A stretch of DNA of 64,000 nt from an uncultured Prevotellaceae bacterium (GTDB taxonomy: Bacteria; Bacteroidota; Bacteroidia; Bacteroidales; Bacteroidaceae): assembly GCA_947176895.1 (NCBI GenBank), contig CAMWSK010000001.1, positions 124,001 to 188,000 of the forward strand. Reading direction: 5' to 3'. The notes below the pieces were generated by a model. The model searched no databases. It was given only the letters and a program-made list of their open reading frames with translations, and was not told the DNA's origin. Every line of letters starts with the position of its first letter. Position 1 is the first letter of the stretch. A program made the position numbers and the translations under genes. This document shows, one piece after another, positions 1-64,000 of this stretch.

Positions 1-1124
1 CCGAAGACGATGGTGCCAGACGATTGTTGAGCCAGCCGGTCAGAATGTTTTGGCAGATATTGCAAGGTGCAGACGATACCTTCCCTCGCAGACGGGCCGG
101 CTATCAGATTGAAGATGCCCAGTATGAGGAAATAAAGCAGTTCACCGACAAATTGGTTGCGGACAACAACGCATCCACCGAGACCCTGAAATTCCGTGCC
201 ATCTGGAACTGGATAACAGAAAACATCAAATACAACAACAATCTTGAGCAATACAGCAACGAGCCCTACGATGTGTTTGTCAATAAAATATGTGTCTGTC
301 AGGGCTATGCCAACATACTGAACGTCATGCTATATTCACAAGGCATTGACGTAATCAACGTCAACGGGCTCCTTGGAGACATCGGCGGACATGCGTGGAA
401 CTATGTTCGCCTTAACGGGACATGGCGGGTTTACGACCCCACAAACGGTGGTGAATTTAAAGCCTCGGAAACATCTGCATACATGAATTGGCTGATGCCC
501 TTTTCCGCCGACGGCAACTTTCTGGAAACACCTGAGTATGCCTACAACTATACGGAATGTATGCTGAACCTTAACGTTGTCAAAAAGGCCGACGATGCCA
601 TGACGGTTCCTTTCAGTGTCACCCTCAACAACGGCAGTCGCTACAAGGTGATGTCCTTCTCTCCCTCCGAGCCTCTCCCGGACAATGTGCGTGAGCTGTA
701 CATCGGCAGCAATATCGAGAGCCTTGGCAACAGCTTCATCGGCCTCAAAGACAACGCTCCCAACATGGAGGCCGCATACGTCGACCCGAACAACAAATAC
801 CTTGAGAGCTTTGACGGAGTTGTCTATAACAAAGGCGGGGAAGAACCGCTATACATCCCCGCAGCCATGAAAAAACTGATACTGCGCCCCTTGGACGTCA
901 TCGGCAAGAACCACGTATTCAACCACGCCGGCATAGAGGAAATCGTCATTTCCGATGGCACCAAGCGTCTTGAGGCATGGGCTGTGGAGAAATGCCCCAA
1001 CCTGAAAGTTGCCTATGTGCCCATGGACACGGAATTAGATGGGAATGCCTTCATGGGCGTTCATCCCGACTTCCAAATCATCCGCAAAGACCAGACCGGC
1101 ATAAAGGACATTCTGGCAGACTGA
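1..1124 (+). CDS. Transglutaminase-like protein with BspA-type leucine-rich repeats (5' end missing)
   Basis: The reading frame is open to the first bases of the window, so the N-terminus lies outside it and no start can be chosen. The visible part has a transglutaminase-like core: a Cys in VCQGYA (codon near 297), a His in GGHAWN (near 390) and an Asp in VYDPT (near 435), spaced like the Cys-His-Asp triad of this superfamily. The last ~150 residues resemble BspA-type leucine-rich repeats (segments like IEEIVISDG and NLKVAYVP). Proteins of this kind in Bacteroidales are usually exported surface proteins; whether this one acts as a peptidase, a cross-linking enzyme or only a binding protein cannot be told. 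A strong hairpin follows the stop. Confidence 0.75.
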   Translation, partial: EDDGARRLLSQPVRMFWQILQGADDTFPRRRAGYQIEDAQYEEIKQFTDKLVADNNASTETLKFRAIWNWITENIKYNNNLEQYSNEPYDVFVNKICVCQGYANILNVMLYSQGIDVINVNGLLGDIGGHAWNYVRLNGTWRVYDPTNGGEFKASETSAYMNWLMPFSADGNFLETPEYAYNYTECMLNLNVVKKADDAMTVPFSVTLNNGSRYKVMSFSPSEPLPDNVRELYIGSNIESLGNSFIGLKDNAPNMEAAYVDPNNKYLESFDGVVYNKGGEEPLYIPAAMKKLILRPLDVIGKNHVFNHAGIEEIVISDGTKRLEAWAVEKCPNLKVAYVPMDTELDGNAFMGVHPDFQIIRKDQTGIKDILAD

Positions 1125-1158
1125 TGCTCTGCCCGTAAGTTTTTCAGACTTGCCATTT

Positions 1159-1206
1159 ACAGGAGAGAAGCTGTGTGTGTGTGTATAAGCACAGCTTCTC
1201 TCCTGT
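1159..1206 (+). terminator. Strong hairpin, probable terminator
   Basis: A perfect 17-bp inverted repeat (1159-1175 pairing with 1190-1206) with a 14-base GT-rich loop lies 35 bases after the transglutaminase gene. Only a short T-rich tail follows (GTTTGATGACATTT), so termination is likely but the U-tract is weak. Confidence 0.6.
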
Positions 1207-1256
1207 GTTTGATGACATTTATTCTTTTCATCGACAATAATATATCTTTTTTTCCT

Positions 1257-1264
1257 TATCTTTG
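1257..1264 (+). promoter_or_regulatory. Bacteroides-type -7 box for the methyltransferase gene
   Basis: TATCTTTG matches the TAnnTTTG -7 consensus and lies 11 bases before the ATG at 1276, giving a very short leader. No good -33 TTTG is visible at the expected spacing. Confidence 0.55.
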
Positions 1265-1275
1265 CGACATCAACG

Positions 1276-2559
1276 ATGACCAACGAAGAATATATCACGC
1301 TGCATCGCGAATCCGACGTCCGTTCCCTCATGCTGGGCAAAGCTCCCGATGGGGTTGACTTGTTGTGGTGTGCCCGGCAAATCGAGGGATGGCAGATAGC
1401 CCGGCGGAAACTGCCCCGGTGGGCTGCCACACCCGGCCTGCACTACCCGCCACGGTTGGGCATGGAGCAGTGCAGCAGCACCGAGACGGCTCTTTACAAG
1501 CAAGCACAGCTGACCCGTCTGCTAAAGCCCGCCGAGCGTACCCGTCTGGTGGACCTCACGGGCGGATTGGCCGTTGATTTCTCCGCTCTTGCCCCTCTTT
1601 TCCATCAAGCCACCTACGTAGAGATGCTTCCCCACCTGTGCGAGCTGGCGCGTCACAACCTGCCCCTGCTGGGACTTCCCGGGGCAACGGTTGTCAACAC
1701 GTCCACGCCCGCCCCCGGCCTTTGGGCCAAAAGCGGCACGGTGGTCTTTCTCGACCCCGCCCGCCGCGACGAATCGGGCCGGAAGACGGTGGCCATCGAG
1801 GACTGCACGCCCAACGTGCTCGAACTGCAGGACCTGTGGGCACCCTGCAGGATGATTGTCATCAAGCTGTCGCCCATGCTGGACATTGCTGGGGCTTTGA
1901 GCCGGATCGGCGGCGTGCGCGAGGTGCACGTGGTGAGCCTGCGCGGCGAGTGTCGCGAGCTGCTGCTGGTGATAGAGCCGGATTTCCGCGGAGACCCCAT
2001 CTTTCATTGTGCCTCGCTCTCATCCTCCGTCGTTGCCGACGGCCCTGCCACGGGAGAATACAGCGACCCTTTCCCCACCTTTGTGTGCCCGGCAGGCGAC
2101 CGCCAACGGGGCAACGTCCCCTCCGCCCCACCGGTTCTTGCGCCGGGCGCCCTGCTGTTCGAGCCGGGACCGGCATTGCTGAAGGCCGGCTGTCAGGATA
2201 CTTTTGCCGTATCTCTTGCGCAACATGCGGACCAAGAAAACGGCGCATATCTGAAGAAATTGCACCCCATGACCAACCTTTTCATCTGCGATGGCGGCAA
2301 AGCTACCGGTGTGGCGGAAATCCTTGCACCACACGGACGGGTGTTCGCGTTGGAAGAACAGCTCGATTTCGGCAAGCAGACCCTGAAAAAGGTGAAGGAT
2401 TTCCGACGCGCCAACCTCACCCTGCGCAACTTTCCCGGAACGGCCGAGGCACTGCGCCGCCGGCTGCATATCGTTGACGGGGGCGACATCTTCCTCTTCG
2501 CCACCACGCTCAGCGACCAATCCCACGCCATTCTGCAATGCCGCAAATGGCGTTTTTGA
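1276..2559 (+). CDS. Class I SAM-dependent methyltransferase, PG_1098-like with THUMP-like C-terminus
   Basis: The 427-residue protein has a SAM-binding glycine motif VDLTGGLAVDF at residues 92-102 and a DPARRD motif at 160-165 in the position of the usual catalytic (D/N)PP(Y/F) motif. The C-terminal ~100 residues look like the THUMP-like domain of the Bacteroidales PG_1098 family, which is thought to modify RNA; the substrate is not known. It stands alone: a hairpin lies upstream and the next gene starts 74 bases later. The ATG at 1276 is preferred because a -7 promoter box lies just in front of it. Confidence is high for the methyltransferase fold and low for its target. Confidence 0.8.
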   Translation: MTNEEYITLHRESDVRSLMLGKAPDGVDLLWCARQIEGWQIARRKLPRWAATPGLHYPPRLGMEQCSSTETALYKQAQLTRLLKPAERTRLVDLTGGLAVDFSALAPLFHQATYVEMLPHLCELARHNLPLLGLPGATVVNTSTPAPGLWAKSGTVVFLDPARRDESGRKTVAIEDCTPNVLELQDLWAPCRMIVIKLSPMLDIAGALSRIGGVREVHVVSLRGECRELLLVIEPDFRGDPIFHCASLSSSVVADGPATGEYSDPFPTFVCPAGDRQRGNVPSAPPVLAPGALLFEPGPALLKAGCQDTFAVSLAQHADQENGAYLKKLHPMTNLFICDGGKATGVAEILAPHGRVFALEEQLDFGKQTLKKVKDFRRANLTLRNFPGTAEALRRRLHIVDGGDIFLFATTLSDQSHAILQCRKWRF

Positions 2560-2633
2560 AACACCCACAAGACAACCATACATAACAACTCAAAAAAAAC
2601 ATTTTTACATACTAACCCCAAACATTTACACAC

Positions 2634-4316
2634 ATGAAAAAGTATCTGTTTTTATTGACAACCCTCTTCGCCGGCCTGTTCACGGCCTGCACGGAAGAGG
2701 AGGGAGGATGCGACAGCTGCCTGATTCCTCCCGTCGAAGAACAACTGTTGCAGAACGGCTTTGCCGATGACGAGACCACCGGACAGGGATTCACCTTCAC
2801 CGCAGCCGGTGCCTGGCAAGCTACCGTGAACGAAGTGTACAGCCACTTGTCCCCCGCAGCCGCCATGCAGGCGAAGGCCGCCACACGCGCAGGCGAAAGC
2901 ATCGGCAACAATGTGGTGTGGCTCCGGCTCTACAACGGCAATTCCGAGGTCTATAGCGGCGGAGCAGGCGAAATCTCCCTGCGTATCGAGATGGACCAGA
3001 ACTACACGGGCGAGCGCCGCGAGGCCGCCATCACCGTCAAGTCGGGCAACAACGGCTTCATCATCTCTGTGGTACAGGAGGCCACCAAGCAGGACGGAAG
3101 CGAAAACGAGGCTCCCGTGAAAGTGACGGAAATCCGTCTGGACAAAGATGCCCTGACCCTGAAGACGGGCGAAAAGGCCACTCTCCGGGCCACGGTAATG
3201 CCCGAGGATGCCACCATCAAGTCCGTGATATGGACATGCCGCGACTCTACCGTGGCCAAGGTCAACCCCGTGAGCGGAGAGATCACCGCCCTGGGCGCAG
3301 GCACCACCATCGTCACGGCCACCTCCTCGTCCAACAAAGCCGTGTCGGCCTCCTGCCAGCTCACCGTGGAGGAAACCGACAGTCCCTCTCTGCCCGACTC
3401 CACCGCCACCGCCGACGCAAAAATCGCACGCATCGAGGTGACCCGGTGGTATAACAACGGCAGTTATACCGAAAACGACGGCAAAGAAACCATCGAGTTC
3501 TTCTATGATGAACAGGGACGGCTGGTGAAGATGGTGGCAGAAAGCGATGATGACGCTGTTGATGTTGTTGGTCCCATGCCCGGTGACTCTACCCGCCATG
3601 CCTGCAGAAAGATGCTCAAAAGCAGAAGAAGAGGTGTGGCCGCATCGGATTCCGTCACCTACGACCTTGACCGGAGTATCGCCAACATCACCTATGGCCG
3701 CGGAGAGGTTTCTTATGAAATCGTGGCCATCGAAGATGGAGAGGAATTGCCTTACAAAAGTAACGGACGGGCTACCCTGGACAACAACGGACGTGTGACA
3801 TCCGGCTCCGTCACCTACTACGAAGAAGAATACGGAGACAGCGGGCGCGTGGAATGGGTACCCGAAACCACCGGCTACAGACTTTCCTACAACGCCCTCG
3901 GACAGCTGACACGCGTCAACTCTGACGCGGACGGCATAGAGACCCTGACCTGGACAGACGGCAACCTCACGGCCTGCACCTGGGGCGACTCCGCCAACAT
4001 AGTGGATAGAGCCTATTATGGCAACTTGGCCAACAACCTCAACGTGGACATCAACTTCTTCGCATTGTTGAACGAGGCCGAAGGCTTCTGCTTTGCCACG
4101 GGAGACACTTTCAACGTGTTCGCACTGCTCGGCCTCACCGGCACTCGCACGAAGAACATGGTAGAGAGAGTGGTGGGCGGTTACTCGTATAGTGGCGAAA
4201 ACGAGTTTGAATACGTGGTGGAAGGCGGTCTGATCACCAAAATCATCACGTGGGAGACAACCTCCTATGCCGGCAGATACAAGGATGCCGAAATAACGAT
4301 TTCCTACCGGAACTAA
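2634..4316 (+). CDS. Surface lipoprotein with Ig-like (Big_2) and DUF4595-like domains
   Basis: The 560-residue protein starts with a lipoprotein signal ending in LFTAC, so Cys 19 is probably lipidated. Residues ~40-155 are beta-rich and resemble a BACON-type module. Residues ~161-247 form a clear Big_2 Ig-like domain (TEIRLDKDALTLKTGE to LTVEE). The C-terminal half contains short repeats such as FFYDEQGRLVKMV and LSYNALGQLTRV, typical of DUF4595 proteins of Bacteroidales and reminiscent of RHS/YD repeats. It probably sits on the cell surface and binds a glycan or protein; no catalytic residues are evident. A terminator follows the gene. Confidence 0.75.
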   Translation: MKKYLFLLTTLFAGLFTACTEEEGGCDSCLIPPVEEQLLQNGFADDETTGQGFTFTAAGAWQATVNEVYSHLSPAAAMQAKAATRAGESIGNNVVWLRLYNGNSEVYSGGAGEISLRIEMDQNYTGERREAAITVKSGNNGFIISVVQEATKQDGSENEAPVKVTEIRLDKDALTLKTGEKATLRATVMPEDATIKSVIWTCRDSTVAKVNPVSGEITALGAGTTIVTATSSSNKAVSASCQLTVEETDSPSLPDSTATADAKIARIEVTRWYNNGSYTENDGKETIEFFYDEQGRLVKMVAESDDDAVDVVGPMPGDSTRHACRKMLKSRRRGVAASDSVTYDLDRSIANITYGRGEVSYEIVAIEDGEELPYKSNGRATLDNNGRVTSGSVTYYEEEYGDSGRVEWVPETTGYRLSYNALGQLTRVNSDADGIETLTWTDGNLTACTWGDSANIVDRAYYGNLANNLNVDINFFALLNEAEGFCFATGDTFNVFALLGLTGTRTKNMVERVVGGYSYSGENEFEYVVEGGLITKIITWETTSYAGRYKDAEITISYRN

Positions 4317-4359
4317 CGGCATAGGAATCCATATTTCAAACTAAAAACCATTGTATTAC

Positions 4360-4391
4360 AAGGGTGTGCCGAAAATTCGGCACACCCTTTT
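4360..4391 (+). terminator. Rho-independent terminator of the lipoprotein gene
   Basis: A 14-bp perfect inverted repeat (4360-4373 with 4376-4389) is followed by a short T-tract. It lies 43 bases after the stop of the lipoprotein gene. Confidence 0.75.
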
Positions 4392-4430
4392 CTTCATACC
4401 CGCCCGCAACAAGAAAAAAAGCATCGCCCC

Positions 4431-4530
4431 CTTGGGAAAAAACGCCGCGGCATGTTGATGAAAACGCCGCGGCGAATGAACGGAAACGCCGCGGCGAATA
4501 AGCCGATGCGCCGCAGCGTTTTTCCCAAGG
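4431..4530 (+). repeat. Intergenic palindromic array, four units, GC-core type (array A1)
   Basis: Four 10-bp cores start at 4443, 4465, 4487 and 4509, exactly 22 bases apart: CGCCGCGGCA, CGCCGCGGCG, CGCCGCGGCG and CGCCGCAGCG. Most are preceded by A-tracts. The array is bounded by an outer inverted repeat, CCTTGGGAAAAA at the left and TTTTTCCCAAGG at the right. It lies between two convergent genes and between their terminators. It has the same architecture as the arrays at 19823, 30126, 36391, 38612 and 52161. Function is unknown. Confidence 0.85.
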
Positions 4531-4548
4531 CTCCCGAGGATGGGGAAC

Positions 4549-4588
4549 AAAAAAGGACGCGCCCGGAAGAAACGGACGCGTCCTTTTT
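4549..4588 (-). terminator. Bidirectional terminator, mainly for the OmpA gene
   Basis: A 12-bp inverted repeat (4550-4561 with 4577-4588) has an A-run on its left arm and a T-run on its right, so it can end transcripts from either side. It lies 24 bases after the end of the minus-strand OmpA gene. Confidence 0.75.
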
Positions 4589-4612
4589 ATTGGATAAAGT
4601 GAAAAAACAATC

Positions 4613-5743
4613 TTACTTCACGCGGTAGCGAACCTGCTCGGTGCGATACTTCTTCACCGTCTTGCGGTCCTTATCGTTGTAGATGCCATGACCCTTGATG
4701 ATGCACACACGGTTCTGGTCGTTCTCGGCAAAGGGCTGCTCGGTGTCGCCCTTCCAGGAAACGCTCTTGATCATCGAGGCATCCACGCCACGGTCCAGCA
4801 GGGCCTTCTTGGTAGCCAGGGCACGCTTCTCGCTCAATGCCATGTTGTACTTGGGAGTACCGGTCTGCACGTCGGCATAACCCACGATGGTGATGGCGCC
4901 GTTCTTCACGCCCTTGAGGAACTCTGCCACGGCATCCAGCTGGGCATCGAAGCTGCCGCGGACGGAATCGCTGTCGATGACGAAGAAGATGTCCTTGCGG
5001 ATGTTGCGGTCACGCGTAACGTCGACATACTCCACATCATCATACCAAGTGGTGTCGATGCGGGTCTCCCACACTTCGGGCTCCACTTCCTTCTTCTGCT
5101 TCTTGTGGCCGAACTTTACGGTCAGACCCAGCTGAGCAGTCAGTTCCCAGTCGTCGCCCGTGCCTATCTTGCTGTTGTAGCGGTCGCGCAGGCTGTTGGC
5201 AGCCACCTCCAGGTTCAGACTCAGGTTGCGGCAAAGGTTCACGTCGAGCTGTGCACCCACACGTGCGTTGTGGCTGAGTTTGGTTCCGTCCCAAGCACCG
5301 TTGAGCGAAGAGCTCAACTTACGGGCATCGCCATTGTCCCATGCCGTGTTCAGGCCGATACCGCCCAACAGGTAGACGTTCACGGGATAGTAATCCTTCT
5401 TGCCGAACATGGTCACCAGGTTGAGCATAAGGTCCAGATTGGTGGTCAGATACTTGTAGTCGTACTTGGCCACATCCTTCACTCCGCCTTGGTTCCATAC
5501 GCCGTTCAGATGCAGACGTCCGCCCACAACGGGGGTAAACCAATAACCGCCGTAGATGCTGGCAGTGGGAGTGATGAGCTTCAGGTTGTCGTAGTTGGTG
5601 AAGGTGGTCTGTCCGCCGCCCTGCACACCGATGAAACCATGGGGGAAAGACTTATAGGTGTACTCGGCCTTCTGCGCCTTTGCGCTCCCGATCATAGCCA
5701 TGCCCATGAGGGCAACAGCCAAAATGCGTTTGGTGTAAAACAT
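4613..5743 (-). CDS. OmpA-family outer membrane protein
   Basis: This 376-residue protein has a signal peptide (cleavage probably after SAKA, residue 23), an N-terminal beta-barrel region of about 190 residues rich in alternating aromatic strands, and a C-terminal OmpA peptidoglycan-binding domain (about 255-365; GYADVQTGTPKYN, LSEKRA and NRVCI are typical). It should anchor the outer membrane to the cell wall. It has its own -7 box about 45 bases upstream and a terminator downstream, so it is monocistronic. The family is among the most abundant outer membrane proteins in Bacteroidales. Whether it also works as a porin or adhesin is not visible. Confidence 0.85.
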   Translation of the reverse strand: MFYTKRILAVALMGMAMIGSAKAQKAEYTYKSFPHGFIGVQGGGQTTFTNYDNLKLITPTASIYGGYWFTPVVGGRLHLNGVWNQGGVKDVAKYDYKYLTTNLDLMLNLVTMFGKKDYYPVNVYLLGGIGLNTAWDNGDARKLSSSLNGAWDGTKLSHNARVGAQLDVNLCRNLSLNLEVAANSLRDRYNSKIGTGDDWELTAQLGLTVKFGHKKQKKEVEPEVWETRIDTTWYDDVEYVDVTRDRNIRKDIFFVIDSDSVRGSFDAQLDAVAEFLKGVKNGAITIVGYADVQTGTPKYNMALSEKRALATKKALLDRGVDASMIKSVSWKGDTEQPFAENDQNRVCIIKGHGIYNDKDRKTVKKYRTEQVRYRVK

Positions 5744-5788
5744 AGTGTTTCCGTTAATTGTTGTTCAGTTTTTTTAATCTATACCGGA

Positions 5789-5796
5789 CAAAAGTA
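5789..5796 (-). promoter_or_regulatory. -7 promoter box for the OmpA gene
   Basis: On the minus strand the sequence reads TACTTTTG, matching TAnnTTTG, about 45 bases upstream of the OmpA start. No convincing -33 box is visible. Confidence 0.55.
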
Positions 5797-5902
5797 ATTA
5801 AAAATCCTTTAAACCACAGAAAAATATGCCCTTATTTTTACGATAAGCGCACATTAATAGACGATTTGCGCTCGCAAAAGACCATTTCTCGCCCAAATTA
5901 CT

Positions 5903-5910
5903 TAACTTTG
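5903..5910 (+). promoter_or_regulatory. -7 promoter box for the acetyltransferase/parE run
   Basis: TAACTTTG matches the -7 consensus 47 bases before the ATG at 5958. The interval 5744-5957 separates divergent genes and holds this box and that of the OmpA gene. Confidence 0.55.
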
Positions 5911-5957
5911 TGCGTAATACTATAACTTAGATTTATCAGACACATATCATCAGGTTT

Positions 5958-7115
5958 ATGAGCGAGCTTATTATTCGCCGGGCCACAACGGCCCGGGACA
6001 TGAGGCGCTTTGCACGCTTTAACTGGGAACTTTACAAGGATTGTCCTTATGCCGTGCCCGACCTATTGGAAGACACCCTGGATACATTCAACCCCAAGAA
6101 GAACCCCGCTTTCGAGTTCTGCGAGGTTGCCTGCTTTCTGGCCGAGCGCGACGGAAAAATCGTGGGACGCGTGGCTGCCATCATCAACCATAAAGCCAAC
6201 AAAAAGTGGCAGCAGAAGCGCGTGCGCTTCGGATGGATCGACTTCATCGACGACTTGGAAGTGAGCGGCGCACTGCTCGAAACCGTGGAAAAATGGGGGA
6301 AAAAGCGGGGCATGGACCACATCGTGGGTCCCTTGGGCGTCACCGACCTCGACCCCGAAGGCATGCTCACCTATGGCTACGACCAGCTCAACACCATGAG
6401 TTCCATCTACAACTATCCCTACTACCCCGAGCACATGCGGCAGTTGGGCTACACGAAAGACGTGGGATGGGTGGAGCGCAAGGTGCTGGTGCCCAAAGGA
6501 GAGAACGTGGCCCATGCCGACAAATACATCCGCGTGGCCGAAATGGTGAAGAAGCGCTACGGCTTCCGCCTGCACAAGTTCAAGAGCAAAAAGGAAATCC
6601 GCAAGGGGGGCTACATACAGAAAGTGCTGAACGTGGTGAACAAAAGCTACGCAGGGCTATACGGCTACAGCGAACTGAGCGAGAAGCAGATGATGAAGTA
6701 CGCCAACACCTACCTGCAGTTCCTGGACAAGAGATACCTGAGCGTGGTGGAGACCGCCGAGGGGGAAGTGATCGGCATGGGTGTCTGCATCACCAGTCTG
6801 AGCCGTGCCATCCAAAAGGCCAAGGCAAAGATGTGGCCCTTCGGCTGGTGGTATCTGGCCAAGGCCCTTTGGTTCAACAAGCATCCCCAGGTGCTGGACA
6901 TGCTGCTGGTGGGCGTACTGCCCGAATATCAGGAAAAAGGCGCCAACTCCCTGTTCTTTGCCGACCTCATCCCCGAGGCCATCAAAGACGGCTATGAGTG
7001 GGCCGAGACCCACTGCCAGCTGGAAGACAACTACGCCAGCCAGATGCAATGGAAAAACCTGAACTGCGAGATTCACAAAAAGCGAGAGGCCTTTATCAAG
7101 GCCATCGAAGACTGA
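5958..7115 (+). CDS. GNAT-like N-acyltransferase family protein
   Basis: The 385-residue protein resembles the large uncharacterised GNAT-fold family common in Bacteroidales. The N-terminal part has the GNAT signatures [11 protein letters not shown] and [16 protein letters not shown] (beta strands 1-4), then [14 protein letters not shown]. The second half contains another acyltransferase-like segment with [19 protein letters not shown], which resembles an acetyl-CoA-binding loop. Substrate and acyl donor are unknown. It is the first gene after a -7 box and lies 11 bases before parE, so the two are probably co-transcribed. I am confident of the fold, not of the reaction. Confidence 0.7.
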
Positions 7116-7126
7116 CGACACACAAC

Positions 7127-9103
7127 ATGGCAGAAGACTTTACCGACACACAAACCACAAACTACGACGAGGGCAACATCCGACACCTTTCGGACATGGA
7201 GCACGTGCGCACCCGTCCCGGCATGTACATCGGACGGCTGGGCGACGGAAGCCAGGCCGAGGACGGCATCTACGTGCTGATGAAAGAGGTGATAGACAAC
7301 AGCATCGACGAGTTTAAGATGAACGCGGGCAAGAGGATAGAAGTGGAGGTGACAGACAACCTCCGCGTCTCGGTGCGCGACTATGGCCGGGGCATTCCCC
7401 AAGGCAAGCTCATCGAAGCGGTCTCCATGCTCAACACCGGTGGCAAGTACGACAGCAAGGCCTTCAAGAAAAGCGTGGGACTGAACGGCGTGGGACTGAA
7501 GGCGGTGAACGCCCTGAGCCTCCACTTCGAGGCACACAGCTACCGCGACGGAGAAGTGAGACGCACCGTGTTTGAACGCGGCGAACTGAAAAGCGACGTC
7601 ACCGAGCCTACAACCGACGAGAACGGCACCTACATCTTCTTCGAGCCGGATGCCACACTCTTCAAGCACTATCAGTTCAGAAACGAGTTCGTGGAAGTGA
7701 TGCTGCGCAACTACACCTACCTGAACACCGGGCTCACCATCCTGTTCAACGGCAGGCGCATCCTCTCACGCGAGGGACTGAGCGACCTGCTGAACGACCG
7801 TATGGACTATGACGCGCTCTACCCCATCGTGCATCTCACAGGCGAAGACATCGAGATTGCCTTCACCCACACCAAGCAGAACGGCGAGGAATACTACAGC
7901 TTCGTCAACGGACAGCACACCACGCTGGGCGGCACACACCAGGCGGCCTTCAAAAAATATATCGCCGAAACCATCAAGGATTTCTCGGGAAAAAACTACG
8001 AATACACCGACATCCGAAACGGCATCGTGGCAGCCATCAGCATCAACATACAGGAACCCCTGTTCGAGAGCCAGACCAAGGTGAAGCTGGGGTCGCTGTC
8101 CACAGCTCCCGAGGGCGGCATCTCCATTGACAAGTTTGTGGGTGACTTCGTGAAGAAAGAGGTGGACAACTACCTGCACAAGAACACCGACGTGGCCGAA
8201 GTGTTGCTGAAAAAGGTGCAGGAAAGCGAGAAAATACGCAAAGAGATGGCCGGAGTGGCCAAGAAAGCCCGCGAGATGAGCAAGCGGGCCAACCTGCACA
8301 ACCGCAAACTGCGCGACTGCACCGTACACCTCAACGACACGAAAGGCAACAAACAGGAGGAAAGCAGCATCTTCATCACCGAGGGCGACTCGGCAAGCGG
8401 AAGCATCACCAAGAGCCGCAATGTGGAGACACAGGCCGTGTTCTCGTTGCGAGGCAAGCCCCTCAACTGCTTCGGACTGACAAAGAAAGTGGTGTATGAG
8501 AACGAGGAGTTCAACCTTCTGCAGGCTGCCCTCAACATCGAAGATGGGTTGGACACCCTGAGATACAACAAAGTGATTGTAGCCACCGATGCCGATGTCG
8601 ACGGAATGCACATCCGTCTTCTGACAATCACTTTCTTCCTTCAGTTCTTCCCCGAACTGATCAAGAAAGGACACGTCTACATCCTGCAGACCCCCCTGTT
8701 CCGCGTGCGCAACCGAAAGAAGAAACTGTCGGCAGGCAAACTGCAACAGCTACGCGAAAACGCGCAAAACACCGAACTGGCCGTGCGCCCGCAACTGAGC
8801 GAAAGTGCAGACTTCGTCACACAATACTGCTACAGCGAACCCGAACGGCTGCAGGCCATCGCCGATCTGGGACCGGACCCTGAAATCACCCGCTTCAAAG
8901 GTTTGGGAGAAATCAGCCCCGATGAATTCAAGCATTTCATCGGCCCCGACATCCGGTTGGAACAAGTGACCCTGAACAAAAGCGACCAGGTGCAGGCTCT
9001 CCTTTCCTATTATATGGGAAAAAACACGATGGAAAGGCAGAATTTCATCATCGACAACCTCATCATCGAACAAGATGAAGTGGAGAAAGACGAAGACATC
9101 TGA
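7127..9103 (+). CDS. parE: DNA topoisomerase IV subunit B
   Basis: The 658-residue type IIA topoisomerase ATPase subunit decatenates and relaxes DNA together with ParC. The N-terminal GHKL ATPase domain shows [16 protein letters not shown] and [11 protein letters not shown]. The TOPRIM domain carries the metal-binding motif EGDSASGS (near residue 419) and [12 protein letters not shown] (near 487). The frame is open further upstream, but the ATG at 7127 is the right start because it lies just after the preceding gene and gives the family's usual N-terminus ([20 protein letters not shown]). parC is not next door here; coaD follows 24 bases later. GyrB is the alternative, but sequence order and neighbours fit ParE better. 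Confidence 0.9.
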
Positions 9104-9127
9104 ACACGAACCACAAGAAACAGGACG

Positions 9128-9631
9128 ATGAACCACAACCAGACAGCAGTGCTCTTCCCCGGCAGTTTCGACCCCTTCACCCTGGGCCACGCCTCGCTGG
9201 TGGAGCGTGCCCTGAAACTTTTCCCTCAGGTGGTGGTGGCCGTGGGCTACAACGAACACAAACAGGGATGGATACCTGTGGAAGAACGCGTGAGAGCCTT
9301 GGAAGAGTTCTATGCAGACAACCGCAGAGTGACCATCGTAAGCTATACGGGACTTACCGTAGACCTGGCGCAGCAGCTGGGCATCCACTGCATCCTGCGC
9401 GGGGTGAGGAGCACAAAGGATTACGAATATGAGCTGGACATCGCCGACATCAACCATCGCCTCAGCGGTATCGAGACCATCGTACTCTTCGCCGATCCCA
9501 ACCTCGCAAGCCTTTCAAGCAGCGTAGTGCGCGAACTGGCCCACATGGGACGCGACATCACCGACTGGCTGCCTGGGAACATCAACTACAGACTGAACAC
9601 CATCAACGAACAACAACGAGCAAACACATGA
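9128..9631 (+). CDS. coaD: Phosphopantetheine adenylyltransferase
   Basis: CoaD joins ATP to 4'-phosphopantetheine to make dephospho-CoA, the penultimate step of coenzyme A synthesis in the cytoplasm. The protein has 167 residues, the family's normal size. It shows the nucleotidyltransferase motif TLGH at residues 18-21 within GSFDPFTLGH, the loop RGVRSTKDYEYEL, and the SSSVVREL signature near the C-terminus. Its last codons overlap the start of the S41 peptidase gene by 4 bases (ATGA), implying translational coupling. Confidence 0.95.
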   Translation: MNHNQTAVLFPGSFDPFTLGHASLVERALKLFPQVVVAVGYNEHKQGWIPVEERVRALEEFYADNRRVTIVSYTGLTVDLAQQLGIHCILRGVRSTKDYEYELDIADINHRLSGIETIVLFADPNLASLSSSVVRELAHMGRDITDWLPGNINYRLNTINEQQRANT

Positions 9632-11199
9632 AGAAACTGATTTGTCTTCTCTGCCTTTTTTGCCTTTCATTGCCCTCATCGGCCCAAACACAAGCCGAGG
9701 TAGAGGAGGCTTTGCGCAAACTTTATATGGCCACCGTGATGACCAGCGCCCGATATGTCGACACCGTGAACGTGAACGAGCTGACAGAGGCTGCCATCCG
9801 CGGCATGCTTGACAAGCTCGACCCCCACAGCACCTACACCAACGCAAAGGAAACCAAACAATTCAACGAGAGCATGCAAGGCTCCTTCGAGGGCATCGGC
9901 GTGCAGTTCAATATTCTGGATGATACCCTCATGGTCATACAGACCGTGGCCAAAGGCCCTTCGGAAAAAGTGGGCGTCATGGCCGGAGACCGCATCATCA
10001 GCGTGAACGACACGGCCATTGCGGGAGTGAAGATGAAGCAGGAGGAAATCATGAGCCGCCTGCGCGGTCCGAAGGGAAGCATCGCCCGTCTTGGCATCAA
10101 GCGCCAAGGAGTAAAGGAGACGGTATACTTCAATGTCAAGCGCGACAAGATTCCCGTGCACACCCTTGATGCCGCCTATATGGTCACACCCACCATCGGC
10201 CTCATCCGTTTCTCGCAATTCGGCCAGACCACTTATGACGAGGTGGCAGAAGCCATCCGCAAACTCAAGGCTGAGGGTATGGAAAGCCTCATCCTGGACC
10301 TTCAGCAGAATGGAGGAGGACTGCTCAACATCGCGGCAGACCTGGCCAGCGAGTTTCTGCCTAAGGGTGACACCATCGTGTACACCCGCGGACGGGCCGT
10401 ACCCCAACAGATGTTCCGAAGCAAGGGAGGAACACTCTTCCAGACAGGAAAACTGGTGGTGTTGGTGGACGAATACTCGGCCTCGGCCAGCGAGATTCTG
10501 GCAGGCGCCATACAGGATAACGACCGCGGTTGGGTCGTGGGACGCCGCTCTTTTGGCAAAGGACTGGTGCAGGTGCCCATCGAACTGCCGGACCACAGCA
10601 TGATCAAACTCACCGTGTCGCGATACTACACACCCTCGGGCCGCAGCATCCAGAAACCTTACACCAAGGGCGACCGCAAGAGCTATGCCATGGACGCCAT
10701 CACACGCTACAACAACGGTGAGCTGACCAACGCCGACAGCATCCACTTCCCCGACTCGCTGCGCTACTACACCCGCAAACAGCACCGGGTGGTCTATGGC
10801 GGAGGAGGCATCATGCCCGACCAGTTCGTGCCACTCGACACCACACGCCTCACTCCTCTCTACCGGCAGATTTCCGCCCGCGGCATGATTGTGCAGGCCA
10901 ATCTCCGTTTTTTGGACAAAAACCGCAAGCAACTGAGCAAAAAATGGAAACAGTTCGCTGATTTCAAGGAACAGTTTGAAATTCCCGAAGAAACCCTTGA
11001 CGCCATCCTGACCGAAGCAGAGGAGAAAAACTTCAAACCCAAGGACGAGGAAGAAAGACAGCAAACCCGCCGGCAACTGGCTCTCACGCTCAAGGCTCTC
11101 GTAGCCCGCGATCTGTGGGACATGAGCGAATATTTCTCTATCATCTATCAGGACGACCCCGTGGTGTTGAAGGCCGTGGAGATGATTGAAGGCCGATGA
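9628..11199 (+). CDS. C-terminal processing peptidase, S41 family, with PDZ domain
   Basis: The 523-residue protein begins with a signal peptide (cleavage near SSAQ, about residue 20), so it works in the periplasm. A PDZ domain lies around residues 80-170 (KGPSEKVGVMAGDRIISVND). The S41 catalytic domain has the serine motif SASASEI near residue 284 and the catalytic lysine in RRSFGKGLVQ about 25 residues later. These peptidases trim C-terminal tails of exported proteins. A ~150-residue helical C-terminal extension follows, as in other Bacteroidota members. It is coupled to coaD by a 4-base overlap; ybeY follows after 34 bases. Confidence 0.9.
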   Translation: MKKLICLLCLFCLSLPSSAQTQAEVEEALRKLYMATVMTSARYVDTVNVNELTEAAIRGMLDKLDPHSTYTNAKETKQFNESMQGSFEGIGVQFNILDDTLMVIQTVAKGPSEKVGVMAGDRIISVNDTAIAGVKMKQEEIMSRLRGPKGSIARLGIKRQGVKETVYFNVKRDKIPVHTLDAAYMVTPTIGLIRFSQFGQTTYDEVAEAIRKLKAEGMESLILDLQQNGGGLLNIAADLASEFLPKGDTIVYTRGRAVPQQMFRSKGGTLFQTGKLVVLVDEYSASASEILAGAIQDNDRGWVVGRRSFGKGLVQVPIELPDHSMIKLTVSRYYTPSGRSIQKPYTKGDRKSYAMDAITRYNNGELTNADSIHFPDSLRYYTRKQHRVVYGGGGIMPDQFVPLDTTRLTPLYRQISARGMIVQANLRFLDKNRKQLSKKWKQFADFKEQFEIPEETLDAILTEAEEKNFKPKDEEERQQTRRQLALTLKALVARDLWDMSEYFSIIYQDDPVVLKAVEMIEGR

Positions 11200-11233
11200 C
11201 CGACACCGGAAACCATAGAACCTGCATACTACC

Positions 11234-11659
11234 ATGATAGATTTCTACTGCGAAGGGGTGGAGATGCCCCCCATCAACCAAACCGACATACGTCATTGGG
11301 TGGAGCAAGTGGCTCAATCCCACGGGCGACGCACGGGACAGATCAACTATATCTTCGTCAACGACGAGCGCATTCTGGAGGTGAACCTCGAGTTCTTGCA
11401 GCACGACTACTACACCGACATCATCACCTTCGACTACGACGAGGCCGACATCATCTCAGGCGACCTCTACATCAGCCTCGACACCGTGCGCACCAATGCC
11501 GCTCTGGTGGGAGCTACCTATGAGCAAGAACTCCACCGCGTTATCATCCACGGCATTCTCCATCTCTGCGGCATCAACGACAAAGGGCCGGGCGAACGGG
11601 AAATCATGGAGAAGAACGAAAACCAGGCTCTTGCCCTCCTGCGACCCACGAACCGATAA
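11234..11659 (+). CDS. ybeY: Endoribonuclease YbeY (rRNA maturation factor)
   Basis: YbeY is a zinc metalloprotein needed for 16S rRNA 3'-end processing and ribosome quality control. The 141-residue protein has the family core (DIITFDYDE) and the metal motif HGILHLCGINDKG. The usual motif is HGxLHLxGYDH; here the third histidine position is occupied by other residues, as I recall for other Bacteroidota members. It lies in the coaD-peptidase-ybeY run and is followed after 25 bases by a regulator gene. Confidence 0.88.
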   Translation: MIDFYCEGVEMPPINQTDIRHWVEQVAQSHGRRTGQINYIFVNDERILEVNLEFLQHDYYTDIITFDYDEADIISGDLYISLDTVRTNAALVGATYEQELHRVIIHGILHLCGINDKGPGEREIMEKNENQALALLRPTNR

Positions 11660-11684
11660 TCCCACACATCCATCCCCGAAGACA

Positions 11685-12797
11685 ATGTCCGACCTGCCCC
11701 TAACACTTACCCTGGCGGTCTGCACCACCGCCCACTACGTCATAGCAATGGTGATGTCGCTCCACGCACGCCACCAGGTGAAATACCTGTCCATCGCCTG
11801 GATTATGGGTATCTTTGCCGTCACCATGAATATCAGCCTGGTACTGGCTTTGGCCAATCCCGTCATCCCCACCATGGTGCATCCCGCCACCCTGCTTGTC
11901 CTGGTAGCCTTCAGTTTCCTGCAGAGTATATATCCGCTCAGCATCCCCATGCCCGCCTATCTCCAGTGGCAACGCATGTGGCGTTATGCCGTCCCCGCCA
12001 TCGTGCTCATCGTGGTCTATTGTGGTGCGATGCTTTTGGGCATCTGTCCCATAGACTACACCTCCGAAAAAGTCTTCTCCAATCCGCCGCAAACCACCGA
12101 CATTCTGCTTCGCCTGGCAAGCATCGTGCTCAGCCTCTACTATGTCAACAATATGGTTCGCCTGCCCCACCGCCTTTCGCATGCCTACGTGCCCACCTAC
12201 ATCAAGGCATACAGCACCCTCGTAGGCATCAACGCCATCTTTTTTGCCATACTCACCTTCCTCCCCTACCGGCCAGCCCTGCTCATCACCAGCATTGCCA
12301 ACTTCACAGCACTTAACCTCTATCTATGTTTCCGCACGCTGGAAACCATGGCACTGGCCTATCCCAAGCCACAGATAACCGAAGTGGACCATGAGCCGGA
12401 AGCCACGGAAATAGACCGGGTGGCCGATGACTTCAACGAAGCCAACCAGAAACGCTTCGAGCGGGTAGAACACTGGATGCAACACAACACCGAACGCTGG
12501 TGCGACAACACGTTCGGACGCGACATGCTTTGCCGCGAGACGGGTCTCAACCGGCACCTGCTGTTGCAGTGTGTGCGCAGTGCCGGCTACTACAACGTAC
12601 ACCGCTACATCAACTCCTACCGCATCAAGCACGTCAAGCAACTGATTGTTTCCGGCCGCGCAACCAATCTCACCGAATGCCTCACCGCAGGATTCGGCGC
12701 CATCAAAACGCTGCGCACCAGTTTCCAACACGAAGAGGCAATTTCCATCGACCAGTTCCTGGCCCGGCACGTGCCAGGCCGGCAAGTCAAGAACTGA
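11685..12797 (+). CDS. Membrane-anchored AraC-type transcriptional regulator
   Basis: The 370-residue protein begins with about seven hydrophobic segments across residues 1-220 (for example LTLAVCTTAHYVIAMVMSL and TLLVLVAFSFLQSIY), then a charged linker, then an AraC-like helix-turn-helix region (~270-360: FGRDMLCRETGLNRHLLLQ, YINSYRIKHVKQLI, LTECLTAGFGAIKTLRTSFQ). It probably senses a membrane or envelope signal and controls genes directly from the membrane. Such regulators are common in Bacteroidales. The ATG at 11685 is chosen because earlier in-frame starts lie inside ybeY. Its target is unknown; the large surface-protein gene downstream has its own promoter and is a reasonable candidate. 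Confidence 0.75.
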   Translation: MSDLPLTLTLAVCTTAHYVIAMVMSLHARHQVKYLSIAWIMGIFAVTMNISLVLALANPVIPTMVHPATLLVLVAFSFLQSIYPLSIPMPAYLQWQRMWRYAVPAIVLIVVYCGAMLLGICPIDYTSEKVFSNPPQTTDILLRLASIVLSLYYVNNMVRLPHRLSHAYVPTYIKAYSTLVGINAIFFAILTFLPYRPALLITSIANFTALNLYLCFRTLETMALAYPKPQITEVDHEPEATEIDRVADDFNEANQKRFERVEHWMQHNTERWCDNTFGRDMLCRETGLNRHLLLQCVRSAGYYNVHRYINSYRIKHVKQLIVSGRATNLTECLTAGFGAIKTLRTSFQHEEAISIDQFLARHVPGRQVKN

Positions 12798-12826
12798 CCG
12801 CAGACTCCAAAAAATCAATCTGATTA

Positions 12827-12857
12827 TTGTAACTTCTGCTGTCTTTCGCTATATTTG
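12827..12857 (+). promoter_or_regulatory. Promoter of the CotH-type surface-protein gene
   Basis: A TTG at 12827-12829 and a -7 box TATATTTG at 12850-12857 are separated by 20 bases, the usual Bacteroides arrangement. The start codon follows 21 bases later. Confidence 0.7.
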
Positions 12858-12878
12858 CCACGTAAAAACACTTATTCT

Positions 12879-15800
12879 ATGAAAAATAACTTCTTATTAC
12901 CCCTTTTGTTTTTCCTTCTTTCTGCAGCCACATCTCGGGCTGGATGGAACATAGAAAGCGGAAAAGTCTACTACATCACCTGCAATTATGCAGAGGGATG
13001 GCTGGGCTTAGGCCAGTATCAAAACAGCGGTTACCCGATTTATTACCAAACTTCGGGAGCAGAAAAAACAGACGATGCCTGGTGGAAAATCATCCCCGAC
13101 GGCGACGGATACGCCATACAAAACAATCTTAGCAAGGAATATCTGTCGTGGAGCGATGACTACTCCATGTTGCGTAACCTTGACTTAGCTACAAAAGTCA
13201 CCGACGACCGACAACGGTGGACATTGGAGGAAAACGCCGAGGGTATCGTCATACGCAGCCTTTACAACTCCTCCTACCATCTGAACGCCAGAAACCAAAC
13301 TTATTTTGTGGCTCTCTACAGCGGTTCGTTGGGCAACAACAGCATATTCAACATCTGGGACAAAGACGGAAATCGGGTGATGTTCGGCGAGGAACCCGAG
13401 AAAATTCTTGTAGAAAGCATCACGCTCAGCGGTAAGGCCACGATGGCCGTGGGCGAGAAACAACAAATCAACATCAACGTGCTTCCCGAGGATGCCGAGA
13501 ACCGTACCGTCAGCTGGACCTCCAGCGACAGCCGTGTGGTGGCAATAGACAACAACGGACAGGCAACAGCACTCACCGCAGGCACTGCCACCATCACGGC
13601 CACAGCCAACGATGGCAGCAACGTGGCAGGAAGCATAGAAATCACCACCAGCGACCTCTTCATGCACCACGGCAAAGACATGCTCTACCTGCGACACTTC
13701 GACAGCACCATGACGGTCATTCCCCGGGATTTCGTGACCGAATACACTCTCAAGAAGAAACGCTTCAACGCCACACTGGTCAACGATGAGGAGCTGAATA
13801 TCGCCAACATCATGGAAGTGGGCGAGACCGTTCCCCAAGATGTCCCCGCCTTCAGCAGCTATAAATTCAACAACAAATACAATCCCCAGGTGTTCACCGA
13901 CGCCATCTCCGCACACCCCTCGGCCGACACCATCTCCCTGCGGGTGGCCGGCATCGGAAAATGGCTCACCGCATCATTCCAAACAGCCGACCCCTACACA
14001 CGAGCCGAGGTTGACGGCAAGCGGCAGAAAAGCAAACGGACACGCCAAAGCTTTGCACAGCCCGTCACCTATCAACTCACCAATTCCAAGTGGGAAATGG
14101 TCAAACTGCGCAAACAGGAAAACGGTACCTACAAACAGGAGACCGGAGACTTTATCCGCGAACAGACCGTAAATGTCATCTTTGCCACAGACAGCAGCAC
14201 CAACAGCTACCTGGTACCGCGCATAGACATCACCCTGCTGAACGCAGACGGAACCACCTCAACAGGAAATTGGGGCAAGTACAACTGGATCGGTGTCTAC
14301 GGCAAAGGCACTTACATGTCTGCACAAATAGAAATCGACGGAGGAGGCGTATTCCCCGACATGGCTCCCACACCCGTGCAAATCAAAGGTCGCGGAAACT
14401 CATCGTGGTCCTACGACTACATGAGTAAAAACCCTTACCGCCTCAAATTCGCAGCCAAGCAGAAACCTTTGGGAATGACGGCAGGCAAGAGTTGGATTCT
14501 GCTGGCCAACAAACAATCGGGTTCGATGACCTCCAATGCCGTCGGTATGAGGCTGGCCTCCCTGTTCGGAACCGCCGGAGCCAATCACATCGTGCCCGTG
14601 GAACTTTATATCAACGGAAGCTACCGCGGAAGCTATAACCTGACCGAGAAAGTAGGCTTCTCCAACAACAGCATCGACCTCGCCGACGAAACGCTCTCTG
14701 CCATGATTGAAGTGGACACCTACAACGAAGACGACGGAACCACTCCCGACTACAACAATTCATATTCTATAGGTTGTAAGGTGAAAGAACCTGACTTTGA
14801 CGATGAATATTTCAACGAGGGGGGACTGCTAACGAAAGAGATGGTCTTTGCCGATTTCTACAACATGCAGGAAGTGCTGAAAAGAGGTGACGACAGCTAC
14901 ACCAACCTGGTGGATGCAGACTATCTTGCACGCTACCTGTCGGCAAACGAAGCCATGTTCAACCTCGAGCTTAGCCATCCCAAGAGCGTATTCACCTACA
15001 GCGAAGACGTGACCAACACGGTAGCCGATGGGGAAAAAGACCCTACACCCTGGATATTCGGCCCCGTATGGGATTGCGATTGGGCCTTCGGCTACGAGTT
15101 GACGAGGCAATACTTCATAGCAGACGCCGAAACAGACTACTTCGACAGGTTGCTAAAAGCCAATTCATCCAACGTCTTTTGGGAAGATTTGCGCCACAAC
15201 AGCGAAAAAGTCGACAGCACGTATTACCAGATTTGGACAGATGTCATCAACAACGGAGGATTTCAGGAAATGACGGATTTCTGCGATGAATACTACACTT
15301 TCGCCCAAAGATCATTTAGCCACAACAGGGCAAACGAAACAGACAATAAAGATGTCAACAACTATCGCACCATAACCAACAACTGCAAGAAGTGGCTCAC
15401 AGAAAGACTCAACCACATCTACAACAGCCTCACACCCTATCCCCTAAGACCCGAAGAGGATGATGACAGCGAGTATACCGGCATCCTTGGCGATGCCAAC
15501 AGCGACGGAACCGTATCCGTCGCCGACCTCGTGAGCCTGCTCAACCACCTCAGCGGTCAAGAAAACGATACTTTCATGGCAAACCGGGCTGACACCGACG
15601 GCAACGGCTCCGTCACACCCGCCGACGAGGAACCCATGCTCTCGTTGGTCTGGAACCAGACCGTCAACGCCAACCGCAACAACCATCTGCCCCAGGCCAC
15701 CATAAGCATACGGGCCCGCTCGGCTGCCGCCACGCCCAACAGCGAGACGACCGTCAAACTCCAACTGATTGTGGACGAGGGGACCTACAGCGGTCTGCAG

Positions 15801-16232
15801 ATGGACGTGCAGATGCCTGACGGAGTTGAACTGGCCGGAGTGGTTCTTCCGGCTGACATGGCCGAGATGACAGCTCGCACCCACCTGTTGTCCGATGGTC
15901 TATACCGCGTGGTCATCTACGCCAACGGCCAAAAACTTCTGCCCGAGCAACTCACGGAAATCGGTCTGCGCGTGCTCACTACAGACATGATGGAGGAAGC
16001 CGTCATCTTCCAGAACATCACTTCCTCCACCTCTCTCGGCGAAGAAGAACGTCTACCCTCCATGGCCTGCCGCCTGGTGGTGAACGAGAACGGAACCGAT
16101 GCTATACGCCGTCCCACCGACACGACCAACGCCAACGAGCGCACCGCCACCTACGACCTCAGCGGACGCATCGTTCGTCCCGGAAACCGAAAGGGAGTGT
16201 ACATCAAAGACGGAAAGAAATATGTGAAGTAA
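12879..16232 (+). CDS. Large secreted CotH-family protein with Big_2 and dockerin-like modules
   Basis: The 1117-residue protein has a signal peptide (cleavage near TSRA), a ricin-like/beta-trefoil-like N-terminal region (~20-165, repeated W and Q-x-W-like positions), a Big_2 Ig-like domain (~174-265), a central CotH-kinase-like domain (~500-850; QIKGRGNSSW, KSWILLANK, MIEVDTY, PVWDCDWAFGYE), a calcium-binding dockerin-like pair (~870-930; GDANSDGTVSVADL and DTDGNGSVTPADE), a cohesin/CBM-like beta domain and a short C-terminal YDLSGR...GVYIKDGKKYVK tail typical of exported Bacteroidales proteins. CotH of Bacillus is an atypical protein kinase for spore-coat protein; the role of Bacteroidota versions is unknown. 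Start chosen at the ATG after the promoter. Confidence 0.8.
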   Translation: MKNNFLLPLLFFLLSAATSRAGWNIESGKVYYITCNYAEGWLGLGQYQNSGYPIYYQTSGAEKTDDAWWKIIPDGDGYAIQNNLSKEYLSWSDDYSMLRNLDLATKVTDDRQRWTLEENAEGIVIRSLYNSSYHLNARNQTYFVALYSGSLGNNSIFNIWDKDGNRVMFGEEPEKILVESITLSGKATMAVGEKQQININVLPEDAENRTVSWTSSDSRVVAIDNNGQATALTAGTATITATANDGSNVAGSIEITTSDLFMHHGKDMLYLRHFDSTMTVIPRDFVTEYTLKKKRFNATLVNDEELNIANIMEVGETVPQDVPAFSSYKFNNKYNPQVFTDAISAHPSADTISLRVAGIGKWLTASFQTADPYTRAEVDGKRQKSKRTRQSFAQPVTYQLTNSKWEMVKLRKQENGTYKQETGDFIREQTVNVIFATDSSTNSYLVPRIDITLLNADGTTSTGNWGKYNWIGVYGKGTYMSAQIEIDGGGVFPDMAPTPVQIKGRGNSSWSYDYMSKNPYRLKFAAKQKPLGMTAGKSWILLANKQSGSMTSNAVGMRLASLFGTAGANHIVPVELYINGSYRGSYNLTEKVGFSNNSIDLADETLSAMIEVDTYNEDDGTTPDYNNSYSIGCKVKEPDFDDEYFNEGGLLTKEMVFADFYNMQEVLKRGDDSYTNLVDADYLARYLSANEAMFNLELSHPKSVFTYSEDVTNTVADGEKDPTPWIFGPVWDCDWAFGYELTRQYFIADAETDYFDRLLKANSSNVFWEDLRHNSEKVDSTYYQIWTDVINNGGFQEMTDFCDEYYTFAQRSFSHNRANETDNKDVNNYRTITNNCKKWLTERLNHIYNSLTPYPLRPEEDDDSEYTGILGDANSDGTVSVADLVSLLNHLSGQENDTFMANRADTDGNGSVTPADEEPMLSLVWNQTVNANRNNHLPQATISIRARSAAATPNSETTVKLQLIVDEGTYSGLQMDVQMPDGVELAGVVLPADMAEMTARTHLLSDGLYRVVIYANGQKLLPEQLTEIGLRVLTTDMMEEAVIFQNITSSTSLGEEERLPSMACRLVVNENGTDAIRRPTDTTNANERTATYDLSGRIVRPGNRKGVYIKDGKKYVK

Positions 16233-16255
16233 CCCATCGACAATAACATGACGCG

Positions 16256-16291
16256 CATCGCCCGACCCGGAGAGTTCCGGGTCGGGCGATG
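16256..16291. terminator. GC-rich hairpin between convergent genes
   Basis: A perfect 16-bp inverted repeat (16256-16271 with 16276-16291) with a 4-base loop lies between the ends of the CotH-type gene and the LuxR-type regulator. It lacks an obvious T-run on either side, so termination is inferred from position and stem strength. Confidence 0.55.
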
Positions 16292-16331
16292 TGCATTATA
16301 CGCTCTTGGACGGATAAGAGAAAGAGGGGAC

Positions 16332-17303
16332 CTACAGCTTCACCTCGTCCACACAGATGATGCCATGCACGATGGCGTAAATGGTGAGACCGGCCGCCGC
16401 ATGAATACCCGTTTTTCGGGCAATGTTGCGACGATGGGTCATCACCGTGTTCACACTGATAAACATCTTATCGGCAATCTCCTTATTGCTCAGTCCCATT
16501 GCCACCCGGCGCAGCACCTCTCTTTCCCGGGCACTCAACTCCTCCGATGCGTCTTCGTCCGTTGTCGGCTCCGGCTCATCGTCCACAGGGTTGCCTCCAC
16601 GCTCCCGCACCTCATCCTCCAGCACCCGCACACATTCAGCCAAAAGCGTGTCTTCCAACTGACAATGCGAGAGCAGATCCTCCTCCAGCATATAGACCTC
16701 CATCAGCACGTCATTCAGCAGATGAGCATCAGCTTCCCCGGGATAATACTTCATGATCACATCTTTCAACTCGGAAAAACTCTTCTCTATACTATCGTGG
16801 CTGACATGTCGGTTGCGCAACACGCGATAATAGCTCTCGGCAGGCAGACGGCCCTGAAGCAACTGCCTGATATGCTCATGCACATGCTTCTCTTCATACT
16901 CCATGTGCATGGCCACCTCCTGGGCGCTCTCGTCAAAAAACTTCAAAATAAGGGACACAATCTGATTGTTGCGTGTCATGTCCAAGGCACCCAACAGTTT
17001 GCGCCTTAGTTCGGGCATACGATAATCTACAAAAAAGCCATGGCTCCTCTTCAGATAGCGCACCAGGTCGGGCAGACAGACACGCTGGGCCAACTCACCC
17101 ACATGCACGTGGGTGCCCGCCTTGATATAGTTCACCACCGTCAGGAACGTCGGAGTATCCACCCCGGCTTTTTCACAAGTCTCTGCCACCGTCCGGTCTC
17201 CGAAACCCAGCGTGATGCCGAAGCGCGAGATGAGTTGAAGCATGCGATAGTCCTCACTGATGACATCAATCATCGGGTCTGTCGCGTGAAATTTTTCTAT
17301 CAT
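16332..17303 (-). CDS. LuxR-type regulator with RIC/YtfE-like di-iron hemerythrin domain
   Basis: The 323-residue protein has three parts. Residues ~12-60 resemble the N-terminal domain of ScdA/YtfE iron-repair proteins (RFGITLGFGDRTVAETCEKAG), but the usual Cys-Cys pair is absent. Residues ~80-235 carry hemerythrin-like ligands: His88, His133-x3-Glu137, His169, His213-x3-Glu217. Residues ~254-318 are a LuxR/GerE helix-turn-helix (LSAREREVLRRVAMGLSNKEIA). By family analogy the iron centre could sense oxygen, nitric oxide or redox state and alter DNA binding; this is inference. The gene diverges from a porin gene across 151 bases that hold promoters for both. The downstream hairpin separates it from the CotH-type gene. 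Confidence 0.8.
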   Translation of the reverse strand: MIEKFHATDPMIDVISEDYRMLQLISRFGITLGFGDRTVAETCEKAGVDTPTFLTVVNYIKAGTHVHVGELAQRVCLPDLVRYLKRSHGFFVDYRMPELRRKLLGALDMTRNNQIVSLILKFFDESAQEVAMHMEYEEKHVHEHIRQLLQGRLPAESYYRVLRNRHVSHDSIEKSFSELKDVIMKYYPGEADAHLLNDVLMEVYMLEEDLLSHCQLEDTLLAECVRVLEDEVRERGGNPVDDEPEPTTDEDASEELSAREREVLRRVAMGLSNKEIADKMFISVNTVMTHRRNIARKTGIHAAAGLTIYAIVHGIICVDEVKL

Positions 17304-17322
17304 TTCCCTTGTTTTTTCACTG

Positions 17323-17330
17323 CAAAGGTA
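17323..17330 (-). promoter_or_regulatory. -7 promoter box for the hemerythrin-LuxR regulator gene
   Basis: The minus strand reads TACCTTTG, 19 bases before the start codon. A convincing -33 box is not visible at the usual distance. Confidence 0.5.
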
Positions 17331-17396
17331 TGGAAATAATCGAAATCAAGCATCACCCGGACTGCTTCACCCCATGAAAATCACCACTTTTAGGGA

Positions 17397-17427
17397 TTGT
17401 GATGCCTCTCTGTTTACTCTAATTTTG
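17397..17427 (+). promoter_or_regulatory. Promoter of the porin-like gene
   Basis: TTG at 17397-17399 and TAATTTTG at 17420-17427 are 20 bases apart. An ATCACCACTTTTAGGGATTG segment just upstream and overlapping the -33 box would be a natural place for the divergent regulator to bind, but no clear palindrome is present. Confidence 0.65.
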
Positions 17428-17454
17428 CACTCTAATTAAAAATGATTATCCACA

Positions 17455-18504
17455 ATGAGTGTGAAAAGAGTCCTCTTCATCCTGATATTTGCCACAAACG
17501 TCGGCCTTTTGCAGGCACAGACACCCGCAGACAGCAGCTGCCGGCAGACCGACCACAAATGGCGTATCAGCGGTCTGGGTGAAAGCATTGCCCGTTTCTA
17601 TCCCCACAACCAAGCCAATTTCAGCATCCCACGTTTTGCCGTTACGGCAGAATTCAAACCATCCGACCGCTGGACAATAAACGGAGAAATCGAATTTACC
17701 ACAGAAAACCGGGAAGAACCCTACAGCCTGGAGTTGAACGTAGACTATAAGGTGTGCCCCGCCCTGCAAATCCGGGCAGGCCATCTGCCCGTTCACGTAG
17801 GCCTTTTCAACAGCGACGACTGCCCCACGACCCATTTCACCACAGCCGACCCCGAAGGCGAGACCGCCATACTCCCCTCGGGATGGACTGAGGCCGGGGC
17901 GGGAATCCTCGGTGAATTCGGCAAAAACAAAGCATTCTTCAGATATGCCGCCATGGCCATACTGCCCCTCTTTGAACCCAAACACCGGGCAGCACCGGGC
18001 TACGCCGCACGGCTTAACTGGCATGGTGTTCCCGACCTGTGTCTGGGCGGAAGCCTTTACTTTCAACCGAAGATGGCAGACGGTGACACCAACAGCACAC
18101 CGACAAGTAAAACCTACTGGAGCCTTGACGCCGTATATAATGGGAAAATCATTATCACACGAGCCTGTGCCATTGGAGAACACACAGGAAAAAGCCGCCT
18201 GCAGAGCCGCGCCTTCGGGGGAGAGACCGGACTTAAACTGATGGAAATAACCGGAAACAAGAAATTGATCGGCCTCACCCCTTTTGTCCGATACGACTAC
18301 TACCAAACTCCCGAAAACGAAGAAGACGAACGCGACACCCGCATTCCCACCTCGCTGGCAACCGCAGGTGTCAACCTCAGTCCCTTGCCCTGGCTCCTGG
18401 TCAAGGCCGACTATTCCGCGCGCTTTCATCACTCCTGCACGAAAAAGTGCGGCCACGAGGTGGCCATCGCCCTGGTCCTCACGGGTGATTTTTGGAAAAA
18501 GTGA
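17455..18504 (+). CDS. Putative outer membrane porin
   Basis: The 349-residue protein has a signal peptide (cleavage after LLQA, residue ~21) and a body of alternating short beta strands ending in an aromatic strand (VLTGDFWKK), as in beta-barrel porins. It resembles the phosphate-selective porin O/P or general porin families of Bacteroidales (RISGLGESIARFYP, SLELNVDYKV, LQIRAGHLPVHVG). The transported solute is unknown. It has its own promoter and faces the hemerythrin-LuxR regulator, which may control it. The next gene starts 89 bases later with its own promoter. Confidence 0.65.
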   Translation: MSVKRVLFILIFATNVGLLQAQTPADSSCRQTDHKWRISGLGESIARFYPHNQANFSIPRFAVTAEFKPSDRWTINGEIEFTTENREEPYSLELNVDYKVCPALQIRAGHLPVHVGLFNSDDCPTTHFTTADPEGETAILPSGWTEAGAGILGEFGKNKAFFRYAAMAILPLFEPKHRAAPGYAARLNWHGVPDLCLGGSLYFQPKMADGDTNSTPTSKTYWSLDAVYNGKIIITRACAIGEHTGKSRLQSRAFGGETGLKLMEITGNKKLIGLTPFVRYDYYQTPENEEDERDTRIPTSLATAGVNLSPLPWLLVKADYSARFHHSCTKKCGHEVAIALVLTGDFWKK

Positions 18505-18536
18505 ACCGCACAACGGGCAACAGAGGAGCAATAGAA

Positions 18537-18567
18537 TTGCTGATTTGAAATAAAAATCGTACTTTTG
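18537..18567 (+). promoter_or_regulatory. Promoter of the Rid-family gene
   Basis: TTG at 18537-18539 and TACTTTTG at 18560-18567 are separated by 20 bases, 26 bases before the start codon. Confidence 0.65.
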
Positions 18568-18593
18568 TAACGTTTAAGTACCCTCATACTTCC

Positions 18594-19733
18594 ATGAAAT
18601 TCGACAAGATAGACTTTGAAGATCTCGGCGTTTTGGCCGAATACAGTCAGTTTTCCGTTGCCGATGGCGTGACAGAGTGGCATGTCATGTTACACGTACA
18701 CCCGCGTGACGAACTGTTCCCCGGCCAAATGCAACGCATCTACCGGGCCGAAGACCGTCTGCCGGAGTTGGCCCCTTTCGCAGGTGCACGCTGTGTGATG
18801 AAGCGCTACTTCCTTTCCGACAGCGCCAACCAGCAGCCCCTGATGCGACAGGAAGAGAATGTGAGCATCAGCCTCATCCAGCAACAACCCCTCGACGGCA
18901 GCAAGATAGCCGTGTGGCTTTATCTGCAGGCGGGCACGGACATCAGCCGACAAGACGACACCATCCTCACCCGTCACAACGGATATACCCACCTTTGGCA
19001 CATGGGCATGACCAGCCCCGAGGGCGACAGCGCCCGACAGACCCGCACCATCCTGGAGCGCTATGAGCAGGAACTGGCCCGGCAAGGTGCCACATTGGCG
19101 GAAAACTGCGTGCGCACATGGTTCTTCGTGCGCGATGTGGACACACAATACCACGGCCTGGTGGCGGCCCGCCGCGAAAACTTCGAACAGCAGGGCCTCA
19201 CGTCCTCCACGCATTATATCGCCAGCACGGGCATAGGCGGCTCACCCGCCGACACGAAAGCATTGGTACAATTGGGAGGCCTGGCCATCACAGGGCTTGA
19301 ACCCTCACAACAACGCTACCTCTACGCCCCCACCCATCTCAATCCCACCTATGAATACGGGGTGACCTTCGAGCGCGGAACGGCCGTCAGCTACGGCGAC
19401 CGCCGCCACATCTACATCTCGGGCACCGCCAGCATCGACAACAAAGGCAACGTGGTGCATGTGGGCGATGTGGTGAAGCAGACCCGCCGCATGTGGGGAA
19501 ACGTGGAGACGTTGCTGGCCGAGGCCGGCGCGGGATTCGACGACGTGATGCAGATTATCGTGTATCTGCGTGACACGGCAGATGCCCCGAAAGTGAGCCA
19601 AATGTTCCGCGAACGTTTTCCCGACATCCCCACCGTGGTGACACTGGCCCCCGTATGCCGACCCGCATGGCTTATCGAGATGGAGTGTCTGGCCGTCTGT
19701 CCGGCCGAAAATCCTGAATACCGGCCGTTCTAA
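18594..19733 (+). CDS. Rid/YjgF-family protein with two Rid-like halves
   Basis: The 379-residue protein is about three times the length of a normal RidA. The C-terminal ~130 residues match the Rid fold (YISGTASIDNKGNVVHVGDVVKQTRRMWGNVETLLAEAG, with DVMQIIVYLRD), including an arginine in VCRPAWLIEMECLAV at the place of the catalytic arginine of RidA. The N-terminal half is a divergent partner region. RidA deaminates reactive enamines; longer Rid-fold proteins include chorismatases of the FkbO/Hyg5 group, to which this overall layout is similar. Substrate is not determinable here. It is a single gene with promoter and strong terminator. Confidence 0.7.
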   Translation: MKFDKIDFEDLGVLAEYSQFSVADGVTEWHVMLHVHPRDELFPGQMQRIYRAEDRLPELAPFAGARCVMKRYFLSDSANQQPLMRQEENVSISLIQQQPLDGSKIAVWLYLQAGTDISRQDDTILTRHNGYTHLWHMGMTSPEGDSARQTRTILERYEQELARQGATLAENCVRTWFFVRDVDTQYHGLVAARRENFEQQGLTSSTHYIASTGIGGSPADTKALVQLGGLAITGLEPSQQRYLYAPTHLNPTYEYGVTFERGTAVSYGDRRHIYISGTASIDNKGNVVHVGDVVKQTRRMWGNVETLLAEAGAGFDDVMQIIVYLRDTADAPKVSQMFRERFPDIPTVVTLAPVCRPAWLIEMECLAVCPAENPEYRPF

Positions 19734-19735
19734 GC

Positions 19736-19801
19736 AAACCATAAAAAGAAGAGGAGCAAACGAAAAGAAATCATCGTTTGCTCCTCTTCTTTTTATGGTT
19801 T
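19736..19801. terminator. Very strong bidirectional terminator
   Basis: A perfect 27-bp inverted repeat (19736-19762 with 19775-19801) begins three bases after the Rid-family stop codon. A-run and T-run on the two arms allow termination in both directions. Confidence 0.85.
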
Positions 19802-19822
19802 CTTATACCTGCTTATATCTGT

Positions 19823-19889
19823 CCCAAAACATCTTGATGTTTTTAAAAAACATGAGCATGTTTTTCAAAAACGTGTTCATGTTTTTGGG
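19823..19889 (+). repeat. Intergenic palindromic array, three units, AT-core type (array B1)
   Basis: Cores CATCTTGATG (19830), CATGAGCATG (19851) and CGTGTTCATG (19872) are 21 bases apart and each lies between an A-tract and a T-tract. The array is framed by CCCAAAA at the left and TTTTTGGG at the right. It lies between the convergent Rid-family and feo genes, downstream of the strong terminator, so it is unlikely to be a terminator itself. Confidence 0.85.
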
Positions 19890-19925
19890 AAAACTTCCTA
19901 ATCTTATATAGGAAACCTTCCCCCC

Positions 19926-20066
19926 CTACCGCTTACACGACTGCTTCGAGCAACAATCCTTCAGCGAACAGCCCGCGCAGGGGTCGGGACGGCGCCAATA
20001 ATACCGGGCTGCAATCACCGCGACCACCAACACCAAGGCCAGCAATATCCAGCTCTGCACGTTCAT
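19926..20066 (-). CDS. FeoB-associated Cys-rich membrane protein
   Basis: A 46-residue protein: one N-terminal membrane segment (WILLALVLVVAVIAARYYW) followed by a cytoplasmic-side tail with five or six cysteines (DPCAGCSLKDCCSKQSC). This layout matches the small Cys-rich proteins found after feoB in many bacteria, which are thought to help ferrous iron transport. Its ATG overlaps the feoB stop by 4 bases (ATGA), so it is translationally coupled to feoB and the two belong together. Confidence 0.85.
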   Translation of the reverse strand: MNVQSWILLALVLVVAVIAARYYWRRPDPCAGCSLKDCCSKQSCKR

Positions 20067-22432
20067 AACAACCACAAAAGCAGGTTATACACCAGAAAGG
20101 AGACCACCCATGCCAGAACGCACTGGAAGAAGACCGTCATCAGCGCCCATCGTGTGCCCAACTCGCGACGAACCGTAGACACGGCAGCCACACAAGGCGT
20201 ATAGAGCAGACAAAACACCAGCAGGGCAAAGGCCGCCGCCGAACTGATGAGAGCCGACAGGCCCGAGGAGGGAAGCAACGCAGCCAAAGTGCCCACCACG
20301 GCCTCCTTGGCCAGGAAACCGCTGACCAACGCCGTCACGATGCGCCAGTCTCCCAATCCCAGGGGGCGGAAGAGGGGCACCAGCCAGCCACTCACGGTGG
20401 CCAACATGCTTTCGCCCTGATGAGCCTCGTCGAGCATCTGCAGATGCCAGTTGAAATTCTGGAAAAACCACACCACGATGGTGGCCATGAATATGACGGT
20501 GAAAGCACGTACCAAAAAATCCTTGGCCTTCTCCCACATCAACCGGAGCACATTGACGGCCATGGGCATACGATAGTTGGGAAGCTCCATCACGAAAGGC
20601 GTGGCCTCGCCCTTGAACATCGTGCGGTTGAACACCATAGCCACCACAATGCCCATCACGATACCTATGATGTACAAGAGCACCACAATCCATCCCGCCC
20701 AACGCGAGAAGAAAGCCGCCGTAAGAAAAGCATAGATGGGAATCTTTGCCGTACAGGACATGAAGGGGGTAAGCATGATGGTCAGCCGTCGGTCACGCAC
20801 ACTGGGCAACGTGCGGCTGGCCATCACGGCAGGCACGCTGCAACCGAAGCCCACAATCAGGGGCACGATACTACGGCCACTGAGCCCTATCCTGCGCAAA
20901 GCGCCGTCGGTGACGAAGGCTATGCGGGCCATATAACCGGAATCCTCCAGCAACGAGAGGAAGAAAAACAGCAAAAGGATGAGAGGGATAAAGCTGACCA
21001 CAGAGCCTACGCCACCGAAGATTCCGTCAATAATCAGGCTGTGCACGGCCGGAGCAATGTTCCAACCGGTCAGCAACCGGTCAGCCTGACCACCCAACCA
21101 GTCCATACCCTCCTCGGTCCACCCCTGCAGGTCGGCACCCAAACCCATGAAGGTGACATAGAAGATGGCAATCATGATAACCAGAAAACTGGGGATGGCT
21201 GTCCATCGCCCGGTGAGCAGCTTGTCAATGCGGCGGCTGCGCATGTAGTTCTTGTCCTCCTGCGGTCGATGCACCACACCGCTGCACACACGGCGTATGT
21301 AGGCATAACGCATATCGGCCATGGCCGCCTGACGGTCCAGTCCGCGCTCCTCCTCCATCTGTTTCATGATATGCTCGGTAGTCTCCAGTTCGTTTTGGCT
21401 CAACCCCAAGGCCTTCGCCACCAAAACATCTCCCTCGGCCAGTTTTCCGGCGGCAAAACGGATAGGAAGCCCCGCACGCTGGGCATGATCCTCCACCAGG
21501 TGCATCAGGGCATGGAGACAACGATGGACGGCTCCTCCGTGGTCATGCACATCGCAGAAATCCTGACGCCGAGGTTCTTCCCTATACCGGGCCACGTGCA
21601 TGATATGTTGAATCAATTCATGGATACCCTGGTTCTTTTTGGCCGATATGGCCACCACGGGGATACCCAACTGGCTCTCCAGCGCATTGATATCGATATT
21701 TCCGCCGGCAGCCTCCACCTCGTCTATCATATTGAGGCAAAGAACCATGGGCACACCCAGTTCCATCAGTTGCAGGGTGAGGTAAAGATTGCGCTCCAGG
21801 CTGTTGGCATCAACGATGTTGATGATGCCGTGGGGATGATTCTCCAAAATATATTGGCGCGTAACCACCTCTTCATGACTGTAAGGCGACAGGCTGTAGA
21901 CACCGGGAAGATCGATTACCGTGGTTTCGGGATGGCCTTTGATCTGCCCTTCCTTCAGATCGACCGTGACACCGGGAAAATTGCCGACATGCTGGTTGGC
22001 ACCCGTAAGTTGATTGAACAACGTGGTCTTTCCCGTGTTCGGGCAGCCAACCAAAGCCAAAGACAAGTGGGTATCCTTGATGGGACGGTCAGAGGAATTG
22101 TGGAAACGAGGACCGTCTTCGCCAAAACCGGGGTGATCCATCTCATGGCGAGCGACCTGTTTCAATGGCCGGACAGACTCTTTTTCTCCCGATTCATCGG
22201 TCTCGCGGCTTTCCATGTCCACATGAATATGGCGGGCATCATCCAGGCGAAGTGTCAGTTCATAGTTCTGAACACGCACCTCCACGGGGTCGCCCATAGG
22301 GGCGAACTTGATGATGGAAACATCGGCGCCGGGTATCAGTCCCAAATCAAGAAGATGCTGACGCATGACACCCTCCACGTCCACACTAAGGATTCGGGCA
22401 CTCTGCCCGACCTTCAAGTCTTTTAATGTCAT
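20063..22432 (-). CDS. feoB: Ferrous iron transporter, FeoA-FeoB fusion
   Basis: This 789-residue protein imports Fe(II) across the inner membrane. Residues 1-75 form a FeoA-like SH3 domain fused to FeoB, the usual arrangement in Bacteroidales. A disordered linker (~76-120) leads to the GTPase domain, with G1 GCPNTGKT at 129-136, DLPGVYSLSPY for G3 and LNMIDE for G4. The C-terminal half has many membrane segments with the two gate regions. A -7 box lies 22 bases upstream; I see no clear Fur box. The adjacent small Cys-rich gene is coupled at the 3' end. Confidence 0.95.
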   Translation of the reverse strand: MTLKDLKVGQSARILSVDVEGVMRQHLLDLGLIPGADVSIIKFAPMGDPVEVRVQNYELTLRLDDARHIHVDMESRETDESGEKESVRPLKQVARHEMDHPGFGEDGPRFHNSSDRPIKDTHLSLALVGCPNTGKTTLFNQLTGANQHVGNFPGVTVDLKEGQIKGHPETTVIDLPGVYSLSPYSHEEVVTRQYILENHPHGIINIVDANSLERNLYLTLQLMELGVPMVLCLNMIDEVEAAGGNIDINALESQLGIPVVAISAKKNQGIHELIQHIMHVARYREEPRRQDFCDVHDHGGAVHRCLHALMHLVEDHAQRAGLPIRFAAGKLAEGDVLVAKALGLSQNELETTEHIMKQMEEERGLDRQAAMADMRYAYIRRVCSGVVHRPQEDKNYMRSRRIDKLLTGRWTAIPSFLVIMIAIFYVTFMGLGADLQGWTEEGMDWLGGQADRLLTGWNIAPAVHSLIIDGIFGGVGSVVSFIPLILLLFFFLSLLEDSGYMARIAFVTDGALRRIGLSGRSIVPLIVGFGCSVPAVMASRTLPSVRDRRLTIMLTPFMSCTAKIPIYAFLTAAFFSRWAGWIVVLLYIIGIVMGIVVAMVFNRTMFKGEATPFVMELPNYRMPMAVNVLRLMWEKAKDFLVRAFTVIFMATIVVWFFQNFNWHLQMLDEAHQGESMLATVSGWLVPLFRPLGLGDWRIVTALVSGFLAKEAVVGTLAALLPSSGLSALISSAAAFALLVFCLLYTPCVAAVSTVRRELGTRWALMTVFFQCVLAWVVSFLVYNLLLWLL

Positions 22433-22453
22433 AGTCTTCCTTTTTTTTCAATA

Positions 22454-22461
22454 CAAAGATA
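22454..22461 (-). promoter_or_regulatory. -7 promoter box for the feo operon
   Basis: The minus strand reads TATCTTTG, 21 bases before the feoB start. A T-rich stretch ending in TTTG lies about 17 bases further upstream, slightly closer than the usual spacing. Confidence 0.55.
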
Positions 22462-22502
22462 CGACATTATTTCCTCAACAAAAAAAGGAGATTGAAAATT
22501 AC

Positions 22503-23477
22503 CTAAAAGTGGTGAGGCAGAGGGTGAAGGTCGAACCACAGGGGAACGTGGTCGCTCACCCCGCCATGATAGAAAGTGCCCATGAACGTGCGGCGGGGAT
22601 GCCATCCCCCGTGCGAGTCCTTGTCCTGCAACCACGGGGCGGTGTAGAGATAAACAGGGCCGGCCACGGAAACCAAGGCAGGGGAAACCAACGCGTGGTC
22701 TATCCACGACCAAAGGCCCTTGTAGCGATAGGTACCCTCCGAAGGATAACGTTTTTGGGGCACAAGGTTCACCAGTTTTGTCAGTTTTCTGAAGACCTTG
22801 TCATGCGGAGGCGCGTTGAAATCGCCCAAAACAACAAGATTTCCACCCTCGCCTATGCTGTCGGCCAACAGATTCAGCGTCCCGACAGCCAAATGCCGTC
22901 CGCGCTGACCCGCCCGCCCACCGAGCCGGCTGGGAAGATGGCAGACGACCACATGCAGGGTGTCTCCGCCCGGAGCGAGACCCTTCACCCACAGGATGTC
23001 GCGCGTGGCGGGCAACGCATGTTCCCGAGAGGGCACACGAACGGCATGCCAGTCCAACAGACGAAAACGGGCGGGACGATAGAGAAGAGCCACATCCATG
23101 CCACGGCGGTCGGCACTTTGCGTCATGACGTAAGAAAAGTCGAGGTTGCGAAGACTGCTACGCCGGCAAAGGTCTGTCAACACCGAGTCGTTCTCCACCT
23201 CGCACAAGCCCACAAGGTCGGGTGCGGCATCGCCACCAACAGCCATCAGCACACGGCTGACATCGGTGAGTTTGCGCCAATAACGCCCCCACGTCCATCT
23301 GCGCTCACCTTCAGGCAGAAACTCGAAATCGTCCTTCAACGTGTCGTGACGGCAGTCAAACAGGTTCTCCACGTTCCATTCCACAATACGCAGGGGACGT
23401 TGCGCACAGACGGTCTGCAGGGCGGATGCCCACAGAAAGACAAAGAAAACAGGGTAACGAAACCGCAGACTACTCAT
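22503..23477 (-). CDS. Endonuclease/exonuclease/phosphatase family protein, exported
   Basis: The 324-residue protein has a signal peptide (FFVFLWASALQTVCAQ) and then the EEP fold: EWNVENLFD (metal-binding Asn and Glu), LVGLCEVEND, VVCHLPSRLGG, VVLGDFNAPPHD and a C-terminal SDHVPLW motif containing the catalytic His. Members cleave nucleic acids, phospholipids or inositol phosphates; the export signal argues for an extracellular substrate, for example DNA as a phosphate or nucleoside source. The ATG at 23477 is chosen because it gives a signal peptide and overlaps the upstream peptidase gene by 8 bases, indicating coupling. Confidence 0.8.
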   Translation of the reverse strand: MSSLRFRYPVFFVFLWASALQTVCAQRPLRIVEWNVENLFDCRHDTLKDDFEFLPEGERRWTWGRYWRKLTDVSRVLMAVGGDAAPDLVGLCEVENDSVLTDLCRRSSLRNLDFSYVMTQSADRRGMDVALLYRPARFRLLDWHAVRVPSREHALPATRDILWVKGLAPGGDTLHVVVCHLPSRLGGRAGQRGRHLAVGTLNLLADSIGEGGNLVVLGDFNAPPHDKVFRKLTKLVNLVPQKRYPSEGTYRYKGLWSWIDHALVSPALVSVAGPVYLYTAPWLQDKDSHGGWHPRRTFMGTFYHGGVSDHVPLWFDLHPLPHHF

Positions 23478-24726
23478 AGATGAGGGTGGTCTGCGCCTCG
23501 GGCGACAAGTAGCGTTGCGCCACATCTTGCAACCTGCCCGGAGTGAGGGCATCGATACGCTCGTTGAAACGCTCCTCATCGAGCACCGTTCCATGGTGGA
23601 GCATACGCTTGCCCATGCCGATGGCCACGCTCTCGAAATTGTCACGCGAAATGCGCAACTGCCCCTTCAACTGGCGTTTGGCCGCCTCCAACTGACGGGG
23701 ACTGAGCGGACTGTCGCACAGACGCTGCAACTCGCGACTCACCAAGCGCAGGCAACGGCGCACATCGTGAGGATCGCAACCGAAATAGGCGCTCCAGACT
23801 CCCGCATCGGTATAGGCCTGCAAGGCGCTCTCCGAGGTGTAGACCAAAGCGTTCCGCTCACGCAACACCACATTCAGACGGGCATTCATGCCGGGGCCTC
23901 CCAGAATATTATTAAGAAGGAAGAGGGGAAGATAGTCGGCATCGGACTGACCGCAGCAGCGGTTTCCTACCAACACGTGGGTCTGATGGGTGTCCTTATT
24001 GCGGCGCACCACACGCGCCTCGGGAGAAAGGGTGGGTGTCCGGCGGACAATAGGCGGGACGGGATCAAAGGCCTCACCCTCCATCATGGATTCCTGCGAC
24101 ATTTGCCTGAGCCGGCGCTCGGCCACCTGCACCACCTGTCTCAGCGTGACACGCCCATAGACAAAGAGCACCATGCGGGCGGGATGGTAGAGACGGCGGA
24201 CGAAGCGAAGCATACCCTCACAGGTGTGCTCGCGAAGGAGTTCGGCATCGCCCAAAATCTTTCGCCCCAGGGGATGTTGGGGAAACAACAAGCCCTCAAA
24301 ATCATCAAAAATCAGTTCGGAGGGCGAATCGTTATAGCTCTCTATCTCATCCACAATCACCTCCACCTCCTTGTCCATCTCCCGCTGGGGGTAGATGCTC
24401 TGCAGGGTGATGTCGAGCAGCAGTTTGATGGCACGGGAATAGTGCTCCACGGGTGTGGTGCAATAATACACGGTCTCCTCCTTGCCGGTGTACGCATTCA
24501 AATCTCCGCCCACGGACTCCATACAATTGATGATGCTCATGGGAGATCGCCGGGGCGTTCCTTTGAAACTCATATGCTCCGCATAGTGAGCCATACCGCT
24601 TTCCCAAGGCTGTTCATCGCGCGTGCCGGCATCGACAGCTATACCCAGGTAGGCCGTGGACGTGGGGGAAGGGGCACACACCACACGCATTCCGTTGGAG
24701 AGGGTGCAGATTTCTGTGTTGTTCAT
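23470..24726 (-). CDS. M16-family zinc peptidase
   Basis: The 418-residue protein shows the inverted zinc motif HYAEH at residues 47-51 (HxxEH) and the downstream glutamate in a VIVDEIESYNDSP segment, so the catalytic half is intact. The second half (from about residue 240) is the typical inactive M16 partner domain, with the R-Y-like GGPGMNARL region. No signal peptide is seen, so it should be cytoplasmic and probably degrades peptides. It overlaps the WbqC-like gene by 4 bases upstream and the endonuclease-family gene by 8 bases downstream. Confidence 0.9.
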   Translation of the reverse strand: MNNTEICTLSNGMRVVCAPSPTSTAYLGIAVDAGTRDEQPWESGMAHYAEHMSFKGTPRRSPMSIINCMESVGGDLNAYTGKEETVYYCTTPVEHYSRAIKLLLDITLQSIYPQREMDKEVEVIVDEIESYNDSPSELIFDDFEGLLFPQHPLGRKILGDAELLREHTCEGMLRFVRRLYHPARMVLFVYGRVTLRQVVQVAERRLRQMSQESMMEGEAFDPVPPIVRRTPTLSPEARVVRRNKDTHQTHVLVGNRCCGQSDADYLPLFLLNNILGGPGMNARLNVVLRERNALVYTSESALQAYTDAGVWSAYFGCDPHDVRRCLRLVSRELQRLCDSPLSPRQLEAAKRQLKGQLRISRDNFESVAIGMGKRMLHHGTVLDEERFNERIDALTPGRLQDVAQRYLSPEAQTTLIYE

Positions 24727-25283
24727 AGATACAATATGCTTTCAGGCCCCATATTGAAGATGAGATCCACAATACTCAAATCGGGCAAGAATCCCAGCTT
24801 CTGACGAAAAACCTGATAATACTCCTTGTTTGTATACAGAGGTGTTTCGGCTCCAATGAAAGACGCTGTGCGCTTGATGGCGGGCGAAATGTCGAGCCAG
24901 CAACACATCAGGTGCATCAGTTCTTCGTTGAAATCAGCCAAAAACTCCCATTTCTGTTCGTAAAAGGGCGCCAATTCATCGGCATAATATTCAAAAAACG
25001 GACTGTTTTGATAGGCACTCTTGAGGGCGTTCCAATGCACGTGTCGCCATCGGCCATGGTCGCTGATACGGATGTCCCTCATCCTGTTTTGTCCCGGAAG
25101 AGGTTTCTCCACAGGAATGGTGAGGGCAAGAGACCCGTCGGCCGAAGCTATCCGACAACGGTTGCGCAAGGTCTGTTTCTGATAACTGTCACAAACCTCG
25201 AGCAAACAATCGCCACCATGCGCCAGCCGGGCATAGTGGCTTATGGGAGCAAGATAGCAGCAGGGAAGTACAAACGGTGTCAC
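24723..25283 (-). CDS. WbqC-like family protein
   Basis: The 186-residue protein matches the WbqC-like family (PVEKPLPGQNRMRDIRIS, then HWNALKSAYQNSPFFEYY and YNKEYYQVF-type segments). Some members are linked to surface polysaccharide synthesis, but their reaction is not established. I choose the GTG at 25283 as start: it gives MTPFVLPCCYLAPISHY, the usual beginning of the family, and lies 8 bases after lepB. The only upstream ATG would lie inside lepB. The gene overlaps the M16 peptidase start by 4 bases. Confidence 0.75.
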   Translation of the reverse strand: MTPFVLPCCYLAPISHYARLAHGGDCLLEVCDSYQKQTLRNRCRIASADGSLALTIPVEKPLPGQNRMRDIRISDHGRWRHVHWNALKSAYQNSPFFEYYADELAPFYEQKWEFLADFNEELMHLMCCWLDISPAIKRTASFIGAETPLYTNKEYYQVFRQKLGFLPDLSIVDLIFNMGPESILYL

Positions 25284-25291
25284 ACCTCTGT

Positions 25292-26731
25292 TTATTTGAT
25301 GCCTTCTACCCAACGAAACAATCGGTTCCATCGGATGCCTCCTTTGAACAGGCCATAATCGGCATCGCGGCTGAACCAGATCATCACAGGTTTGCCCACG
25401 ATGTGGTCTTCGGGCACAAAGCCCCAATAGCGTGAGTCGGCACTATTGTGCCGGTTGTCACCCATCATCCAATAATAGTCCATCTTGAACGTGTAGCGGG
25501 TGGTCTCCTTGCCGTTTATCTTGATGGTTCCATCGGGAGTCACCTCCAACCGGTTGCCTTCATACACGGCTATGGGACGCTCATAAATAGGCAGGTTCTC
25601 AAGCGTGAGGTCAATGCTTTGTCCCTTTGCGGGAATCCGGATGGGACCGTAGTTATCGCACGTCCATCCATAACCGCCGTTTTGTGGGTAAAGGAACTCG
25701 CCGGAAGCAGGTTTCACCATCTCGATATGGTCGACAAGATCGGTTCGGGCACGCATCTGCTCTGCCATCTGTGCCGTGAGAGGACAGATGCCGGACCTGT
25801 AAAGTCCCATTTCATCGTCGCGGGACAAACCTATCAGCTTCACGAAATCTGCGGGCAGCTGGTTAACCTTCAGCTCTACCATGTAGTTATACTGCACATA
25901 GTCGGGCTCCTTGTTTGCCTTGCCATCCAGATAAACGATGCGGTCGCGAATCTCAAGTGTCTGACCGGGTGTGCCCACACAACGCTTCACATAATTCTCT
26001 CTGCGGTCTACGGGGCGTGACACCACCTGACCGAACTCCAGAGGATTGGCGGCGATATATTCCTTGCCGATACGCTTCATTTCAGAGAAATACCGATATT
26101 TCTCCACGGCAGTCATGCTGTCTGTGGATAGAGAGAAACGGGCGCTGAGGTATTGACGTCCCAGCTCGTAGGCAATGCTGTAATAATCCTCATTGGGGAA
26201 ATTCAGGGCGACGGTGTCTCCGGCAGGATAGTTGAACACCACAATATCGTTGAGCGGCACGCGGCGGGCGTGGATACGCTCATAGTCCCACCGGGGCTTT
26301 TCCAAATAGCTCTTGCAACCGAAAAGAGGCAGGGTGTGTTGCGTGAGCGGCATACTAAGCGGAGTCATGGGCTTACGCACGCCATAGCCGGTCTTGCTCA
26401 CGAACAGATAGTCACCCACCAGAAGGCTTTTCTCCAGACTGCTGCTGGGGATGACATAGTTCTGAAAGAAGTAAATGTTGACGAAATAGACGGCCACCAA
26501 TGCAAACACAATGGCATCCAACCAGCTCATAATCGTGCGCGTAACGGGGTTTTCAAGTTCCTTCCACCACCCCCAGTTGATAAATCGGGTAATATAAAGG
26601 TCTATAATGAAGGGCAGAAAAAGAAAACCCCACCAACTGCGGCTCCACACGAGAAAAGCGATGTAGAGCGAACTCCAAAGCACACACTTGGCAATGTCCT
26701 TGCCCATCACCTTATTGTTTCGCTTCTTCAT
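25292..26731 (-). CDS. lepB: Signal peptidase I
   Basis: Signal peptidase I removes signal peptides from exported proteins at the inner membrane. The 479-residue protein has two N-terminal membrane segments (about 13-45 and 68-90), the catalytic Ser98 in PSSSLEKSLL and the catalytic Lys249 in ENYVKRCVG. As in other Bacteroidales, about 140 residues are inserted between the two catalytic boxes, making it much longer than the E. coli enzyme. The methionine that usually follows the catalytic serine is leucine here. MGDNRHNSADSRYWG is the conserved late motif. The gene lies 11 bases after dapB. Confidence 0.92.
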   Translation of the reverse strand: MKKRNNKVMGKDIAKCVLWSSLYIAFLVWSRSWWGFLFLPFIIDLYITRFINWGWWKELENPVTRTIMSWLDAIVFALVAVYFVNIYFFQNYVIPSSSLEKSLLVGDYLFVSKTGYGVRKPMTPLSMPLTQHTLPLFGCKSYLEKPRWDYERIHARRVPLNDIVVFNYPAGDTVALNFPNEDYYSIAYELGRQYLSARFSLSTDSMTAVEKYRYFSEMKRIGKEYIAANPLEFGQVVSRPVDRRENYVKRCVGTPGQTLEIRDRIVYLDGKANKEPDYVQYNYMVELKVNQLPADFVKLIGLSRDDEMGLYRSGICPLTAQMAEQMRARTDLVDHIEMVKPASGEFLYPQNGGYGWTCDNYGPIRIPAKGQSIDLTLENLPIYERPIAVYEGNRLEVTPDGTIKINGKETTRYTFKMDYYWMMGDNRHNSADSRYWGFVPEDHIVGKPVMIWFSRDADYGLFKGGIRWNRLFRWVEGIK

Positions 26732-26742
26732 ACGGTCGGCTA

Positions 26743-27498
26743 TCAGAATTTGAACATATCATCGATGGTAAGCAAGCCGCTGTGCTGCGCAGTGTATTCG
26801 GCAGCCAACACGGCACCAAGGGCAAACCCCTGACGGGAGTGGGCACTGTGGGTGATGGTGATTTGGTCGGCCTCGGAATCCCATGTAATGCTATGGATGC
26901 CGGGCACCTCACCCTCGCGCACGCTGTTGATGGTGAGTTTGGCAACATCCGTGCTTTCTGCAGGCACCACGGTGCCGTCGGGTTGTGTCAATGTACCCGT
27001 CTGCCATCCGGTCTTGCGATCCAAGCAGTCCACAATCTGCTCGGCAAGTGTGATACCCGTTCCGCTGGGATGGTCAAGTTTATGTACATGGTGCACCTCG
27101 GTCTCCTCCACATCATACTGGGGAAAATCGTTCATCAGTTTGGCCAGATACTTGTTCACAGCCGAAAAGATGGCCACGCCGATGCTATAGTTAGAGGCCC
27201 AGAACAGCGTATTGCCGCCTTCCCCACACGCTTTCCTCACGTCGTCGCCATGTTCCTTGAGCCAACCCGTGGAGCCGCTCACCACCTTGACACCGGCCTT
27301 CCAAGCCCTCAGAAAGTTGTCGTAAGCCGTATGGGGGGCCGTAAACTCGATGGCCACATCGGCCGAAGCAAAAGCGGGAGAATCAAAGTCCCGGGGATTG
27401 TCGATGTCGATGATGCTCACAATCTCGTGGCCACGCTGCAGAGCGATCTGCTCTATCATGTGACCCATCTTACCATAACCGATGAGTGCTATTTTCAT
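26743..27498 (-). CDS. dapB: 4-hydroxy-tetrahydrodipicolinate reductase
   Basis: DapB uses NAD(P)H in the lysine and diaminopimelate pathway, which feeds peptidoglycan synthesis. The 251-residue protein has the nucleotide-binding GYGKMGHMI at the N-terminus, the FTAPH loop, and the catalytic motif HHVHKLDHPSGTG. The ATG at 27498 is chosen because it gives the normal beginning MKIALIGYGKMG and follows a -7 box by 22 bases; the frame is open further upstream but without a plausible protein. It heads the minus-strand run dapB, lepB, WbqC-like, M16, endonuclease family. Confidence 0.95.
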   Translation of the reverse strand: MKIALIGYGKMGHMIEQIALQRGHEIVSIIDIDNPRDFDSPAFASADVAIEFTAPHTAYDNFLRAWKAGVKVVSGSTGWLKEHGDDVRKACGEGGNTLFWASNYSIGVAIFSAVNKYLAKLMNDFPQYDVEETEVHHVHKLDHPSGTGITLAEQIVDCLDRKTGWQTGTLTQPDGTVVPAESTDVAKLTINSVREGEVPGIHSITWDSEADQITITHSAHSRQGFALGAVLAAEYTAQHSGLLTIDDMFKF

Positions 27499-27520
27499 GT
27501 CTTTAAAATGTTTTATCCCA

Positions 27521-27528
27521 CAAAGATA
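27521..27528 (-). promoter_or_regulatory. -7 promoter box for the dapB run
   Basis: The minus strand reads TATCTTTG, 22 bases before the dapB start. Confidence 0.55.
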
Positions 27529-27549
27529 GGTATTTATGGCGATATTCCT

Positions 27550-27557
27550 TAATTTTG
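27550..27557 (+). promoter_or_regulatory. -7 promoter box for the DUF2851 gene
   Basis: TAATTTTG lies 35 bases before the ATG at 27593. The two divergent -7 boxes are 21 bases apart, so dapB and the DUF2851 gene share a compact promoter region. Confidence 0.55.
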
Positions 27558-27592
27558 TTCCTCGAAAAAAACTTAAACAACTGGCATCAACC

Positions 27593-28891
27593 ATGGAACA
27601 ACTGCTCCACTACGTATGGAAGCACCGCCTCTTTCCTCTCGCTCCGCTACGGACAACACACGATGAAACCGTGGATATTTTGAATCCCGGACTGCACAAC
27701 CGCAATGCCGGACCCGACTTCTTCAATGCCAAAGTGAGTATCAACGGAACCCTATGGGCCGGCAACGTGGAACTGCATCTGCGCTCAAGCGACTGGTATC
27801 GCCACGGACATCACACGGACGAGGCCTACAACAACGTGGTACTTCACGTGGTGTGCGAAGCCGACAGGGAAGTCGTCACACAGAACGGCATCACCCTGCC
27901 CCAACTGCAACTCGACATCCCCGAGAAATTACGGAAAGACTATGAGCACCTGCTCTCCATCGACCAATACCCTCGTTGCCACCGCGTCATTCCCAATATA
28001 GACACCTTGCACGTCCGATGCTGGATGGATGCCCTGTTGCAGGAACGGTTACATAGCCGTGCCAACCGCGTGACGGGTTTTCTTGGCGACTCGGGGGGCG
28101 ACTGGGAAAAAGCCCTCTTCATGGCCTTGGCCCGCAACTTCGGTTTTGCGCTCAATGCCGAGGCCTTCGTGGCTTGGGCACGTCTGCTTCCTTTGGAGAA
28201 AATCGGCAAGCACCGCGACGACCTCTTCCAAATTGAAGCCATCTTTCTGGGACTGGCCGGCATGCTGGAACCCGGCAACCGGCCCGAAGCTGAAGCAGAC
28301 GAATACCGTCAAAAACTCCAACGCGAATTCCACTATCAGCAACGCCTGTTCTCCTTGCCACCGGCCATGTCCATGCAACAATGGAAGTATCTGCGACTTC
28401 GTCCCCAAAACTTCCCCCACATACGTCTGGCCCAACTGGCCTGGATATACAGCAACAGGCGGGTGACGATGGCCGGTCTGCGTGATGCCCTGGCCGAAAA
28501 AGACCCGCAGAAAGCCTTGATGGAGATTCTGAAAGCCGAGACAAGCCCTTACTGGACAGAGCACATCATGTTCGGAAAACCCGTAGCACACAAGTCACTG
28601 ACGCTGGGTACGGCCACGCGCCGGCTGATTATCATCAACACGGTCATCCCCGTACTCTATGCCCACGCCACGGCACATGGCGATGCGGAAACCGCCGAAC
28701 GGCTGGAAGACCTCCTGAGCAGGATGCCCGCCGAAAACAATCACATCCTGCGACTGTGGCAAGAATGTGGGCTGGACGTGGCCAGTGCCGCCGATGGACA
28801 AGCCCTGATACACTTGAAGAACGAATATTGTGACCGATGCGACTGCCTGAGATGTACCTTCGGTTATGAATACATGAAAGGAGAACGATGA
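27593..28891 (+). CDS. DUF2851 family protein with C-terminal Cys cluster
   Basis: The 432-residue protein matches the Bacteroidota family DUF2851 (YVWKHRLFPLAPLRTT, NAGPDFFNAKVSINGTLWAGNVELHLRSSDW-type N-terminus). The first ~110 residues have charged catalytic-looking positions reminiscent of a nuclease fold, but I cannot assign a reaction. The last 20 residues hold four cysteines in CDRCDCLRC, a probable metal site. The stop overlaps the dprA start by 4 bases, so both are made together; this suggests a role linked to DNA processing, which is inference. The ATG at 27593 follows the -7 box and starts MEQLLHYVW. Confidence 0.8.
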   Translation: MEQLLHYVWKHRLFPLAPLRTTHDETVDILNPGLHNRNAGPDFFNAKVSINGTLWAGNVELHLRSSDWYRHGHHTDEAYNNVVLHVVCEADREVVTQNGITLPQLQLDIPEKLRKDYEHLLSIDQYPRCHRVIPNIDTLHVRCWMDALLQERLHSRANRVTGFLGDSGGDWEKALFMALARNFGFALNAEAFVAWARLLPLEKIGKHRDDLFQIEAIFLGLAGMLEPGNRPEAEADEYRQKLQREFHYQQRLFSLPPAMSMQQWKYLRLRPQNFPHIRLAQLAWIYSNRRVTMAGLRDALAEKDPQKALMEILKAETSPYWTEHIMFGKPVAHKSLTLGTATRRLIIINTVIPVLYAHATAHGDAETAERLEDLLSRMPAENNHILRLWQECGLDVASAADGQALIHLKNEYCDRCDCLRCTFGYEYMKGER

Positions 28892-30009
28892 ACACCGAAG
28901 AACCCGAACTTCGCTATCTGTTGGCGCTGACACGCGCCCTGTTTCAAAATCCTGCCGCCCAAAACCGGGTGATGGATGCCGTTGGCTCAGCCCAAGAGGC
29001 CTATCAACGGCGCAGTGAAATCACAGACATTTGTCCCGACCTATCGAAGAAATGCGCCCAATCCATCGCCGATATGGAGCAACACTTGGAGAGAGCTGAC
29101 CGGGAAACAGACTTTCTGAAACGTCACGGCATACAAGCTTTGGGGCGCAACGATGCCGACTATCCTGCCCGTCTGCGTGATGCTGTGAATCCTCCCGTCC
29201 TGCTCTTCAGACTGGGCAATGCCGACCTCAACGCAAAGCATATACTGAGTGTGGTCGGAAGCCGTCAATGCACCGAATATGGCAAAACCGTATGCGAACG
29301 TTTCCTTGGTGAACTGGCCGAAATCTGTCCGGACACACTCATCGTAAGCGGGCTGGCCTATGGCATAGACATCAACGCCCATCGTGCCGCACTTGCCCAC
29401 GGATTGCCCACATTAGGCGTATTGGCACACGGACTGGACCAAATCTATCCGCGCCGACACGCCGACACAGCCCGGGAGATGCTGGAGACGGGAGGACTGC
29501 TGACCGAATATCAAAGCGGTTCCAACGCCGATAAGATGAACTTCGTGGCCAGAAACCGCATCGTGGCCGCCATGGCCGATGCCACATTAGTGGTAGAAAC
29601 GCGGGAAAAAGGCGGCAGCCTGATCACCACCCGTCTGGCCGATGAAGCCGGGCGACGTGTGTTTGCCGTACCGGGACGCATGGGAGACGAGATGAGTACG
29701 GGCTGTAACCGACTGATTGCCGAAGGGAAAGCGGAAATCGTGCTTTCTGCCCGGCAGTTGGTGGAAGCCATGGGATGGCAGACAGAACAGGAACTTTCCA
29801 CTCCCATCCAGCGCACCTTGTTTATCGAACTGGACAATGATGAACAGGACATCATGCGCTGTCTGGAACCGGAGGCCGAAGGTCTCACCCTGAACCAGCT
29901 GACTCAACTGACGGGACAAGCCGTAAGCACGCTCACCGCCCGCCTTTTTGAAATGGAAATGAAGGGACTGGTGAGGATGGTGGCCGGAAGCCGATACGTG
30001 AAAGTCTAA
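28888..30009 (+). CDS. dprA: DNA-processing protein DprA
   Basis: DprA loads RecA on incoming single-stranded DNA during natural transformation. The 373-residue protein has an N-terminal SAM-like helical region, the Rossmann-type DNA-binding core (VGSRQCTEYGK, SGLAYGIDINAHRAAL, LAHGLDQIYPRRH, ARNRIVAAMA, EKGGSLITTRLADE) and a C-terminal winged-helix domain (~310-373, LNQLTQLTGQAVSTLTARLFEMEMKG). All expected parts are present, so the gene looks intact. It is coupled to the DUF2851 gene by a 4-base overlap and ends at a strong terminator. Confidence 0.93.
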   Translation: MNTEEPELRYLLALTRALFQNPAAQNRVMDAVGSAQEAYQRRSEITDICPDLSKKCAQSIADMEQHLERADRETDFLKRHGIQALGRNDADYPARLRDAVNPPVLLFRLGNADLNAKHILSVVGSRQCTEYGKTVCERFLGELAEICPDTLIVSGLAYGIDINAHRAALAHGLPTLGVLAHGLDQIYPRRHADTAREMLETGGLLTEYQSGSNADKMNFVARNRIVAAMADATLVVETREKGGSLITTRLADEAGRRVFAVPGRMGDEMSTGCNRLIAEGKAEIVLSARQLVEAMGWQTEQELSTPIQRTLFIELDNDEQDIMRCLEPEAEGLTLNQLTQLTGQAVSTLTARLFEMEMKGLVRMVAGSRYVKV

Positions 30010-30024
30010 AAAACAGGAGAAACC

Positions 30025-30088
30025 GGCCCCTAAATAAAATTGGATGTCCCCCCTCTTTGTGGGCACATCCAATTTTATTTAGGGGGCC
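30025..30088. terminator. Long AT-rich hairpin terminating dprA
   Basis: An inverted repeat of about 23 bp (30025-30047 with 30065-30088, one extra G in the right arm) begins 16 bases after the dprA stop. Confidence 0.75.
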
Positions 30089-30125
30089 GTGTTGTTATTA
30101 TGTTTTTTGATGCAGCCATGTGCTT

Positions 30126-30214
30126 CCCAAAAGCATGTGAATATTTTGGGAAAAACATGAGGATGTTTATCTAAAAACGTGTTCATGTTTTTCAAAAACG
30201 TCTTGATGTTTTTT
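30126..30214 (+). repeat. Intergenic palindromic array, four units, AT-core type (array B2)
   Basis: Cores start at 30134 (CATGTGAATA), 30156 (CATGAGGATG), 30178 (CGTGTTCATG) and 30199 (CGTCTTGATG), spaced 22, 22 and 21 bases, each between A-rich and T-rich tracts. It sits between the terminator of dprA and the terminator of frdB, so neither gene needs it for ending transcription. It is alignable end to end with the array at 38612. Confidence 0.85.
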
Positions 30215-30221
30215 CGCCAAT

Positions 30222-30260
30222 AAAAAGGCACCCCAAAAGCTTGTCCTGCTTTTGGGGTGC
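30222..30260 (-). terminator. Rho-independent terminator of the fumarate reductase operon
   Basis: A 13-bp perfect stem (30228-30240 with 30248-30260) is followed on the minus strand by a run of five T. It lies 30 bases after frdB. Confidence 0.85.
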
Positions 30261-30289
30261 TGTACATTACAACACAGACTCGAGATCTG

Positions 30290-31048
30290 TTAGTCGGCTA
30301 ACTTTGCCTTGATGAACTCGCGGTTGAGGCGGGCGATGTTGGCAATGCTCTCGTTCTTGGGGCATACGGCCTCGCAAGCACGGGTGTTGGTACAGTTACC
30401 GAAGCCCAGTTCGTCCATCTTGGCCACCATGGCCTTGGCACGCTTGGCGGCCTCTACCCTGCCCTGAGGCAAGAGAGCCAACTGGCTTACCTTGGAACTT
30501 ACGAACAACATGGCCGAACCGTTCTTGCATGCAGCCACGCAAGCGCCACAACCGATGCAGCTGGCGCAGTCCATGGCCTCGTCGGCATCGGGCTTGGGAA
30601 TGAGGATGGAGTTGGCATCCTGAGCCTGACCGGTGCGCACGGTGGTGTAGCCACCTGCCTGAATAATCTTATCGAAAGCGTTGCGGTCTACCATGCAATC
30701 CTTGATGACGGGGAAACCGGCCGAACGCCAAGGTTCTACGGTGATGGTATCGCCGTCTTTGAAGTGGCGCATATAGAGCTGGCAGGTGGTAGCTCCGCGC
30801 TCGGTCTTGCCATGGGGCGTTCCATTTATATATAAGGAGCACATACCGCAGATACCTTCGCGGCAGTCGTGGTCGAACACGAAAGGCTCTTTGCCTTCCT
30901 CGATAAGTTCCTCGTTCATGATGTCGAGCATCTCCAGGAACGAAGTATCGTCGGGGATATTCTTCATCTCCTTGGTGTCGAAATGGCCTTTAGCCTTGGG
31001 GCCATCCTGCTTCCAGAACTTTACAGTTACATTTATATTCTTTGCCAT
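30290..31048 (-). CDS. frdB: Succinate dehydrogenase/fumarate reductase iron-sulfur subunit
   Basis: The 252-residue subunit passes electrons between the flavoprotein and the membrane quinone site. It carries the cysteine sets for three clusters: CREGICGMC with a later Cys for the 2Fe-2S site, [14 protein letters not shown] for the 4Fe-4S site, and [12 protein letters not shown] for the remaining cluster. In anaerobic Bacteroidales the complex mainly reduces fumarate to succinate, building a proton gradient together with NADH dehydrogenase; direction here is inferred from that biology. It is the last gene of frdCAB, 6 bases after frdA, and is followed by a terminator. Confidence 0.93.
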
Positions 31049-31054
31049 GATGAT

Positions 31055-33037
31055 TTAGTTCTTATAGTTACGTGTTTGAACCTTAATAATCTCGTAGTTC
31101 AGAGGCTCCTTGATCAGTTCGGGGGCAGTCTCGTCATTCTTCTGATATTCCCAGCAACCTACGTAGAAGAAGTTCTCGTCGTCACGCTTTGCTTCGCCCT
31201 CGGGAGTCTGATGTTCCTCGCGGAAGTGGCCGCCGCAGCTCTCCTCACGGTGCAGTGCATCGTAAGCAATCAGCTCGCCCATGATGATGAAGTCACGCAG
31301 ATGAATGGCCTTGTCCAACTCCACGTTCAAACCTTCCTTAGTGCCGGGGATGAAGAGGTTGGTGTTGAACTCCTTGCGCAGGGCAGCAATCAACTTCAAG
31401 CCCTCTTCCAAACCTTCCTTGGTGCGGCCCATACCCACGTGCTCCCACAGGATATGACCCAGTTCCTTGTGGATGGAGTCTACGGATCGCTTACCCTTGA
31501 TGTTCATCAATCGGTCGATTTCCTTCTCCACGGCCTTCTCGGTCTCTACGAACTCGGGCAGGTCGGTGCTCAGGCGAGGCCAGATAGCCTGGTCGGCCAG
31601 GTAGTTCTGAATGGTGTAAGGCAGCACGAAGTAACCATCGGCCAAGCCCTGCATCAAAGCACTGGCACCCAAACGGTTGGCTCCATGGTCAGAGAAGTTG
31701 CACTCACCGATGGCAAAGAGGCCGGGAATAGAGGTCTGCAACTCGTAGTCTACCCAGATACCGCCCATCGTGTAGTGGATGGCGGGGAAAATCATCATGG
31801 GATAGTAATACTGGACACCATTCACTTCCTTGGCCAACTTGCCGGGATTAACATCGGTAATCTCCTCATACATATCAAAGAGGTTGCCGTAACGCTGACG
31901 AATCTCGTTGATGCCCAATCGCTGGATGCTCTCGCTGAAATCGAGGAACACGGCCAGACCGGTATTGTTCACGCCCATACCATGGTCGCAACGCTCCTTG
32001 GCCGCACGTGATGCCACGTCACGGGGAACCAAGTTACCGAAAGCGGGATAACGGCGCTCCAGATAGTAGTCACGATCCTCCTCGGGAATTTCGTAACCCT
32101 GCTTGGTTCCGGCCTGCAAAGCCTTGGCATCCTCCAATTTCTTGGGCACCCAAATACGGCCATCGTTACGCAAAGATTCCGACATCAGGGTCAGCTTGCT
32201 CTGCTTGTCGCCGTGCACGGGAATACAAGTGGGGTGAATCTGAACATAAGAGGGGTTGGCAAAGTAAGCGCCCTTGCGATAACACTGGATGGCTGCGGTG
32301 CAGTTACATCCCATGGCATTGGTGCTGAGGAAGTAAGCGTTGCCATAACCACCGGTGGCGATAACCACGGCATTAGCGCTGAAGCGCTCCAACTTGCCGG
32401 TCACCAGGTTCTTGGCGATAATACCGCGAGCACGACCGTCCACAATCACGACGTCCTCCATCTCATAGCGGGTGTAGAGCTTCACCTTACCTGCATGTAC
32501 CTGTGCACTCAGCGAGCTATAGGCGCCAAGCAGCAACTGCTGACCGGTCTGGCCCTTGGCATAAAAAGTACGGCTCACCTGAGCGCCACCGAACGAGCGG
32601 TTGGCCAGCATGCCGCCATATTCGCGTGCGAAGGGAACACCCTGGGCCACGCACTGGTCAATGATGGCATTGCTCACCTCGGCCAAGCGATAAACGTTAG
32701 CTTCGCGGGCACGGTAGTCGCCACCCTTCACGGTGTCATAGAACAGACGATAAACCGAGTCACCGTCGTTCTGATAGTTCTTGGCGGCATTGATACCACC
32801 CTGTGCGGCGATGGAGTGAGCACGACGAGGGCTGTCCTGAATACAGAAGTTATATACATTGAAGCCCATCTCGCCCAAAGAAGAGGCAGCGCTGGCACCG
32901 GCCAGGCCTGTACCTACAACGATAACGTCGAGCTTCAGCTTGTTCTTGGGGTTAACCAAACGCTGGTGAGCCTTGTAGTTGGTCCACTTCTCAGCAATAG
33001 GCCCCTCGGGGATTCTTGAATCTATAGTCTTTGCCAT
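31055..33037 (-). CDS. frdA: Succinate dehydrogenase/fumarate reductase flavoprotein subunit
   Basis: This 660-residue catalytic subunit interconverts fumarate and succinate at a covalently bound FAD. The N-terminus has the FAD-binding [19 protein letters not shown], and the flavin-linking histidine lies in [14 protein letters not shown]. Active-site segments include HPTCIP and the [21 protein letters not shown] region. The length and the order C-A-B fit the three-subunit type with a single cytochrome b subunit, as in Bacteroides and Wolinella. It lies 37 bases after frdC. Confidence 0.95.
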
Positions 33038-33074
33038 AATACTATGTGTTTCTGTTTAGTCGAATAAATTACCA

Positions 33075-33746
33075 TTAACAAGGTTGGTAGCCCAAAGCGA
33101 ATGCGATAACCACAGCAGCGAACATTGCTATCACCAAGGTGGTGTAGATGCAGCTGATGGTGCGCCAACGGTTGAACCAGATCTTACCGTTCCAGCCCAA
33201 CGTCTGAAGGGCACTCCAGAAACCATGGTTCAAATGGAACCACAAAGCTGCCAGCCACACCAGATAAATGATGCTGTAGACGGGACAAGAGAAGGTGTTG
33301 ACGATATGGCCCACACCGTCCGTGGGAGAAATCGCACCCTCGATACCGGCCAACTCGGCATACATCATGTTGTACCAGAAGTTGAACAGATGCAGACCCA
33401 TACCTGCAATCACAATGAAACCCAGCACCAGCATGTTCTGGCTGGCCCACTCCACCTTGGCAGGCTTGTCGGTCACGGCATAACGGTCAGCACCACGAGC
33501 CTTACGGTTCTGAACCGTAAGCCACAGGGCATAGACAAAATGCAACAGCACCAGAGCCGCCAGACCGATAGTGGCGGCCACAGCATACCAGTTAGAGCCA
33601 AGGAACTCACAAATCATGTTGTAGCCCTCTCGACTGATCAACGCAACGACATTCATCGAAGCATGGAAGGTCAGGAACAGAATAAGCGCGATGCCGGTCA
33701 CAGACATCACCACCTTTCGTCCGATTGATGAATTAATTAACCACAT
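33075..33746 (-). CDS. frdC: Succinate dehydrogenase/fumarate reductase cytochrome b subunit
   Basis: The 223-residue membrane anchor has five hydrophobic segments and histidines suited to bind two hemes (for example in LTFHASMN, LLHFVYALW, GMGLHLFNFWY and LWFHLNHGFW). It carries electrons between menaquinone and the iron-sulfur subunit. It is the first gene of the operon, with a well-formed promoter 43 bases upstream. Confidence 0.93.
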   Translation of the reverse strand: MWLINSSIGRKVVMSVTGIALILFLTFHASMNVVALISREGYNMICEFLGSNWYAVAATIGLAALVLLHFVYALWLTVQNRKARGADRYAVTDKPAKVEWASQNMLVLGFIVIAGMGLHLFNFWYNMMYAELAGIEGAISPTDGVGHIVNTFSCPVYSIIYLVWLAALWFHLNHGFWSALQTLGWNGKIWFNRWRTISCIYTTLVIAMFAAVVIAFALGYQPC

Positions 33747-33788
33747 AAATAATAATTGTTATTAATAATATATAATGTAATCCTGCTA

Positions 33789-33819
33789 CAAAAATAACAT
33801 TTTTAATTCGCTCTGCAAA
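33789..33819 (-). promoter_or_regulatory. Promoter of the frdCAB operon
   Basis: On the minus strand a -33 box TTTG (33816-33819) and a -7 box TATTTTTG (33789-33796) are 19 bases apart. This is one of the best promoter matches in the window, in keeping with high expression of the enzyme in Bacteroidales. Confidence 0.75.
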
Positions 33820-33851
33820 GGAAAACGGGCAAGAGTTTCATCAAAAATGAT

Positions 33852-33859
33852 TACTTTTG
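33852..33859 (+). promoter_or_regulatory. -7 promoter box for mnmG
   Basis: TACTTTTG lies 27 bases before the mnmG start and diverges from the frd promoter. The -33 position is not conserved. Confidence 0.55.
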
Positions 33860-33886
33860 TGCGTATTAACAAAGAAATCAACGAAA

Positions 33887-35758
33887 ATGCTTTTCAACTA
33901 CGACGTGGTTGTGGTGGGCGGAGGTCATGCGGGATGTGAAGCCGCAGCCGCAGCCGCCCAAATGGGAGCCAAGACGGTGCTCGTCACCATGGACATGAAC
34001 AAGATTGCTCAGATGAGTTGTAACCCGGCCATCGGAGGTGTGGCAAAAGGACAAATCGTGCGCGAGATTGATGCTCTGGGAGGGCACACCGCCGAGGTTA
34101 CCGACCGCACAAGCATCCAGTTCCGTATGCTCAACATGAGCAAAGGACCCGCCATGTGGAGTCCGCGTGCCCAGTGCGACCGGGCCAAATTCATATGGGA
34201 ATGGCGAAAGATACTCGAAAACCAGCCCAACCTGGACATTTGGCAAGACCAGGTGAGAGAATTGCTGGTGGAAGACGGAAAAGCAGTGGGGGTAAAAACC
34301 TACATGGACGTTGAGTTCAAATGCCGATGCGTTATCATCACCGCCGGAACATTCCTCAACGGACTCATGCACATCGGACGGACCAAACTGCCAGGCGGAC
34401 GGTGCGCCGAGCCGCCATCCCCGGAACTGAGCGAGAGCATCGCCCGCCACGGCATACGCGTGGGACGCATGAAAACGGGCACACCCGTGCGCATTGACGG
34501 CAGGAGCGTTCATTTTGAAGAAATGGCCATGCAGCCGGGCGACACGCGGAAGCATCAGTTCAGCTATATGGGCGAACGCAGCAAACTTAAGGAGCTCCCC
34601 TGTTGGATTACCTATACCAATCCCCAAGTCCACGAGCGGTTGAAAGCAAGTCTGGCCGATAGTCCCCTGTTCAACGGACAAATTCAAAGCATCGGCCCCC
34701 GATACTGCCCCAGCATCGAAACCAAACTAGTAACCTTTTCCGACCGCGACCAGCACCAATTGTTTCTGGAGCCGGAAGGGGAAAACACCCAAGAATATTA
34801 TTTGAACGGCTTCAGTTCCAGCCTGCCCATCGAGGCACAAATCGAAGCTCTGAAGCTTATCCCCGCCTTTCGCGACCTGAAAGTTTATCGTCCGGGCTAT
34901 GCCATTGAATACGATTATTTCGATCCCACCCAACTTTACCACACGTTGGAATCCAAGATTCTTGAAGGCCTTTTCTTGGCAGGACAAGTAAACGGAACCA
35001 CAGGATACGAGGAGGCCGCCGGACAAGGACTGGTTGCCGGCATCAACGCAGCCCTGAAATGCCAGGACAAAGAGCCCTTCATCATGAGCAGAGACGAGAG
35101 CTACATCGGTGTGCTTATCGATGACTTGGTAACAAAAGGTGTGGACGAACCGTATCGCATGTTCACCTCCCGTGCCGAATACCGCATATTGCTTCGGCAG
35201 GATGATGCGGATGCCCGCCTCACAGAACGAAGCTATAAAATTGGATTGGCCACAGAAGAGCGATACAGACACTGGATAAAAAAGAAAGAAGCCATCCTGC
35301 ATCTGACAGACTTTTGCCGCAATTTCTCTGTAAAGGCGGATTTGATAAATGATGCGTTGACAGAACTTGGTTCCACCCCACTTACCCGAGGCTGCAAATT
35401 ATCCGACCTGATTGTACGCCCGAATATCACAATATATGATTTGGCAAAACATATCAAAAAACTGCGCGAACAGATAGATAGTATCCCGGAGCGCAAAGAA
35501 GAAATCGTAGAGGCTGCAGAAATCCAAATCAAATACGCCGGCTACATTGAGCGCGAAAAGCAACAGGCGGAAAAAATGAAGCGCTTGGAAAAACTGAAGA
35601 TTCGCGGACGTTTTGACTACAGCTCCATACAAAGTCTGAGTACCGAAGCGCGACAAAAGTTGGAGAAGATTGACCCCGACACGCTGGCACAAGCCAGCCG
35701 GATTCCGGGCGTGTCTCCATCAGACATCAGCGTATTGATGGTGCTGCTGAAAAGATGA
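33887..35758 (+). CDS. mnmG: tRNA uridine-5-carboxymethylaminomethyl modification enzyme MnmG
   Basis: MnmG (GidA) works with MnmE to modify the wobble uridine of several tRNAs. The 623-residue protein has the FAD-binding VVVGGGHAGCEAAAAAAQMG, the conserved CNPAIGGVAKG loop, the GTFLNGLMHIG region and the GQVNGTTGYEEAAGQGL motif, and ends with a helical C-terminal domain. The ATG at 33887 is preferred to an in-frame start 30 bases earlier because it gives the family's usual beginning MLFNYDVVVVGGG. A parS-like palindrome directly follows its stop codon. Confidence 0.95.
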   Translation: MLFNYDVVVVGGGHAGCEAAAAAAQMGAKTVLVTMDMNKIAQMSCNPAIGGVAKGQIVREIDALGGHTAEVTDRTSIQFRMLNMSKGPAMWSPRAQCDRAKFIWEWRKILENQPNLDIWQDQVRELLVEDGKAVGVKTYMDVEFKCRCVIITAGTFLNGLMHIGRTKLPGGRCAEPPSPELSESIARHGIRVGRMKTGTPVRIDGRSVHFEEMAMQPGDTRKHQFSYMGERSKLKELPCWITYTNPQVHERLKASLADSPLFNGQIQSIGPRYCPSIETKLVTFSDRDQHQLFLEPEGENTQEYYLNGFSSSLPIEAQIEALKLIPAFRDLKVYRPGYAIEYDYFDPTQLYHTLESKILEGLFLAGQVNGTTGYEEAAGQGLVAGINAALKCQDKEPFIMSRDESYIGVLIDDLVTKGVDEPYRMFTSRAEYRILLRQDDADARLTERSYKIGLATEERYRHWIKKKEAILHLTDFCRNFSVKADLINDALTELGSTPLTRGCKLSDLIVRPNITIYDLAKHIKKLREQIDSIPERKEEIVEAAEIQIKYAGYIEREKQQAEKMKRLEKLKIRGRFDYSSIQSLSTEARQKLEKIDPDTLAQASRIPGVSPSDISVLMVLLKR

Positions 35759-35774
35759 CGCTTCACGTGAAACA
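35759..35774. promoter_or_regulatory. parS-like centromere site
   Basis: CGCTTCACGTGAAACA matches 14 of 16 bases of the widespread parS consensus TGTTTCACGTGAAACA, including the full right half and the whole central TTCACGTGAA. It lies between the stop codon of mnmG and apt. ParB proteins bind such sites for chromosome segregation, usually in the replication-origin region. Confidence 0.6.
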
Positions 35775-35807
35775 ATGCTAAAACTTTAACCATATAAACA
35801 TCTGAGA

Positions 35808-36338
35808 ATGAATAACGAGACATTGCTGAAAAATCTGCGAAACATTCCCGACTTCCCGGTAAAAGGCATCCAGTTTAAGGATGTAAGCACCCTGTTCAAG
35901 AACCCCGAATGCCTGGACATTATGACCGATGAGCTTAAAGAAATTTACCAAGACAAAGGAATAACCAAGGTCGTGGGAATTGAAAGCAGAGGCTTTATGG
36001 AGGGATGTATTTTAGCCCACGAACTGCATGCCGGTTTTGTCATGTGCCGTAAACCGGGCAAGCTGCCCGCAGAAACCCGACAACTTACTTATAGCAAAGA
36101 ATACGGAACGGACACCATAGAAATTCATACCGATGCCATCACAGAAAATGATATTGTACTGCTTCACGATGATTTGTTGGCAACCGGTGGCAGCATGAAG
36201 GCGGCGTATGACCTGGTGAAATCGTTTAATCCGAAAAAGATTTATATCAACTTCATCATCGAACTTACCATCGAAGGGCTGAACGGCCGGTCTGTTTTCC
36301 CGGAAGATGTGGAGATAAGCACATTGATGAAAATATAA
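35808..36338 (+). CDS. apt: Adenine phosphoribosyltransferase
   Basis: Apt salvages adenine by joining it to PRPP to give AMP. The 176-residue cytoplasmic protein has the PRPP-binding motif LLHDDLLATGGSMKAA, the VVGIESRGFMEG loop and the CRKPGKLPAET segment typical of the family. It follows mnmG after 49 bases that contain the parS-like site; no clear promoter of its own is visible. The 347 bases after it hold array A2 and nothing else I can assign. Confidence 0.93.
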   Translation: MNNETLLKNLRNIPDFPVKGIQFKDVSTLFKNPECLDIMTDELKEIYQDKGITKVVGIESRGFMEGCILAHELHAGFVMCRKPGKLPAETRQLTYSKEYGTDTIEIHTDAITENDIVLLHDDLLATGGSMKAAYDLVKSFNPKKIYINFIIELTIEGLNGRSVFPEDVEISTLMKI

Positions 36339-36390
36339 TACTGCCTTCTTTCGGCTATTCTATTAAACCTGAGATTTGAGAGTTTTGACA

Positions 36391-36470
36391 AAACGCCGCA
36401 ATGAAAAAAAACGCCGCGATGAATGAGACAAAACACTGCGGCGTTTTTAAAAAACATCGCGGCGTTTTTT
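36391..36470 (+). repeat. Intergenic palindromic array, four units, hybrid cores (array A2)
   Basis: Cores start at 36394 (CGCCGCAATG), 36412 (CGCCGCGATG), 36434 (CACTGCGGCG) and 36455 (CATCGCGGCG), spaced 18, 22 and 21 bases, with A-tracts before and T-tracts after several of them. The second and fourth cores combine one GC-type half (CGCC or GGCG) with one AT-type half (GATG or CATC). The two left units and two right units are roughly inverted relative to each other. The array lies between apt and uvrC; the flanking 36471-36685 shows no promoter match. Confidence 0.85.
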
Positions 36471-36685
36471 CCCATGCCCCAAGCCCCCATTGCATCCCAT
36501 ATAAAAATAAAAGGAGAGAAAGATGGGTAGAATACCGGAAAAGATTCCAAACAACCCAAATTCCGTTAACGATAATCTACACAAAATCTGCATATAAGGC
36601 CAAAATCAGGGCACTGAAAATCGAATTTTTGAGAGCAAACCGCCCGCAGGACGCAAAAATCAAGAAATAAACGGGTCAAAAAGAC

Positions 36686-38491
36686 ATGGAAATATCTGAA
36701 CACATACGCGGAATCATCACCAACCTGCCCGAAACGCCCGGTTGTTACCAGTATCTGGACGAAAAGGGCACCATCATCTATGTGGGTAAAGCCAAGAACC
36801 TGAAGCGAAGGGTGAACAGTTATTTCCACAACCCGCGGCAAACGGCCAAGACCGCCCAGCTGGTGAAACACATCCGCGACATCAAATACATCGTGGTGAA
36901 CACCGAAGAGGACGCCCTGCTTTTGGAAAACAACCTCATCAAGCAGTGGAACCCACGCTACAACATCCTGCTGAAAGACGGGAAGACCTATCCCAGCATC
37001 GTTGTCACGCACGAACCCTTCCCACGCATTTTTCCCACACGCCGCATCAACAAAGGCACAGGTACCTATTTCGGCCCCTACAGCCACCAGCCCACGATGA
37101 CTCTTTTGCTGGAACTTATCAGAAAACTCTATCCGCTGCGCACTTGCAACACCCCCATGTTACCCGAAAATATCGAAAAAGGGAAATATCGCGAGTGCCT
37201 GGAATATCATATCCACAACTGCGCGGCTCCCTGTATAAATAAGGTAAGCCGGGAGGAATATGGCCGTTGGGTGGCCGAGGCCATGGAAATCTTGAGGGGA
37301 AACACGCGCCAGACAGAACAGCAGATGATGGATGAGATGAAGGCTTTGGCAGCGGAAATGCGCTTTGAAGAAGCCGAGCAAGTAAAGCGAAAATACTTGC
37401 TTTTAGACAATTATCGCAGCAAGAGCGAGGTGGTGAGTTCGGTGCTCCATAACATCGACGTCTATAACATCGAGGTGGACGACCGCGTGGCCTATGTCAA
37501 CTACCTGCACGTTGCAAACGGCTGTATCACACAGGCTTTCACCTTCGAAATAAAGAAATCTCTGGATGAAACGGAAGAGGAACTGCTGGTGTTGGGCATA
37601 GGAGAAATGCGCGAGCGATATCCCAGCCATAGCCGCGAAATCATTCTTCCGTTCCACGTGGAACTTGAGTTAGAGGGGGTTACCTTCACCGTGCCGCAAA
37701 AGGGCGATAAAAGAAAACTTTTGGGCTTGTCGAAACTCAACGTAATGCAGTATAAAAAGGACCGGATGCAACAGGCCGACAAACTCAATCCCGAACAAAA
37801 AGGCACACGTCTGATGATGGAATTGCAGAAGACCCTGGGACTGCCTGCCCTACCCCGCCGCATCGAATGTTTCGACAACAGTAACTCGCAAGGCACCGAT
37901 GCGGTGGCCGGGTGCGTGGTGTTTGACATGGGAAGACCCAACAAGCAGGAATACCGCAAATACATCATCAAAACAGTGGACGGCCCCGATGACTATGCCT
38001 CGATGAAAGAAGTGGTGCGCCGCCGGTATACCCGCATCCGCGACGAAAAGGGACAGATGCCCGACCTGATCATCACCGATGGCGGACAGGGACAGATGGA
38101 AGTGGTGCGACAGGTGGTAGAGGACGAATTACACCTGAACATACCCATCGCCGGACTGGCCAAGGACAAGCGCCACCGCACCAACGAACTGCTTTTCGGT
38201 CATCCCGCACAAGTGGTGGGATTAAAGACGGACAGCCAACTGTTTCATCTCCTGACTTATATCCAGGACGAGGTGCACCGATACGCCATCACCTTCCACC
38301 GCGAAAAACGCAGCAAGCACCAGCTGAGCAGCGAGCTGGACGAAATCAAGGGCATCGGCGTGAAGACGAAAGAGCTATTGATAAAGACTTTCCACAGCCT
38401 CAAACGCATCAAAGAGACTCCGGAGGAGGAACTCGCCAAGGCCATCGGGCCGGCCAAGGCGCGTCTGCTGACCGAATATTTCAAGAAATAG
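36686..38491 (+). CDS. uvrC: UvrABC system protein C
   Basis: UvrC makes the two incisions around bulky DNA lesions in nucleotide excision repair. The 601-residue protein has all parts: an N-terminal GIY-YIG nuclease (GCYQYLDEKGTIIYVGKAKNL), a UVR helical motif around residues 205-240 for UvrB contact, a C-terminal RNase H-like nuclease with DGPDDYASM and DLIITDGGQGQMEVV, and a helix-hairpin-helix tail (IKGIGVKTKELLIK). A second parS-like palindrome lies inside the coding sequence. Confidence 0.95.
   Translation: MEISEHIRGIITNLPETPGCYQYLDEKGTIIYVGKAKNLKRRVNSYFHNPRQTAKTAQLVKHIRDIKYIVVNTEEDALLLENNLIKQWNPRYNILLKDGKTYPSIVVTHEPFPRIFPTRRINKGTGTYFGPYSHQPTMTLLLELIRKLYPLRTCNTPMLPENIEKGKYRECLEYHIHNCAAPCINKVSREEYGRWVAEAMEILRGNTRQTEQQMMDEMKALAAEMRFEEAEQVKRKYLLLDNYRSKSEVVSSVLHNIDVYNIEVDDRVAYVNYLHVANGCITQAFTFEIKKSLDETEEELLVLGIGEMRERYPSHSREIILPFHVELELEGVTFTVPQKGDKRKLLGLSKLNVMQYKKDRMQQADKLNPEQKGTRLMMELQKTLGLPALPRRIECFDNSNSQGTDAVAGCVVFDMGRPNKQEYRKYIIKTVDGPDDYASMKEVVRRRYTRIRDEKGQMPDLIITDGGQGQMEVVRQVVEDELHLNIPIAGLAKDKRHRTNELLFGHPAQVVGLKTDSQLFHLLTYIQDEVHRYAITFHREKRSKHQLSSELDEIKGIGVKTKELLIKTFHSLKRIKETPEEELAKAIGPAKARLLTEYFKK
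37650..37665. promoter_or_regulatory. Second parS-like site, inside uvrC
   Basis: CGTTCCACGTGGAACT contains the perfect 14-bp palindrome GTTCCACGTGGAAC and matches 14 of 16 bases of the parS variant TGTTCCACGTGGAACA. It lies 1.9 kb from the site after mnmG; parS sites within genes are common. Confidence 0.45.
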
Positions 38492-38611
38492 TTCCCCCCT
38501 GCTCTATGCAGGCGAAAGAAAACCGCCAATTCCCATACCTATATTAACGTTAGTTTGATGATGCCACAATAAGGCTGACGATATGCCTAATTTCATTTTG
38601 TAGAGCATTCT

Positions 38612-38700
38612 AAATGCATGTGAATGTTTGGGGGAAAACATGTTCATCTTTTTGGAAAACATGTTCATGTTTTTCAAAAACGTCTTGATGTATTTTCGGG
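38612..38700 (+). repeat. Intergenic palindromic array, four units, AT-core type (array B3)
   Basis: Cores start at 38617 (CATGTGAATG), 38639 (CATGTTCATC), 38660 (CATGTTCATG) and 38681 (CGTCTTGATG), spaced 22, 21 and 21 bases. First and last units match those of the array at 30126 almost exactly. The 315-base gap between uvrC and dtd holds this array and the dtd promoter; the 120 bases after uvrC show nothing I can assign. Confidence 0.85.
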
Positions 38701-38767
38701 GACTTATGGACGGGATTTTACAGACAATTTAAGTTCATCGAACTCACGTTATATTAAAAGAATTGCA

Positions 38768-38775
38768 TAACTTTG
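38768..38775 (+). promoter_or_regulatory. -7 promoter box for dtd
   Basis: TAACTTTG lies 31 bases before the dtd start codon. Confidence 0.5.
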
Positions 38776-38806
38776 TGCTGGACTGATTAAAAAGAACGCA
38801 CAAACA

Positions 38807-39265
38807 ATGAGATTGGTTATTCAACGTGTTCGCCACGCCAGCGTCAGCATCGAAGAGCGGAAAGTGGGTGCCATAGGGCAAGGTCTGCTCATCCTGGCAG
38901 GCATCGAAGAAGCCGATACCCGCGAGGATATCGACTGGCTGTGCCGCAAGGTGACATCCATGCGCATCTTCGACGATGAGAACGGGGTGATGAACCGCAG
39001 CGTGACCGACGTGGACGGACAGATTCTGGTGGTGAGCCAGTTCACCTTGATGGCCAGCACGCGCAAGGGCAACCGCCCCAGCTACATCCGGGCCGCCCGC
39101 CCCGAAACGGCCATCCCCCTGTATGAGGCTTTCGTGGAGCAGCTGAAACAACTCACCGGCAAGGATGTTCCCACGGGAGTGTTCGGTGCCGACATGCAGG
39201 TGGAACTGGTGAACGACGGCCCCGTGACCATTCTCATGGACTCGAAGAACCCTCACGATTTTTAA
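38807..39265 (+). CDS. dtd: D-aminoacyl-tRNA deacylase
   Basis: Dtd removes D-amino acids, and glycine from tRNA-Ala, keeping translation chirally clean. The 152-residue protein has the family size and its signature motifs: SQFTLMAST, GNRPSYIRAA and a C-terminal TGVFGADMQVELVNDGPVTI. It has its own -7 box and is followed 6 bases later by the MazG-like gene, and then deoC, suggesting a small nucleotide and tRNA housekeeping operon. Confidence 0.93.
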   Translation: MRLVIQRVRHASVSIEERKVGAIGQGLLILAGIEEADTREDIDWLCRKVTSMRIFDDENGVMNRSVTDVDGQILVVSQFTLMASTRKGNRPSYIRAARPETAIPLYEAFVEQLKQLTGKDVPTGVFGADMQVELVNDGPVTILMDSKNPHDF

Positions 39266-39271
39266 AGAACG

Positions 39272-39577
39272 ATGACCATCAAGGAAGCACAAGAACAGGT
39301 AGACCAATGGATACGGAGCACGGGGGCCGGCTACTTCAGCGAGCTGACCAACATGGCCGTGCTGACCGAGGAGGTGGGCGAACTGGCCCGCTGCGTCAGC
39401 CGCACCTACGGAGACCAACGCCCCAAACCGGGCGAGGTGCTGGACATGGCCGAGGAGATGGCCGATGTGCTGTGGGTGTTGATGGCCCTGGCCAATCAAA
39501 CAGGTGTGGACCTGAGCGAAAGTCTTAAGGCAAACCTTAAGAAAAAATCCGAAAGAGACAAGAACAGATTTTTATAA
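39272..39577 (+). CDS. MazG-like nucleotide pyrophosphohydrolase
   Basis: The 101-residue all-alpha protein carries the MazG-type metal-binding pattern EEVGE near residues 32-36 and EEMADVLW further on. Such enzymes hydrolyse nucleoside triphosphates to monophosphates, often clearing non-canonical nucleotides; the exact substrate is not visible. It follows dtd by 6 bases and precedes deoC by 30 bases. Confidence 0.85.
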   Translation: MTIKEAQEQVDQWIRSTGAGYFSELTNMAVLTEEVGELARCVSRTYGDQRPKPGEVLDMAEEMADVLWVLMALANQTGVDLSESLKANLKKKSERDKNRFL

Positions 39578-39607
39578 TAAACTATATATCAATAAAATAT
39601 AAAGACT

Positions 39608-40495
39608 ATGGAAGAGCAGAACAAGTACGAGAAAATGTTGGCCATGTATGATACCAACTTAGACGACGCCCAGGTGGCTGCCGCCGTGAAAGACCTTCTC
39701 AGCCGGCACATGCAGGAGAACATGACTCCCGAAGTGAAGAAATTTCTGTTCGGAAGCATCGAGCTGACCACCTTGAAAACCACCGATAGCGAGGAGAGCG
39801 TTCTGAAATTCACCGAGCGCGTGAACGACTTTGCCAACGACTATCCTGCCCTGCCCCACGTGGCCACCATCTGTGTGTATCCCAACTTTGCGTCCATCGT
39901 GAGTCAAAGCCTGGAGGTGGAAGGCGTGGAGGTGGCTTGCGTGAGCGGCTGTTTCCCCTCGTCACAGACCTTCCTGGAAGTAAAGGTTGCCGAAACGTCA
40001 TTGGCCTTGAGAGACGGAGCTACGGAGATTGACATTGTGATGAGCGTGGGCAAGTTCCTGAGCGGAGACTATGAAAGCGTGTGCGATGAAATCAGCGAGT
40101 TGAAATCCATCTGCGGCGACAAGAAGATGAAGGTGATTCTGGAAAGCGGCATGCTCAACGCCGGCCAGGTGAAGAAGGCTTCGTTGCTGGCCATGTACGC
40201 CGGTGCCGACTACATCAAGACCAGCACAGGCAAGGAAAAGCCTGCCGCCACTCCCGAGGCTGCATACGTGATGTGTCAGGCCATCAAGGAATACCACGAA
40301 AAGACGGGCATACAGATTGGCTTCAAGCCTGCCGGAGGCCTCAACACCGTGGAGGACGCCGTGGCCATGTACACCATCGTGAAGGAGGTTCTGGGCGAGA
40401 AGTGGCTCACCAACCAGTGGTTCCGCATGGGCACCAGCCGCTTGGCCAACCTGTTGCTGAGCGACATCGAAGGAACGGAAATCAACTATTTCTAA
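39608..40495 (+). CDS. deoC: Deoxyribose-phosphate aldolase
   Basis: DeoC splits 2-deoxyribose-5-phosphate into glyceraldehyde-3-phosphate and acetaldehyde when deoxynucleosides are used as carbon source. The 295-residue protein has the Schiff-base lysine in YIKTSTGK (near residue 203), EIDIVMSVGKFLSGD, and the GFKPAGGLNTVEDA loop. It is longer than the E. coli enzyme owing to an N-terminal extension of about 40 residues, as in other Bacteroidales. It lies 12 bases before an OmpA-family lipoprotein gene. Confidence 0.93.
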   Translation: MEEQNKYEKMLAMYDTNLDDAQVAAAVKDLLSRHMQENMTPEVKKFLFGSIELTTLKTTDSEESVLKFTERVNDFANDYPALPHVATICVYPNFASIVSQSLEVEGVEVACVSGCFPSSQTFLEVKVAETSLALRDGATEIDIVMSVGKFLSGDYESVCDEISELKSICGDKKMKVILESGMLNAGQVKKASLLAMYAGADYIKTSTGKEKPAATPEAAYVMCQAIKEYHEKTGIQIGFKPAGGLNTVEDAVAMYTIVKEVLGEKWLTNQWFRMGTSRLANLLLSDIEGTEINYF

Positions 40496-40507
40496 ACGAT
40501 TTGTATC

Positions 40508-41356
40508 ATGAAGAGAAGAAACCTGCTGCTGTTGGCCTGCTCGCCCCTTCTGTTCACCTCCTGTCTGGTGACCAAGAAGCAATACCATTGGTCTGAACGG
40601 GGAAGGATGGCGGCGCTCTTCAGCCGCGATTCACTGGCCGACCTGCTCGCCACCAGCCGCTCGGAGGCGGACAGCCTGACCCATGACAAAAACGCCTTGA
40701 TGAAGGACACCGCCTCGCTGAACAAGAGCCTGCGCTCCTACAAAGGCTTATTGGCCAACAGCAACCACGAAAACGAACGCCTGAACAGCCAAAACAAAGA
40801 GCTTAACAACCAGTTGGGGCAAAACCAACAGACCATCCTTGAACTGCAAAACATGATCAAGGAACAGAACCAGCGCGTGAAAGCCTTGCTGGACAACGTA
40901 AAAAATGCGCTTAACGGCTTTTCAAGCGATGAACTGACGGTACACGAAGAGGGCGGAAAGGTGTATGTGGCCATGAGCGACAAGCTGTTGTTTGAATCGG
41001 CCTCGGCCAACGTGAACGAACAAGGCAAAAAGGCCTTGGGCAAGTTGAGCGAGGTGCTGAACAAACAGACGGATATCGATGTCTTTATCGAAGGACACAC
41101 CGACAGTGTACCCATCCGCACACCGATATTCAAAGACAACTGGGATTTGAGTGTTATACGAGCCACCTCGGTGGTGCGCATCCTCACGGATGATTATCAG
41201 GTGTCTCCCCTGCAGATCCAGCCCTGCGGTCGCGGCGAGTTCCGCCCCGTGGCAGACAATCAAACGCCGGAAGGACGGTCCAGAAACCGCCGCACGGAAA
41301 TCATCATTGCGCCCAAACTGGACAAGCTCTACCAAATGCTCAACGAAGCGCAATGA
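40508..41356 (+). CDS. OmpA-family lipoprotein with coiled coil
   Basis: The 282-residue protein has a lipoprotein signal ending in LLFTSC (Cys 19), a long coiled-coil region (~40-135, rich in Leu, Asn, Gln, Lys) and a C-terminal OmpA peptidoglycan-binding domain (~155-275; FIEGHTDSVPIRT, DLSVIRATSVVRIL, NRRTEIIIAP). It probably tethers the outer membrane to the cell wall. It is the last plus-strand gene of the dtd-deoC run and faces the polyprenyl synthase gene 20 bases away with no hairpin between them. Confidence 0.85.
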   Translation: MKRRNLLLLACSPLLFTSCLVTKKQYHWSERGRMAALFSRDSLADLLATSRSEADSLTHDKNALMKDTASLNKSLRSYKGLLANSNHENERLNSQNKELNNQLGQNQQTILELQNMIKEQNQRVKALLDNVKNALNGFSSDELTVHEEGGKVYVAMSDKLLFESASANVNEQGKKALGKLSEVLNKQTDIDVFIEGHTDSVPIRTPIFKDNWDLSVIRATSVVRILTDDYQVSPLQIQPCGRGEFRPVADNQTPEGRSRNRRTEIIIAPKLDKLYQMLNEAQ

Positions 41357-41376
41357 CGCTCCTGTAGAAAAAAAAG

Positions 41377-42360
41377 CTAAAGTTCCCGCCCCACCACAAA
41401 ATGGGCATAGGCACGCAGGGCATCCGTCACCTCGACGGGTGCCCTGCCCGGTTCCAACCGGGCTATAGCCTCATCGGCCAGACGGTTCATCTGGCCGGTG
41501 GCATAATCTATGCCTCCACCCTCGTGGGCCAATTGCACCATGCGGTGAATCTCGGCATCCGTGGCCTCTCCGTGCCGCACCCGCAAGGCCATGGCATGGT
41601 CTTCGGGCGTTCCGGCCTGTTGCAAGGCATATAAAAGAGGAAGGGTAAGCTTGCCCTCGCGCAGGTCGTTGCCCGCAGGCTTTCCGGATTGGTTCTGCCA
41701 ATCAAAATCAAAAATATCGTCACGCAACTGGAACGCACGCCCCAACAGATGGGCATAATGCGACATCTCCTCCACGGCCTTGTCGTCCTCTCCGTTGCCA
41801 CCCAGCATGGCACCCACACGGGCACTGGTGAAGAAAAGGGCTGCGGTCTTGCGGTCTATCACCTGATAATAAGGTTCGTCCGAAAACGTATCGCGATGGG
41901 TGAGGTCGAGCTGCAACAGTTCACCATCGGCCAGGTCTTGCCCAAGCTTGGCTATCAGCTCCATCACACCCAAGCTCCCCGACAACAGACAATGTTGCAT
42001 GGACTTGGAAAACAGATAATCCCCCACCAACACGGCGGCCTGCGCCCCCCAAAGAGCGTTGACCGAGGCCTGGCCGCGCCGCATATCACTCTCATCCACG
42101 ATGTCGTCGTGCACCAGACTGGCAGTATGCAGCATCTCCACCCCCACAGCCGCATGCAACACCTTGTCCGTCACCCGTCCGGCATAGCGGGCAGCCAGCA
42201 TCACCAGGATGGGACGCATACGCTTGCCTTGACGCTTTGCCAAATGGGTCAGCGCCATATCAAGTAACGGGTTATCGCTGCAAAGAGAATCGTTGAAAAG
42301 GGTTTGATAACGCTTCAAATCCTGTTCAACGGGGTGCATGATGAGTTCCAGTGGATTCAT
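41377..42360 (-). CDS. Polyprenyl diphosphate synthase
   Basis: This 327-residue all-helical enzyme extends isoprenoid chains by adding isopentenyl diphosphate. Both Asp-rich motifs are present: HDDIVDESD near residue 85 and LRDDIFDFD near residue 215, along with GKRMRP in the substrate-binding region. In Bacteroidales such enzymes make the side chain of menaquinone; the chain length cannot be read with certainty. Menaquinone is the partner of the fumarate reductase encoded at 30-34 kb. A -7 box lies 20 bases upstream, diverging from polA. Confidence 0.9.
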   Translation of the reverse strand: MNPLELIMHPVEQDLKRYQTLFNDSLCSDNPLLDMALTHLAKRQGKRMRPILVMLAARYAGRVTDKVLHAAVGVEMLHTASLVHDDIVDESDMRRGQASVNALWGAQAAVLVGDYLFSKSMQHCLLSGSLGVMELIAKLGQDLADGELLQLDLTHRDTFSDEPYYQVIDRKTAALFFTSARVGAMLGGNGEDDKAVEEMSHYAHLLGRAFQLRDDIFDFDWQNQSGKPAGNDLREGKLTLPLLYALQQAGTPEDHAMALRVRHGEATDAEIHRMVQLAHEGGGIDYATGQMNRLADEAIARLEPGRAPVEVTDALRAYAHFVVGREL

Positions 42361-42379
42361 TATAACGTTGATTTGATTG

Positions 42380-42387
42380 CAAATTTA
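42380..42387 (-). promoter_or_regulatory. -7 promoter box for the polyprenyl synthase gene
   Basis: The minus strand reads TAAATTTG, 19 bases before the start codon. Confidence 0.5.
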
Positions 42388-42420
42388 CGGAAAAATCCCC
42401 ACCCTCTCACTTTTTTTGTG

Positions 42421-42428
42421 TAATTTTG
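42421..42428 (+). promoter_or_regulatory. -7 promoter box for polA
   Basis: TAATTTTG lies 22 bases before the polA start codon, within the 90-base divergent interval. Confidence 0.55.
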
Positions 42429-42450
42429 AAAGGTAAAACCCGTACCGTTT

Positions 42451-45234
42451 ATGCAAAAACTATTCCTCCTGGACGCCTATGCGCTCATCTACCGAGCCTA
42501 CTATGCTTTCATAAAAAATCCGCGCATCAACTCAAAAGGCATGAACACAAGCGCCATCATGGGCTTTGTCAACACGCTGGAAGAGGTGGTCAAGAGCGAG
42601 CAGCCCACTCATCTGGCCGTAGCTTTCGACCCCAGCGGCCCCACGTTCCGCCACGAGGCCTACCCCGAATACAAGGCACAACGCGAAGCCACTCCCGAAG
42701 CCATTCGCGTGGCAGTGCCCGAAATCAAGCGCATCCTGGCCGCCTATCACATCCCCATACTGGAAGTTGAGGGCTTCGAGGCCGATGATGTGATCGGCAC
42801 CGTAGCCACACAATTGGCCTCGGAACAGATACACGTGTACATGATGACACCGGACAAGGACTACGCACAACTGGTGACTCCCCACATAACCATGTATCGC
42901 CCGTCCTTGGGAAACAAGGAAGCGGAAAGATTGGGACCCCAAGAGGTGATGGACAAATATGGGCTGACAGACTGCAGACAGGTGATCGACCTGCTGGGAT
43001 TGATGGGCGATGCCTCCGACAACATTCCCGGCTGCCCCGGCGTAGGAGAGAAGACCGCCGTGAAACTCATCGGCCAGTTTGGCAGCATCGAACAGTTGCT
43101 GCAGCGCACCGATGAACTGAAAGGGGCACTGAAACAGAAGGTGGAGGAAAACAAAGAGCAAATAAAGCAAAGCAAATGGCTGGCCACCATCAAAACGGAT
43201 GTGCCCATGCAGGCGGATTTGGACAGCATGGTTCTGTCTGAACCGAACATAGACGAGTTGAAAACCATCTATGAAAAACTGGAATTCCGTATGCTGCTGA
43301 AACGTTTCGAGGGTCAGACGAAGAAAACCGGAGAGGCCAAACCCGCAGTCGATAATGATGGCTATGCAGGGGATCTGTTCAGTATCAGCGAACCAACCGC
43401 CACATATGTGGCTGAACAGGACGCGCCCGCCGACAGTGACAAACGCACAATGGCTGACCTGGCCCCCCGTTACCATCTGGCCGACACGCCCGAAGCCATC
43501 CTTAAGATGGTGGAGACGCTGGCCGCCTACCCCACCCTATGCCTCGACACCGAAACCACCAGCACCGAGGCCATGCGTGCCAAACTGGTGGGCATGAGCT
43601 TCTGCGCGAAAGCCGGTGAGGCCTGGTACGTGCCCTACACTCCCGAGTTTCTGGAACTGCTTCGCCCCCTATATGAAAACCAAGAAACGCTGAAGGTGGG
43701 ACAGAATCTGAAGTACGATCTCACCGTATTGAAGAACCACGGGGTAGAACTGGGCGGAAAGATGTTCGACACCATGCTGGCCCACTACCTCGTCAGCCCC
43801 GAACTGCACCATGGCATGGACTATCTGGCTGAAATCTATCTCAACTACCGCACCATACACATCGAGGAACTCATCGGTCCCAAGGGCAAGAAACAAAAGA
43901 ATATGGCCGACCTCTCACCCGCAGACATCAAGGACTACGCCTGCGAGGATGCCGACATCACGCTGCAACTGAAAGAAAAACTGGAGGCTGAACTGAAGGA
44001 GAAAGGTTGCGATGAATTGTTCCGGACCGTGGAAATGCCATTGATGCCTGTGCTGGCCCGCATGGAGCACAACGGAGTGTGTATCGATGCCGACAGCCTG
44101 AAACAGACCAGCATTGAGTTCACAGCCATGCAAAACGCCATTGAAAAAGAGGTACACAAACTGGCAGGCATGGAGTTCAACGTCTCCTCGCCCAAACAAG
44201 TGGGCGAAGTGCTGTTCGACCATCTGCACCTGAACGACAAAGCCAAGAAGACCAAGACGGGTTCCTATGCCACCGGCGAGGACATCCTTCTCAGTCTGCA
44301 AGGCAAGCATCCCATAGTGGAAAAGATTTTGGAATATCGCGGACTGAAGAAATTGCTGAGCACCTACATAGACGCCCTGCCCCTGCTGGTGAATCCGGAC
44401 ACAGGCCACATCCACACCAGCTTCAACCAGGCCGTGGCACAGACCGGCCGCCTCTCCAGTTCCAATCCCAACCTTCAGAACATCCCCGTGCGCGACGCTT
44501 TGGGCAAAGAGGTGCGCAAGGTGTTCATCCCCGAACCCGGTGAAGTGTTCTTTTCTGCCGACTACAGCCAGATTGAATTACGTATCATGGCACACCTCAG
44601 CAGTGACGAGAACCTGATAGAGGCCTTCCTTGAAGGGCATGACATCCATGCCGCAACGGCGGCCAAGATTTTCCACAAAGACATCAGCGAAGTGACAAGC
44701 GACGAACGGAGACGCGCAAAAACAGCCAACTTCGGCATCATCTACGGCATCTCGGCCTTCGGGCTGGCCGAACGTCTGGGATGCAGCCGCTACGAAGCCC
44801 GTAACCTGATTGACGGCTACTTCGCCACTTACCCCAAAGTGAAGGCCTACATGGACAAGAGCATACAAATGGCCCGTGAACTGGGATACACCGAAACCGT
44901 CTTCCACCGCCGGCTCTCGCTGCCCGACATCAACAGCCGCAACGCCGTAGTCCGAGGCTATGCCGAGCGCAACGCCATCAACGCACCCATTCAGGGAACA
45001 GCCGCCGACATCATCAAGATTGCCATGATACGTGTGGACAAGCGGATGCGTGAAGAGGGCGTGAAAAGCAAAATGATACTGCAGGTGCACGATGAACTTA
45101 ACTTCTCCGTTCCCCAAGAAGAAAAAGAACTGATGCAGCGTCTGGTGACCGAAGAAATGCAACAGGCCGCCTGTCTTCGTGTGCCTTTGGTGGCCGATTC
45201 CGGCTGGGGCAAGAACTGGCTGGAAGCACATTAA
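42451..45234 (+). CDS. polA: DNA polymerase I
   Basis: PolA removes RNA primers and fills gaps in replication and repair. The 927-residue protein has three domains: 5'-3' exonuclease (1-~290; FEADDVIGT, SDNIPGCPGVGEKTA), a 3'-5' exonuclease that keeps its metal residues (LDTETTS near residue 366 and later Asp in YACEDAD), so proofreading looks intact, and the polymerase domain with DYSQIELRIMAHLS, RRAKTANFGIIYG and QVHDEL. A -7 box lies just upstream and ychF follows after 85 bases with its own promoter. Confidence 0.95.
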   Translation: MQKLFLLDAYALIYRAYYAFIKNPRINSKGMNTSAIMGFVNTLEEVVKSEQPTHLAVAFDPSGPTFRHEAYPEYKAQREATPEAIRVAVPEIKRILAAYHIPILEVEGFEADDVIGTVATQLASEQIHVYMMTPDKDYAQLVTPHITMYRPSLGNKEAERLGPQEVMDKYGLTDCRQVIDLLGLMGDASDNIPGCPGVGEKTAVKLIGQFGSIEQLLQRTDELKGALKQKVEENKEQIKQSKWLATIKTDVPMQADLDSMVLSEPNIDELKTIYEKLEFRMLLKRFEGQTKKTGEAKPAVDNDGYAGDLFSISEPTATYVAEQDAPADSDKRTMADLAPRYHLADTPEAILKMVETLAAYPTLCLDTETTSTEAMRAKLVGMSFCAKAGEAWYVPYTPEFLELLRPLYENQETLKVGQNLKYDLTVLKNHGVELGGKMFDTMLAHYLVSPELHHGMDYLAEIYLNYRTIHIEELIGPKGKKQKNMADLSPADIKDYACEDADITLQLKEKLEAELKEKGCDELFRTVEMPLMPVLARMEHNGVCIDADSLKQTSIEFTAMQNAIEKEVHKLAGMEFNVSSPKQVGEVLFDHLHLNDKAKKTKTGSYATGEDILLSLQGKHPIVEKILEYRGLKKLLSTYIDALPLLVNPDTGHIHTSFNQAVAQTGRLSSSNPNLQNIPVRDALGKEVRKVFIPEPGEVFFSADYSQIELRIMAHLSSDENLIEAFLEGHDIHAATAAKIFHKDISEVTSDERRRAKTANFGIIYGISAFGLAERLGCSRYEARNLIDGYFATYPKVKAYMDKSIQMARELGYTETVFHRRLSLPDINSRNAVVRGYAERNAINAPIQGTAADIIKIAMIRVDKRMREEGVKSKMILQVHDELNFSVPQEEKELMQRLVTEEMQQAACLRVPLVADSGWGKNWLEAH

Positions 45235-45246
45235 GGCAGAAAAGAT

Positions 45247-45277
45247 TTTGCTATTTTTCCACTTTGCGCTATCTTTG
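45247..45277 (+). promoter_or_regulatory. Promoter of the ychF-lgt genes
   Basis: TTTG at 45247-45250 and TATCTTTG at 45270-45277 are separated by 19 bases, a near-consensus Bacteroides promoter, 42 bases before ychF. Confidence 0.75.
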
Positions 45278-45319
45278 CAGTTTGTAAATAAACCATTTAG
45301 ACATTATATAAAAAAAGAT

Positions 45320-46423
45320 ATGGCATTAAAAGCTGGTATCGTAGGCCTGCCCAACGTGGGCAAAAGCACCCTTTTCAATTGTTTGTCCAGCGCTAAGGCG
45401 CAGGCAGCTAATTTTCCCTTCTGCACCATCGACGCCCAACTGGGACAAGTAAGTGTGCCTGATGAACGACTGACCAAACTTGCCGAAATCGTTCACCCGG
45501 GACGCATCGTTCCCGCCGTGTGCGACATCGTGGACATCGCCGGACTGGTGAAGGGTGCCAGCAAGGGCGAGGGGCTGGGCAACCAATTCCTGGGAAACAT
45601 ACGCGAGTGCGACGCCATCATCCACGTGCTGCGATGCTTTGACAACGACAACATCGTGCACGTAGACGGAAACGTGAATCCCGTGCGCGACAAGGAGATT
45701 ATCGACATGGAGCTTCAAATAAAGGACTTGGAAACCGTGGAAGCCCGCATGAAACGAATCGAAAAGGCTGCTCGCGTGGGTGGCGACAAGCAGGCCAAGA
45801 TAGAGCTGGGCGTGCTGGAAGCCTATCGTGCCGCCTTGCTTGAGGGCAAGAGTGCCCGCACGGTGACCTTCGACACCGAAGACGAAGAGGCCGCTGCCCG
45901 TTCATTGTTCCTGCTCACCACCAAGCCCGTGCTCTATGTATGCAACGTAGATGACAAGAGCGCATCCACGGGTAACGAGCACACCGAGGCCGTAAAGAAA
46001 GCCATCGAAGGCGAAAATGCCGAGATGATCATCATCAGTGCCCAGACCGAGGCCGACATCGCCGAACTGGAAAGCTATGAGGAGAAGCAGATGTTCCTGG
46101 AGGATATGGGCCTGAGCGAGAGCGGATGCAACCGCCTGATCAAGGCCATCTATCATTTGCTCACCCTGCAGACGTTCATCACCGCCGGAGAGATGGAAGT
46201 GAAGGCCTGGACATTCCGAAAAGGATGGAAGGCGCCCCAGTGTGCCGGTGTCATCCACACCGACTTCGAGAAAGGCTTTATCCGCGCCCAGGTAATCAAA
46301 TACGATGATTATATCAAATACGGCAGCGAAGCCGCCGTGCGCGAGGCCGGTAAGATGGCCATCGAAGGCAAGGACTATGTGGTGCAGGACGGCGACATCA
46401 TGCACTTCCTTTTCAACGTATAA
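45320..46423 (+). CDS. ychF: Ribosome-associated ATPase/GTPase YchF
   Basis: YchF (Ola1-type) is a conserved P-loop protein that prefers ATP and binds ribosomes. The 367-residue protein shows G1 GLPNVGKST, DIVDIAGLV for G3, a central coiled-coil region (~135-195) and the C-terminal TGS-like domain (FITAGEMEVKAWTF, CAGVIHTDFEKGFIRAQV). The ATG at 45320 gives the normal N-terminus MALKAGIVGLPNVG; the frame is open upstream into polA, but there is no reason to start there. lgt follows 22 bases later. Confidence 0.95.
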   Translation: MALKAGIVGLPNVGKSTLFNCLSSAKAQAANFPFCTIDAQLGQVSVPDERLTKLAEIVHPGRIVPAVCDIVDIAGLVKGASKGEGLGNQFLGNIRECDAIIHVLRCFDNDNIVHVDGNVNPVRDKEIIDMELQIKDLETVEARMKRIEKAARVGGDKQAKIELGVLEAYRAALLEGKSARTVTFDTEDEEAAARSLFLLTTKPVLYVCNVDDKSASTGNEHTEAVKKAIEGENAEMIIISAQTEADIAELESYEEKQMFLEDMGLSESGCNRLIKAIYHLLTLQTFITAGEMEVKAWTFRKGWKAPQCAGVIHTDFEKGFIRAQVIKYDDYIKYGSEAAVREAGKMAIEGKDYVVQDGDIMHFLFNV

Positions 46424-46445
46424 CCCGCAAAACCGACTGAATGCC

Positions 46446-47276
46446 ATGATAGAATCACTGTTTATCCACTGGAATCCCGATGTGGTTGCCTTCCATTTGG
46501 GCAGTTTCAGCATACGCTGGTACAGCCTCTGCTGGATGGTGGGACTTATTTCAGTGTATCTGCTCGAGCACAAGCTCTTCAAGGAACAGAACATTCCTGA
46601 AGAAAAATTCGAACCCCTGTTCTTTTATTGTTTCGTAGGCATCCTTGTGGGTGCACGCCTGGGGCATTGCATCTTTTACGAACCCAAGGTATATCTCACC
46701 AGCATAGACGGCATCATCTCCATGATCTTCCCCATCCATCGTGTGGACGGGTCGTGGAAGTTCACGGGCTATGAGGGGCTGGCCAGCCACGGAGGTACCC
46801 TGGCGTTGATGATAGCCCTTTGGCTCTATGTGCGCAAGACGGGCTTGAAACTGCTCACCGTGCTCGACAACATTGCCATCGTCACCCCCATCTGCGCCTT
46901 TGCCATCCGCATCGGCAACCTGATGAACAGCGAAATCATCGGAAAGCCCACCGATGTGCCTTGGGCTTTCGTGTTCGAATCCGTAGACCCCCTACCCCGC
47001 CATCCCGGACAACTGTACGAAGCACTCTGCTATGCCGTCTTCTTTTTCGTGGGATGGTGGTTCTATCGCCGTCGCCCCGAACGCGTTGGCACAGGTTTCT
47101 TCTTCGGTCTTTGCATCCTGCTCATCTTCACAGCCCGAATCCTGATCGAGTACACCAAGGAGAATCAGGTGGGATTCGAGGACGGCATGCCGTTCAACAT
47201 GGGACAACTGCTGAGCGTTCCCTTCGTACTTCTGGGTACCTATTGTGTGCTGCACGCGTTGAAAAAAGAAAAATAA
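46446..47276 (+). CDS. lgt: Prolipoprotein diacylglyceryl transferase
   Basis: Lgt moves diacylglycerol from phosphatidylglycerol to the lipobox cysteine of prelipoproteins, the first step of lipoprotein maturation in the inner membrane. The 276-residue protein has about seven membrane segments and the signature RIGNLMNSEIIGKPT, the HGG motif in LASHGGTLAL, and RHPGQLYEA. The window encodes at least three predicted lipoprotein substrates. The ATG at 46446 is chosen because it starts the family's N-terminus and follows ychF; mutS begins 26 bases after the stop. Confidence 0.93.
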   Translation: MIESLFIHWNPDVVAFHLGSFSIRWYSLCWMVGLISVYLLEHKLFKEQNIPEEKFEPLFFYCFVGILVGARLGHCIFYEPKVYLTSIDGIISMIFPIHRVDGSWKFTGYEGLASHGGTLALMIALWLYVRKTGLKLLTVLDNIAIVTPICAFAIRIGNLMNSEIIGKPTDVPWAFVFESVDPLPRHPGQLYEALCYAVFFFVGWWFYRRRPERVGTGFFFGLCILLIFTARILIEYTKENQVGFEDGMPFNMGQLLSVPFVLLGTYCVLHALKKEK

Positions 47277-47302
47277 CATCCCCATACACATAAACGAGGC
47301 TC

Positions 47303-49915
47303 ATGGCTAAAGCAGAAAAAGTAACCCCGATGATGCAACAGTTTCGGGAACTGAAACAGAAACACCCCGATGCCCTGTTGCTGTTTCGCTGCGGCGACTT
47401 CTTCGAGACCTACGAAGACGATGCCGTGGATGCCTCCAACGTGCTGGGCATCACACTCACCAAACGCAACAACAATAAAGAGGGAGCAGCACAGACCCTG
47501 ATGGCCGGCTTTCCCCACCATGCGCTGGACACCTATCTGCCCCGCCTGATTCGGGCAGGAAAGCGCGTAGCCATCTGCGAACAGATGGAGGACCCCAAGC
47601 TCACCAAAAAGCTGGTGAAGCGGGACATCACCGAACTGGTGACCCCGGGTGTCGCGATGAACGACAACGTGCTTACCCACAGCCAAAACAACTTTCTTTG
47701 TTCCGTGCACTTCGGCAAGAAGAATTGTGGTATCAGTTTCCTGGACATTTCCACGGGAGAGTTCTTCGTGGCGGAAGGAACACCCACCTATGCCGCCGGA
47801 CTTGTCGGCAATTTCCAGCCCAAGGAAGTGCTCTATGAACGAGGCAAGAAAGATATGTTCCAAACCTCGTTCGGCAGCCAGCTCTGCACCTTCGAGATGG
47901 ATGACTGGGTGTTTACCGACCAAACGGCCCGCAAGCTCCTGCTCACCCACTTCCAGGTGCGCAACCTCAAAGGGTTTGGCGTAGACCACATGCACGACGG
48001 CATCGTAGCCGCCGGCGCCATTCTTCAATATCTGGAAGTAACACACCACCCCAACACACGCCACATCACACAACTGCAACGCATCGAGGAGAACAATTTC
48101 GTGCGCCTCGACCGCTTCACCCTGCGCTCGCTCGAACTGCTGGACACCATCACGGGCGAAGGTACCTCGCTGATGGACGTGCTGGACCACACCATCACCC
48201 CCATGGGTGCCCGTCTGATGCGCCGATGGGTGGCTTTCCCGCTGAAGAACATCAAGCAGATAGACCAGCGGCTGAACGTGGTGACCGAGTTCTTCCGCCA
48301 GCCTGAACTATGCGAGATTCTGAAAGAACAACTTCATGAAATCGGCGATCTGGAGCGTATCATCTCCAAAGCCGCCGTGGGACGTATCGGCCCGCGTGAT
48401 ATGGTGCAGTTGCGTATCGCCCTGCAAGCCCTGGGACCTATCCGCGAAGCCTGCCTGCAAAGCGAAGACACTACCCTGCAGCTGATGGCCGAACAGCTCA
48501 ACCTCTGCACCGACATACGCGAACGCATCGAACGGGAAGTGGAACCCTCTCCCCCATTGCTGCTGAACAAAGGAGGTGTCATCCGCAATGGAGTGAACGC
48601 CGAGTTGGACGAACTGCGCAACATCGCCTTCCACGGCAAGGAATATCTGTTGCAAATCCAGCAACGTGAAATTGAAGCCACGGGCATCAGTTCGCTGAAA
48701 ATCGGCTACAACAATGTTTTCGGTTATTATCTGGAGGTGCGCAACACCTACAAAGACCAAGTGCCGGCCGAATGGATCCGCAAGCAGACGCTCGCCAACG
48801 CCGAGCGCTATATCACCCAGGAGCTGAAGGAATACGAAGAGAAAATCATGGGGGCCGAGGACAAGATTCTCAGTCTGGAGACCCGGCTTTACACCGATCT
48901 GGTGCAAGCACTCGCCGAATACATCGCACCCATACAGCTCGACGCGCAGTTGATGGCACAGATAGATGTGCTGCTCAGCTTCTCCACCACCGCACGCCTC
49001 AACCACTATGTGCGCCCCACGGTGGACGACAGCATGGTGCTGGACATCCGGCAAGGGCGTCACCCCGTCATCGAACAGCAGTTGCCCGTCGGTGAACGTT
49101 ATACCCCCAACGATGTGTGGCTTGATACCGACAAGCAACAGATCATCATCATCACCGGTCCGAACATGGCCGGTAAGAGCGCCCTCCTGCGCCAGACGGC
49201 CCTCATCACCCTCATGGCCCAGATCGGTTGCTACGTTCCAGCCCAAAGCGCACATATCGGTTTCGTGGACAAGATTTTCACCCGCGTGGGAGCCAGCGAC
49301 AACATCTCCATGGGCGAGTCCACATTCATGGTGGAAATGACCGAAGCCGCCAACATCCTCAACAACATATCCGAGCGTTCGCTGGTGCTTTTCGACGAGT
49401 TGGGACGCGGCACCAGCACCTACGACGGCATCTCCATCGCCTGGGCCATCGTGGAGTATCTGCACCAGAACCCGCGTGTCCATGCCCGCACACTCTTCGC
49501 CACCCACTACCACGAACTGAACGATATGGAGCAGCACTTCCCGCGCATCCACAACTTCAACGTCAGTGTGGTGGAATCGGGCGGGCGCATCGTGTTCATG
49601 CGCACCCTGAAGCCGGGTGGCAGTGCCCACTCCTACGGCATCCATGTGGCACGCCTGGCCGGCATGCCCCGCGACATTGTGATGCGGGCCGACCAAGTGC
49701 TGAAGCAACTGGAACAGGAGAAGGAGGGCGAAGTGACCGTACCCGTGGCCGTTCCACAGTCATCCGATGGTATGCAGATGAACTTCTTCAAGTTAGACGA
49801 TCCCGTATTGGCACAAGTCCGCGATGAGATTCTTGACTTGGATGTCGACAACCTCACTCCCCTGCAAGCTCTCAACAAGCTCAACGACATCAAACATATC
49901 GTCAGCGGCAAATGA
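47303..49915 (+). CDS. mutS: DNA mismatch repair protein MutS
   Basis: MutS recognises mismatches and starts repair with MutL. The 870-residue protein has the mismatch-binding N-terminus with the Phe-x-Glu type motif ([15 protein letters not shown]), the lever and clamp domains (~270-550), the ATPase domain with Walker [14 protein letters not shown] near residue 619, the [12 protein letters not shown] motif, and a C-terminal helix-turn-helix tail. The stop codon overlaps the next gene by 4 bases. Confidence 0.95.
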
Positions 49916-51891
49916 ACCGGCTGACCCGCATCCTCTCACTTTTCTTCTTTTGGCTGTTGGCTTCCGCCCCGCACCTTCATGCCCAAGTCCCGGACGAGTC
50001 CGAAGCGGGTGGGGAAGAGACCTTCGCCGGTTTCAATGATGACGACGCCGGCCGAGAAGATTGGATTGAGGAAGGGGAGGAGAGAGCCGAACGGATGGCC
50101 AACCCGCAGAACATCAACCTGGCGACACGTGCCGACCTGCGCTCGCTCGGGTTGCTGGACGAGGAACAAATCGACCAGATTCTTTCCCTCGTCTTTGTGA
50201 ATGGTCCCCTGCATTCCATGGCCGAACTGATGGCCGTGCCCTCATTGGACAAGCGGCTGCGCACCCTGCTCGGCCGCTATTATTATGCCGCCATGCCACC
50301 CCAATCCGCACAAAAACGATGGAAGCCCGTGGAGCAACAGCTCACCACCCGCCTGGACATCCCGCTTTATTACCGCAAGGGCTACTGCGTCTCCCCCGAA
50401 AAAGGGGGCTATCTGGGCAACCCGCTCTACAACCGCCTGCAATATAGCCTCTCCGCCGGTCGCCATCTCGCCCTTGGCGTGAGGGCTGAGAAGGATGCCG
50501 GCGAACCCTTCCGCCACAACGGGGGCTGGGATGCCTACGGGTTCTCCGTGCAGATGAAGCAGATGGGCGTGGTGGAAAACCTGGTTTTGGGCGATTATAA
50601 AGTGGGCTTCGGCGAAGGGCTGGTCATCAACCAAGGCTACGGATTCGGCAAAACATCGGGCCGACGCCGGCCCACAGGCATCAAACCGCACCTGGGCACC
50701 GACGAGGTGAACTTCATGCGCGGAGCCGCCATCCACCTGAGATTGCGACACTGGAACCTGAGCGCCTGGGGCAGCCACCGCCGGCTTGATGCCACACTCA
50801 CCCCGGAGGGCGAGGTGCAGACCCTGCGCACCGACTATCTGCACCGCACGCAAAGCGAGAAAAGGGTAAAAGGAAACGTGCGAAGCACCAACGCCGGCCT
50901 GCACATCGGTTGGCAACGCCGCGGTTTTCAGGTGGGCGCCACCGCCTATTGGCAAGGCTACAACCGCGCCCTCTCGCCCGGCACCCAACTCTATCGCACT
51001 TATTACCCGAAAGGGAAAGCCTTCTTCCTGGGCGGCATCCACTACGGATGGAGCAACACGTGGTTCACCCTCAGCGGAGAAACGGCCACCAACGTCCGCA
51101 GCCACGGCATCGCCACCCTCAACCAAGTCACGTGGCGCCCAAGCCCTAACACCACACTCTGCGTCATCCAGCGCCACTACGGACGGGGCTACAGTTCCTT
51201 CTACTCCTCGGCCCTCAGCGACCGCGGCTCGGTGCAAAACGAATCGGGCGGCATGCTGCGCCTGGAAACGGAGGTTCTCCATCACACCCGGTTGCTCGCC
51301 TACATCGACATCTTCCGCAACGAATGGCCGGCACGCGGCGAGACGCAGGGGAGGAGAGGGCAGGACTTTCTGCTGCAGACCGACACCAAACCGGGCAAGC
51401 GCCACAGCCTGCAACTGCGCTACCAGCTGAAACGCCGCGGCCCGGCGGGCGACATGCCCGTCCACCATCGGTTGCGTGCCCGCCACACCCTGCATCCCAA
51501 CAGCCTTTTCACCCTGAACACCCTTGCCAACCTGCACAACGTGAGCGGCGAGACAGGCTACTCGCTGAGCCAGAGCCTCCGCCACCAATCCAAAAACAAG
51601 CGGTGGCGCGAGACCCTCATGGCCACCTGGTTCCACACCCCCTCCTACGACTCCCGCGTCTACGTGGCGGAAGCCACCCTCCGCTCCACCTTCAGCGTGC
51701 CCGCCCTTTCGGGCAAAGGCGTCCGCGCCATCCTGTGTGCCCAAGCCCTTCTGTGGAAGAAACGGCTGCAGATAGAGGCCCGCTATGCCATGACCCGCAT
51801 GTTGGACAAGCCCACACAGGGCAGCAGCATGCAACTCATCGCAAGTCCCTGGCGCAACGACATCCAGGCGCAAGTCACCATGAAGTTATAG
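49912..51891 (+). CDS. Outer membrane beta-barrel protein with ComEA-like helix-hairpin-helix domain
   Basis: The 659-residue protein has a signal peptide ([15 protein letters not shown]), an acidic stretch (~25-60), a helix-hairpin-helix domain at ~65-125 ([33 protein letters not shown]) and then about 530 residues of alternating beta strands ending in IQAQVTMKL, like a barrel. The HhH part resembles ComEA, the periplasmic DNA receptor of competence systems. A role in DNA passage across the outer membrane is inference; dprA is also present in this window but 20 kb away. It overlaps mutS by 4 bases, so it is coupled to mismatch repair. Confidence 0.75.
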
Positions 51892-52050
51892 AAAAAAGAA
51901 AGAGCGTCTGCCTCTTTGCATTCGCTCTTCGTGAAAATGCCGTGCCTCTCGGCCGGGCATCGGGTCATTATACCTAAAACAAACTCTAAATCAATCTTTT
52001 TACACGCATAAACAAAACCAATCGACCCGATAATCATCTTTTGTTTTCTG
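51892..52050 (-). ncRNA. Candidate minus-strand small RNA before leuS
   Basis: A -7 box TAACTTTG on the minus strand (52056-52063) would start a transcript near 52049. It would contain a long-range 8-bp pairing (51959-51966 with 52024-52031), a small GCCG/CGGC hairpin, and a rho-independent terminator with a 7-bp stem (51900-51906 with 51923-51929) followed by a T-run at 51892-51899. The terminator has a T-run only on this strand, so it fits a minus-strand transcript rather than the end of the upstream plus-strand gene. No convincing protein is encoded. It lies in the 443-base gap before leuS. Confidence 0.35.
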
Positions 52051-52055
52051 CATTG

Positions 52056-52063
52056 CAAAGTTA
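52056..52063 (-). promoter_or_regulatory. -7 box of the candidate small RNA
   Basis: The minus strand reads TAACTTTG, matching TAnnTTTG. No -33 match is visible at 19-20 bases. Confidence 0.4.
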
Positions 52064-52160
52064 ACGGCTTTTCCATCTTTCGCGCCACATTTTTTCTTCC
52101 TTTTTGACAAGAAAAACCGTTTTTATTGACATAAGTCAATCACACTCCGCACCCCCCACG

Positions 52161-52250
52161 AAAAAACATGAACATATTTTTCAAAAACATGAACACGTTT
52201 TCCAAAAACATGAACATGTTTTGACCAAAAGATGAACATGTTTTTTTTCA
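52161..52250 (+). repeat. Intergenic palindromic array, four units, AT-core type (array B4)
   Basis: Cores start at 52167 (CATGAACATA), 52188 (CATGAACACG), 52209 (CATGAACATG) and 52231 (GATGAACATG), spaced 21, 21 and 22 bases, between A-tracts and T-tracts. All units have AA in the centre, so the array reads in one orientation. It ends 33 bases before the leuS -7 box, the only array this close to a promoter. Confidence 0.85.
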
Positions 52251-52282
52251 TACCTCCAAAGCCATACATCTTTAATTTTTAT

Positions 52283-52290
52283 TACCTTTG
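52283..52290 (+). promoter_or_regulatory. -7 promoter box for the leuS run
   Basis: TACCTTTG lies 44 bases before the leuS start; a clear -33 box is not visible. Confidence 0.55.
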
Positions 52291-52334
52291 TATCCTGCTA
52301 TACAGAAACAAAATAACAATATCATAGAGAGAGA

Positions 52335-55187
52335 ATGGCAAGAGACTACAACTTCCAAGAGATTGAACAGAAATGGCACCGCGAGTGGGTGCAAAACCGG
52401 ACTTATCGCGTGGTGGAGGACACGAACCGCAAGAAGTTCTACGTCCTGAACATGTTCCCCTATCCCTCGGGGGCCGGCCTGCATGTGGGCCACCCCCTGG
52501 GCTACATCGCCAGCGACATCTACGCCCGCTTCAAACGTCTGCAGGGCTTCAACGTGCTCAACCCCATGGGCTATGATGCCTATGGCCTGCCCGCCGAGCA
52601 ATATGCCATCCAGACAGGACAGCACCCCGAGGTGACCACCTTCGCCAATATCGACCGCTACCGCGAACAGCTGGACAAAATAGGCTTCTCGTTCGACTGG
52701 AACCGCGAGGTGCGCACCTGCGACCCCGGCTACTATAAGTGGACCCAGTGGGCCTTCCGGAAGATGTTCGACAGCTACTTCGACACCAAACAGCAGAAGG
52801 CGCAGCCCATCAGCCTGCTGGTCCGGCACCTGGAGCAACACGGCACCGAGGGCCTCAACGCAAGCGAGACGGAGTCGTTGAATTTCACCGCACAGGAGTG
52901 GGCCGCCATGACCGAGCAACAGAAAAGCGAGACGCTGATGAACTACCGCCTGGCCTATGTGTCGGAAATGATGGTGAACTGGTGTCCCGGTCTGGGCACC
53001 GTGCTGGCCAACGACGAGGTGGTGGACGGCGTGAGCGAGCGCGGCGGATTCCCCGTGGAACAGAAGAAGATGCGCCAATGGTGTCTGCGCGTCAGCGCCT
53101 ATGCCCAGCGCCTGCTCGACGGACTGGAGACCATCGAATGGAGCGAGAGCATCAAGGAGACCCAGCGCAACTGGATAGGACGAAGCGAGGGCACCGAGGT
53201 GGAGTTCCGCATCGCCGACAGCGACCAAACGTTCACCATCTTCACCACCCGCGCCGACACCATGTTCGGCGTGACCTTCATGGTGCTGGCTCCCGAGAGC
53301 GAACTGGTGGACCTGGTGACCACAGACGACCGGCGCGAGGAGGTGGACGCCTACATCAAATATGTGAAGGGACGCACCGAGCGCGAGCGCATGATTGACC
53401 ACAAGGTGACCGGCGTGTTCTCCGGCTCCTACGCCATCAACCCCTTCACCGGCGAGAAAAACCCCATTTGGATCAGCGAGTACGTACTGGCCGGCTACGG
53501 CACGGGCGCCATCATGGCCGTGCCCGCCCACGACAGCCGCGACTATGCCTTCGCCCGCCACTTCAACCTGCCCGTCATCCCCTTGATCGAGGGGGCCGAC
53601 GTGAGCGAGGAAAGCTATGATGCCAAGGAAGGTGTCGTGTGCAACAGCCCCCGGCCCGACGTGAAACCCTACATCGACTTCTCGCTGAACGGGCTGACCG
53701 TGAAAGAGGCCATCGCCGCCACCAAGAAGTATGTGGAGGAACATAAGCTGGGCCGCGTGAAGGTGAACTATCGTCTGCGCAACGCCATCTTCAGCCGCCA
53801 GCGCTACTGGGGCGAGCCGTTCCCCGTATACCACAAGAACGGCATACCTACGATGGTTCCGGAAGAGTGCCTGCCCGTGCTGCTTCCCGAGGTGGAGAAC
53901 TTCAAACCCAGCGAAACGGGAGAGCCTCCCCTGGGCAATGCCCAATTGTGGGCGTGGGACGAGGTGAACCGCAAGGTGGTGGACAAGGCACTCATCGACG
54001 AGAAGACCGTGTTCCCCATGGAACTGAACACGATGCCCGGCTTCGCAGGCTCCAGTGCCTACTACCTGCGCTACATGGACCCCAAGAACAATGACGCCCT
54101 TGTCAGCCCCGAGGCCGACCAATACTGGCAGAACGTAGACCTGTATGTGGGCGGCAGCGAACACGCCACCGGCCACCTCATCTACAGCCGCTTCTGGAAC
54201 AAGTTCCTCTTCGACCTGGGCATAAGCTGCAAGGAAGAACCCTTCCAAAAGCTGGTGAACCAAGGCATGATTCAGGGACGCAGCAACTTCGTCTACCGCA
54301 TCCAGGGCACCAACACCTTCGTCAGCCTGGGCTTGAAAGACAAGTATGACGTGACGCCCATCCACGTGGACGTGAACATCGTGAAGAACGATGTGCTGGA
54401 CATAGAAGCCTTCAAGGCCTGGAGACCCGAATACGCCGATGCCCAATTCGAGCTGGAGGACGGCAAGTACGTCTGCGGATGGGCCATCGAGAAGATGTCG
54501 AAAAGCATGTACAACGTGGTGAACCCCGACCGCATCGTGGAGCAATACGGCGCCGACACGCTGCGCCTCTACGAAATGTTCCTGGGTCCCGTGGAGCAAA
54601 GCAAGCCCTGGGACACCAACGGCATCGACGGCTGCCACCGCTTCCTCAAGAAATTCTGGCAACTGTTCTGGGACAAGGACGGACGGCTGCAGGTGGACGA
54701 CAGCGAGGCGTCTGCCGAAAACATGAAGAGTCTGCATAAACTCATCAAAAAGGCTACGGCCGACATCGAAACCTTCAGTTACAACACCACCATCCCCGCC
54801 TTCATGGTGGCCACCGGCGAACTGGCTCAGCAGAAATGCCGCAGCCGCCGGGTGCTGGAACCCCTGGTGGTGCTGATAGCCCCCTTCTGTCCCCACATCG
54901 CGGAAGAGCTGTGGCAGGCCCTGGGCCACGAGACCGGCGTATGCGATGCCCGATGGCCCGAACTGGACGAGGCGTTCCTGGTGGAAAGCAGTGTGAAGAT
55001 GCCCGTGCAATTCAACGGCAAGGTGCGCTTCACGCTTGAGTTCCCCACCGACGCTTCGAAGGAAGACATCGAGAAAGAAACCCTCGCCAACGAGCAGTCG
55101 CAGAAGTACCTCAGCGGCATGCAGGTAGTGAAGGTGGTGGTAGTGCCCGGACGTATCATCAACATTGTCGTAAAACCCAACAACTAA
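52335..55187 (+). CDS. leuS: Leucyl-tRNA synthetase
   Basis: LeuRS charges tRNA-Leu. The 950-residue class I enzyme has the HIGH-type motif [12 protein letters not shown] near residues 48-59 and [10 protein letters not shown] near residue 720. Between them is the editing domain (CP1) with the [17 protein letters not shown] segment and [16 protein letters not shown], including the conserved threonine-rich region needed to hydrolyse mischarged tRNA. About 60 residues are inserted after the first catalytic part (~150-185), as in other Bacteroidota. Two YitT-family genes follow closely. Confidence 0.95.
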
Positions 55188-55191
55188 AGTC

Positions 55192-56091
55192 ATGACACTT
55201 CCCCATGTGACGCGTCACGATGTGACCGACTTTCTGAAAGATCTGGTGATGATTAACATAGGCATGGCCATCTACGACGTGGGATGGGCCGCCTTTCTGT
55301 TGCCGTATCAAATCACCACCGGCGGCATGGCGGGTGCTGCAGCCGTGCTGGAGTACGCCACCAGCTTCCCCATGCAGACCACCATCCTACTGGTGAATGC
55401 CGTGTTGATGCTGATTGCCTGGTGGCAGCTGGGCACGAAGTTCACGTTGAAAACGGCCATCGCCGTGTTTGCCTTGGTAGGCTATCTGAGTCTGGGTCGC
55501 TCGCTGATGACGCAAGACAACGGACAGCTGTACAGAATCCTGGGCGACGGACAGGAAAGCATGGCCTGTGTGCTGGGTGCCGTGCTCAACGGCATAGGCA
55601 TAGGCATCATCTTCACCTCGGGAGGATGCACGGGCGGATGGGATATCGTGGCCGCCGTGGTGAACAAGCACCGCAACATTTCCTTGGGACGCGTGATGAT
55701 GTTCATGGATTTCTTTGTCATCTCGTCAGGCTACTTCGTGTTCAATGACCTGAAGGTGGTGGTGCTCGGCTTCGTCACCCTCATCCTCTATACCACGACT
55801 TTGGACATGGTGGTGAACTCCAGCAAGCAAGACATACAGATAACCATCTACACCAAACACCACCTGCAGATTTGTGAAGCCATCAGAGAGTTGACCGGCC
55901 ACACCACCACACTGCTTTGGGGCGAGGGAGGCTACAGCCACCAGGAAATGAAAATCGAGGTGGTCATCGTGCACAAGCGCGAGGTGGTGAAGGTGCTCAG
56001 GCTGATTCGCGACATAGACCCCGAAGCCTTCGTCACGCAACACCGTGTAGAGGGCGTGTATGGCAAGGGCTTTAATCCTATAAAAGTATAA
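55192..56091 (+). CDS. YitT family membrane protein (first of a tandem pair)
   Basis: The 299-residue protein has five or six membrane segments (for example LVMINIGMAIYDVGWAAFLLPY and TILLVNAVLMLIAWW) and a C-terminal soluble DUF2179-like domain from ~residue 200. The conserved loop TSGGCTGGWDIVAAVVNKH and the YQITTGGMAG segment are typical. YitT proteins are widespread transporters of uncertain substrate. It starts 4 bases after leuS and ends 3 bases before a paralogue, so all three are probably one operon. Confidence 0.85.
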   Translation: MTLPHVTRHDVTDFLKDLVMINIGMAIYDVGWAAFLLPYQITTGGMAGAAAVLEYATSFPMQTTILLVNAVLMLIAWWQLGTKFTLKTAIAVFALVGYLSLGRSLMTQDNGQLYRILGDGQESMACVLGAVLNGIGIGIIFTSGGCTGGWDIVAAVVNKHRNISLGRVMMFMDFFVISSGYFVFNDLKVVVLGFVTLILYTTTLDMVVNSSKQDIQITIYTKHHLQICEAIRELTGHTTTLLWGEGGYSHQEMKIEVVIVHKREVVKVLRLIRDIDPEAFVTQHRVEGVYGKGFNPIKV

Positions 56092-56094
56092 CGT

Positions 56095-56976
56095 ATGGCT
56101 AAGTTCGACTTCAAAGGATACCTGCAGATGGTGGTGGGAATCATCGTCTACAGCATTGGCTACACCTGTTTCATGCTGCCCTATAAGATTACCACGGGCG
56201 GTGTGGGTGGTATCTCCGCCCTCATTTACTATGGCACGGGCGTGCAGGCCAACATCCCCTACGTTGGTCTTAATGCCGTTCTTATTGCCATTGCCCTCTA
56301 CATTCTTGGCTGGAAGTATTGTCTGCGAACGATGATCAGCATCGGACTTATCACCATCTGCATCGGTTTCTTCCAGGATCAAATGACCATCGTTGGCCCC
56401 GACGGATCGGAAACGATGCGGATGATTGTGGGAGACGAGAAGAGCATTGCCTGCGTCATCGGTGCCTTGCTCGAGGGACTCGGCCTGGCTTTCGTGTTCA
56501 TCAACGGAGGCAGCACGGGCGGCACCGACATCATTGCCAGCAGCGTCAACAAATACAAGGACATCTCCCTGGGCCGCGTGATGATTATGATTGACCTTAT
56601 CATCATCAGTTGCAGCTGGTTCATCGTCCACGACCTGGAGACATTGGTCATCAGTTACCTGGCCTTGGTCATCAGCATGAACTTCCTGGACTTCGTGGTC
56701 AACAGTTCCCGCCAAAGCGTGCAGTTCACCATCATCAGCGAACATTACGATAAAATCGCTCAGGGCGTGAACGACGAGATAGACCGCGGCGTGACCATCC
56801 TCAACGGACAAGGCTGGTACAGCAAAGAGCCGCGTCAGGTGCTCCTGATTATGGCCAGAAAGCAAGAGAGCGTACACATCTTCCAAATCATCCGCAAGAT
56901 AGATCCCAAAGCCTTTGTCACCATGAGCAACGTGGAAGGCGTGTTCGGCGAAGGATTCGACACCATTAAAAAGTAA
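56095..56976 (+). CDS. YitT family membrane protein (second of a tandem pair)
   Basis: The 293-residue protein aligns with the preceding gene product along its whole length: YKITTGGVGGIS versus YQITTGGMAGAA, INGGSTGGTDIIASSVNKYKDISLGRVMI versus the matching region, and VEGVFGEGFDTIKK versus VEGVYGKGFNPIKV at the C-terminus. It therefore arose by tandem duplication, old enough for strong divergence. Membrane segments and the DUF2179-like C-terminal domain are intact. The two proteins could form a heteromeric carrier, which is inference. rdgB follows 11 bases later. Confidence 0.85.
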   Translation: MAKFDFKGYLQMVVGIIVYSIGYTCFMLPYKITTGGVGGISALIYYGTGVQANIPYVGLNAVLIAIALYILGWKYCLRTMISIGLITICIGFFQDQMTIVGPDGSETMRMIVGDEKSIACVIGALLEGLGLAFVFINGGSTGGTDIIASSVNKYKDISLGRVMIMIDLIIISCSWFIVHDLETLVISYLALVISMNFLDFVVNSSRQSVQFTIISEHYDKIAQGVNDEIDRGVTILNGQGWYSKEPRQVLLIMARKQESVHIFQIIRKIDPKAFVTMSNVEGVFGEGFDTIKK

Positions 56977-56987
56977 GCACAGCACCT

Positions 56988-57587
56988 ATGACTACCCTCA
57001 TCATGGCCACCAACAATGCCCACAAGCTGAGCGAAATTCAGCAAATACTCAAAGGGCAATACCTCGTGAAAGGGCTCGCCGACATCGGCTGCACCGAAGA
57101 CATACCCGAAACAGCCCACACCCTGCAGGGCAACGCACTGCAAAAGGCACGCTACGTGTGGGAACACTATGGCCTGAGCTGCTTCGCCGACGACACCGGG
57201 CTCGAGGTGGATGCTTTGGGCGGAGCACCGGGCATCTACACCGCACGCTTCGGAGCCATGAACGGATACGGCGATGACCACGACACCAACGCCAACATCC
57301 GCTGCCTGATGGACAAGCTGAAGGGTAGGGAAGACCGCAGGGCACGCTTCCGCACGGTGATAGCCCTGATACAGGACGGTCGGGAGCATCTGTTCGAGGG
57401 CGTCGTGGAAGGGCGCATCGTCACCGAACTGCGCGGCACGGAAGGTTTCGGCTACGACCCCGTATTTGAGGCCGAAGACACCGGACAAACCTTTGCCGAG
57501 ATGGGCGCCGACATGAAAAACCAAATCAGCCACAGAGGAAGAGCCACACGAAAACTGGTAGAATATCTGAGCCTATGCGAAAAATAA
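56988..57587 (+). CDS. rdgB: XTP/dITP diphosphatase
   Basis: RdgB hydrolyses XTP, dITP and related damaged purine nucleotides to monophosphates, keeping them out of DNA and RNA. The 199-residue protein has the N-terminal ATNNAHKLSEI, the FADDTGLEVDALGGAPGIYTARF motif and GFGYDPVF, plus SHRGRAT near the end, all typical. A second in-frame ATG lies 15 bases inside, so the true start could be there. The gene overlaps porZ by 13 bases. Confidence 0.93.
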   Translation: MTTLIMATNNAHKLSEIQQILKGQYLVKGLADIGCTEDIPETAHTLQGNALQKARYVWEHYGLSCFADDTGLEVDALGGAPGIYTARFGAMNGYGDDHDTNANIRCLMDKLKGREDRRARFRTVIALIQDGREHLFEGVVEGRIVTELRGTEGFGYDPVFEAEDTGQTFAEMGADMKNQISHRGRATRKLVEYLSLCEK

Positions 57588-59671
57588 TCCTCCTGCTGGC
57601 CATCATCGCCTCGGCATGCACGGCCATCGCCCAAGAAATAGGAAGCTGGAGGGTCTACCCCAGCTACATGAACGCCACACAAAACGTGACGGCAGGCAGC
57701 TACGTGTTCGCACTTATGAACGGAAACCTGCTGCGCTACGACACCGATGACCAAACCGTGGAGACCTACAACCGCCTGGAACATCTGAGTGATGTGGGCA
57801 TCTCACACATCGCCTACAGCGAACAGGCCAAAACCCTTGTTATCGTCTACACCAACGGAAACATCGATTTGATGGACCTGAACGATAATGTGTGGAACCT
57901 GAACGACCTGAAGCAAAGCACCCTCAACAATAAAGGCATCAATGGCGTGTGCATCAACGGAACCACTGCCTATGTCTGCACCGGCTTCGGCTTTCTGGAA
58001 GTAGACGTGGCACAGCACGTGATACTGGACACCTACGTGCTGGGAAGATACACCACGGGAGTAAAACTGACCGATGAATACCTCTACCTCTGCGATGGCA
58101 GTCGCGTGCTGAGCTGCCCCGCCTCAGCCAACTGGAAGGTAAGCACCAACTGGAAGGTAAGCACCGACTACCTACCCGCCGACATCGCCTACGCTCCCAC
58201 CGAATACAACCCCGCAGGCGGGCTCTTCTGGCACAGCGACGGCCTGAAGGGACTCAACGGATACAGCAAGCAAGGCGACACATACGTGCACGCCTACGGC
58301 CCCATCCAACCCAACAGCCCCGTACACGACCTCTTCTATCGCATGCACTATGCGGGCAACCGCCTGCTCGTGTCCGGCGGCATCAACACCACCTACGCCA
58401 TCTACAACCCCACAACAGCCATGATCTACGAGGACGGAGAGTGGAGTTATCTGGACGAAACACCGCTGAGCGAACTGGATTCAAGGATTATTCCCTACAA
58501 CACCACCCACCTGGTGCAGGATCCCACCGACGACACCCACCATTTCTCCAGCCCCTACCGCAGCGGACTGTTCGAGTACCGCAACGGAAAACTGATTAAG
58601 GTGTACAACAGCGACAACTCCCCCCTTCGAAGTATGCGGCCCCTGAACTCCAACTATTACAACTACACAAGCGCCGTGGCCCTGAACTTCGATGGCGAAG
58701 GCAACCTGTGGATGGCCAATCAAGAGACCGACACCATCATGCGCGTGCTCACGCCCGAAGGCAGATGGCATTCCCTCTACTACGCAGAAATTGACAGCAC
58801 ACCCAACGTTTTCGATTACTTGTTCTCCACCTCCGGAGTCAACTTCCTTGTCAGCAACCGCGTCAACGGCCGCGGCTTCTTCGGCTTCACCACCAACGGA
58901 ACCCTCAACACCACGGCAGACGACAAACACATCCAAAGAAAAAACATCATCAACGAGGACGGCACATCCTACAAACCCGACCGCTTCTATTGCATGGCCG
59001 AGGACCTTGACGGACAAATCTGGTGCGGCACCAACCTCGGCCTCTTCGTGATAGAGGACCCAACAACCTATTTCGATGATGACTTTACCTTCCTGCAGAT
59101 AAAAATCCCACGCAACGACGGCTCCGGTCTGGCCGACTATCTGCTCTCCGGCGTCGACGTCAGCTGCGTGGCCGTGGACGGAGCCAACCGCAAATGGATA
59201 GGCACCTCCACCAGCGGCATCTATCTCGTGAGTCCCGACGGACAGGAAACCATCCATCACTTCACCACCTCCAACTCACCCATCATCAGCAACAACATCC
59301 AATGTGTGGTTGTCAATCCTGCCACAGGAGAGGTGATGATAGGCACCGATGTCGGTCTTTGCAGCTACATGGGCGATGCCACCGAAGCCGAAGAACAACT
59401 TGACTACGGCAACACCATCGCCTATCCCAATCCCGTGGGTCCCGATTATCAGGGCGTGGTGACCATAGACGGACTCACCCACAACACCGAGGTGAAAATC
59501 TGCTCCTCCACCGGACAGCTCATCAACAGCGGCAGAAGCAACGGCGGACGCTTCACCTGGAACCTGAAAACCAAGCAGGGCAGACGAGTGAGTTCGGGCG
59601 TATACAACGTGATTGCCAACACCGAAGACGGAAAGAAAGCCATCGTCACCCGAATTGTGGTAATCAAATGA
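57575..59671 (+). CDS. porZ: Type IX secretion system protein PorZ
   Basis: PorZ is a surface component of the type IX secretion attachment complex that delivers anionic lipopolysaccharide to sorted cargo in Porphyromonas gingivalis. The 698-residue protein has a signal peptide (LLAIIASACTAIAQ), N-terminal segments of a beta-propeller (SYVFALMNGNLLRYDTDD, LSDVGISHIAYSEQAK, NGNIDLMDLND) closely like PorZ, a second propeller (~330-590) with two-component-regulator-type repeats (EGNLWMANQETDTIM, IWCGTNLGLFVIED, KWIGTSTSGIYLVS), and a C-terminal type A sorting domain (~610-698). It contains an 18-base tandem duplication. The 3' hairpin at 59712 ends the transcript. Confidence 0.85.
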   Translation: MRKIILLLAIIASACTAIAQEIGSWRVYPSYMNATQNVTAGSYVFALMNGNLLRYDTDDQTVETYNRLEHLSDVGISHIAYSEQAKTLVIVYTNGNIDLMDLNDNVWNLNDLKQSTLNNKGINGVCINGTTAYVCTGFGFLEVDVAQHVILDTYVLGRYTTGVKLTDEYLYLCDGSRVLSCPASANWKVSTNWKVSTDYLPADIAYAPTEYNPAGGLFWHSDGLKGLNGYSKQGDTYVHAYGPIQPNSPVHDLFYRMHYAGNRLLVSGGINTTYAIYNPTTAMIYEDGEWSYLDETPLSELDSRIIPYNTTHLVQDPTDDTHHFSSPYRSGLFEYRNGKLIKVYNSDNSPLRSMRPLNSNYYNYTSAVALNFDGEGNLWMANQETDTIMRVLTPEGRWHSLYYAEIDSTPNVFDYLFSTSGVNFLVSNRVNGRGFFGFTTNGTLNTTADDKHIQRKNIINEDGTSYKPDRFYCMAEDLDGQIWCGTNLGLFVIEDPTTYFDDDFTFLQIKIPRNDGSGLADYLLSGVDVSCVAVDGANRKWIGTSTSGIYLVSPDGQETIHHFTTSNSPIISNNIQCVVVNPATGEVMIGTDVGLCSYMGDATEAEEQLDYGNTIAYPNPVGPDYQGVVTIDGLTHNTEVKICSSTGQLINSGRSNGGRFTWNLKTKQGRRVSSGVYNVIANTEDGKKAIVTRIVVIK
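58130..58165 (+). repeat. 18-base exact tandem duplication within porZ
   Basis: The 18 bases at 58130-58147 are repeated exactly at 58148-58165, duplicating the six residues NWKVST in frame. The reading frame is kept, so the protein gains six residues between blades of the first propeller. Confidence 0.9.
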
Positions 59672-59711
59672 AAGTGGTAACCAAATAAAATAAGAGGAGA
59701 ATATAGAAACC

Positions 59712-59746
59712 CATGGCCGGCAGCTCGAAAATAGTTGCCGGCCATG
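59712..59746. terminator. Hairpin terminator between porZ and the cargo gene
   Basis: A 14-bp inverted repeat with one G-T pair (59712-59725 with 59733-59746) lies between the convergent porZ and the frameshifted cargo gene. Confidence 0.7.
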
Positions 59747-59762
59747 AGTTTAAATCACTATA

Positions 59763-60618
59763 TTATCTGATGACAATCTTGCAGTTCTCATGTGTGCCGT
59801 CCTTGTTGACGGTGGACACCACATACATGCCCGCTGACAAGCCGCGTGTGTTCAGCTGCACGGAAGACTGACCTTCCTGAATGGGCATCTGTCTTACAAT
59901 ACTGCCATTGGACGAAGTCACCTGCAGACGACCACCGGCATGGTTGCCCAGCCGGATGCTCACATTCTCGTTTCTGCGTGCAAGAGAAGGAAGAGCTGAC
60001 AGACCGGCCTGTTGGGGAACCTCCTGAATGGCTGTCTGACCATCAGAAGACTTCTTGATAGAATAAAGCTTACTAAAGGAGACATTATTTTCTTTCATTC
60101 CATCAATTAACAGATAATCCTTTTCATCAAAATGAATTATGTCAATGCCAACTCCTCTATATAATGGTTCATCAAAAGAAATACGTGCCAATTCCCTGCC
60201 ATTGTCTGACATTACCCTCAAGGCAAAAGTTCTTTCATCTGCACCTTCTCCTGTCGTTTCCTGAAGAAAATATTCAAAGGAATCATCGTCATTGAACAAG
60301 GTTTGTGAAAAAAAGAATTCAGCATCTTCGCCTCCGTTATTAGCATTGACAAAATACATAGAGGCTGCTTTACCAACAAAAGACCAACTCTTTACCAACG
60401 AAAGATTCTTATCATAAACATATATATCCCTTTTGTCTGTATTGGAAACATAATATAAATCATCATGGACTAACAAACAGGGGTTGGCATCCTTGAGATA
60501 GCAAGCCGGAACACATACGGGTGTATGTACAAGGAAATCCACTTTCCTCATGAAATGTCTGGGCAAACGAACCCACGGACACGAACCCCAATGCGGCAAT
60601 AAGAATTTGTTTTTTCAT
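59763..60618 (-). pseudogene. Frameshifted type IX secretion cargo protein
   Basis: The start at 60618 gives a perfect signal peptide (MKKQILIAALGFVSVG, then SFAQTFHEESGF), but this frame stops after 52 residues. The rest of the protein (VHTPVCVPACYLKDANP onward, ~250 residues) lies in the +1 frame down to 59763. Removing one base from the AAA run at 60535-60537 (TTT on the coding strand) would restore one reading frame of ~285 codons. The C-terminal ~75 residues form a type A sorting domain (VSIRLGNHAGGRLQVTSS, TRGLSAGMYVVS). The middle part is visibly A+T-richer than its neighbours and has no recognised domain. It may be a true pseudogene, a phase-variable gene or a sequencing error. Confidence 0.7.
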
Positions 60619-60676
60619 AATGATAACCTCCATTCCCCTTGCAACACCATCAAAAGGGCTTTAAAGCGTAATCATT

Positions 60677-60900
60677 AAAAATGAAAGGCGTGGTGCTGTA
60701 TATCCACGTCTCAGTGATAAGGTGGTAGGAAAACCTTGGAAAAAGATATGGAAATAACAGCCCCACGCTATATGCGCGGAGACCATTATGACCTCTCTTG
60801 TTTCCTGTGATTTTAAGTTTCCTACGCTTTTATCACACAAGAAGAAGACATAACGCCTCTTTATTTAAGTATGTATCTCTGGCGGAGACTGAACTCCGTC
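60677..60900 (-). ncRNA. Candidate 6S-like structured RNA
   Basis: A consensus promoter at 60907-60937 on the minus strand would start a transcript near 60900. It can fold into one long interrupted hairpin: 60714-60720 with 60830-60836, 60726-60732 with 60818-60824, 60735-60737 with 60815-60817, a large open bubble (60738-60749 opposite 60806-60814), 60750-60754 with 60801-60805, and an apical 8-bp stem 60761-60768 with 60774-60781. A hairpin (60689-60693 with 60704-60708) followed by T-rich sequence ends it. Closing stem, central bubble and apical stem are the hallmarks of 6S RNA, which traps RNA polymerase. A long 5' leader of the cargo gene is the alternative. The gap 60619-60951 holds nothing else. 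Confidence 0.4.
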
Positions 60901-60906
60901 TGCCTG

Positions 60907-60937
60907 CAAATGTACGTCTTTTCCGATTAAAAACAAA
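60907..60937 (-). promoter_or_regulatory. Promoter of the 6S-like RNA candidate
   Basis: On the minus strand a -33 TTTG (60934-60937) and a -7 TACATTTG (60907-60914) are 19 bases apart, a full consensus match. Confidence 0.7.
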
Positions 60938-60951
60938 AAATCATCACCGGT

Positions 60952-63246
60952 TTATTGCACGATACCCTCCGCTAACGGTTTCCCCGTCAGGTGGAAAGAC
61001 TCTTTTATCTCTCCTCTCTCCAAGCGGTGGAGGGTCCAGCAATTGCAGGTATCACCGGGCTCCAAATGCCAATCGTAAGAGGAATCGCGAAGAAGTTTCT
61101 TGATGGAATTGGGGAAAGCATCGGCCCGGCGGGCTTCTTCCCACGTGCGGATGACACGGAAAATCCGGTCCTTTTGAGGACAACTCTCCACATCATTCTC
61201 GCTCAACGGCAGGAAATAGGTGGCCCCATAGCCCACACAAAGTGCCTCGATGTGCTCGTATTGTTCGGCAGTGGAAGAGGCCTTGATGGCGAAATTATTG
61301 CCGAAGGACACAGGGAAATAGTTGGAGAAGGTCACATCGCGCATGTCCTTCCCCTGACTGGTGGTGCTTCCCCATTCACGCGTATCCAAGTCATAGAGGT
61401 TCTTGCCTCCACCCACGTTCCATACACTCTGGTAGTGCCACGAACCCTCTGAGAGTGTTGCTCCGGAAAATCTCAGATAGGGCACGCCAAGCATCTTGGC
61501 ACGCTCGAACATCCTACGGAAGAAACGCTTCACGGAGTAGTAACCATGTCCGTTGTTGAAAAGAAATTCCTGACCGTCGAAGTCATACATCGTTACTCCG
61601 CTTCGGGCAGCCACATCGGCATAATGTTCAGCTATCTTGTCCTGAAGGGCAAGGTTGGGTATGATGCCATCGTAGCCATAGTTGATGGTCACCTGCAGCT
61701 TCTCTACGGCATCGCCCTTGACATGAACCGAAGGCTGTGTGCCCCAATAGCCGCGCGTCACGTTCAAGAGGCGGTAGGGAGCGGTTTTGCTCACACCCAA
61801 ATAGTGAATCAGCTCTCCGCCTATCTTCACCATATTCAGCGAAGGACAATGGCCCTCCCAACTGCCCACCTCGTCCATGTATGTGGGGTCATCAATAACG
61901 ATTGATGTGTCGGTGGGCGTGAGGTCGTTCATGAGCACACGCAACTGCTGATGGCAAAGGCTGTCGTTGGGAACGGGAGTAACATCGGACGTCTCGGGTG
62001 CCAGGGCGTTGGTGATACAGTCACGGCCTATCATGATACCCTGCTTCGCCGCCAAGGCTGCAAATTCACGGTGTGACTTGTTGCCGTCCGTGAAATGAAA
62101 CGGCTTACGGGACTCGTCCTTTCCATCCAGATAACCATGGTTGGCACGGTCGGGGTGAAGAAAACCACGGTCATGGGCATAGATGGCTGGAAAGCCCAAT
62201 CGTGCCGTATAGCCTATGATACTGTCGTACATTCCCCCGACAGACAATACATCGGGACTATAGGCCGAGGGATCCTTTATCCATTTGCCGCGCACGGTGG
62301 GGTAGGGCAGTCCCTCTTCCAGCACGATTGTCCGGATTACATCCGTCAATGCCGTGCTGTCCGGGCTTCCCCACAATGCCACGGACGAACCTATATAATC
62401 GACTCCGGGCACCGGTTCCACCTGCAGGTGGTTGGGCACGTTCGCCGGCATGTGGGGAATGAGCGAATAGAGCACCTCGCGCCTGCCACGCCGGTCACGC
62501 GACTGATAACTGACAGATATGCGCCCCAGGCTGTCCACCGTAGCCGCGTTGCCATACATGATGCGGTAATAAGGCTCTTTGTTGGCATAGAAAGCCACGT
62601 CGCTCACACCATCACCGCCCAGCGAGAAATGCTGCCCTTCGTGCAAATGGTCGGGCAGGGGGAAGCGATGGGCATCCGGCGTATGTATGATGTATTCAAA
62701 CGGAGCGGCATCGCCCTGCAGGTCGGCAGTGCCGCCAAGGGTGTTGTCGTCCAGGGCCAGCATGCCGATGCTGTAGTTCACCGTTTCGCTGGTATCACGT
62801 GCCACACCGATAATCTCCCCCAGAAGATTCGTGATATTGGTATGCACCGAACCCCACTGCACGGCATCTATTTCTTCACGATTCTTAAGGTCTGTCAGTG
62901 TCAGACGTATGTATTTTCCCTTTTGATTCACGGCCACTTCAGCCACCGACCCGTTGGGATATTCCAATAATATGCTGCCCTCACGCTTCCGGAAACGGGC
63001 GTTCACAGGCATATAATAGGTATCCTTCTCACTATTATATAAGGAGAGTACAGGAGAAGGCTTGTCGGCTGCGGCAAACTCGCGGACAGGTTTTACCGTG
63101 GTATTCTTGATGCCGGTGATATAACCCTTGGAATTTATGGACACTTTCATGTAATCCGTGGCCATATTCCAATGAGTTCCGGTGGTGCAACCTGCCAGCA
63201 TGAAGCCAATAACAACCAGGAAAAACAGACGGGGTAAGCGGGTCAT
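60952..63246 (-). CDS. Large lipoprotein of unknown function, possibly glycoside hydrolase-like
   Basis: The 764-residue protein begins with a lipoprotein signal ending in GFMLAGC (Cys 19), so it is exported and lipid-anchored. Residues ~20-280 look beta-rich (YMKVSINSKGYITGI, GKYIRLTLTDLKNREEIDAVQWGSVHTN) and the middle and C-terminal parts contain segments suggestive of a TIM-barrel enzyme with acidic residues at strand ends (MYDFDGQEFLFNNGHGYYS, YLRFSGATLSEGSWHYQS). This layout resembles polysaccharide-acting enzymes of Bacteroidales, but I recognise no named family. Its start overlaps the cysK stop by 4 bases, so it is translationally coupled to cysteine synthesis, an odd pairing. Confidence 0.7.
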   Translation of the reverse strand: MTRLPRLFFLVVIGFMLAGCTTGTHWNMATDYMKVSINSKGYITGIKNTTVKPVREFAAADKPSPVLSLYNSEKDTYYMPVNARFRKREGSILLEYPNGSVAEVAVNQKGKYIRLTLTDLKNREEIDAVQWGSVHTNITNLLGEIIGVARDTSETVNYSIGMLALDDNTLGGTADLQGDAAPFEYIIHTPDAHRFPLPDHLHEGQHFSLGGDGVSDVAFYANKEPYYRIMYGNAATVDSLGRISVSYQSRDRRGRREVLYSLIPHMPANVPNHLQVEPVPGVDYIGSSVALWGSPDSTALTDVIRTIVLEEGLPYPTVRGKWIKDPSAYSPDVLSVGGMYDSIIGYTARLGFPAIYAHDRGFLHPDRANHGYLDGKDESRKPFHFTDGNKSHREFAALAAKQGIMIGRDCITNALAPETSDVTPVPNDSLCHQQLRVLMNDLTPTDTSIVIDDPTYMDEVGSWEGHCPSLNMVKIGGELIHYLGVSKTAPYRLLNVTRGYWGTQPSVHVKGDAVEKLQVTINYGYDGIIPNLALQDKIAEHYADVAARSGVTMYDFDGQEFLFNNGHGYYSVKRFFRRMFERAKMLGVPYLRFSGATLSEGSWHYQSVWNVGGGKNLYDLDTREWGSTTSQGKDMRDVTFSNYFPVSFGNNFAIKASSTAEQYEHIEALCVGYGATYFLPLSENDVESCPQKDRIFRVIRTWEEARRADAFPNSIKKLLRDSSYDWHLEPGDTCNCWTLHRLERGEIKESFHLTGKPLAEGIVQ

Positions 63247-64000
63247 TGGAAGTTGTATAATTCGGTACTGAGATAACGCTCGCCCGTGTCGGGCAACAAG
63301 ACCACTATTCGTTTTCCGGCATTCTCGGGCAAACAGGCCAAACGGATGGCGGCATACACGGCAGCACCCGAACTGATTCCCGTCAGCAATCCCTCATGAA
63401 TACTCAATTCGCGCCCCATCTGCATGGCTTCGGCATCCTCTACCTTTATGATTTCGTCCACCACACCGGCATCATAAATAGCGGGAATAAAACCTGCACC
63501 TATGCCTTGCAGCTTGTGGGCACCGGGTTTTCCTCCGCTCAATACGGCACTGCCGGCGGGTTCTACAGCCACAATCTTCACTTGGGAATTGTGCGCCTTC
63601 AATCCTTTTCCTACACCGCTGACTGTGCCACCCGTACCTACTCCGGCCACAAAAATGTCCACTTTCCCATCGGTGTCCGCCCATATCTCCTCAGCTGTTG
63701 TGGCCACGTGAGCGGCAGGATTGGCCGGGTTGGTGAATTGGCCTAAAATGATGGAGCCGGGAATTTCATTCTTCAGCTGTTCGGCCCGGGCAATAGAACC
63801 CTTCATACCCTCGGCTCCCGGTGTAAGCACCAGTTCGGCTCCGGCGGCTTTCAGCAACTTCTGACGTTCTACACTCATGGTTTCCGGCATTACAATGATG
63901 GTCTTATAACCCTTCACACGGCTTATCCATGCCAAGCCCACCCCTGTGTTACCGCTGGTGGGCTCGATAATGGTGGCACCGGGACTTAGTTCTCCCTTCC
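63243..64000 (-). CDS. cysK: Cysteine synthase A (N-terminus outside the window)
   Basis: The enzyme makes cysteine from O-acetylserine and sulfide with pyridoxal phosphate. The frame is open to base 64000, so the N-terminal part with the PLP lysine is not visible. Seen here are PTSGNTGVGLAW (the substrate-binding loop), FVAGVGTGGTVSGVG (the phosphate-binding loop), VEPAGSAVLSGG, KLQGIGAGFIP and the C-terminal EGLLTGISSGAAV and LPDTGERYLST motifs. All fit CysK rather than cystathionine beta-synthase. It overlaps the downstream lipoprotein gene by 4 bases. Confidence 0.93.
   Translation of the reverse strand, partial: KGELSPGATIIEPTSGNTGVGLAWISRVKGYKTIIVMPETMSVERQKLLKAAGAELVLTPGAEGMKGSIARAEQLKNEIPGSIILGQFTNPANPAAHVATTAEEIWADTDGKVDIFVAGVGTGGTVSGVGKGLKAHNSQVKIVAVEPAGSAVLSGGKPGAHKLQGIGAGFIPAIYDAGVVDEIIKVEDAEAMQMGRELSIHEGLLTGISSGAAVYAAIRLACLPENAGKRIVVLLPDTGERYLSTELYNFQ

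Follow-up and report, generated by a model that had tools for sequence, protein, structure and literature searches.

The focal array and its surroundings

The window analysed here is a stretch of 64,000 nucleotides from an uncultured Prevotellaceae bacterium (genome G000, an assembly of 2.42 Mb in 53 contigs). Near its beginning, the gene of a 560-aa protein with a Big_2 domain (positions 2634 to 4316, + strand) converges with that of an OmpA-family protein (PF00691; 4613 to 5743, - strand). The 296-bp gap between them contains the focal array (4430 to 4530), composed of four palindromic units of a GC type, three forward and one reverse, at 22-nt spacing. Terminator-type hairpins occur on either side of it. 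The one at 4360 to 4389 (+ strand) resembles an ordinary terminator, belongs to the upstream gene and is distinct from the array; that at 4550 to 4588 (- strand) carries a T-run and is the probable terminator of the OmpA-like gene, missed by the terminator scanner. The array would therefore not be needed as a terminator. A second OmpA-like gene is found in the same genome (G000:C17:2143-2425). Its 3' part shares 80% DNA identity with the gene of the window and the match ends near the gene end. The species with the closest OmpA match carries a three-unit array AAAACATATACATGTTTT at 22-nt phase (G023:C65:2205-2290, locus L240), the unit of which is possibly a relative of the G000 unit.

The core sequence CGCCGCGGC occurs at 4443 to 4451, 4465 to 4473 and 4487 to 4495, and the reverse-oriented fourth core, CGCCGCAGC, differs by one mismatch (4509 to 4517). 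All steps are of 22 nt. An earlier note, made from the sequence, had described four nearly identical GC cores without deviation in spacing and framed by an inverted repeat. The cores and their steps are confirmed. The frame is an exact 12-nt inverted repeat, CCTTGGGAAAAA (4430 to 4441) and TTTTTCCCAAGG (4519 to 4530), starting one base before the position given in that note. Both the 22-nt phase and the inverted repeat exceed chance: the self-match score of the gap at lag 21/22 is 32, against a best value of 12 in 2000 dinucleotide-preserving shuffles, and 6 of 2000 shuffles contained a perfect inverted repeat of 12 nt within 120 nt.

The inner five bases of each arm (AAAAA, part of unit 1, and TTTTT, part of unit 4) are the ends of the outer units, so that the additional part is CCTTGGG/CCCAAGG alone. 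Many GC-type arrays run from forward to reverse units and often begin with A-runs and end with T-runs, an order that accounts for most of the focal frame. Within the scanned loci of G000, CCTTGGGAAAA was found once more, in a locus not read as an array (L074), and a similar CTTGGGAAAAA adjoins one array of another type, named CATG after its unit (L041). The frame was not found at the other GC-type arrays of these loci, and its reading as a shared terminal inverted repeat (TIR) was rejected. No target duplication is visible by eye at the focal array. The focal intergenic site was unmatched in 138 other genomes of the genus, at most four candidates per genome being scored. Besides the OmpA gene, the matches listed are short: they concern the terminator hairpin and other arrays of G000, plus a segment of another genome of the genus (G084:C183:51170-51226) in which 57 nt share 79% identity with the focal units. 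The GC-type unit may thus not be private to G000.

Arrays in the window and in the rest of the genome

Five further arrays were identified in the window, four of the CATG type (21-22 nt) and one of the GC type. Two CATG arrays lie in convergent gaps (19826 to 19886, three units at 21 nt; 30129 to 30213, four units) and one of four units in a gap that the gene caller shows as codirectional (52162 to 52245). The fourth (38633 to 38697) is contained in a MITE-like element of about 203 bp (38547 to 38749, - strand) with 16-bp TIRs, one arm having 3 mismatches, and is flanked by TATATTA direct repeats. The second GC-type array (36387 to 36469, codirectional gap) has four units spaced by 18, 22 and 21 nt, and the regularity claimed for the focal array does not extend to it. 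Convergent gaps hold three of the six arrays, gene calling being based on codon usage.

Hundreds of units are present in the genome, most of them grouped by three or four in intergenic arrays; the CATG type is dominant and is accompanied by the focal GC type. With up to three mismatches, G000 matches AAAACATGTTCATGTTTT 413 + 407 times on the two strands, compared with 1 + 1 for the control, and the GC half-unit has 27 exact strand matches with none in the control. The 51 CATG clusters in 544 kb of G000 comprise 22 three-unit, 16 four-unit and 2 two-unit arrays and 11 single units. Spacings between neighbouring CATG units, searched from 12 to 48 nt, are almost confined to 21 (62 of 94 pairs) and 22 nt (30), with one case each of 43 and 44. 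Of the 21 GC-type arrays in the fetched pieces (16 of which were chosen for that unit), nine have four units, two have five, four have three and six have two, and their spacings are 21-22 nt in 45 of 49 cases, 23 in three and 27 in one. This count called for a unit with no more than one mismatch and so leaves out the array at 36387 to 36469. Allowing two mismatches gives 36 groups with 52 of 66 spacings at 21-22 nt, several of the added pairs looking like chance. Lone units, compared with a reversed-motif control, number 19/22 in genome G012, 19/10 in genome G024 (two sister species treated below) and 11/2 in G000, supporting the view that units occur mainly in arrays. Stretches like GGCACCCCAAAAG, partly hairpins, were seen by eye to recur beside CATG units (L036, L088:6284 and window positions 30213 to 30250). 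They suggest mosaic composites like BIMEs.

Distribution and unit sequences

Arrays were sought in other genomes as intergenic regions of at least 60 bp in which self-match at lag 21-23 exceeds that at every lag from 5 to 19. The gene caller and the lag scan were home-made, with a lag threshold of 16 (14 for the scan of genus stretches, 18 for the dyad test below). Such arrays occupy 29 of 172 regions in G000, 29 of 153 in G012 and 38 of 148 in G024. They are found, with differing units, in 17 of 152 regions and 13 of 20 stretches from other species of the genus (20 species, at most 20 kb each), and in 50 of 608 regions and 33 of 80 loci from named genomes, mostly Bacteroidaceae, including one array in a locus titled Parabacteroides and one in a locus titled Paludibacter. 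Lag-22 arrays are also present among the sampled loci of Bacteroides cellulosilyticus and Xylanibacter ruminicola. Other Bacteroidales families gave 2 of 134 regions and 2 of 20 stretches, one being a long 22-nt array (L204). No shuffle gave a lag 21-23 hit. Plain lag 21-23 counts, which take in some 7- and 11-nt repeats, are 30 in G000, 22 in the genus, 57 in named genomes and 3 in other families; the contrast is preserved in the stricter counts given above. Further lags are frequent in the named set too, the largest with 26 of 608 regions and lags 14 and 18 with 16 each. Spacing in G012 is 22 nt in 52 of 53 cases, the other being 44, and in G024 in 72 of 77, the others being 43-44. An unusually long case is a stretch of about 300 bp with about 14 units at 22 nt, compared with the usual four, and with no significant dyad (L051:17409-17712, genome G001). 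The class is found mainly in Bacteroidaceae, a name that we take in the GTDB sense; its arrays share a period of about 22 nt and its palindromes are lineage-specific.

Allowing one mismatch, the G000 unit has 131 + 134 strand matches in its own genome and one each in 2 of the 138 other genomes; with two mismatches, 11 of 60 other genomes have any match, with at most four strand matches. Judged by these matches, the unit appears nearly private to G000. Another unit, AATGGTTAACCATT, is matched 419 times in G012, 377 times in G024 and 1-14 times in 19 other genomes (control 1-16), and units are thus common to at least one species pair. Three two-unit GGTTAACC arrays of this pair (L223:15631, L257:5652 and L251:499) are framed in phase by an inverted, non-palindromic CATCTACTGCCAAG, which restores a total of four units. 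The inverted match is 14, 12 and 12 of 14 positions in these arrays; in the remaining seven arrays of two units it is 3-9 of 14.

Comparison of two sister species

G012 and G024 share 62 reciprocal best proteins with a median identity of 96%, and the flanks of their shared arrays are 88-97% identical at the DNA level. They represent one species pair with a unit type other than the focal one. Among 23 G012 arrays, 10 have synteny in the fetched part of G024 and all 10 are occupied there, the other 13 being without synteny. In the reverse direction, 8 of 34 G024 arrays were located in G012 and occupied there, 24 lacked synteny and 2 lay at rearranged sites. The earlier note had named occupation everywhere with small unit changes and no empty site as the pattern opposed to its proposal, and for this other unit type that pattern is the one observed.

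Units changed at 17 of 504 positions (3.4%, a value somewhat lowered by the definition of units through likeness to the consensus), linkers at 26 of 208 (12.5%, similar to the flanks; p=1.5e-5) and flanks, which extend into genes, at 209 of 1949 (p=3e-8). Gene conversion between copies could also be a source of low unit divergence. No indel was found inside the arrays, compared with 6 in the flanks, a difference without statistical significance (p=0.35). In the single pair compared, these phase-locked, lineage-specific palindrome arrays are apparently under selection. Linkers of one array share 3.67 and 3.73 of 8 nt with each other, compared with 3.49 and 3.56 between arrays. They are about as unlike as linkers of different arrays, which makes recent local slippage unlikely, as the earlier note had also suggested. 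In one array (G012 C18 ~159585, L228 ~19586; G024 C26 ~54273), the 8-nt linker that joins units 1 and 2 appears by eye to be inverted between the species (attgccaa / ttggcaat), as if the palindrome centres had been joined by recombination or template switching.

Dyad symmetry and gene context

Dyad symmetry is significant (p<=0.05) in 24 of 24 G000 arrays, 12 of 15 genus arrays and 28 of 43 named arrays, and not significant in the other 3 genus and 15 named arrays. Paired half-site positions mostly vary independently, and there is in general no stem-like covariation. At pair 3-12 of G024, complementarity is rarer than in the shuffled data (32 of 111 versus 52.9), the two half-sites tending to differ, one being AAAGG and one AATGG. 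Exceptions that do covary are pair 8-11 in G000 (99 of 134 versus 82.8) and, slightly, pair 7-8 in G012 and G024, where 6 and 10 of 500 shuffles reach the observed value. The combination expected of an array of dimer-binding sites, conserved dyads with free linkers of fixed length, was found, partly on non-focal unit types, the conservation of length alone not being significant.

In a pool of 724 gaps of at least 120 bp from genomes other than G000, 130 carry arrays. After control for length and relative to codirectional gaps, convergent gaps are enriched (+0.78, 0.25 to 1.33) and divergent gaps depleted (-0.85, -1.41 to -0.27). Arrays in G000 occupy 10 of 22 convergent, 15 of 68 codirectional and 10 of 42 divergent gaps (convergent versus rest p=0.03), with no depletion of the divergent ones. 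Neither G024 (8/18, p=0.28) nor the 20-species set (5/16, p=0.06) shows a significant convergent bias. Many intergenic palindromes located preferentially downstream of genes, a REP/BIME character, are thus present in the pooled data, and the preference is weaker in G000 and G024 alone.

Interpretation of the arrays

The design common to the class is shown by these data: usually three or four short palindromes at 21-22 nt, corresponding to two turns of B-DNA, with linkers free in sequence and of near-fixed length. The best reading is that the arrays are REP/BIME-like extragenic elements that occur most often between converging genes and are putative binding sites for a dimeric DNA-binding protein. 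Slow unit change, free linkers, a fixed phase and little stem covariation fit double-stranded sites of a dimer. A fast-evolving DNA-binding protein would occupy each palindrome as a homodimer, and dimers on adjacent sites, placed on one face of the helix, would touch each other. The resulting complex may act as intergenic punctuation, a boundary for transcription or for the nucleoid, most often where genes converge. Dispersal within a genome would proceed by copying of whole arrays, some copies being carried in a MITE. We give a probability of roughly 0.55 to the reading of the focal array as a copy of this Bacteroidaceae-type class of phased palindromes, serving as dimer-bound intergenic punctuation and spread by whole-array copying.

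Three other explanations were weighed. The arrays could be remnants of the transposition of non-autonomous mobile elements (MITEs), with internal tandem repeats that bind a transposase and with no host role. An element of about 205 bp with the 16-bp TIR ACGTGAGTTCGATGAA indeed encloses some CATG arrays of G000 and TIR matches (up to three mismatches) number 53 forward + 49 reverse in this genome against 5 + 4 in the control. Direct repeats (TATATTA, TAGTTA, TATA and TA, the shortest perhaps by chance) flank 4 of the 5 best full-length copies, and the BrickBuilt element of Porphyromonas gingivalis is built to the same plan in the available part of its description (PMC4596501). The TIR is present on both sides of 5 of 40 multi-unit CATG arrays and on one side of 4. 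However, it is missing from the remaining 31 at up to four mismatches. By eye, GC arrays have no common ends and the flanks of G012 arrays are largely unique, and the syntenic sites of the sister species include no empty one. Inspection by eye of the places listed showed no two TIRs separated by the length of a full-length IS, and a full-length IS with this TIR was rejected on that inspection. The transposon reading holds for a minority of the relatives of the focal array, and as a general explanation it is unlikely. The proposal of the earlier note that the focal array was inserted or copied as a whole, like a small mobile element, is partly supported. The predominance of arrays over lone units and the CATG arrays enclosed by TIRs agree with it, while the focal frame, mostly mirrored ends of outer units, does not.

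Action of the units as RNA hairpins after transcription, in termination or in protection of mRNA 3' ends, would agree with the preference for convergent gaps and with the folding energies. The focal array folds at -59 and -62 kcal/mol on the two strands (z about -6), and the 7 folds tested, which come from 6 arrays, all lie well under the mean of the shuffles (z -3.3 to -7.3). Against this, compensatory change is mostly missing in the half-sites, RNA loops would have no need of a 21-22-nt phase, and the focal array already has a terminator-type hairpin on either side. Mirror-placed linkers are not complementary above control (3.0 versus 3.66 in G012, 3.31 versus 3.69 in G024), and a long RNA hairpin through them was rejected on this result. 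An RNA role is improbable. Spread as REP/BIME elements by a RAYT (Y1) transposase would account for the same distribution of short, lineage-specific intergenic palindromes in hundreds of copies with a preference for convergent gaps. Nevertheless, the Y1_Tnp profile (PF01797) has no match in G000, G012 or G024. It has no match in 18 of 24 other genus genomes, G012 and G024 included, and exceeds the family cut-off in four of the 24, these genomes being 61-92% complete. RAYT mobilisation was rejected on this basis and is very improbable.

Sites of a dimeric protein are preferred, and the comparison of the two sister species suggests that the putative DNA-binding protein, and not a jumping element alone, maintains the shape of the arrays. 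A wider proposal, which we put forward tentatively and hold to be less probable than the reading of the focal array, is that Bacteroidaceae possess a system of arrays extending over the chromosome, with a dimeric protein that evolves fast and co-evolves with lineage-specific palindromes, the two-turn phase being the main invariant and converging genes the preferred location. Such a system might be a bacterial parallel to the co-evolution of satellites and their recognition proteins. If the reading as dimer-bound arrays is correct, a major group of gut bacteria would carry a selected class of intergenic elements whose invariant is geometry and not sequence, and which similarity searches would for that reason miss. 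It would also offer a clean assay, change of linker length versus change of linker sequence, a route to the rapidly evolving putative protein, and a wider frame for BrickBuilt.

Comparison with known systems

The window has no Rfam match at gathering thresholds. Units of 14-18 nt with 3-8-nt linkers presumably do not suit a CRISPR array. Iterons and operator arrays are bound by dimeric DNA-binding proteins and combine a two-turn phase with conserved boxes and free linkers. Unlike them, the arrays described here are dispersed over many chromosomal sites, and the protein bound to them is putative. Among the titles and abstract openings of the open-licence papers listed no description of such arrays in Bacteroidaceae was found; they may be described elsewhere.

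In the available part of the literature, REP/BIME elements and REPINs are likewise short extragenic palindromes in hundreds of lineage-specific copies, with convergent and codirectional gaps preferred (PMC3733652). The present arrays differ from REP/BIME, as described there, by their 21-22-nt phase, by having mostly up to four units, and by a GTAG/CGTC tag not being apparent by eye.

BrickBuilt is described, in the available part of its report, as a minisatellite-MITE of P. gingivalis with 19 copies, 23-nt repeats, up to 22.8 repeats per element and 0-6% indels within elements (PMC4596501). Like the present arrays, it belongs to Bacteroidales, is intergenic and consists of tandem repeats of about two helix turns, and in both systems part of the copies have a leader and a tail that end in small inverted repeats, whether complete or partial. 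As far as that account extends (PMC4596501), the arrays described here differ in their hundreds of units, in arrays mostly of up to four units, in the lack of a TIR at most CATG arrays and in the lack of any indel within the 10 arrays shared by the two sister species.

Follow-up and report, generated by a model that had tools for sequence, protein, structure and literature searches.

The closest described relative of the gene studied here is the CdhR system, which pairs a hemerythrin-domain protein with a LuxR-type regulator in split or fused form. A hemerythrin gene is followed by cdhR in Porphyromonas gingivalis (PG1236-PG1237) and in Bacteroides thetaiotaomicron (BT_0519-BT_0520), and the two are fused in Prevotella intermedia (PIN17_RS10465) (PMC10434189). 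Iron limitation induces the P. gingivalis operon 7-fold and the B. thetaiotaomicron operon 16-20-fold (PMC10434189), and CdhR regulates hmuYR (PMC10434189, PMC10101095). In the literature that we found, the domain is called only hemerythrin, and the system is described without a sensor mechanism or a binding site. Hemerythrin-like di-iron folds do sense O2 or iron in other proteins, such as Vibrio cholerae Bhr-DGC, DcrH and the iron sensor FBXL5, but these are of another hemerythrin subclass and, instead of binding DNA directly, have as their output a cyclase, chemotaxis or, in FBXL5, a ubiquitin ligase.

Two further groups of proteins are relevant to this locus. The RIC/YtfE/ScdA iron-repair proteins (TIGR03652; PDB 5FNN, 7BHA, 9R7J) have a two-domain architecture and six di-iron ligands, which in Escherichia coli YtfE are H84/H204 at Fe1, H129/H160 at Fe2 and the bridging residues E133/E208 (PMC9268430). 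The NarL/FixJ/LuxR response regulators (LiaR, VraR, NarL) supply the second comparison, and NarL sites consist of TACYYMT heptamers in a 7-2-7 arrangement (PMC4886647, PMC4549865). As described below, the regulator combines features of both groups, having the ligands of the former at similar spacing and the helix-turn-helix (HTH) and, as predicted, the 7-2-7 TACYYMT-type operator of the latter.

The window, that is, the whole stretch of 64,000 nucleotides of DNA that was analysed, contains an open reading frame at 16332-17303 (-) that is a real gene, with an ATG start and a product of 323 aa (P0001). Domain searches, family alignment and structure modelling identified the product as a fused RIC-LuxR regulator of the CdhR type, a class in which a RIC-like domain and a GerE HTH of the same subfamily are encoded either by a single gene or by two overlapping ones. 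It is the fused, Prevotella-type form of the known CdhR system, and is thus neither an orphan nor new as a fusion; that it corresponds to the P. gingivalis and B. thetaiotaomicron genes is concluded from family, gene order and the description in PMC10434189, and not from the sequences of those genes. At lower coordinates, a gene for a large secreted protein at 12855-16232 (+), CotH-kinase-like by eye and with Ig-like and dockerin-like stretches, stops 100 bp short of the end of the regulator gene.

The protein begins with an ScdA-like N-terminal domain (about residues 10-66; 17106-17276, (-)), followed by a hemerythrin-like four-helix domain (about residues 76-234; 16602-17078, (-)), a linker (about residues 236-253; 16545-16598, (-)) that was modelled at low confidence, with pLDDT <50 at 242-253, and a NarL/LuxR-type HTH (about residues 254-317; 16353-16544, (-)). 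That a LuxR HTH closes the protein, as an earlier reading of the sequence alone had it, was borne out by a match to PF00196 at residues 255-310 (E 3.9e-19). The Pfam hemerythrin family PF01814 matched residues 98-222 at 24.5 bits, slightly under its cut-off of 25.3, and the NCBIfam model TIGR03652 spans residues 17-221 (E 3.4e-10) and, with 40 bits, falls far short of the 204.7 bits that define its equivalogs. A phmmer search of the PDB with the single protein returned LuxR HTHs only, and RIC structures surfaced only with a profile. The best structural match of the AlphaFold2 model of the 323-aa protein (pLDDT 87.4, pTM 0.69) is Staphylococcus aureus ScdA (Z 16.2, 154 residues, rmsd 3.2), E. 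coli YtfE scores Z 15.6, and this similarity covers about residues 51-229, whereas de novo helical bundles score Z 13.3 and below. The C-terminal domain of the model is matched by the HTHs of LiaR and VraR (Z 11.7). Unlike in the response regulators, a receiver domain is absent from the fused protein, both by Pfam and in the model, and the input is a di-iron domain. We therefore confirm that a RIC-type di-iron domain is fused to a LuxR HTH.

Comparison of family members revealed that the residues picked out in the sequence-only reading, His88, His133/Glu137, His169 and His213/Glu217, are identical in all 50 proteins (35 fused, 15 split), down to about 27% identity. Ten columns are invariant in an alignment of 45 members, namely G33, G35, C43, F53 and exactly the six ligands, and when canonical Cys-Cys RICs were added the invariant columns were the six ligands and L148 only. 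The YtfE ligands named in that reading (H84, H129, E133, H160, H204 and E208) agree with the published set (PMC9268430). In a profile alignment to E. coli YtfE, H133, E137, H169, H213 and E217 fall on H129, E133, H160, H204 and E208, and the H88/H84 column is shifted. H88 can be taken as the equivalent of H84 because it aligns with an invariant His of other canonical RICs in the family alignment, and because H88 and H84 both lie 45 residues before the next ligand. Fold and ligand conservation are computational observations; that the RIC-type domain is occupied by metal we infer.

The regulator differs from the repair proteins in several respects. The Cys-Cys pair is lost, as had been noticed, with Gly33-Phe34 standing in its place and LGF-G where canonical RICs have FCCGG; an ScdA_N domain with the DfCCgG motif was not found in the protein, and ScdA_N was weakly detected in 6 of 45 relatives. 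The loop ahead of H169 is shorter, and the iron-gate residue Glu159 is lost, a Glu being present there in 1 of 45 relatives. A third cysteine, C43, which is invariant in the regulator family, is present in canonical RICs too, and the counterpart of YtfE Glu125, E129, is kept in 42 of 45 relatives. No canonical or other RIC was found in the window's own genome (88% complete). Stand-alone RIC-like proteins that also have no Cys-Cys pair and no adjoining LuxR gene were observed in other Bacteroidia (L160-L170), and in two of these loci (L161:1480-2229 and L163:1480-2238) the next gene encodes a ferritin.

A match to the regulator was found in 142 of the 151 genomes of the family, a few of these by the HTH only. 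In many genera the split form is present, with RIC and LuxR genes that overlap or directly adjoin each other, and the HTHs of these LuxR partners are 47-62% identical to that of the fused regulator. Structure models showed the split partner to fold as a receiver plus HTH. This receiver is degenerate, since Pfam barely recognises it (its receiver model reaches 1 of the 15 partners, at E 0.02) and the phospho-acceptor Asp, after strand 3, is replaced in 14 of the 15, mostly by Asn and otherwise by Glu or Ser, with Asp in the remaining one. The degenerate receiver probably answers to its RIC partner and not to a kinase. As the fusion has the RIC domain in the place of the receiver, direct control of the HTH is indicated. 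When a tree was built from the RIC domain, split forms were among the deepest branches and look ancestral. At least two changes between split and fused are needed on it, and the fusion may have arisen once or repeatedly. One genome (G132) was observed to carry two fused paralogues of the regulator separated by 21 kb, at C3:77905-78885 (L015) and C3:99938-100912 (L047), the second of which is strongly diverged with all six ligands kept.

Inspection by eye of the regions upstream of the regulator gene revealed a 7-2-7 palindrome, AATACYYAWNNWTRRGTATT, which is present in most relatives. Its consensus, AA-TACYYAW-NN-WTRRGTA-TT, amounts to two TACYYMT heptamers 2 bp apart, which is the shape expected of sites for the NarL-type HTH that the regulator carries. 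A symmetric model with a threshold of 14 bits detected the palindrome in 51 of 87 distinct upstream regions, as against 0.2% of shuffled regions, although the loci are phylogenetically related and the counts are thus not independent; when the model was refitted to shuffled sets, it detected a site in 0-4 of 87. Training on half of the regions allowed sites of at least 12 bits to be recovered in 25/43 and 26/44 regions of the held-out half, as against 0.4-0.5% of shuffled ones. The palindrome also precedes 11 of the 15 split operons, at 17.8 bits or more and 45-80 bp before the start codon; nine of the 11 were outside the training set, the exceptions (L032 and L036) being identical with loci L070 and L069. 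About 40% of relatives have no such palindrome ahead of the gene; these are chiefly divergent members or ones in which the gene lies inside an operon.

The occurrence of the palindrome in whole genomes was compared with the presence of the regulator. Exact sites numbered 175 in the 136 genomes with a full regulator match (1.3 per genome) and four in the 15 genomes without one, a few of which keep 1-2, and a reversed control pattern gave 23 and 0, respectively; this comparison is supporting only and one-sided, as several of the 15 genomes are incomplete. Exact patterns are weak in the window's own genus because sites there deviate from the consensus. A search of the window against Rfam gave no match and hence no indication of an RNA element. 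The NarL-type shape, the presence of the palindrome before both split and fused genes, and its rarity in genomes without the protein make it likely that the predicted operator belongs to the RIC-LuxR regulator, the identity of the binding protein being read from these correlations.

The position of the palindrome was also compared with that of promoters. Bacteroidetes promoters have a -7 element, TAnnTTTG. Of 502 flanks of 251 distinct sites, 116 have this element starting exactly 20 bp beyond the site, the next highest count at any distance being 13. This spacing places the site near -42, overlapping the -33 region, which is typical of an activator. An overall periodicity of 10.5-11 bp in the distances to the -7 element was not found across all sites. 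At feoAB promoters only, the distances often fall on a series of 20, 35/36, 46/47, 57/58 or 67/68 bp, and as the series is confined to these promoters, helical phasing stays a hint.

Only two sites of at least 12 bits are present in the window. The best, AAATCACCACTTTTAGGGATTG (17378-17399; 23.5 bits), lies between the regulator gene and a divergent outer-membrane porin-like gene (17455-18504, (+)), whose product is 25-31% identical to Porin_O_P-type neighbours in relatives. A -7 box for the porin gene, TAATTTTG (17420-17427, (+)), stands 20 bp after this predicted operator, and that of the regulator's own promoter, TACCTTTG (17323-17330, (-)), is 47 bp from it. The second site (22497-22518) is weak, at 12.5 bits, and lies upstream of a gene for a FeoA-FeoB fusion, a ferrous iron transporter (20063-22432, (-); TIGR00437, E 3.9e-174) that is a further predicted target; here the -7 box, TATCTTTG (22454-22461, (-)), is 35 bp from the operator. 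A frame at 22503-23666 (-), open over 387 codons, ends (…SDHVPLWFDLHPLPHHF and stop) inside this predicted operator, and probably represents a real 3' gene end mixed with chance reading.

The genes around the regulator were examined in other genomes. A divergent operon encoding Porin_O_P, imelysin, a di-haem oxidoreductase, a second Porin_O_P, an unnamed protein and a Rid-like protein was found in 32 of 100 loci, imelysin being a family linked to iron. The window keeps only the porin-like gene and the last gene of this operon, a Rid/chorismatase-like gene (18594-19733, (+); PF01042) that is a neighbour in 34 loci, and the window's own genome (88% complete) yielded no imelysin. FeoAB is encoded near the regulator in 11 of 100 loci, in several of these at 50-620 bp and either directly divergent or in the same orientation, and 20 of 26 feoAB promoters of genus members have a site, as against 0.6% when shuffled.

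We also searched the window's own genome by pattern for composite sites. When up to three mismatches were allowed, the operator together with the -7 element was found three times (control, 0). The regulator/porin site and the promoter of an operon encoding a calycin-like protein, HmuY and a TonB receptor rank highest of the three. The link to hmuY that is known for CdhR has a sequence counterpart, a predicted operator and -7 box ahead of the hmuY operon of this genome. Most of 30 HmuY loci across the order have no site, those of the own genome (17.0 bits), G460 (19.2 bits) and G450 (23.2 bits) standing out, and the hmuY link is therefore not universal. Exact sites in relatives precede genes for a flavodoxin, three TetR proteins, TonB receptors, two methyltransferase types and FeoAB, and these classes appear in published lists of genes induced by iron starvation (PMC10434189). 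An operator-like site was also seen at position 2404 (22.3 bits, with a -7 box at 20 bp) ahead of an enolase gene (L268:1065-2378, (-)), for which a link to iron is not obvious. The divergent porin, which the sequence-only reading had named, is a predicted target by its operator, as one among several that include feoAB, the hmuY operon and the regulator's own gene.

Overall, our data favor the interpretation that the protein is a one-component di-iron transcriptional activator of iron-acquisition genes, to which we assign a probability of roughly 0.7. We hypothesize that the RIC-type domain, without the repair cysteines and the gate Glu, reports the iron and possibly the redox state of the cell, and that it controls a NarL-type HTH dimer while standing in for a receiver domain. 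When iron-loaded, the di-iron domain would keep the HTH inactive, in a manner similar to iron sensing by FBXL5, and dimerisation and activation would be released once iron is lost, or perhaps once the centre is oxidised or nitrosylated; the direction of this switch is one that we infer. In iron-poor cells the HTH dimer would then bind AATACYYAWNNWTRRGTATT beside the -33 region of sigma-ABfr-type promoters and recruit polymerase, and the divergent porin gene, the regulator's own gene, feoAB and the hmuY operon would be activated. The suggestion that a repair role had been turned into sensing gains from the complete set of ligands in a RIC fold, the loss of the Cys-Cys pair and Glu159, the fused HTH and the operator at iron-uptake genes, and the signal, which had been left as oxygen, NO or iron, can be narrowed. 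Iron sufficiency is the most likely signal, given that the genes predicted to be controlled serve iron acquisition and that iron starvation is the condition reported to induce the orthologues.

Other interpretations have to be weighed against this one. A direct response of the di-iron site to O2 or NO, on when reduced or anoxic and off when oxidised or nitrosylated, or the reverse, is possible and compatible with the chemistry, which for RIC proteins includes reactions with NO and O2 species (PMC9268430), and it would fit both the lower cdhR and hmu levels reported under microaerophilic conditions (PMC10101095) and the sensing of O2 by other hemerythrin domains, such as that of V. cholerae Bhr-DGC. 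We consider it unlikely, however, because the predicted targets serve iron acquisition and not the detoxification of NO or O2, and iron limitation is the strongest published inducer. We give a similarly low likelihood to the operator being owned by some other iron regulator, such as a second NarL-type protein, with RIC-LuxR merely one of its targets. Such an owner would account for the sites before many genes, and for the few genomes that keep one or two exact sites without a full regulator match, but the palindrome is built exactly as NarL-type HTH sites are, in the 7-2-7 form, precedes split and fused forms alike and is rarer where the regulator is absent, and published CdhR acts on hmuYR while the hmuY operon carries a site in this genome.

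Retention of the original chemistry appears less probable still. The complete ligand set, E129 in 42 of 45 relatives and the lack of any other RIC in the genome are what would be expected if the RIC domain still repaired or stored iron and the HTH were a secondary device for localisation or autoregulation; such a role is difficult to reconcile with the loss of the Cys-Cys pair and of the Glu159 gate (gone in 44 of 45) and with a partner domain that is a complete HTH and has an operator close to many iron genes. Hemerythrin domains of the PG_0686 type can be non-canonical, and the metal site might by analogy be vestigial, with the domain sensing a small molecule or a protein partner instead. 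This we regard as the most improbable of all, given that the six ligands are invariant over 50 proteins and, with one Leu, form the sole columns in common with canonical RICs.

Returning to the iron-sensing activator that we favor, what our analyses would add to the CdhR system is the RIC identity of its hemerythrin domain with complete ligands, the apparent replacement of a degenerate receiver by that domain, and a predicted operator with an iron-uptake regulon. A wider proposal, that a Bacteroidales-wide one-component iron sensor arose from an Fe-S repair fold, acting first on the degenerate receiver of a NarL-type partner and, once fusion had removed this receiver, on the DNA-binding domain itself, and is the long-missing master activator of the iron-starvation response with a defined operator, seems to us evenly balanced between true and false. 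The evidence offers a candidate di-iron sensor, a receiver-replacement logic, an operator sequence and a predicted regulon. If the interpretation is correct, the regulator would add to the rare examples of DNA binding being controlled directly by a di-iron protein, and it would provide a testable sensor and DNA target for the poorly understood response of the Bacteroidetes to iron starvation.
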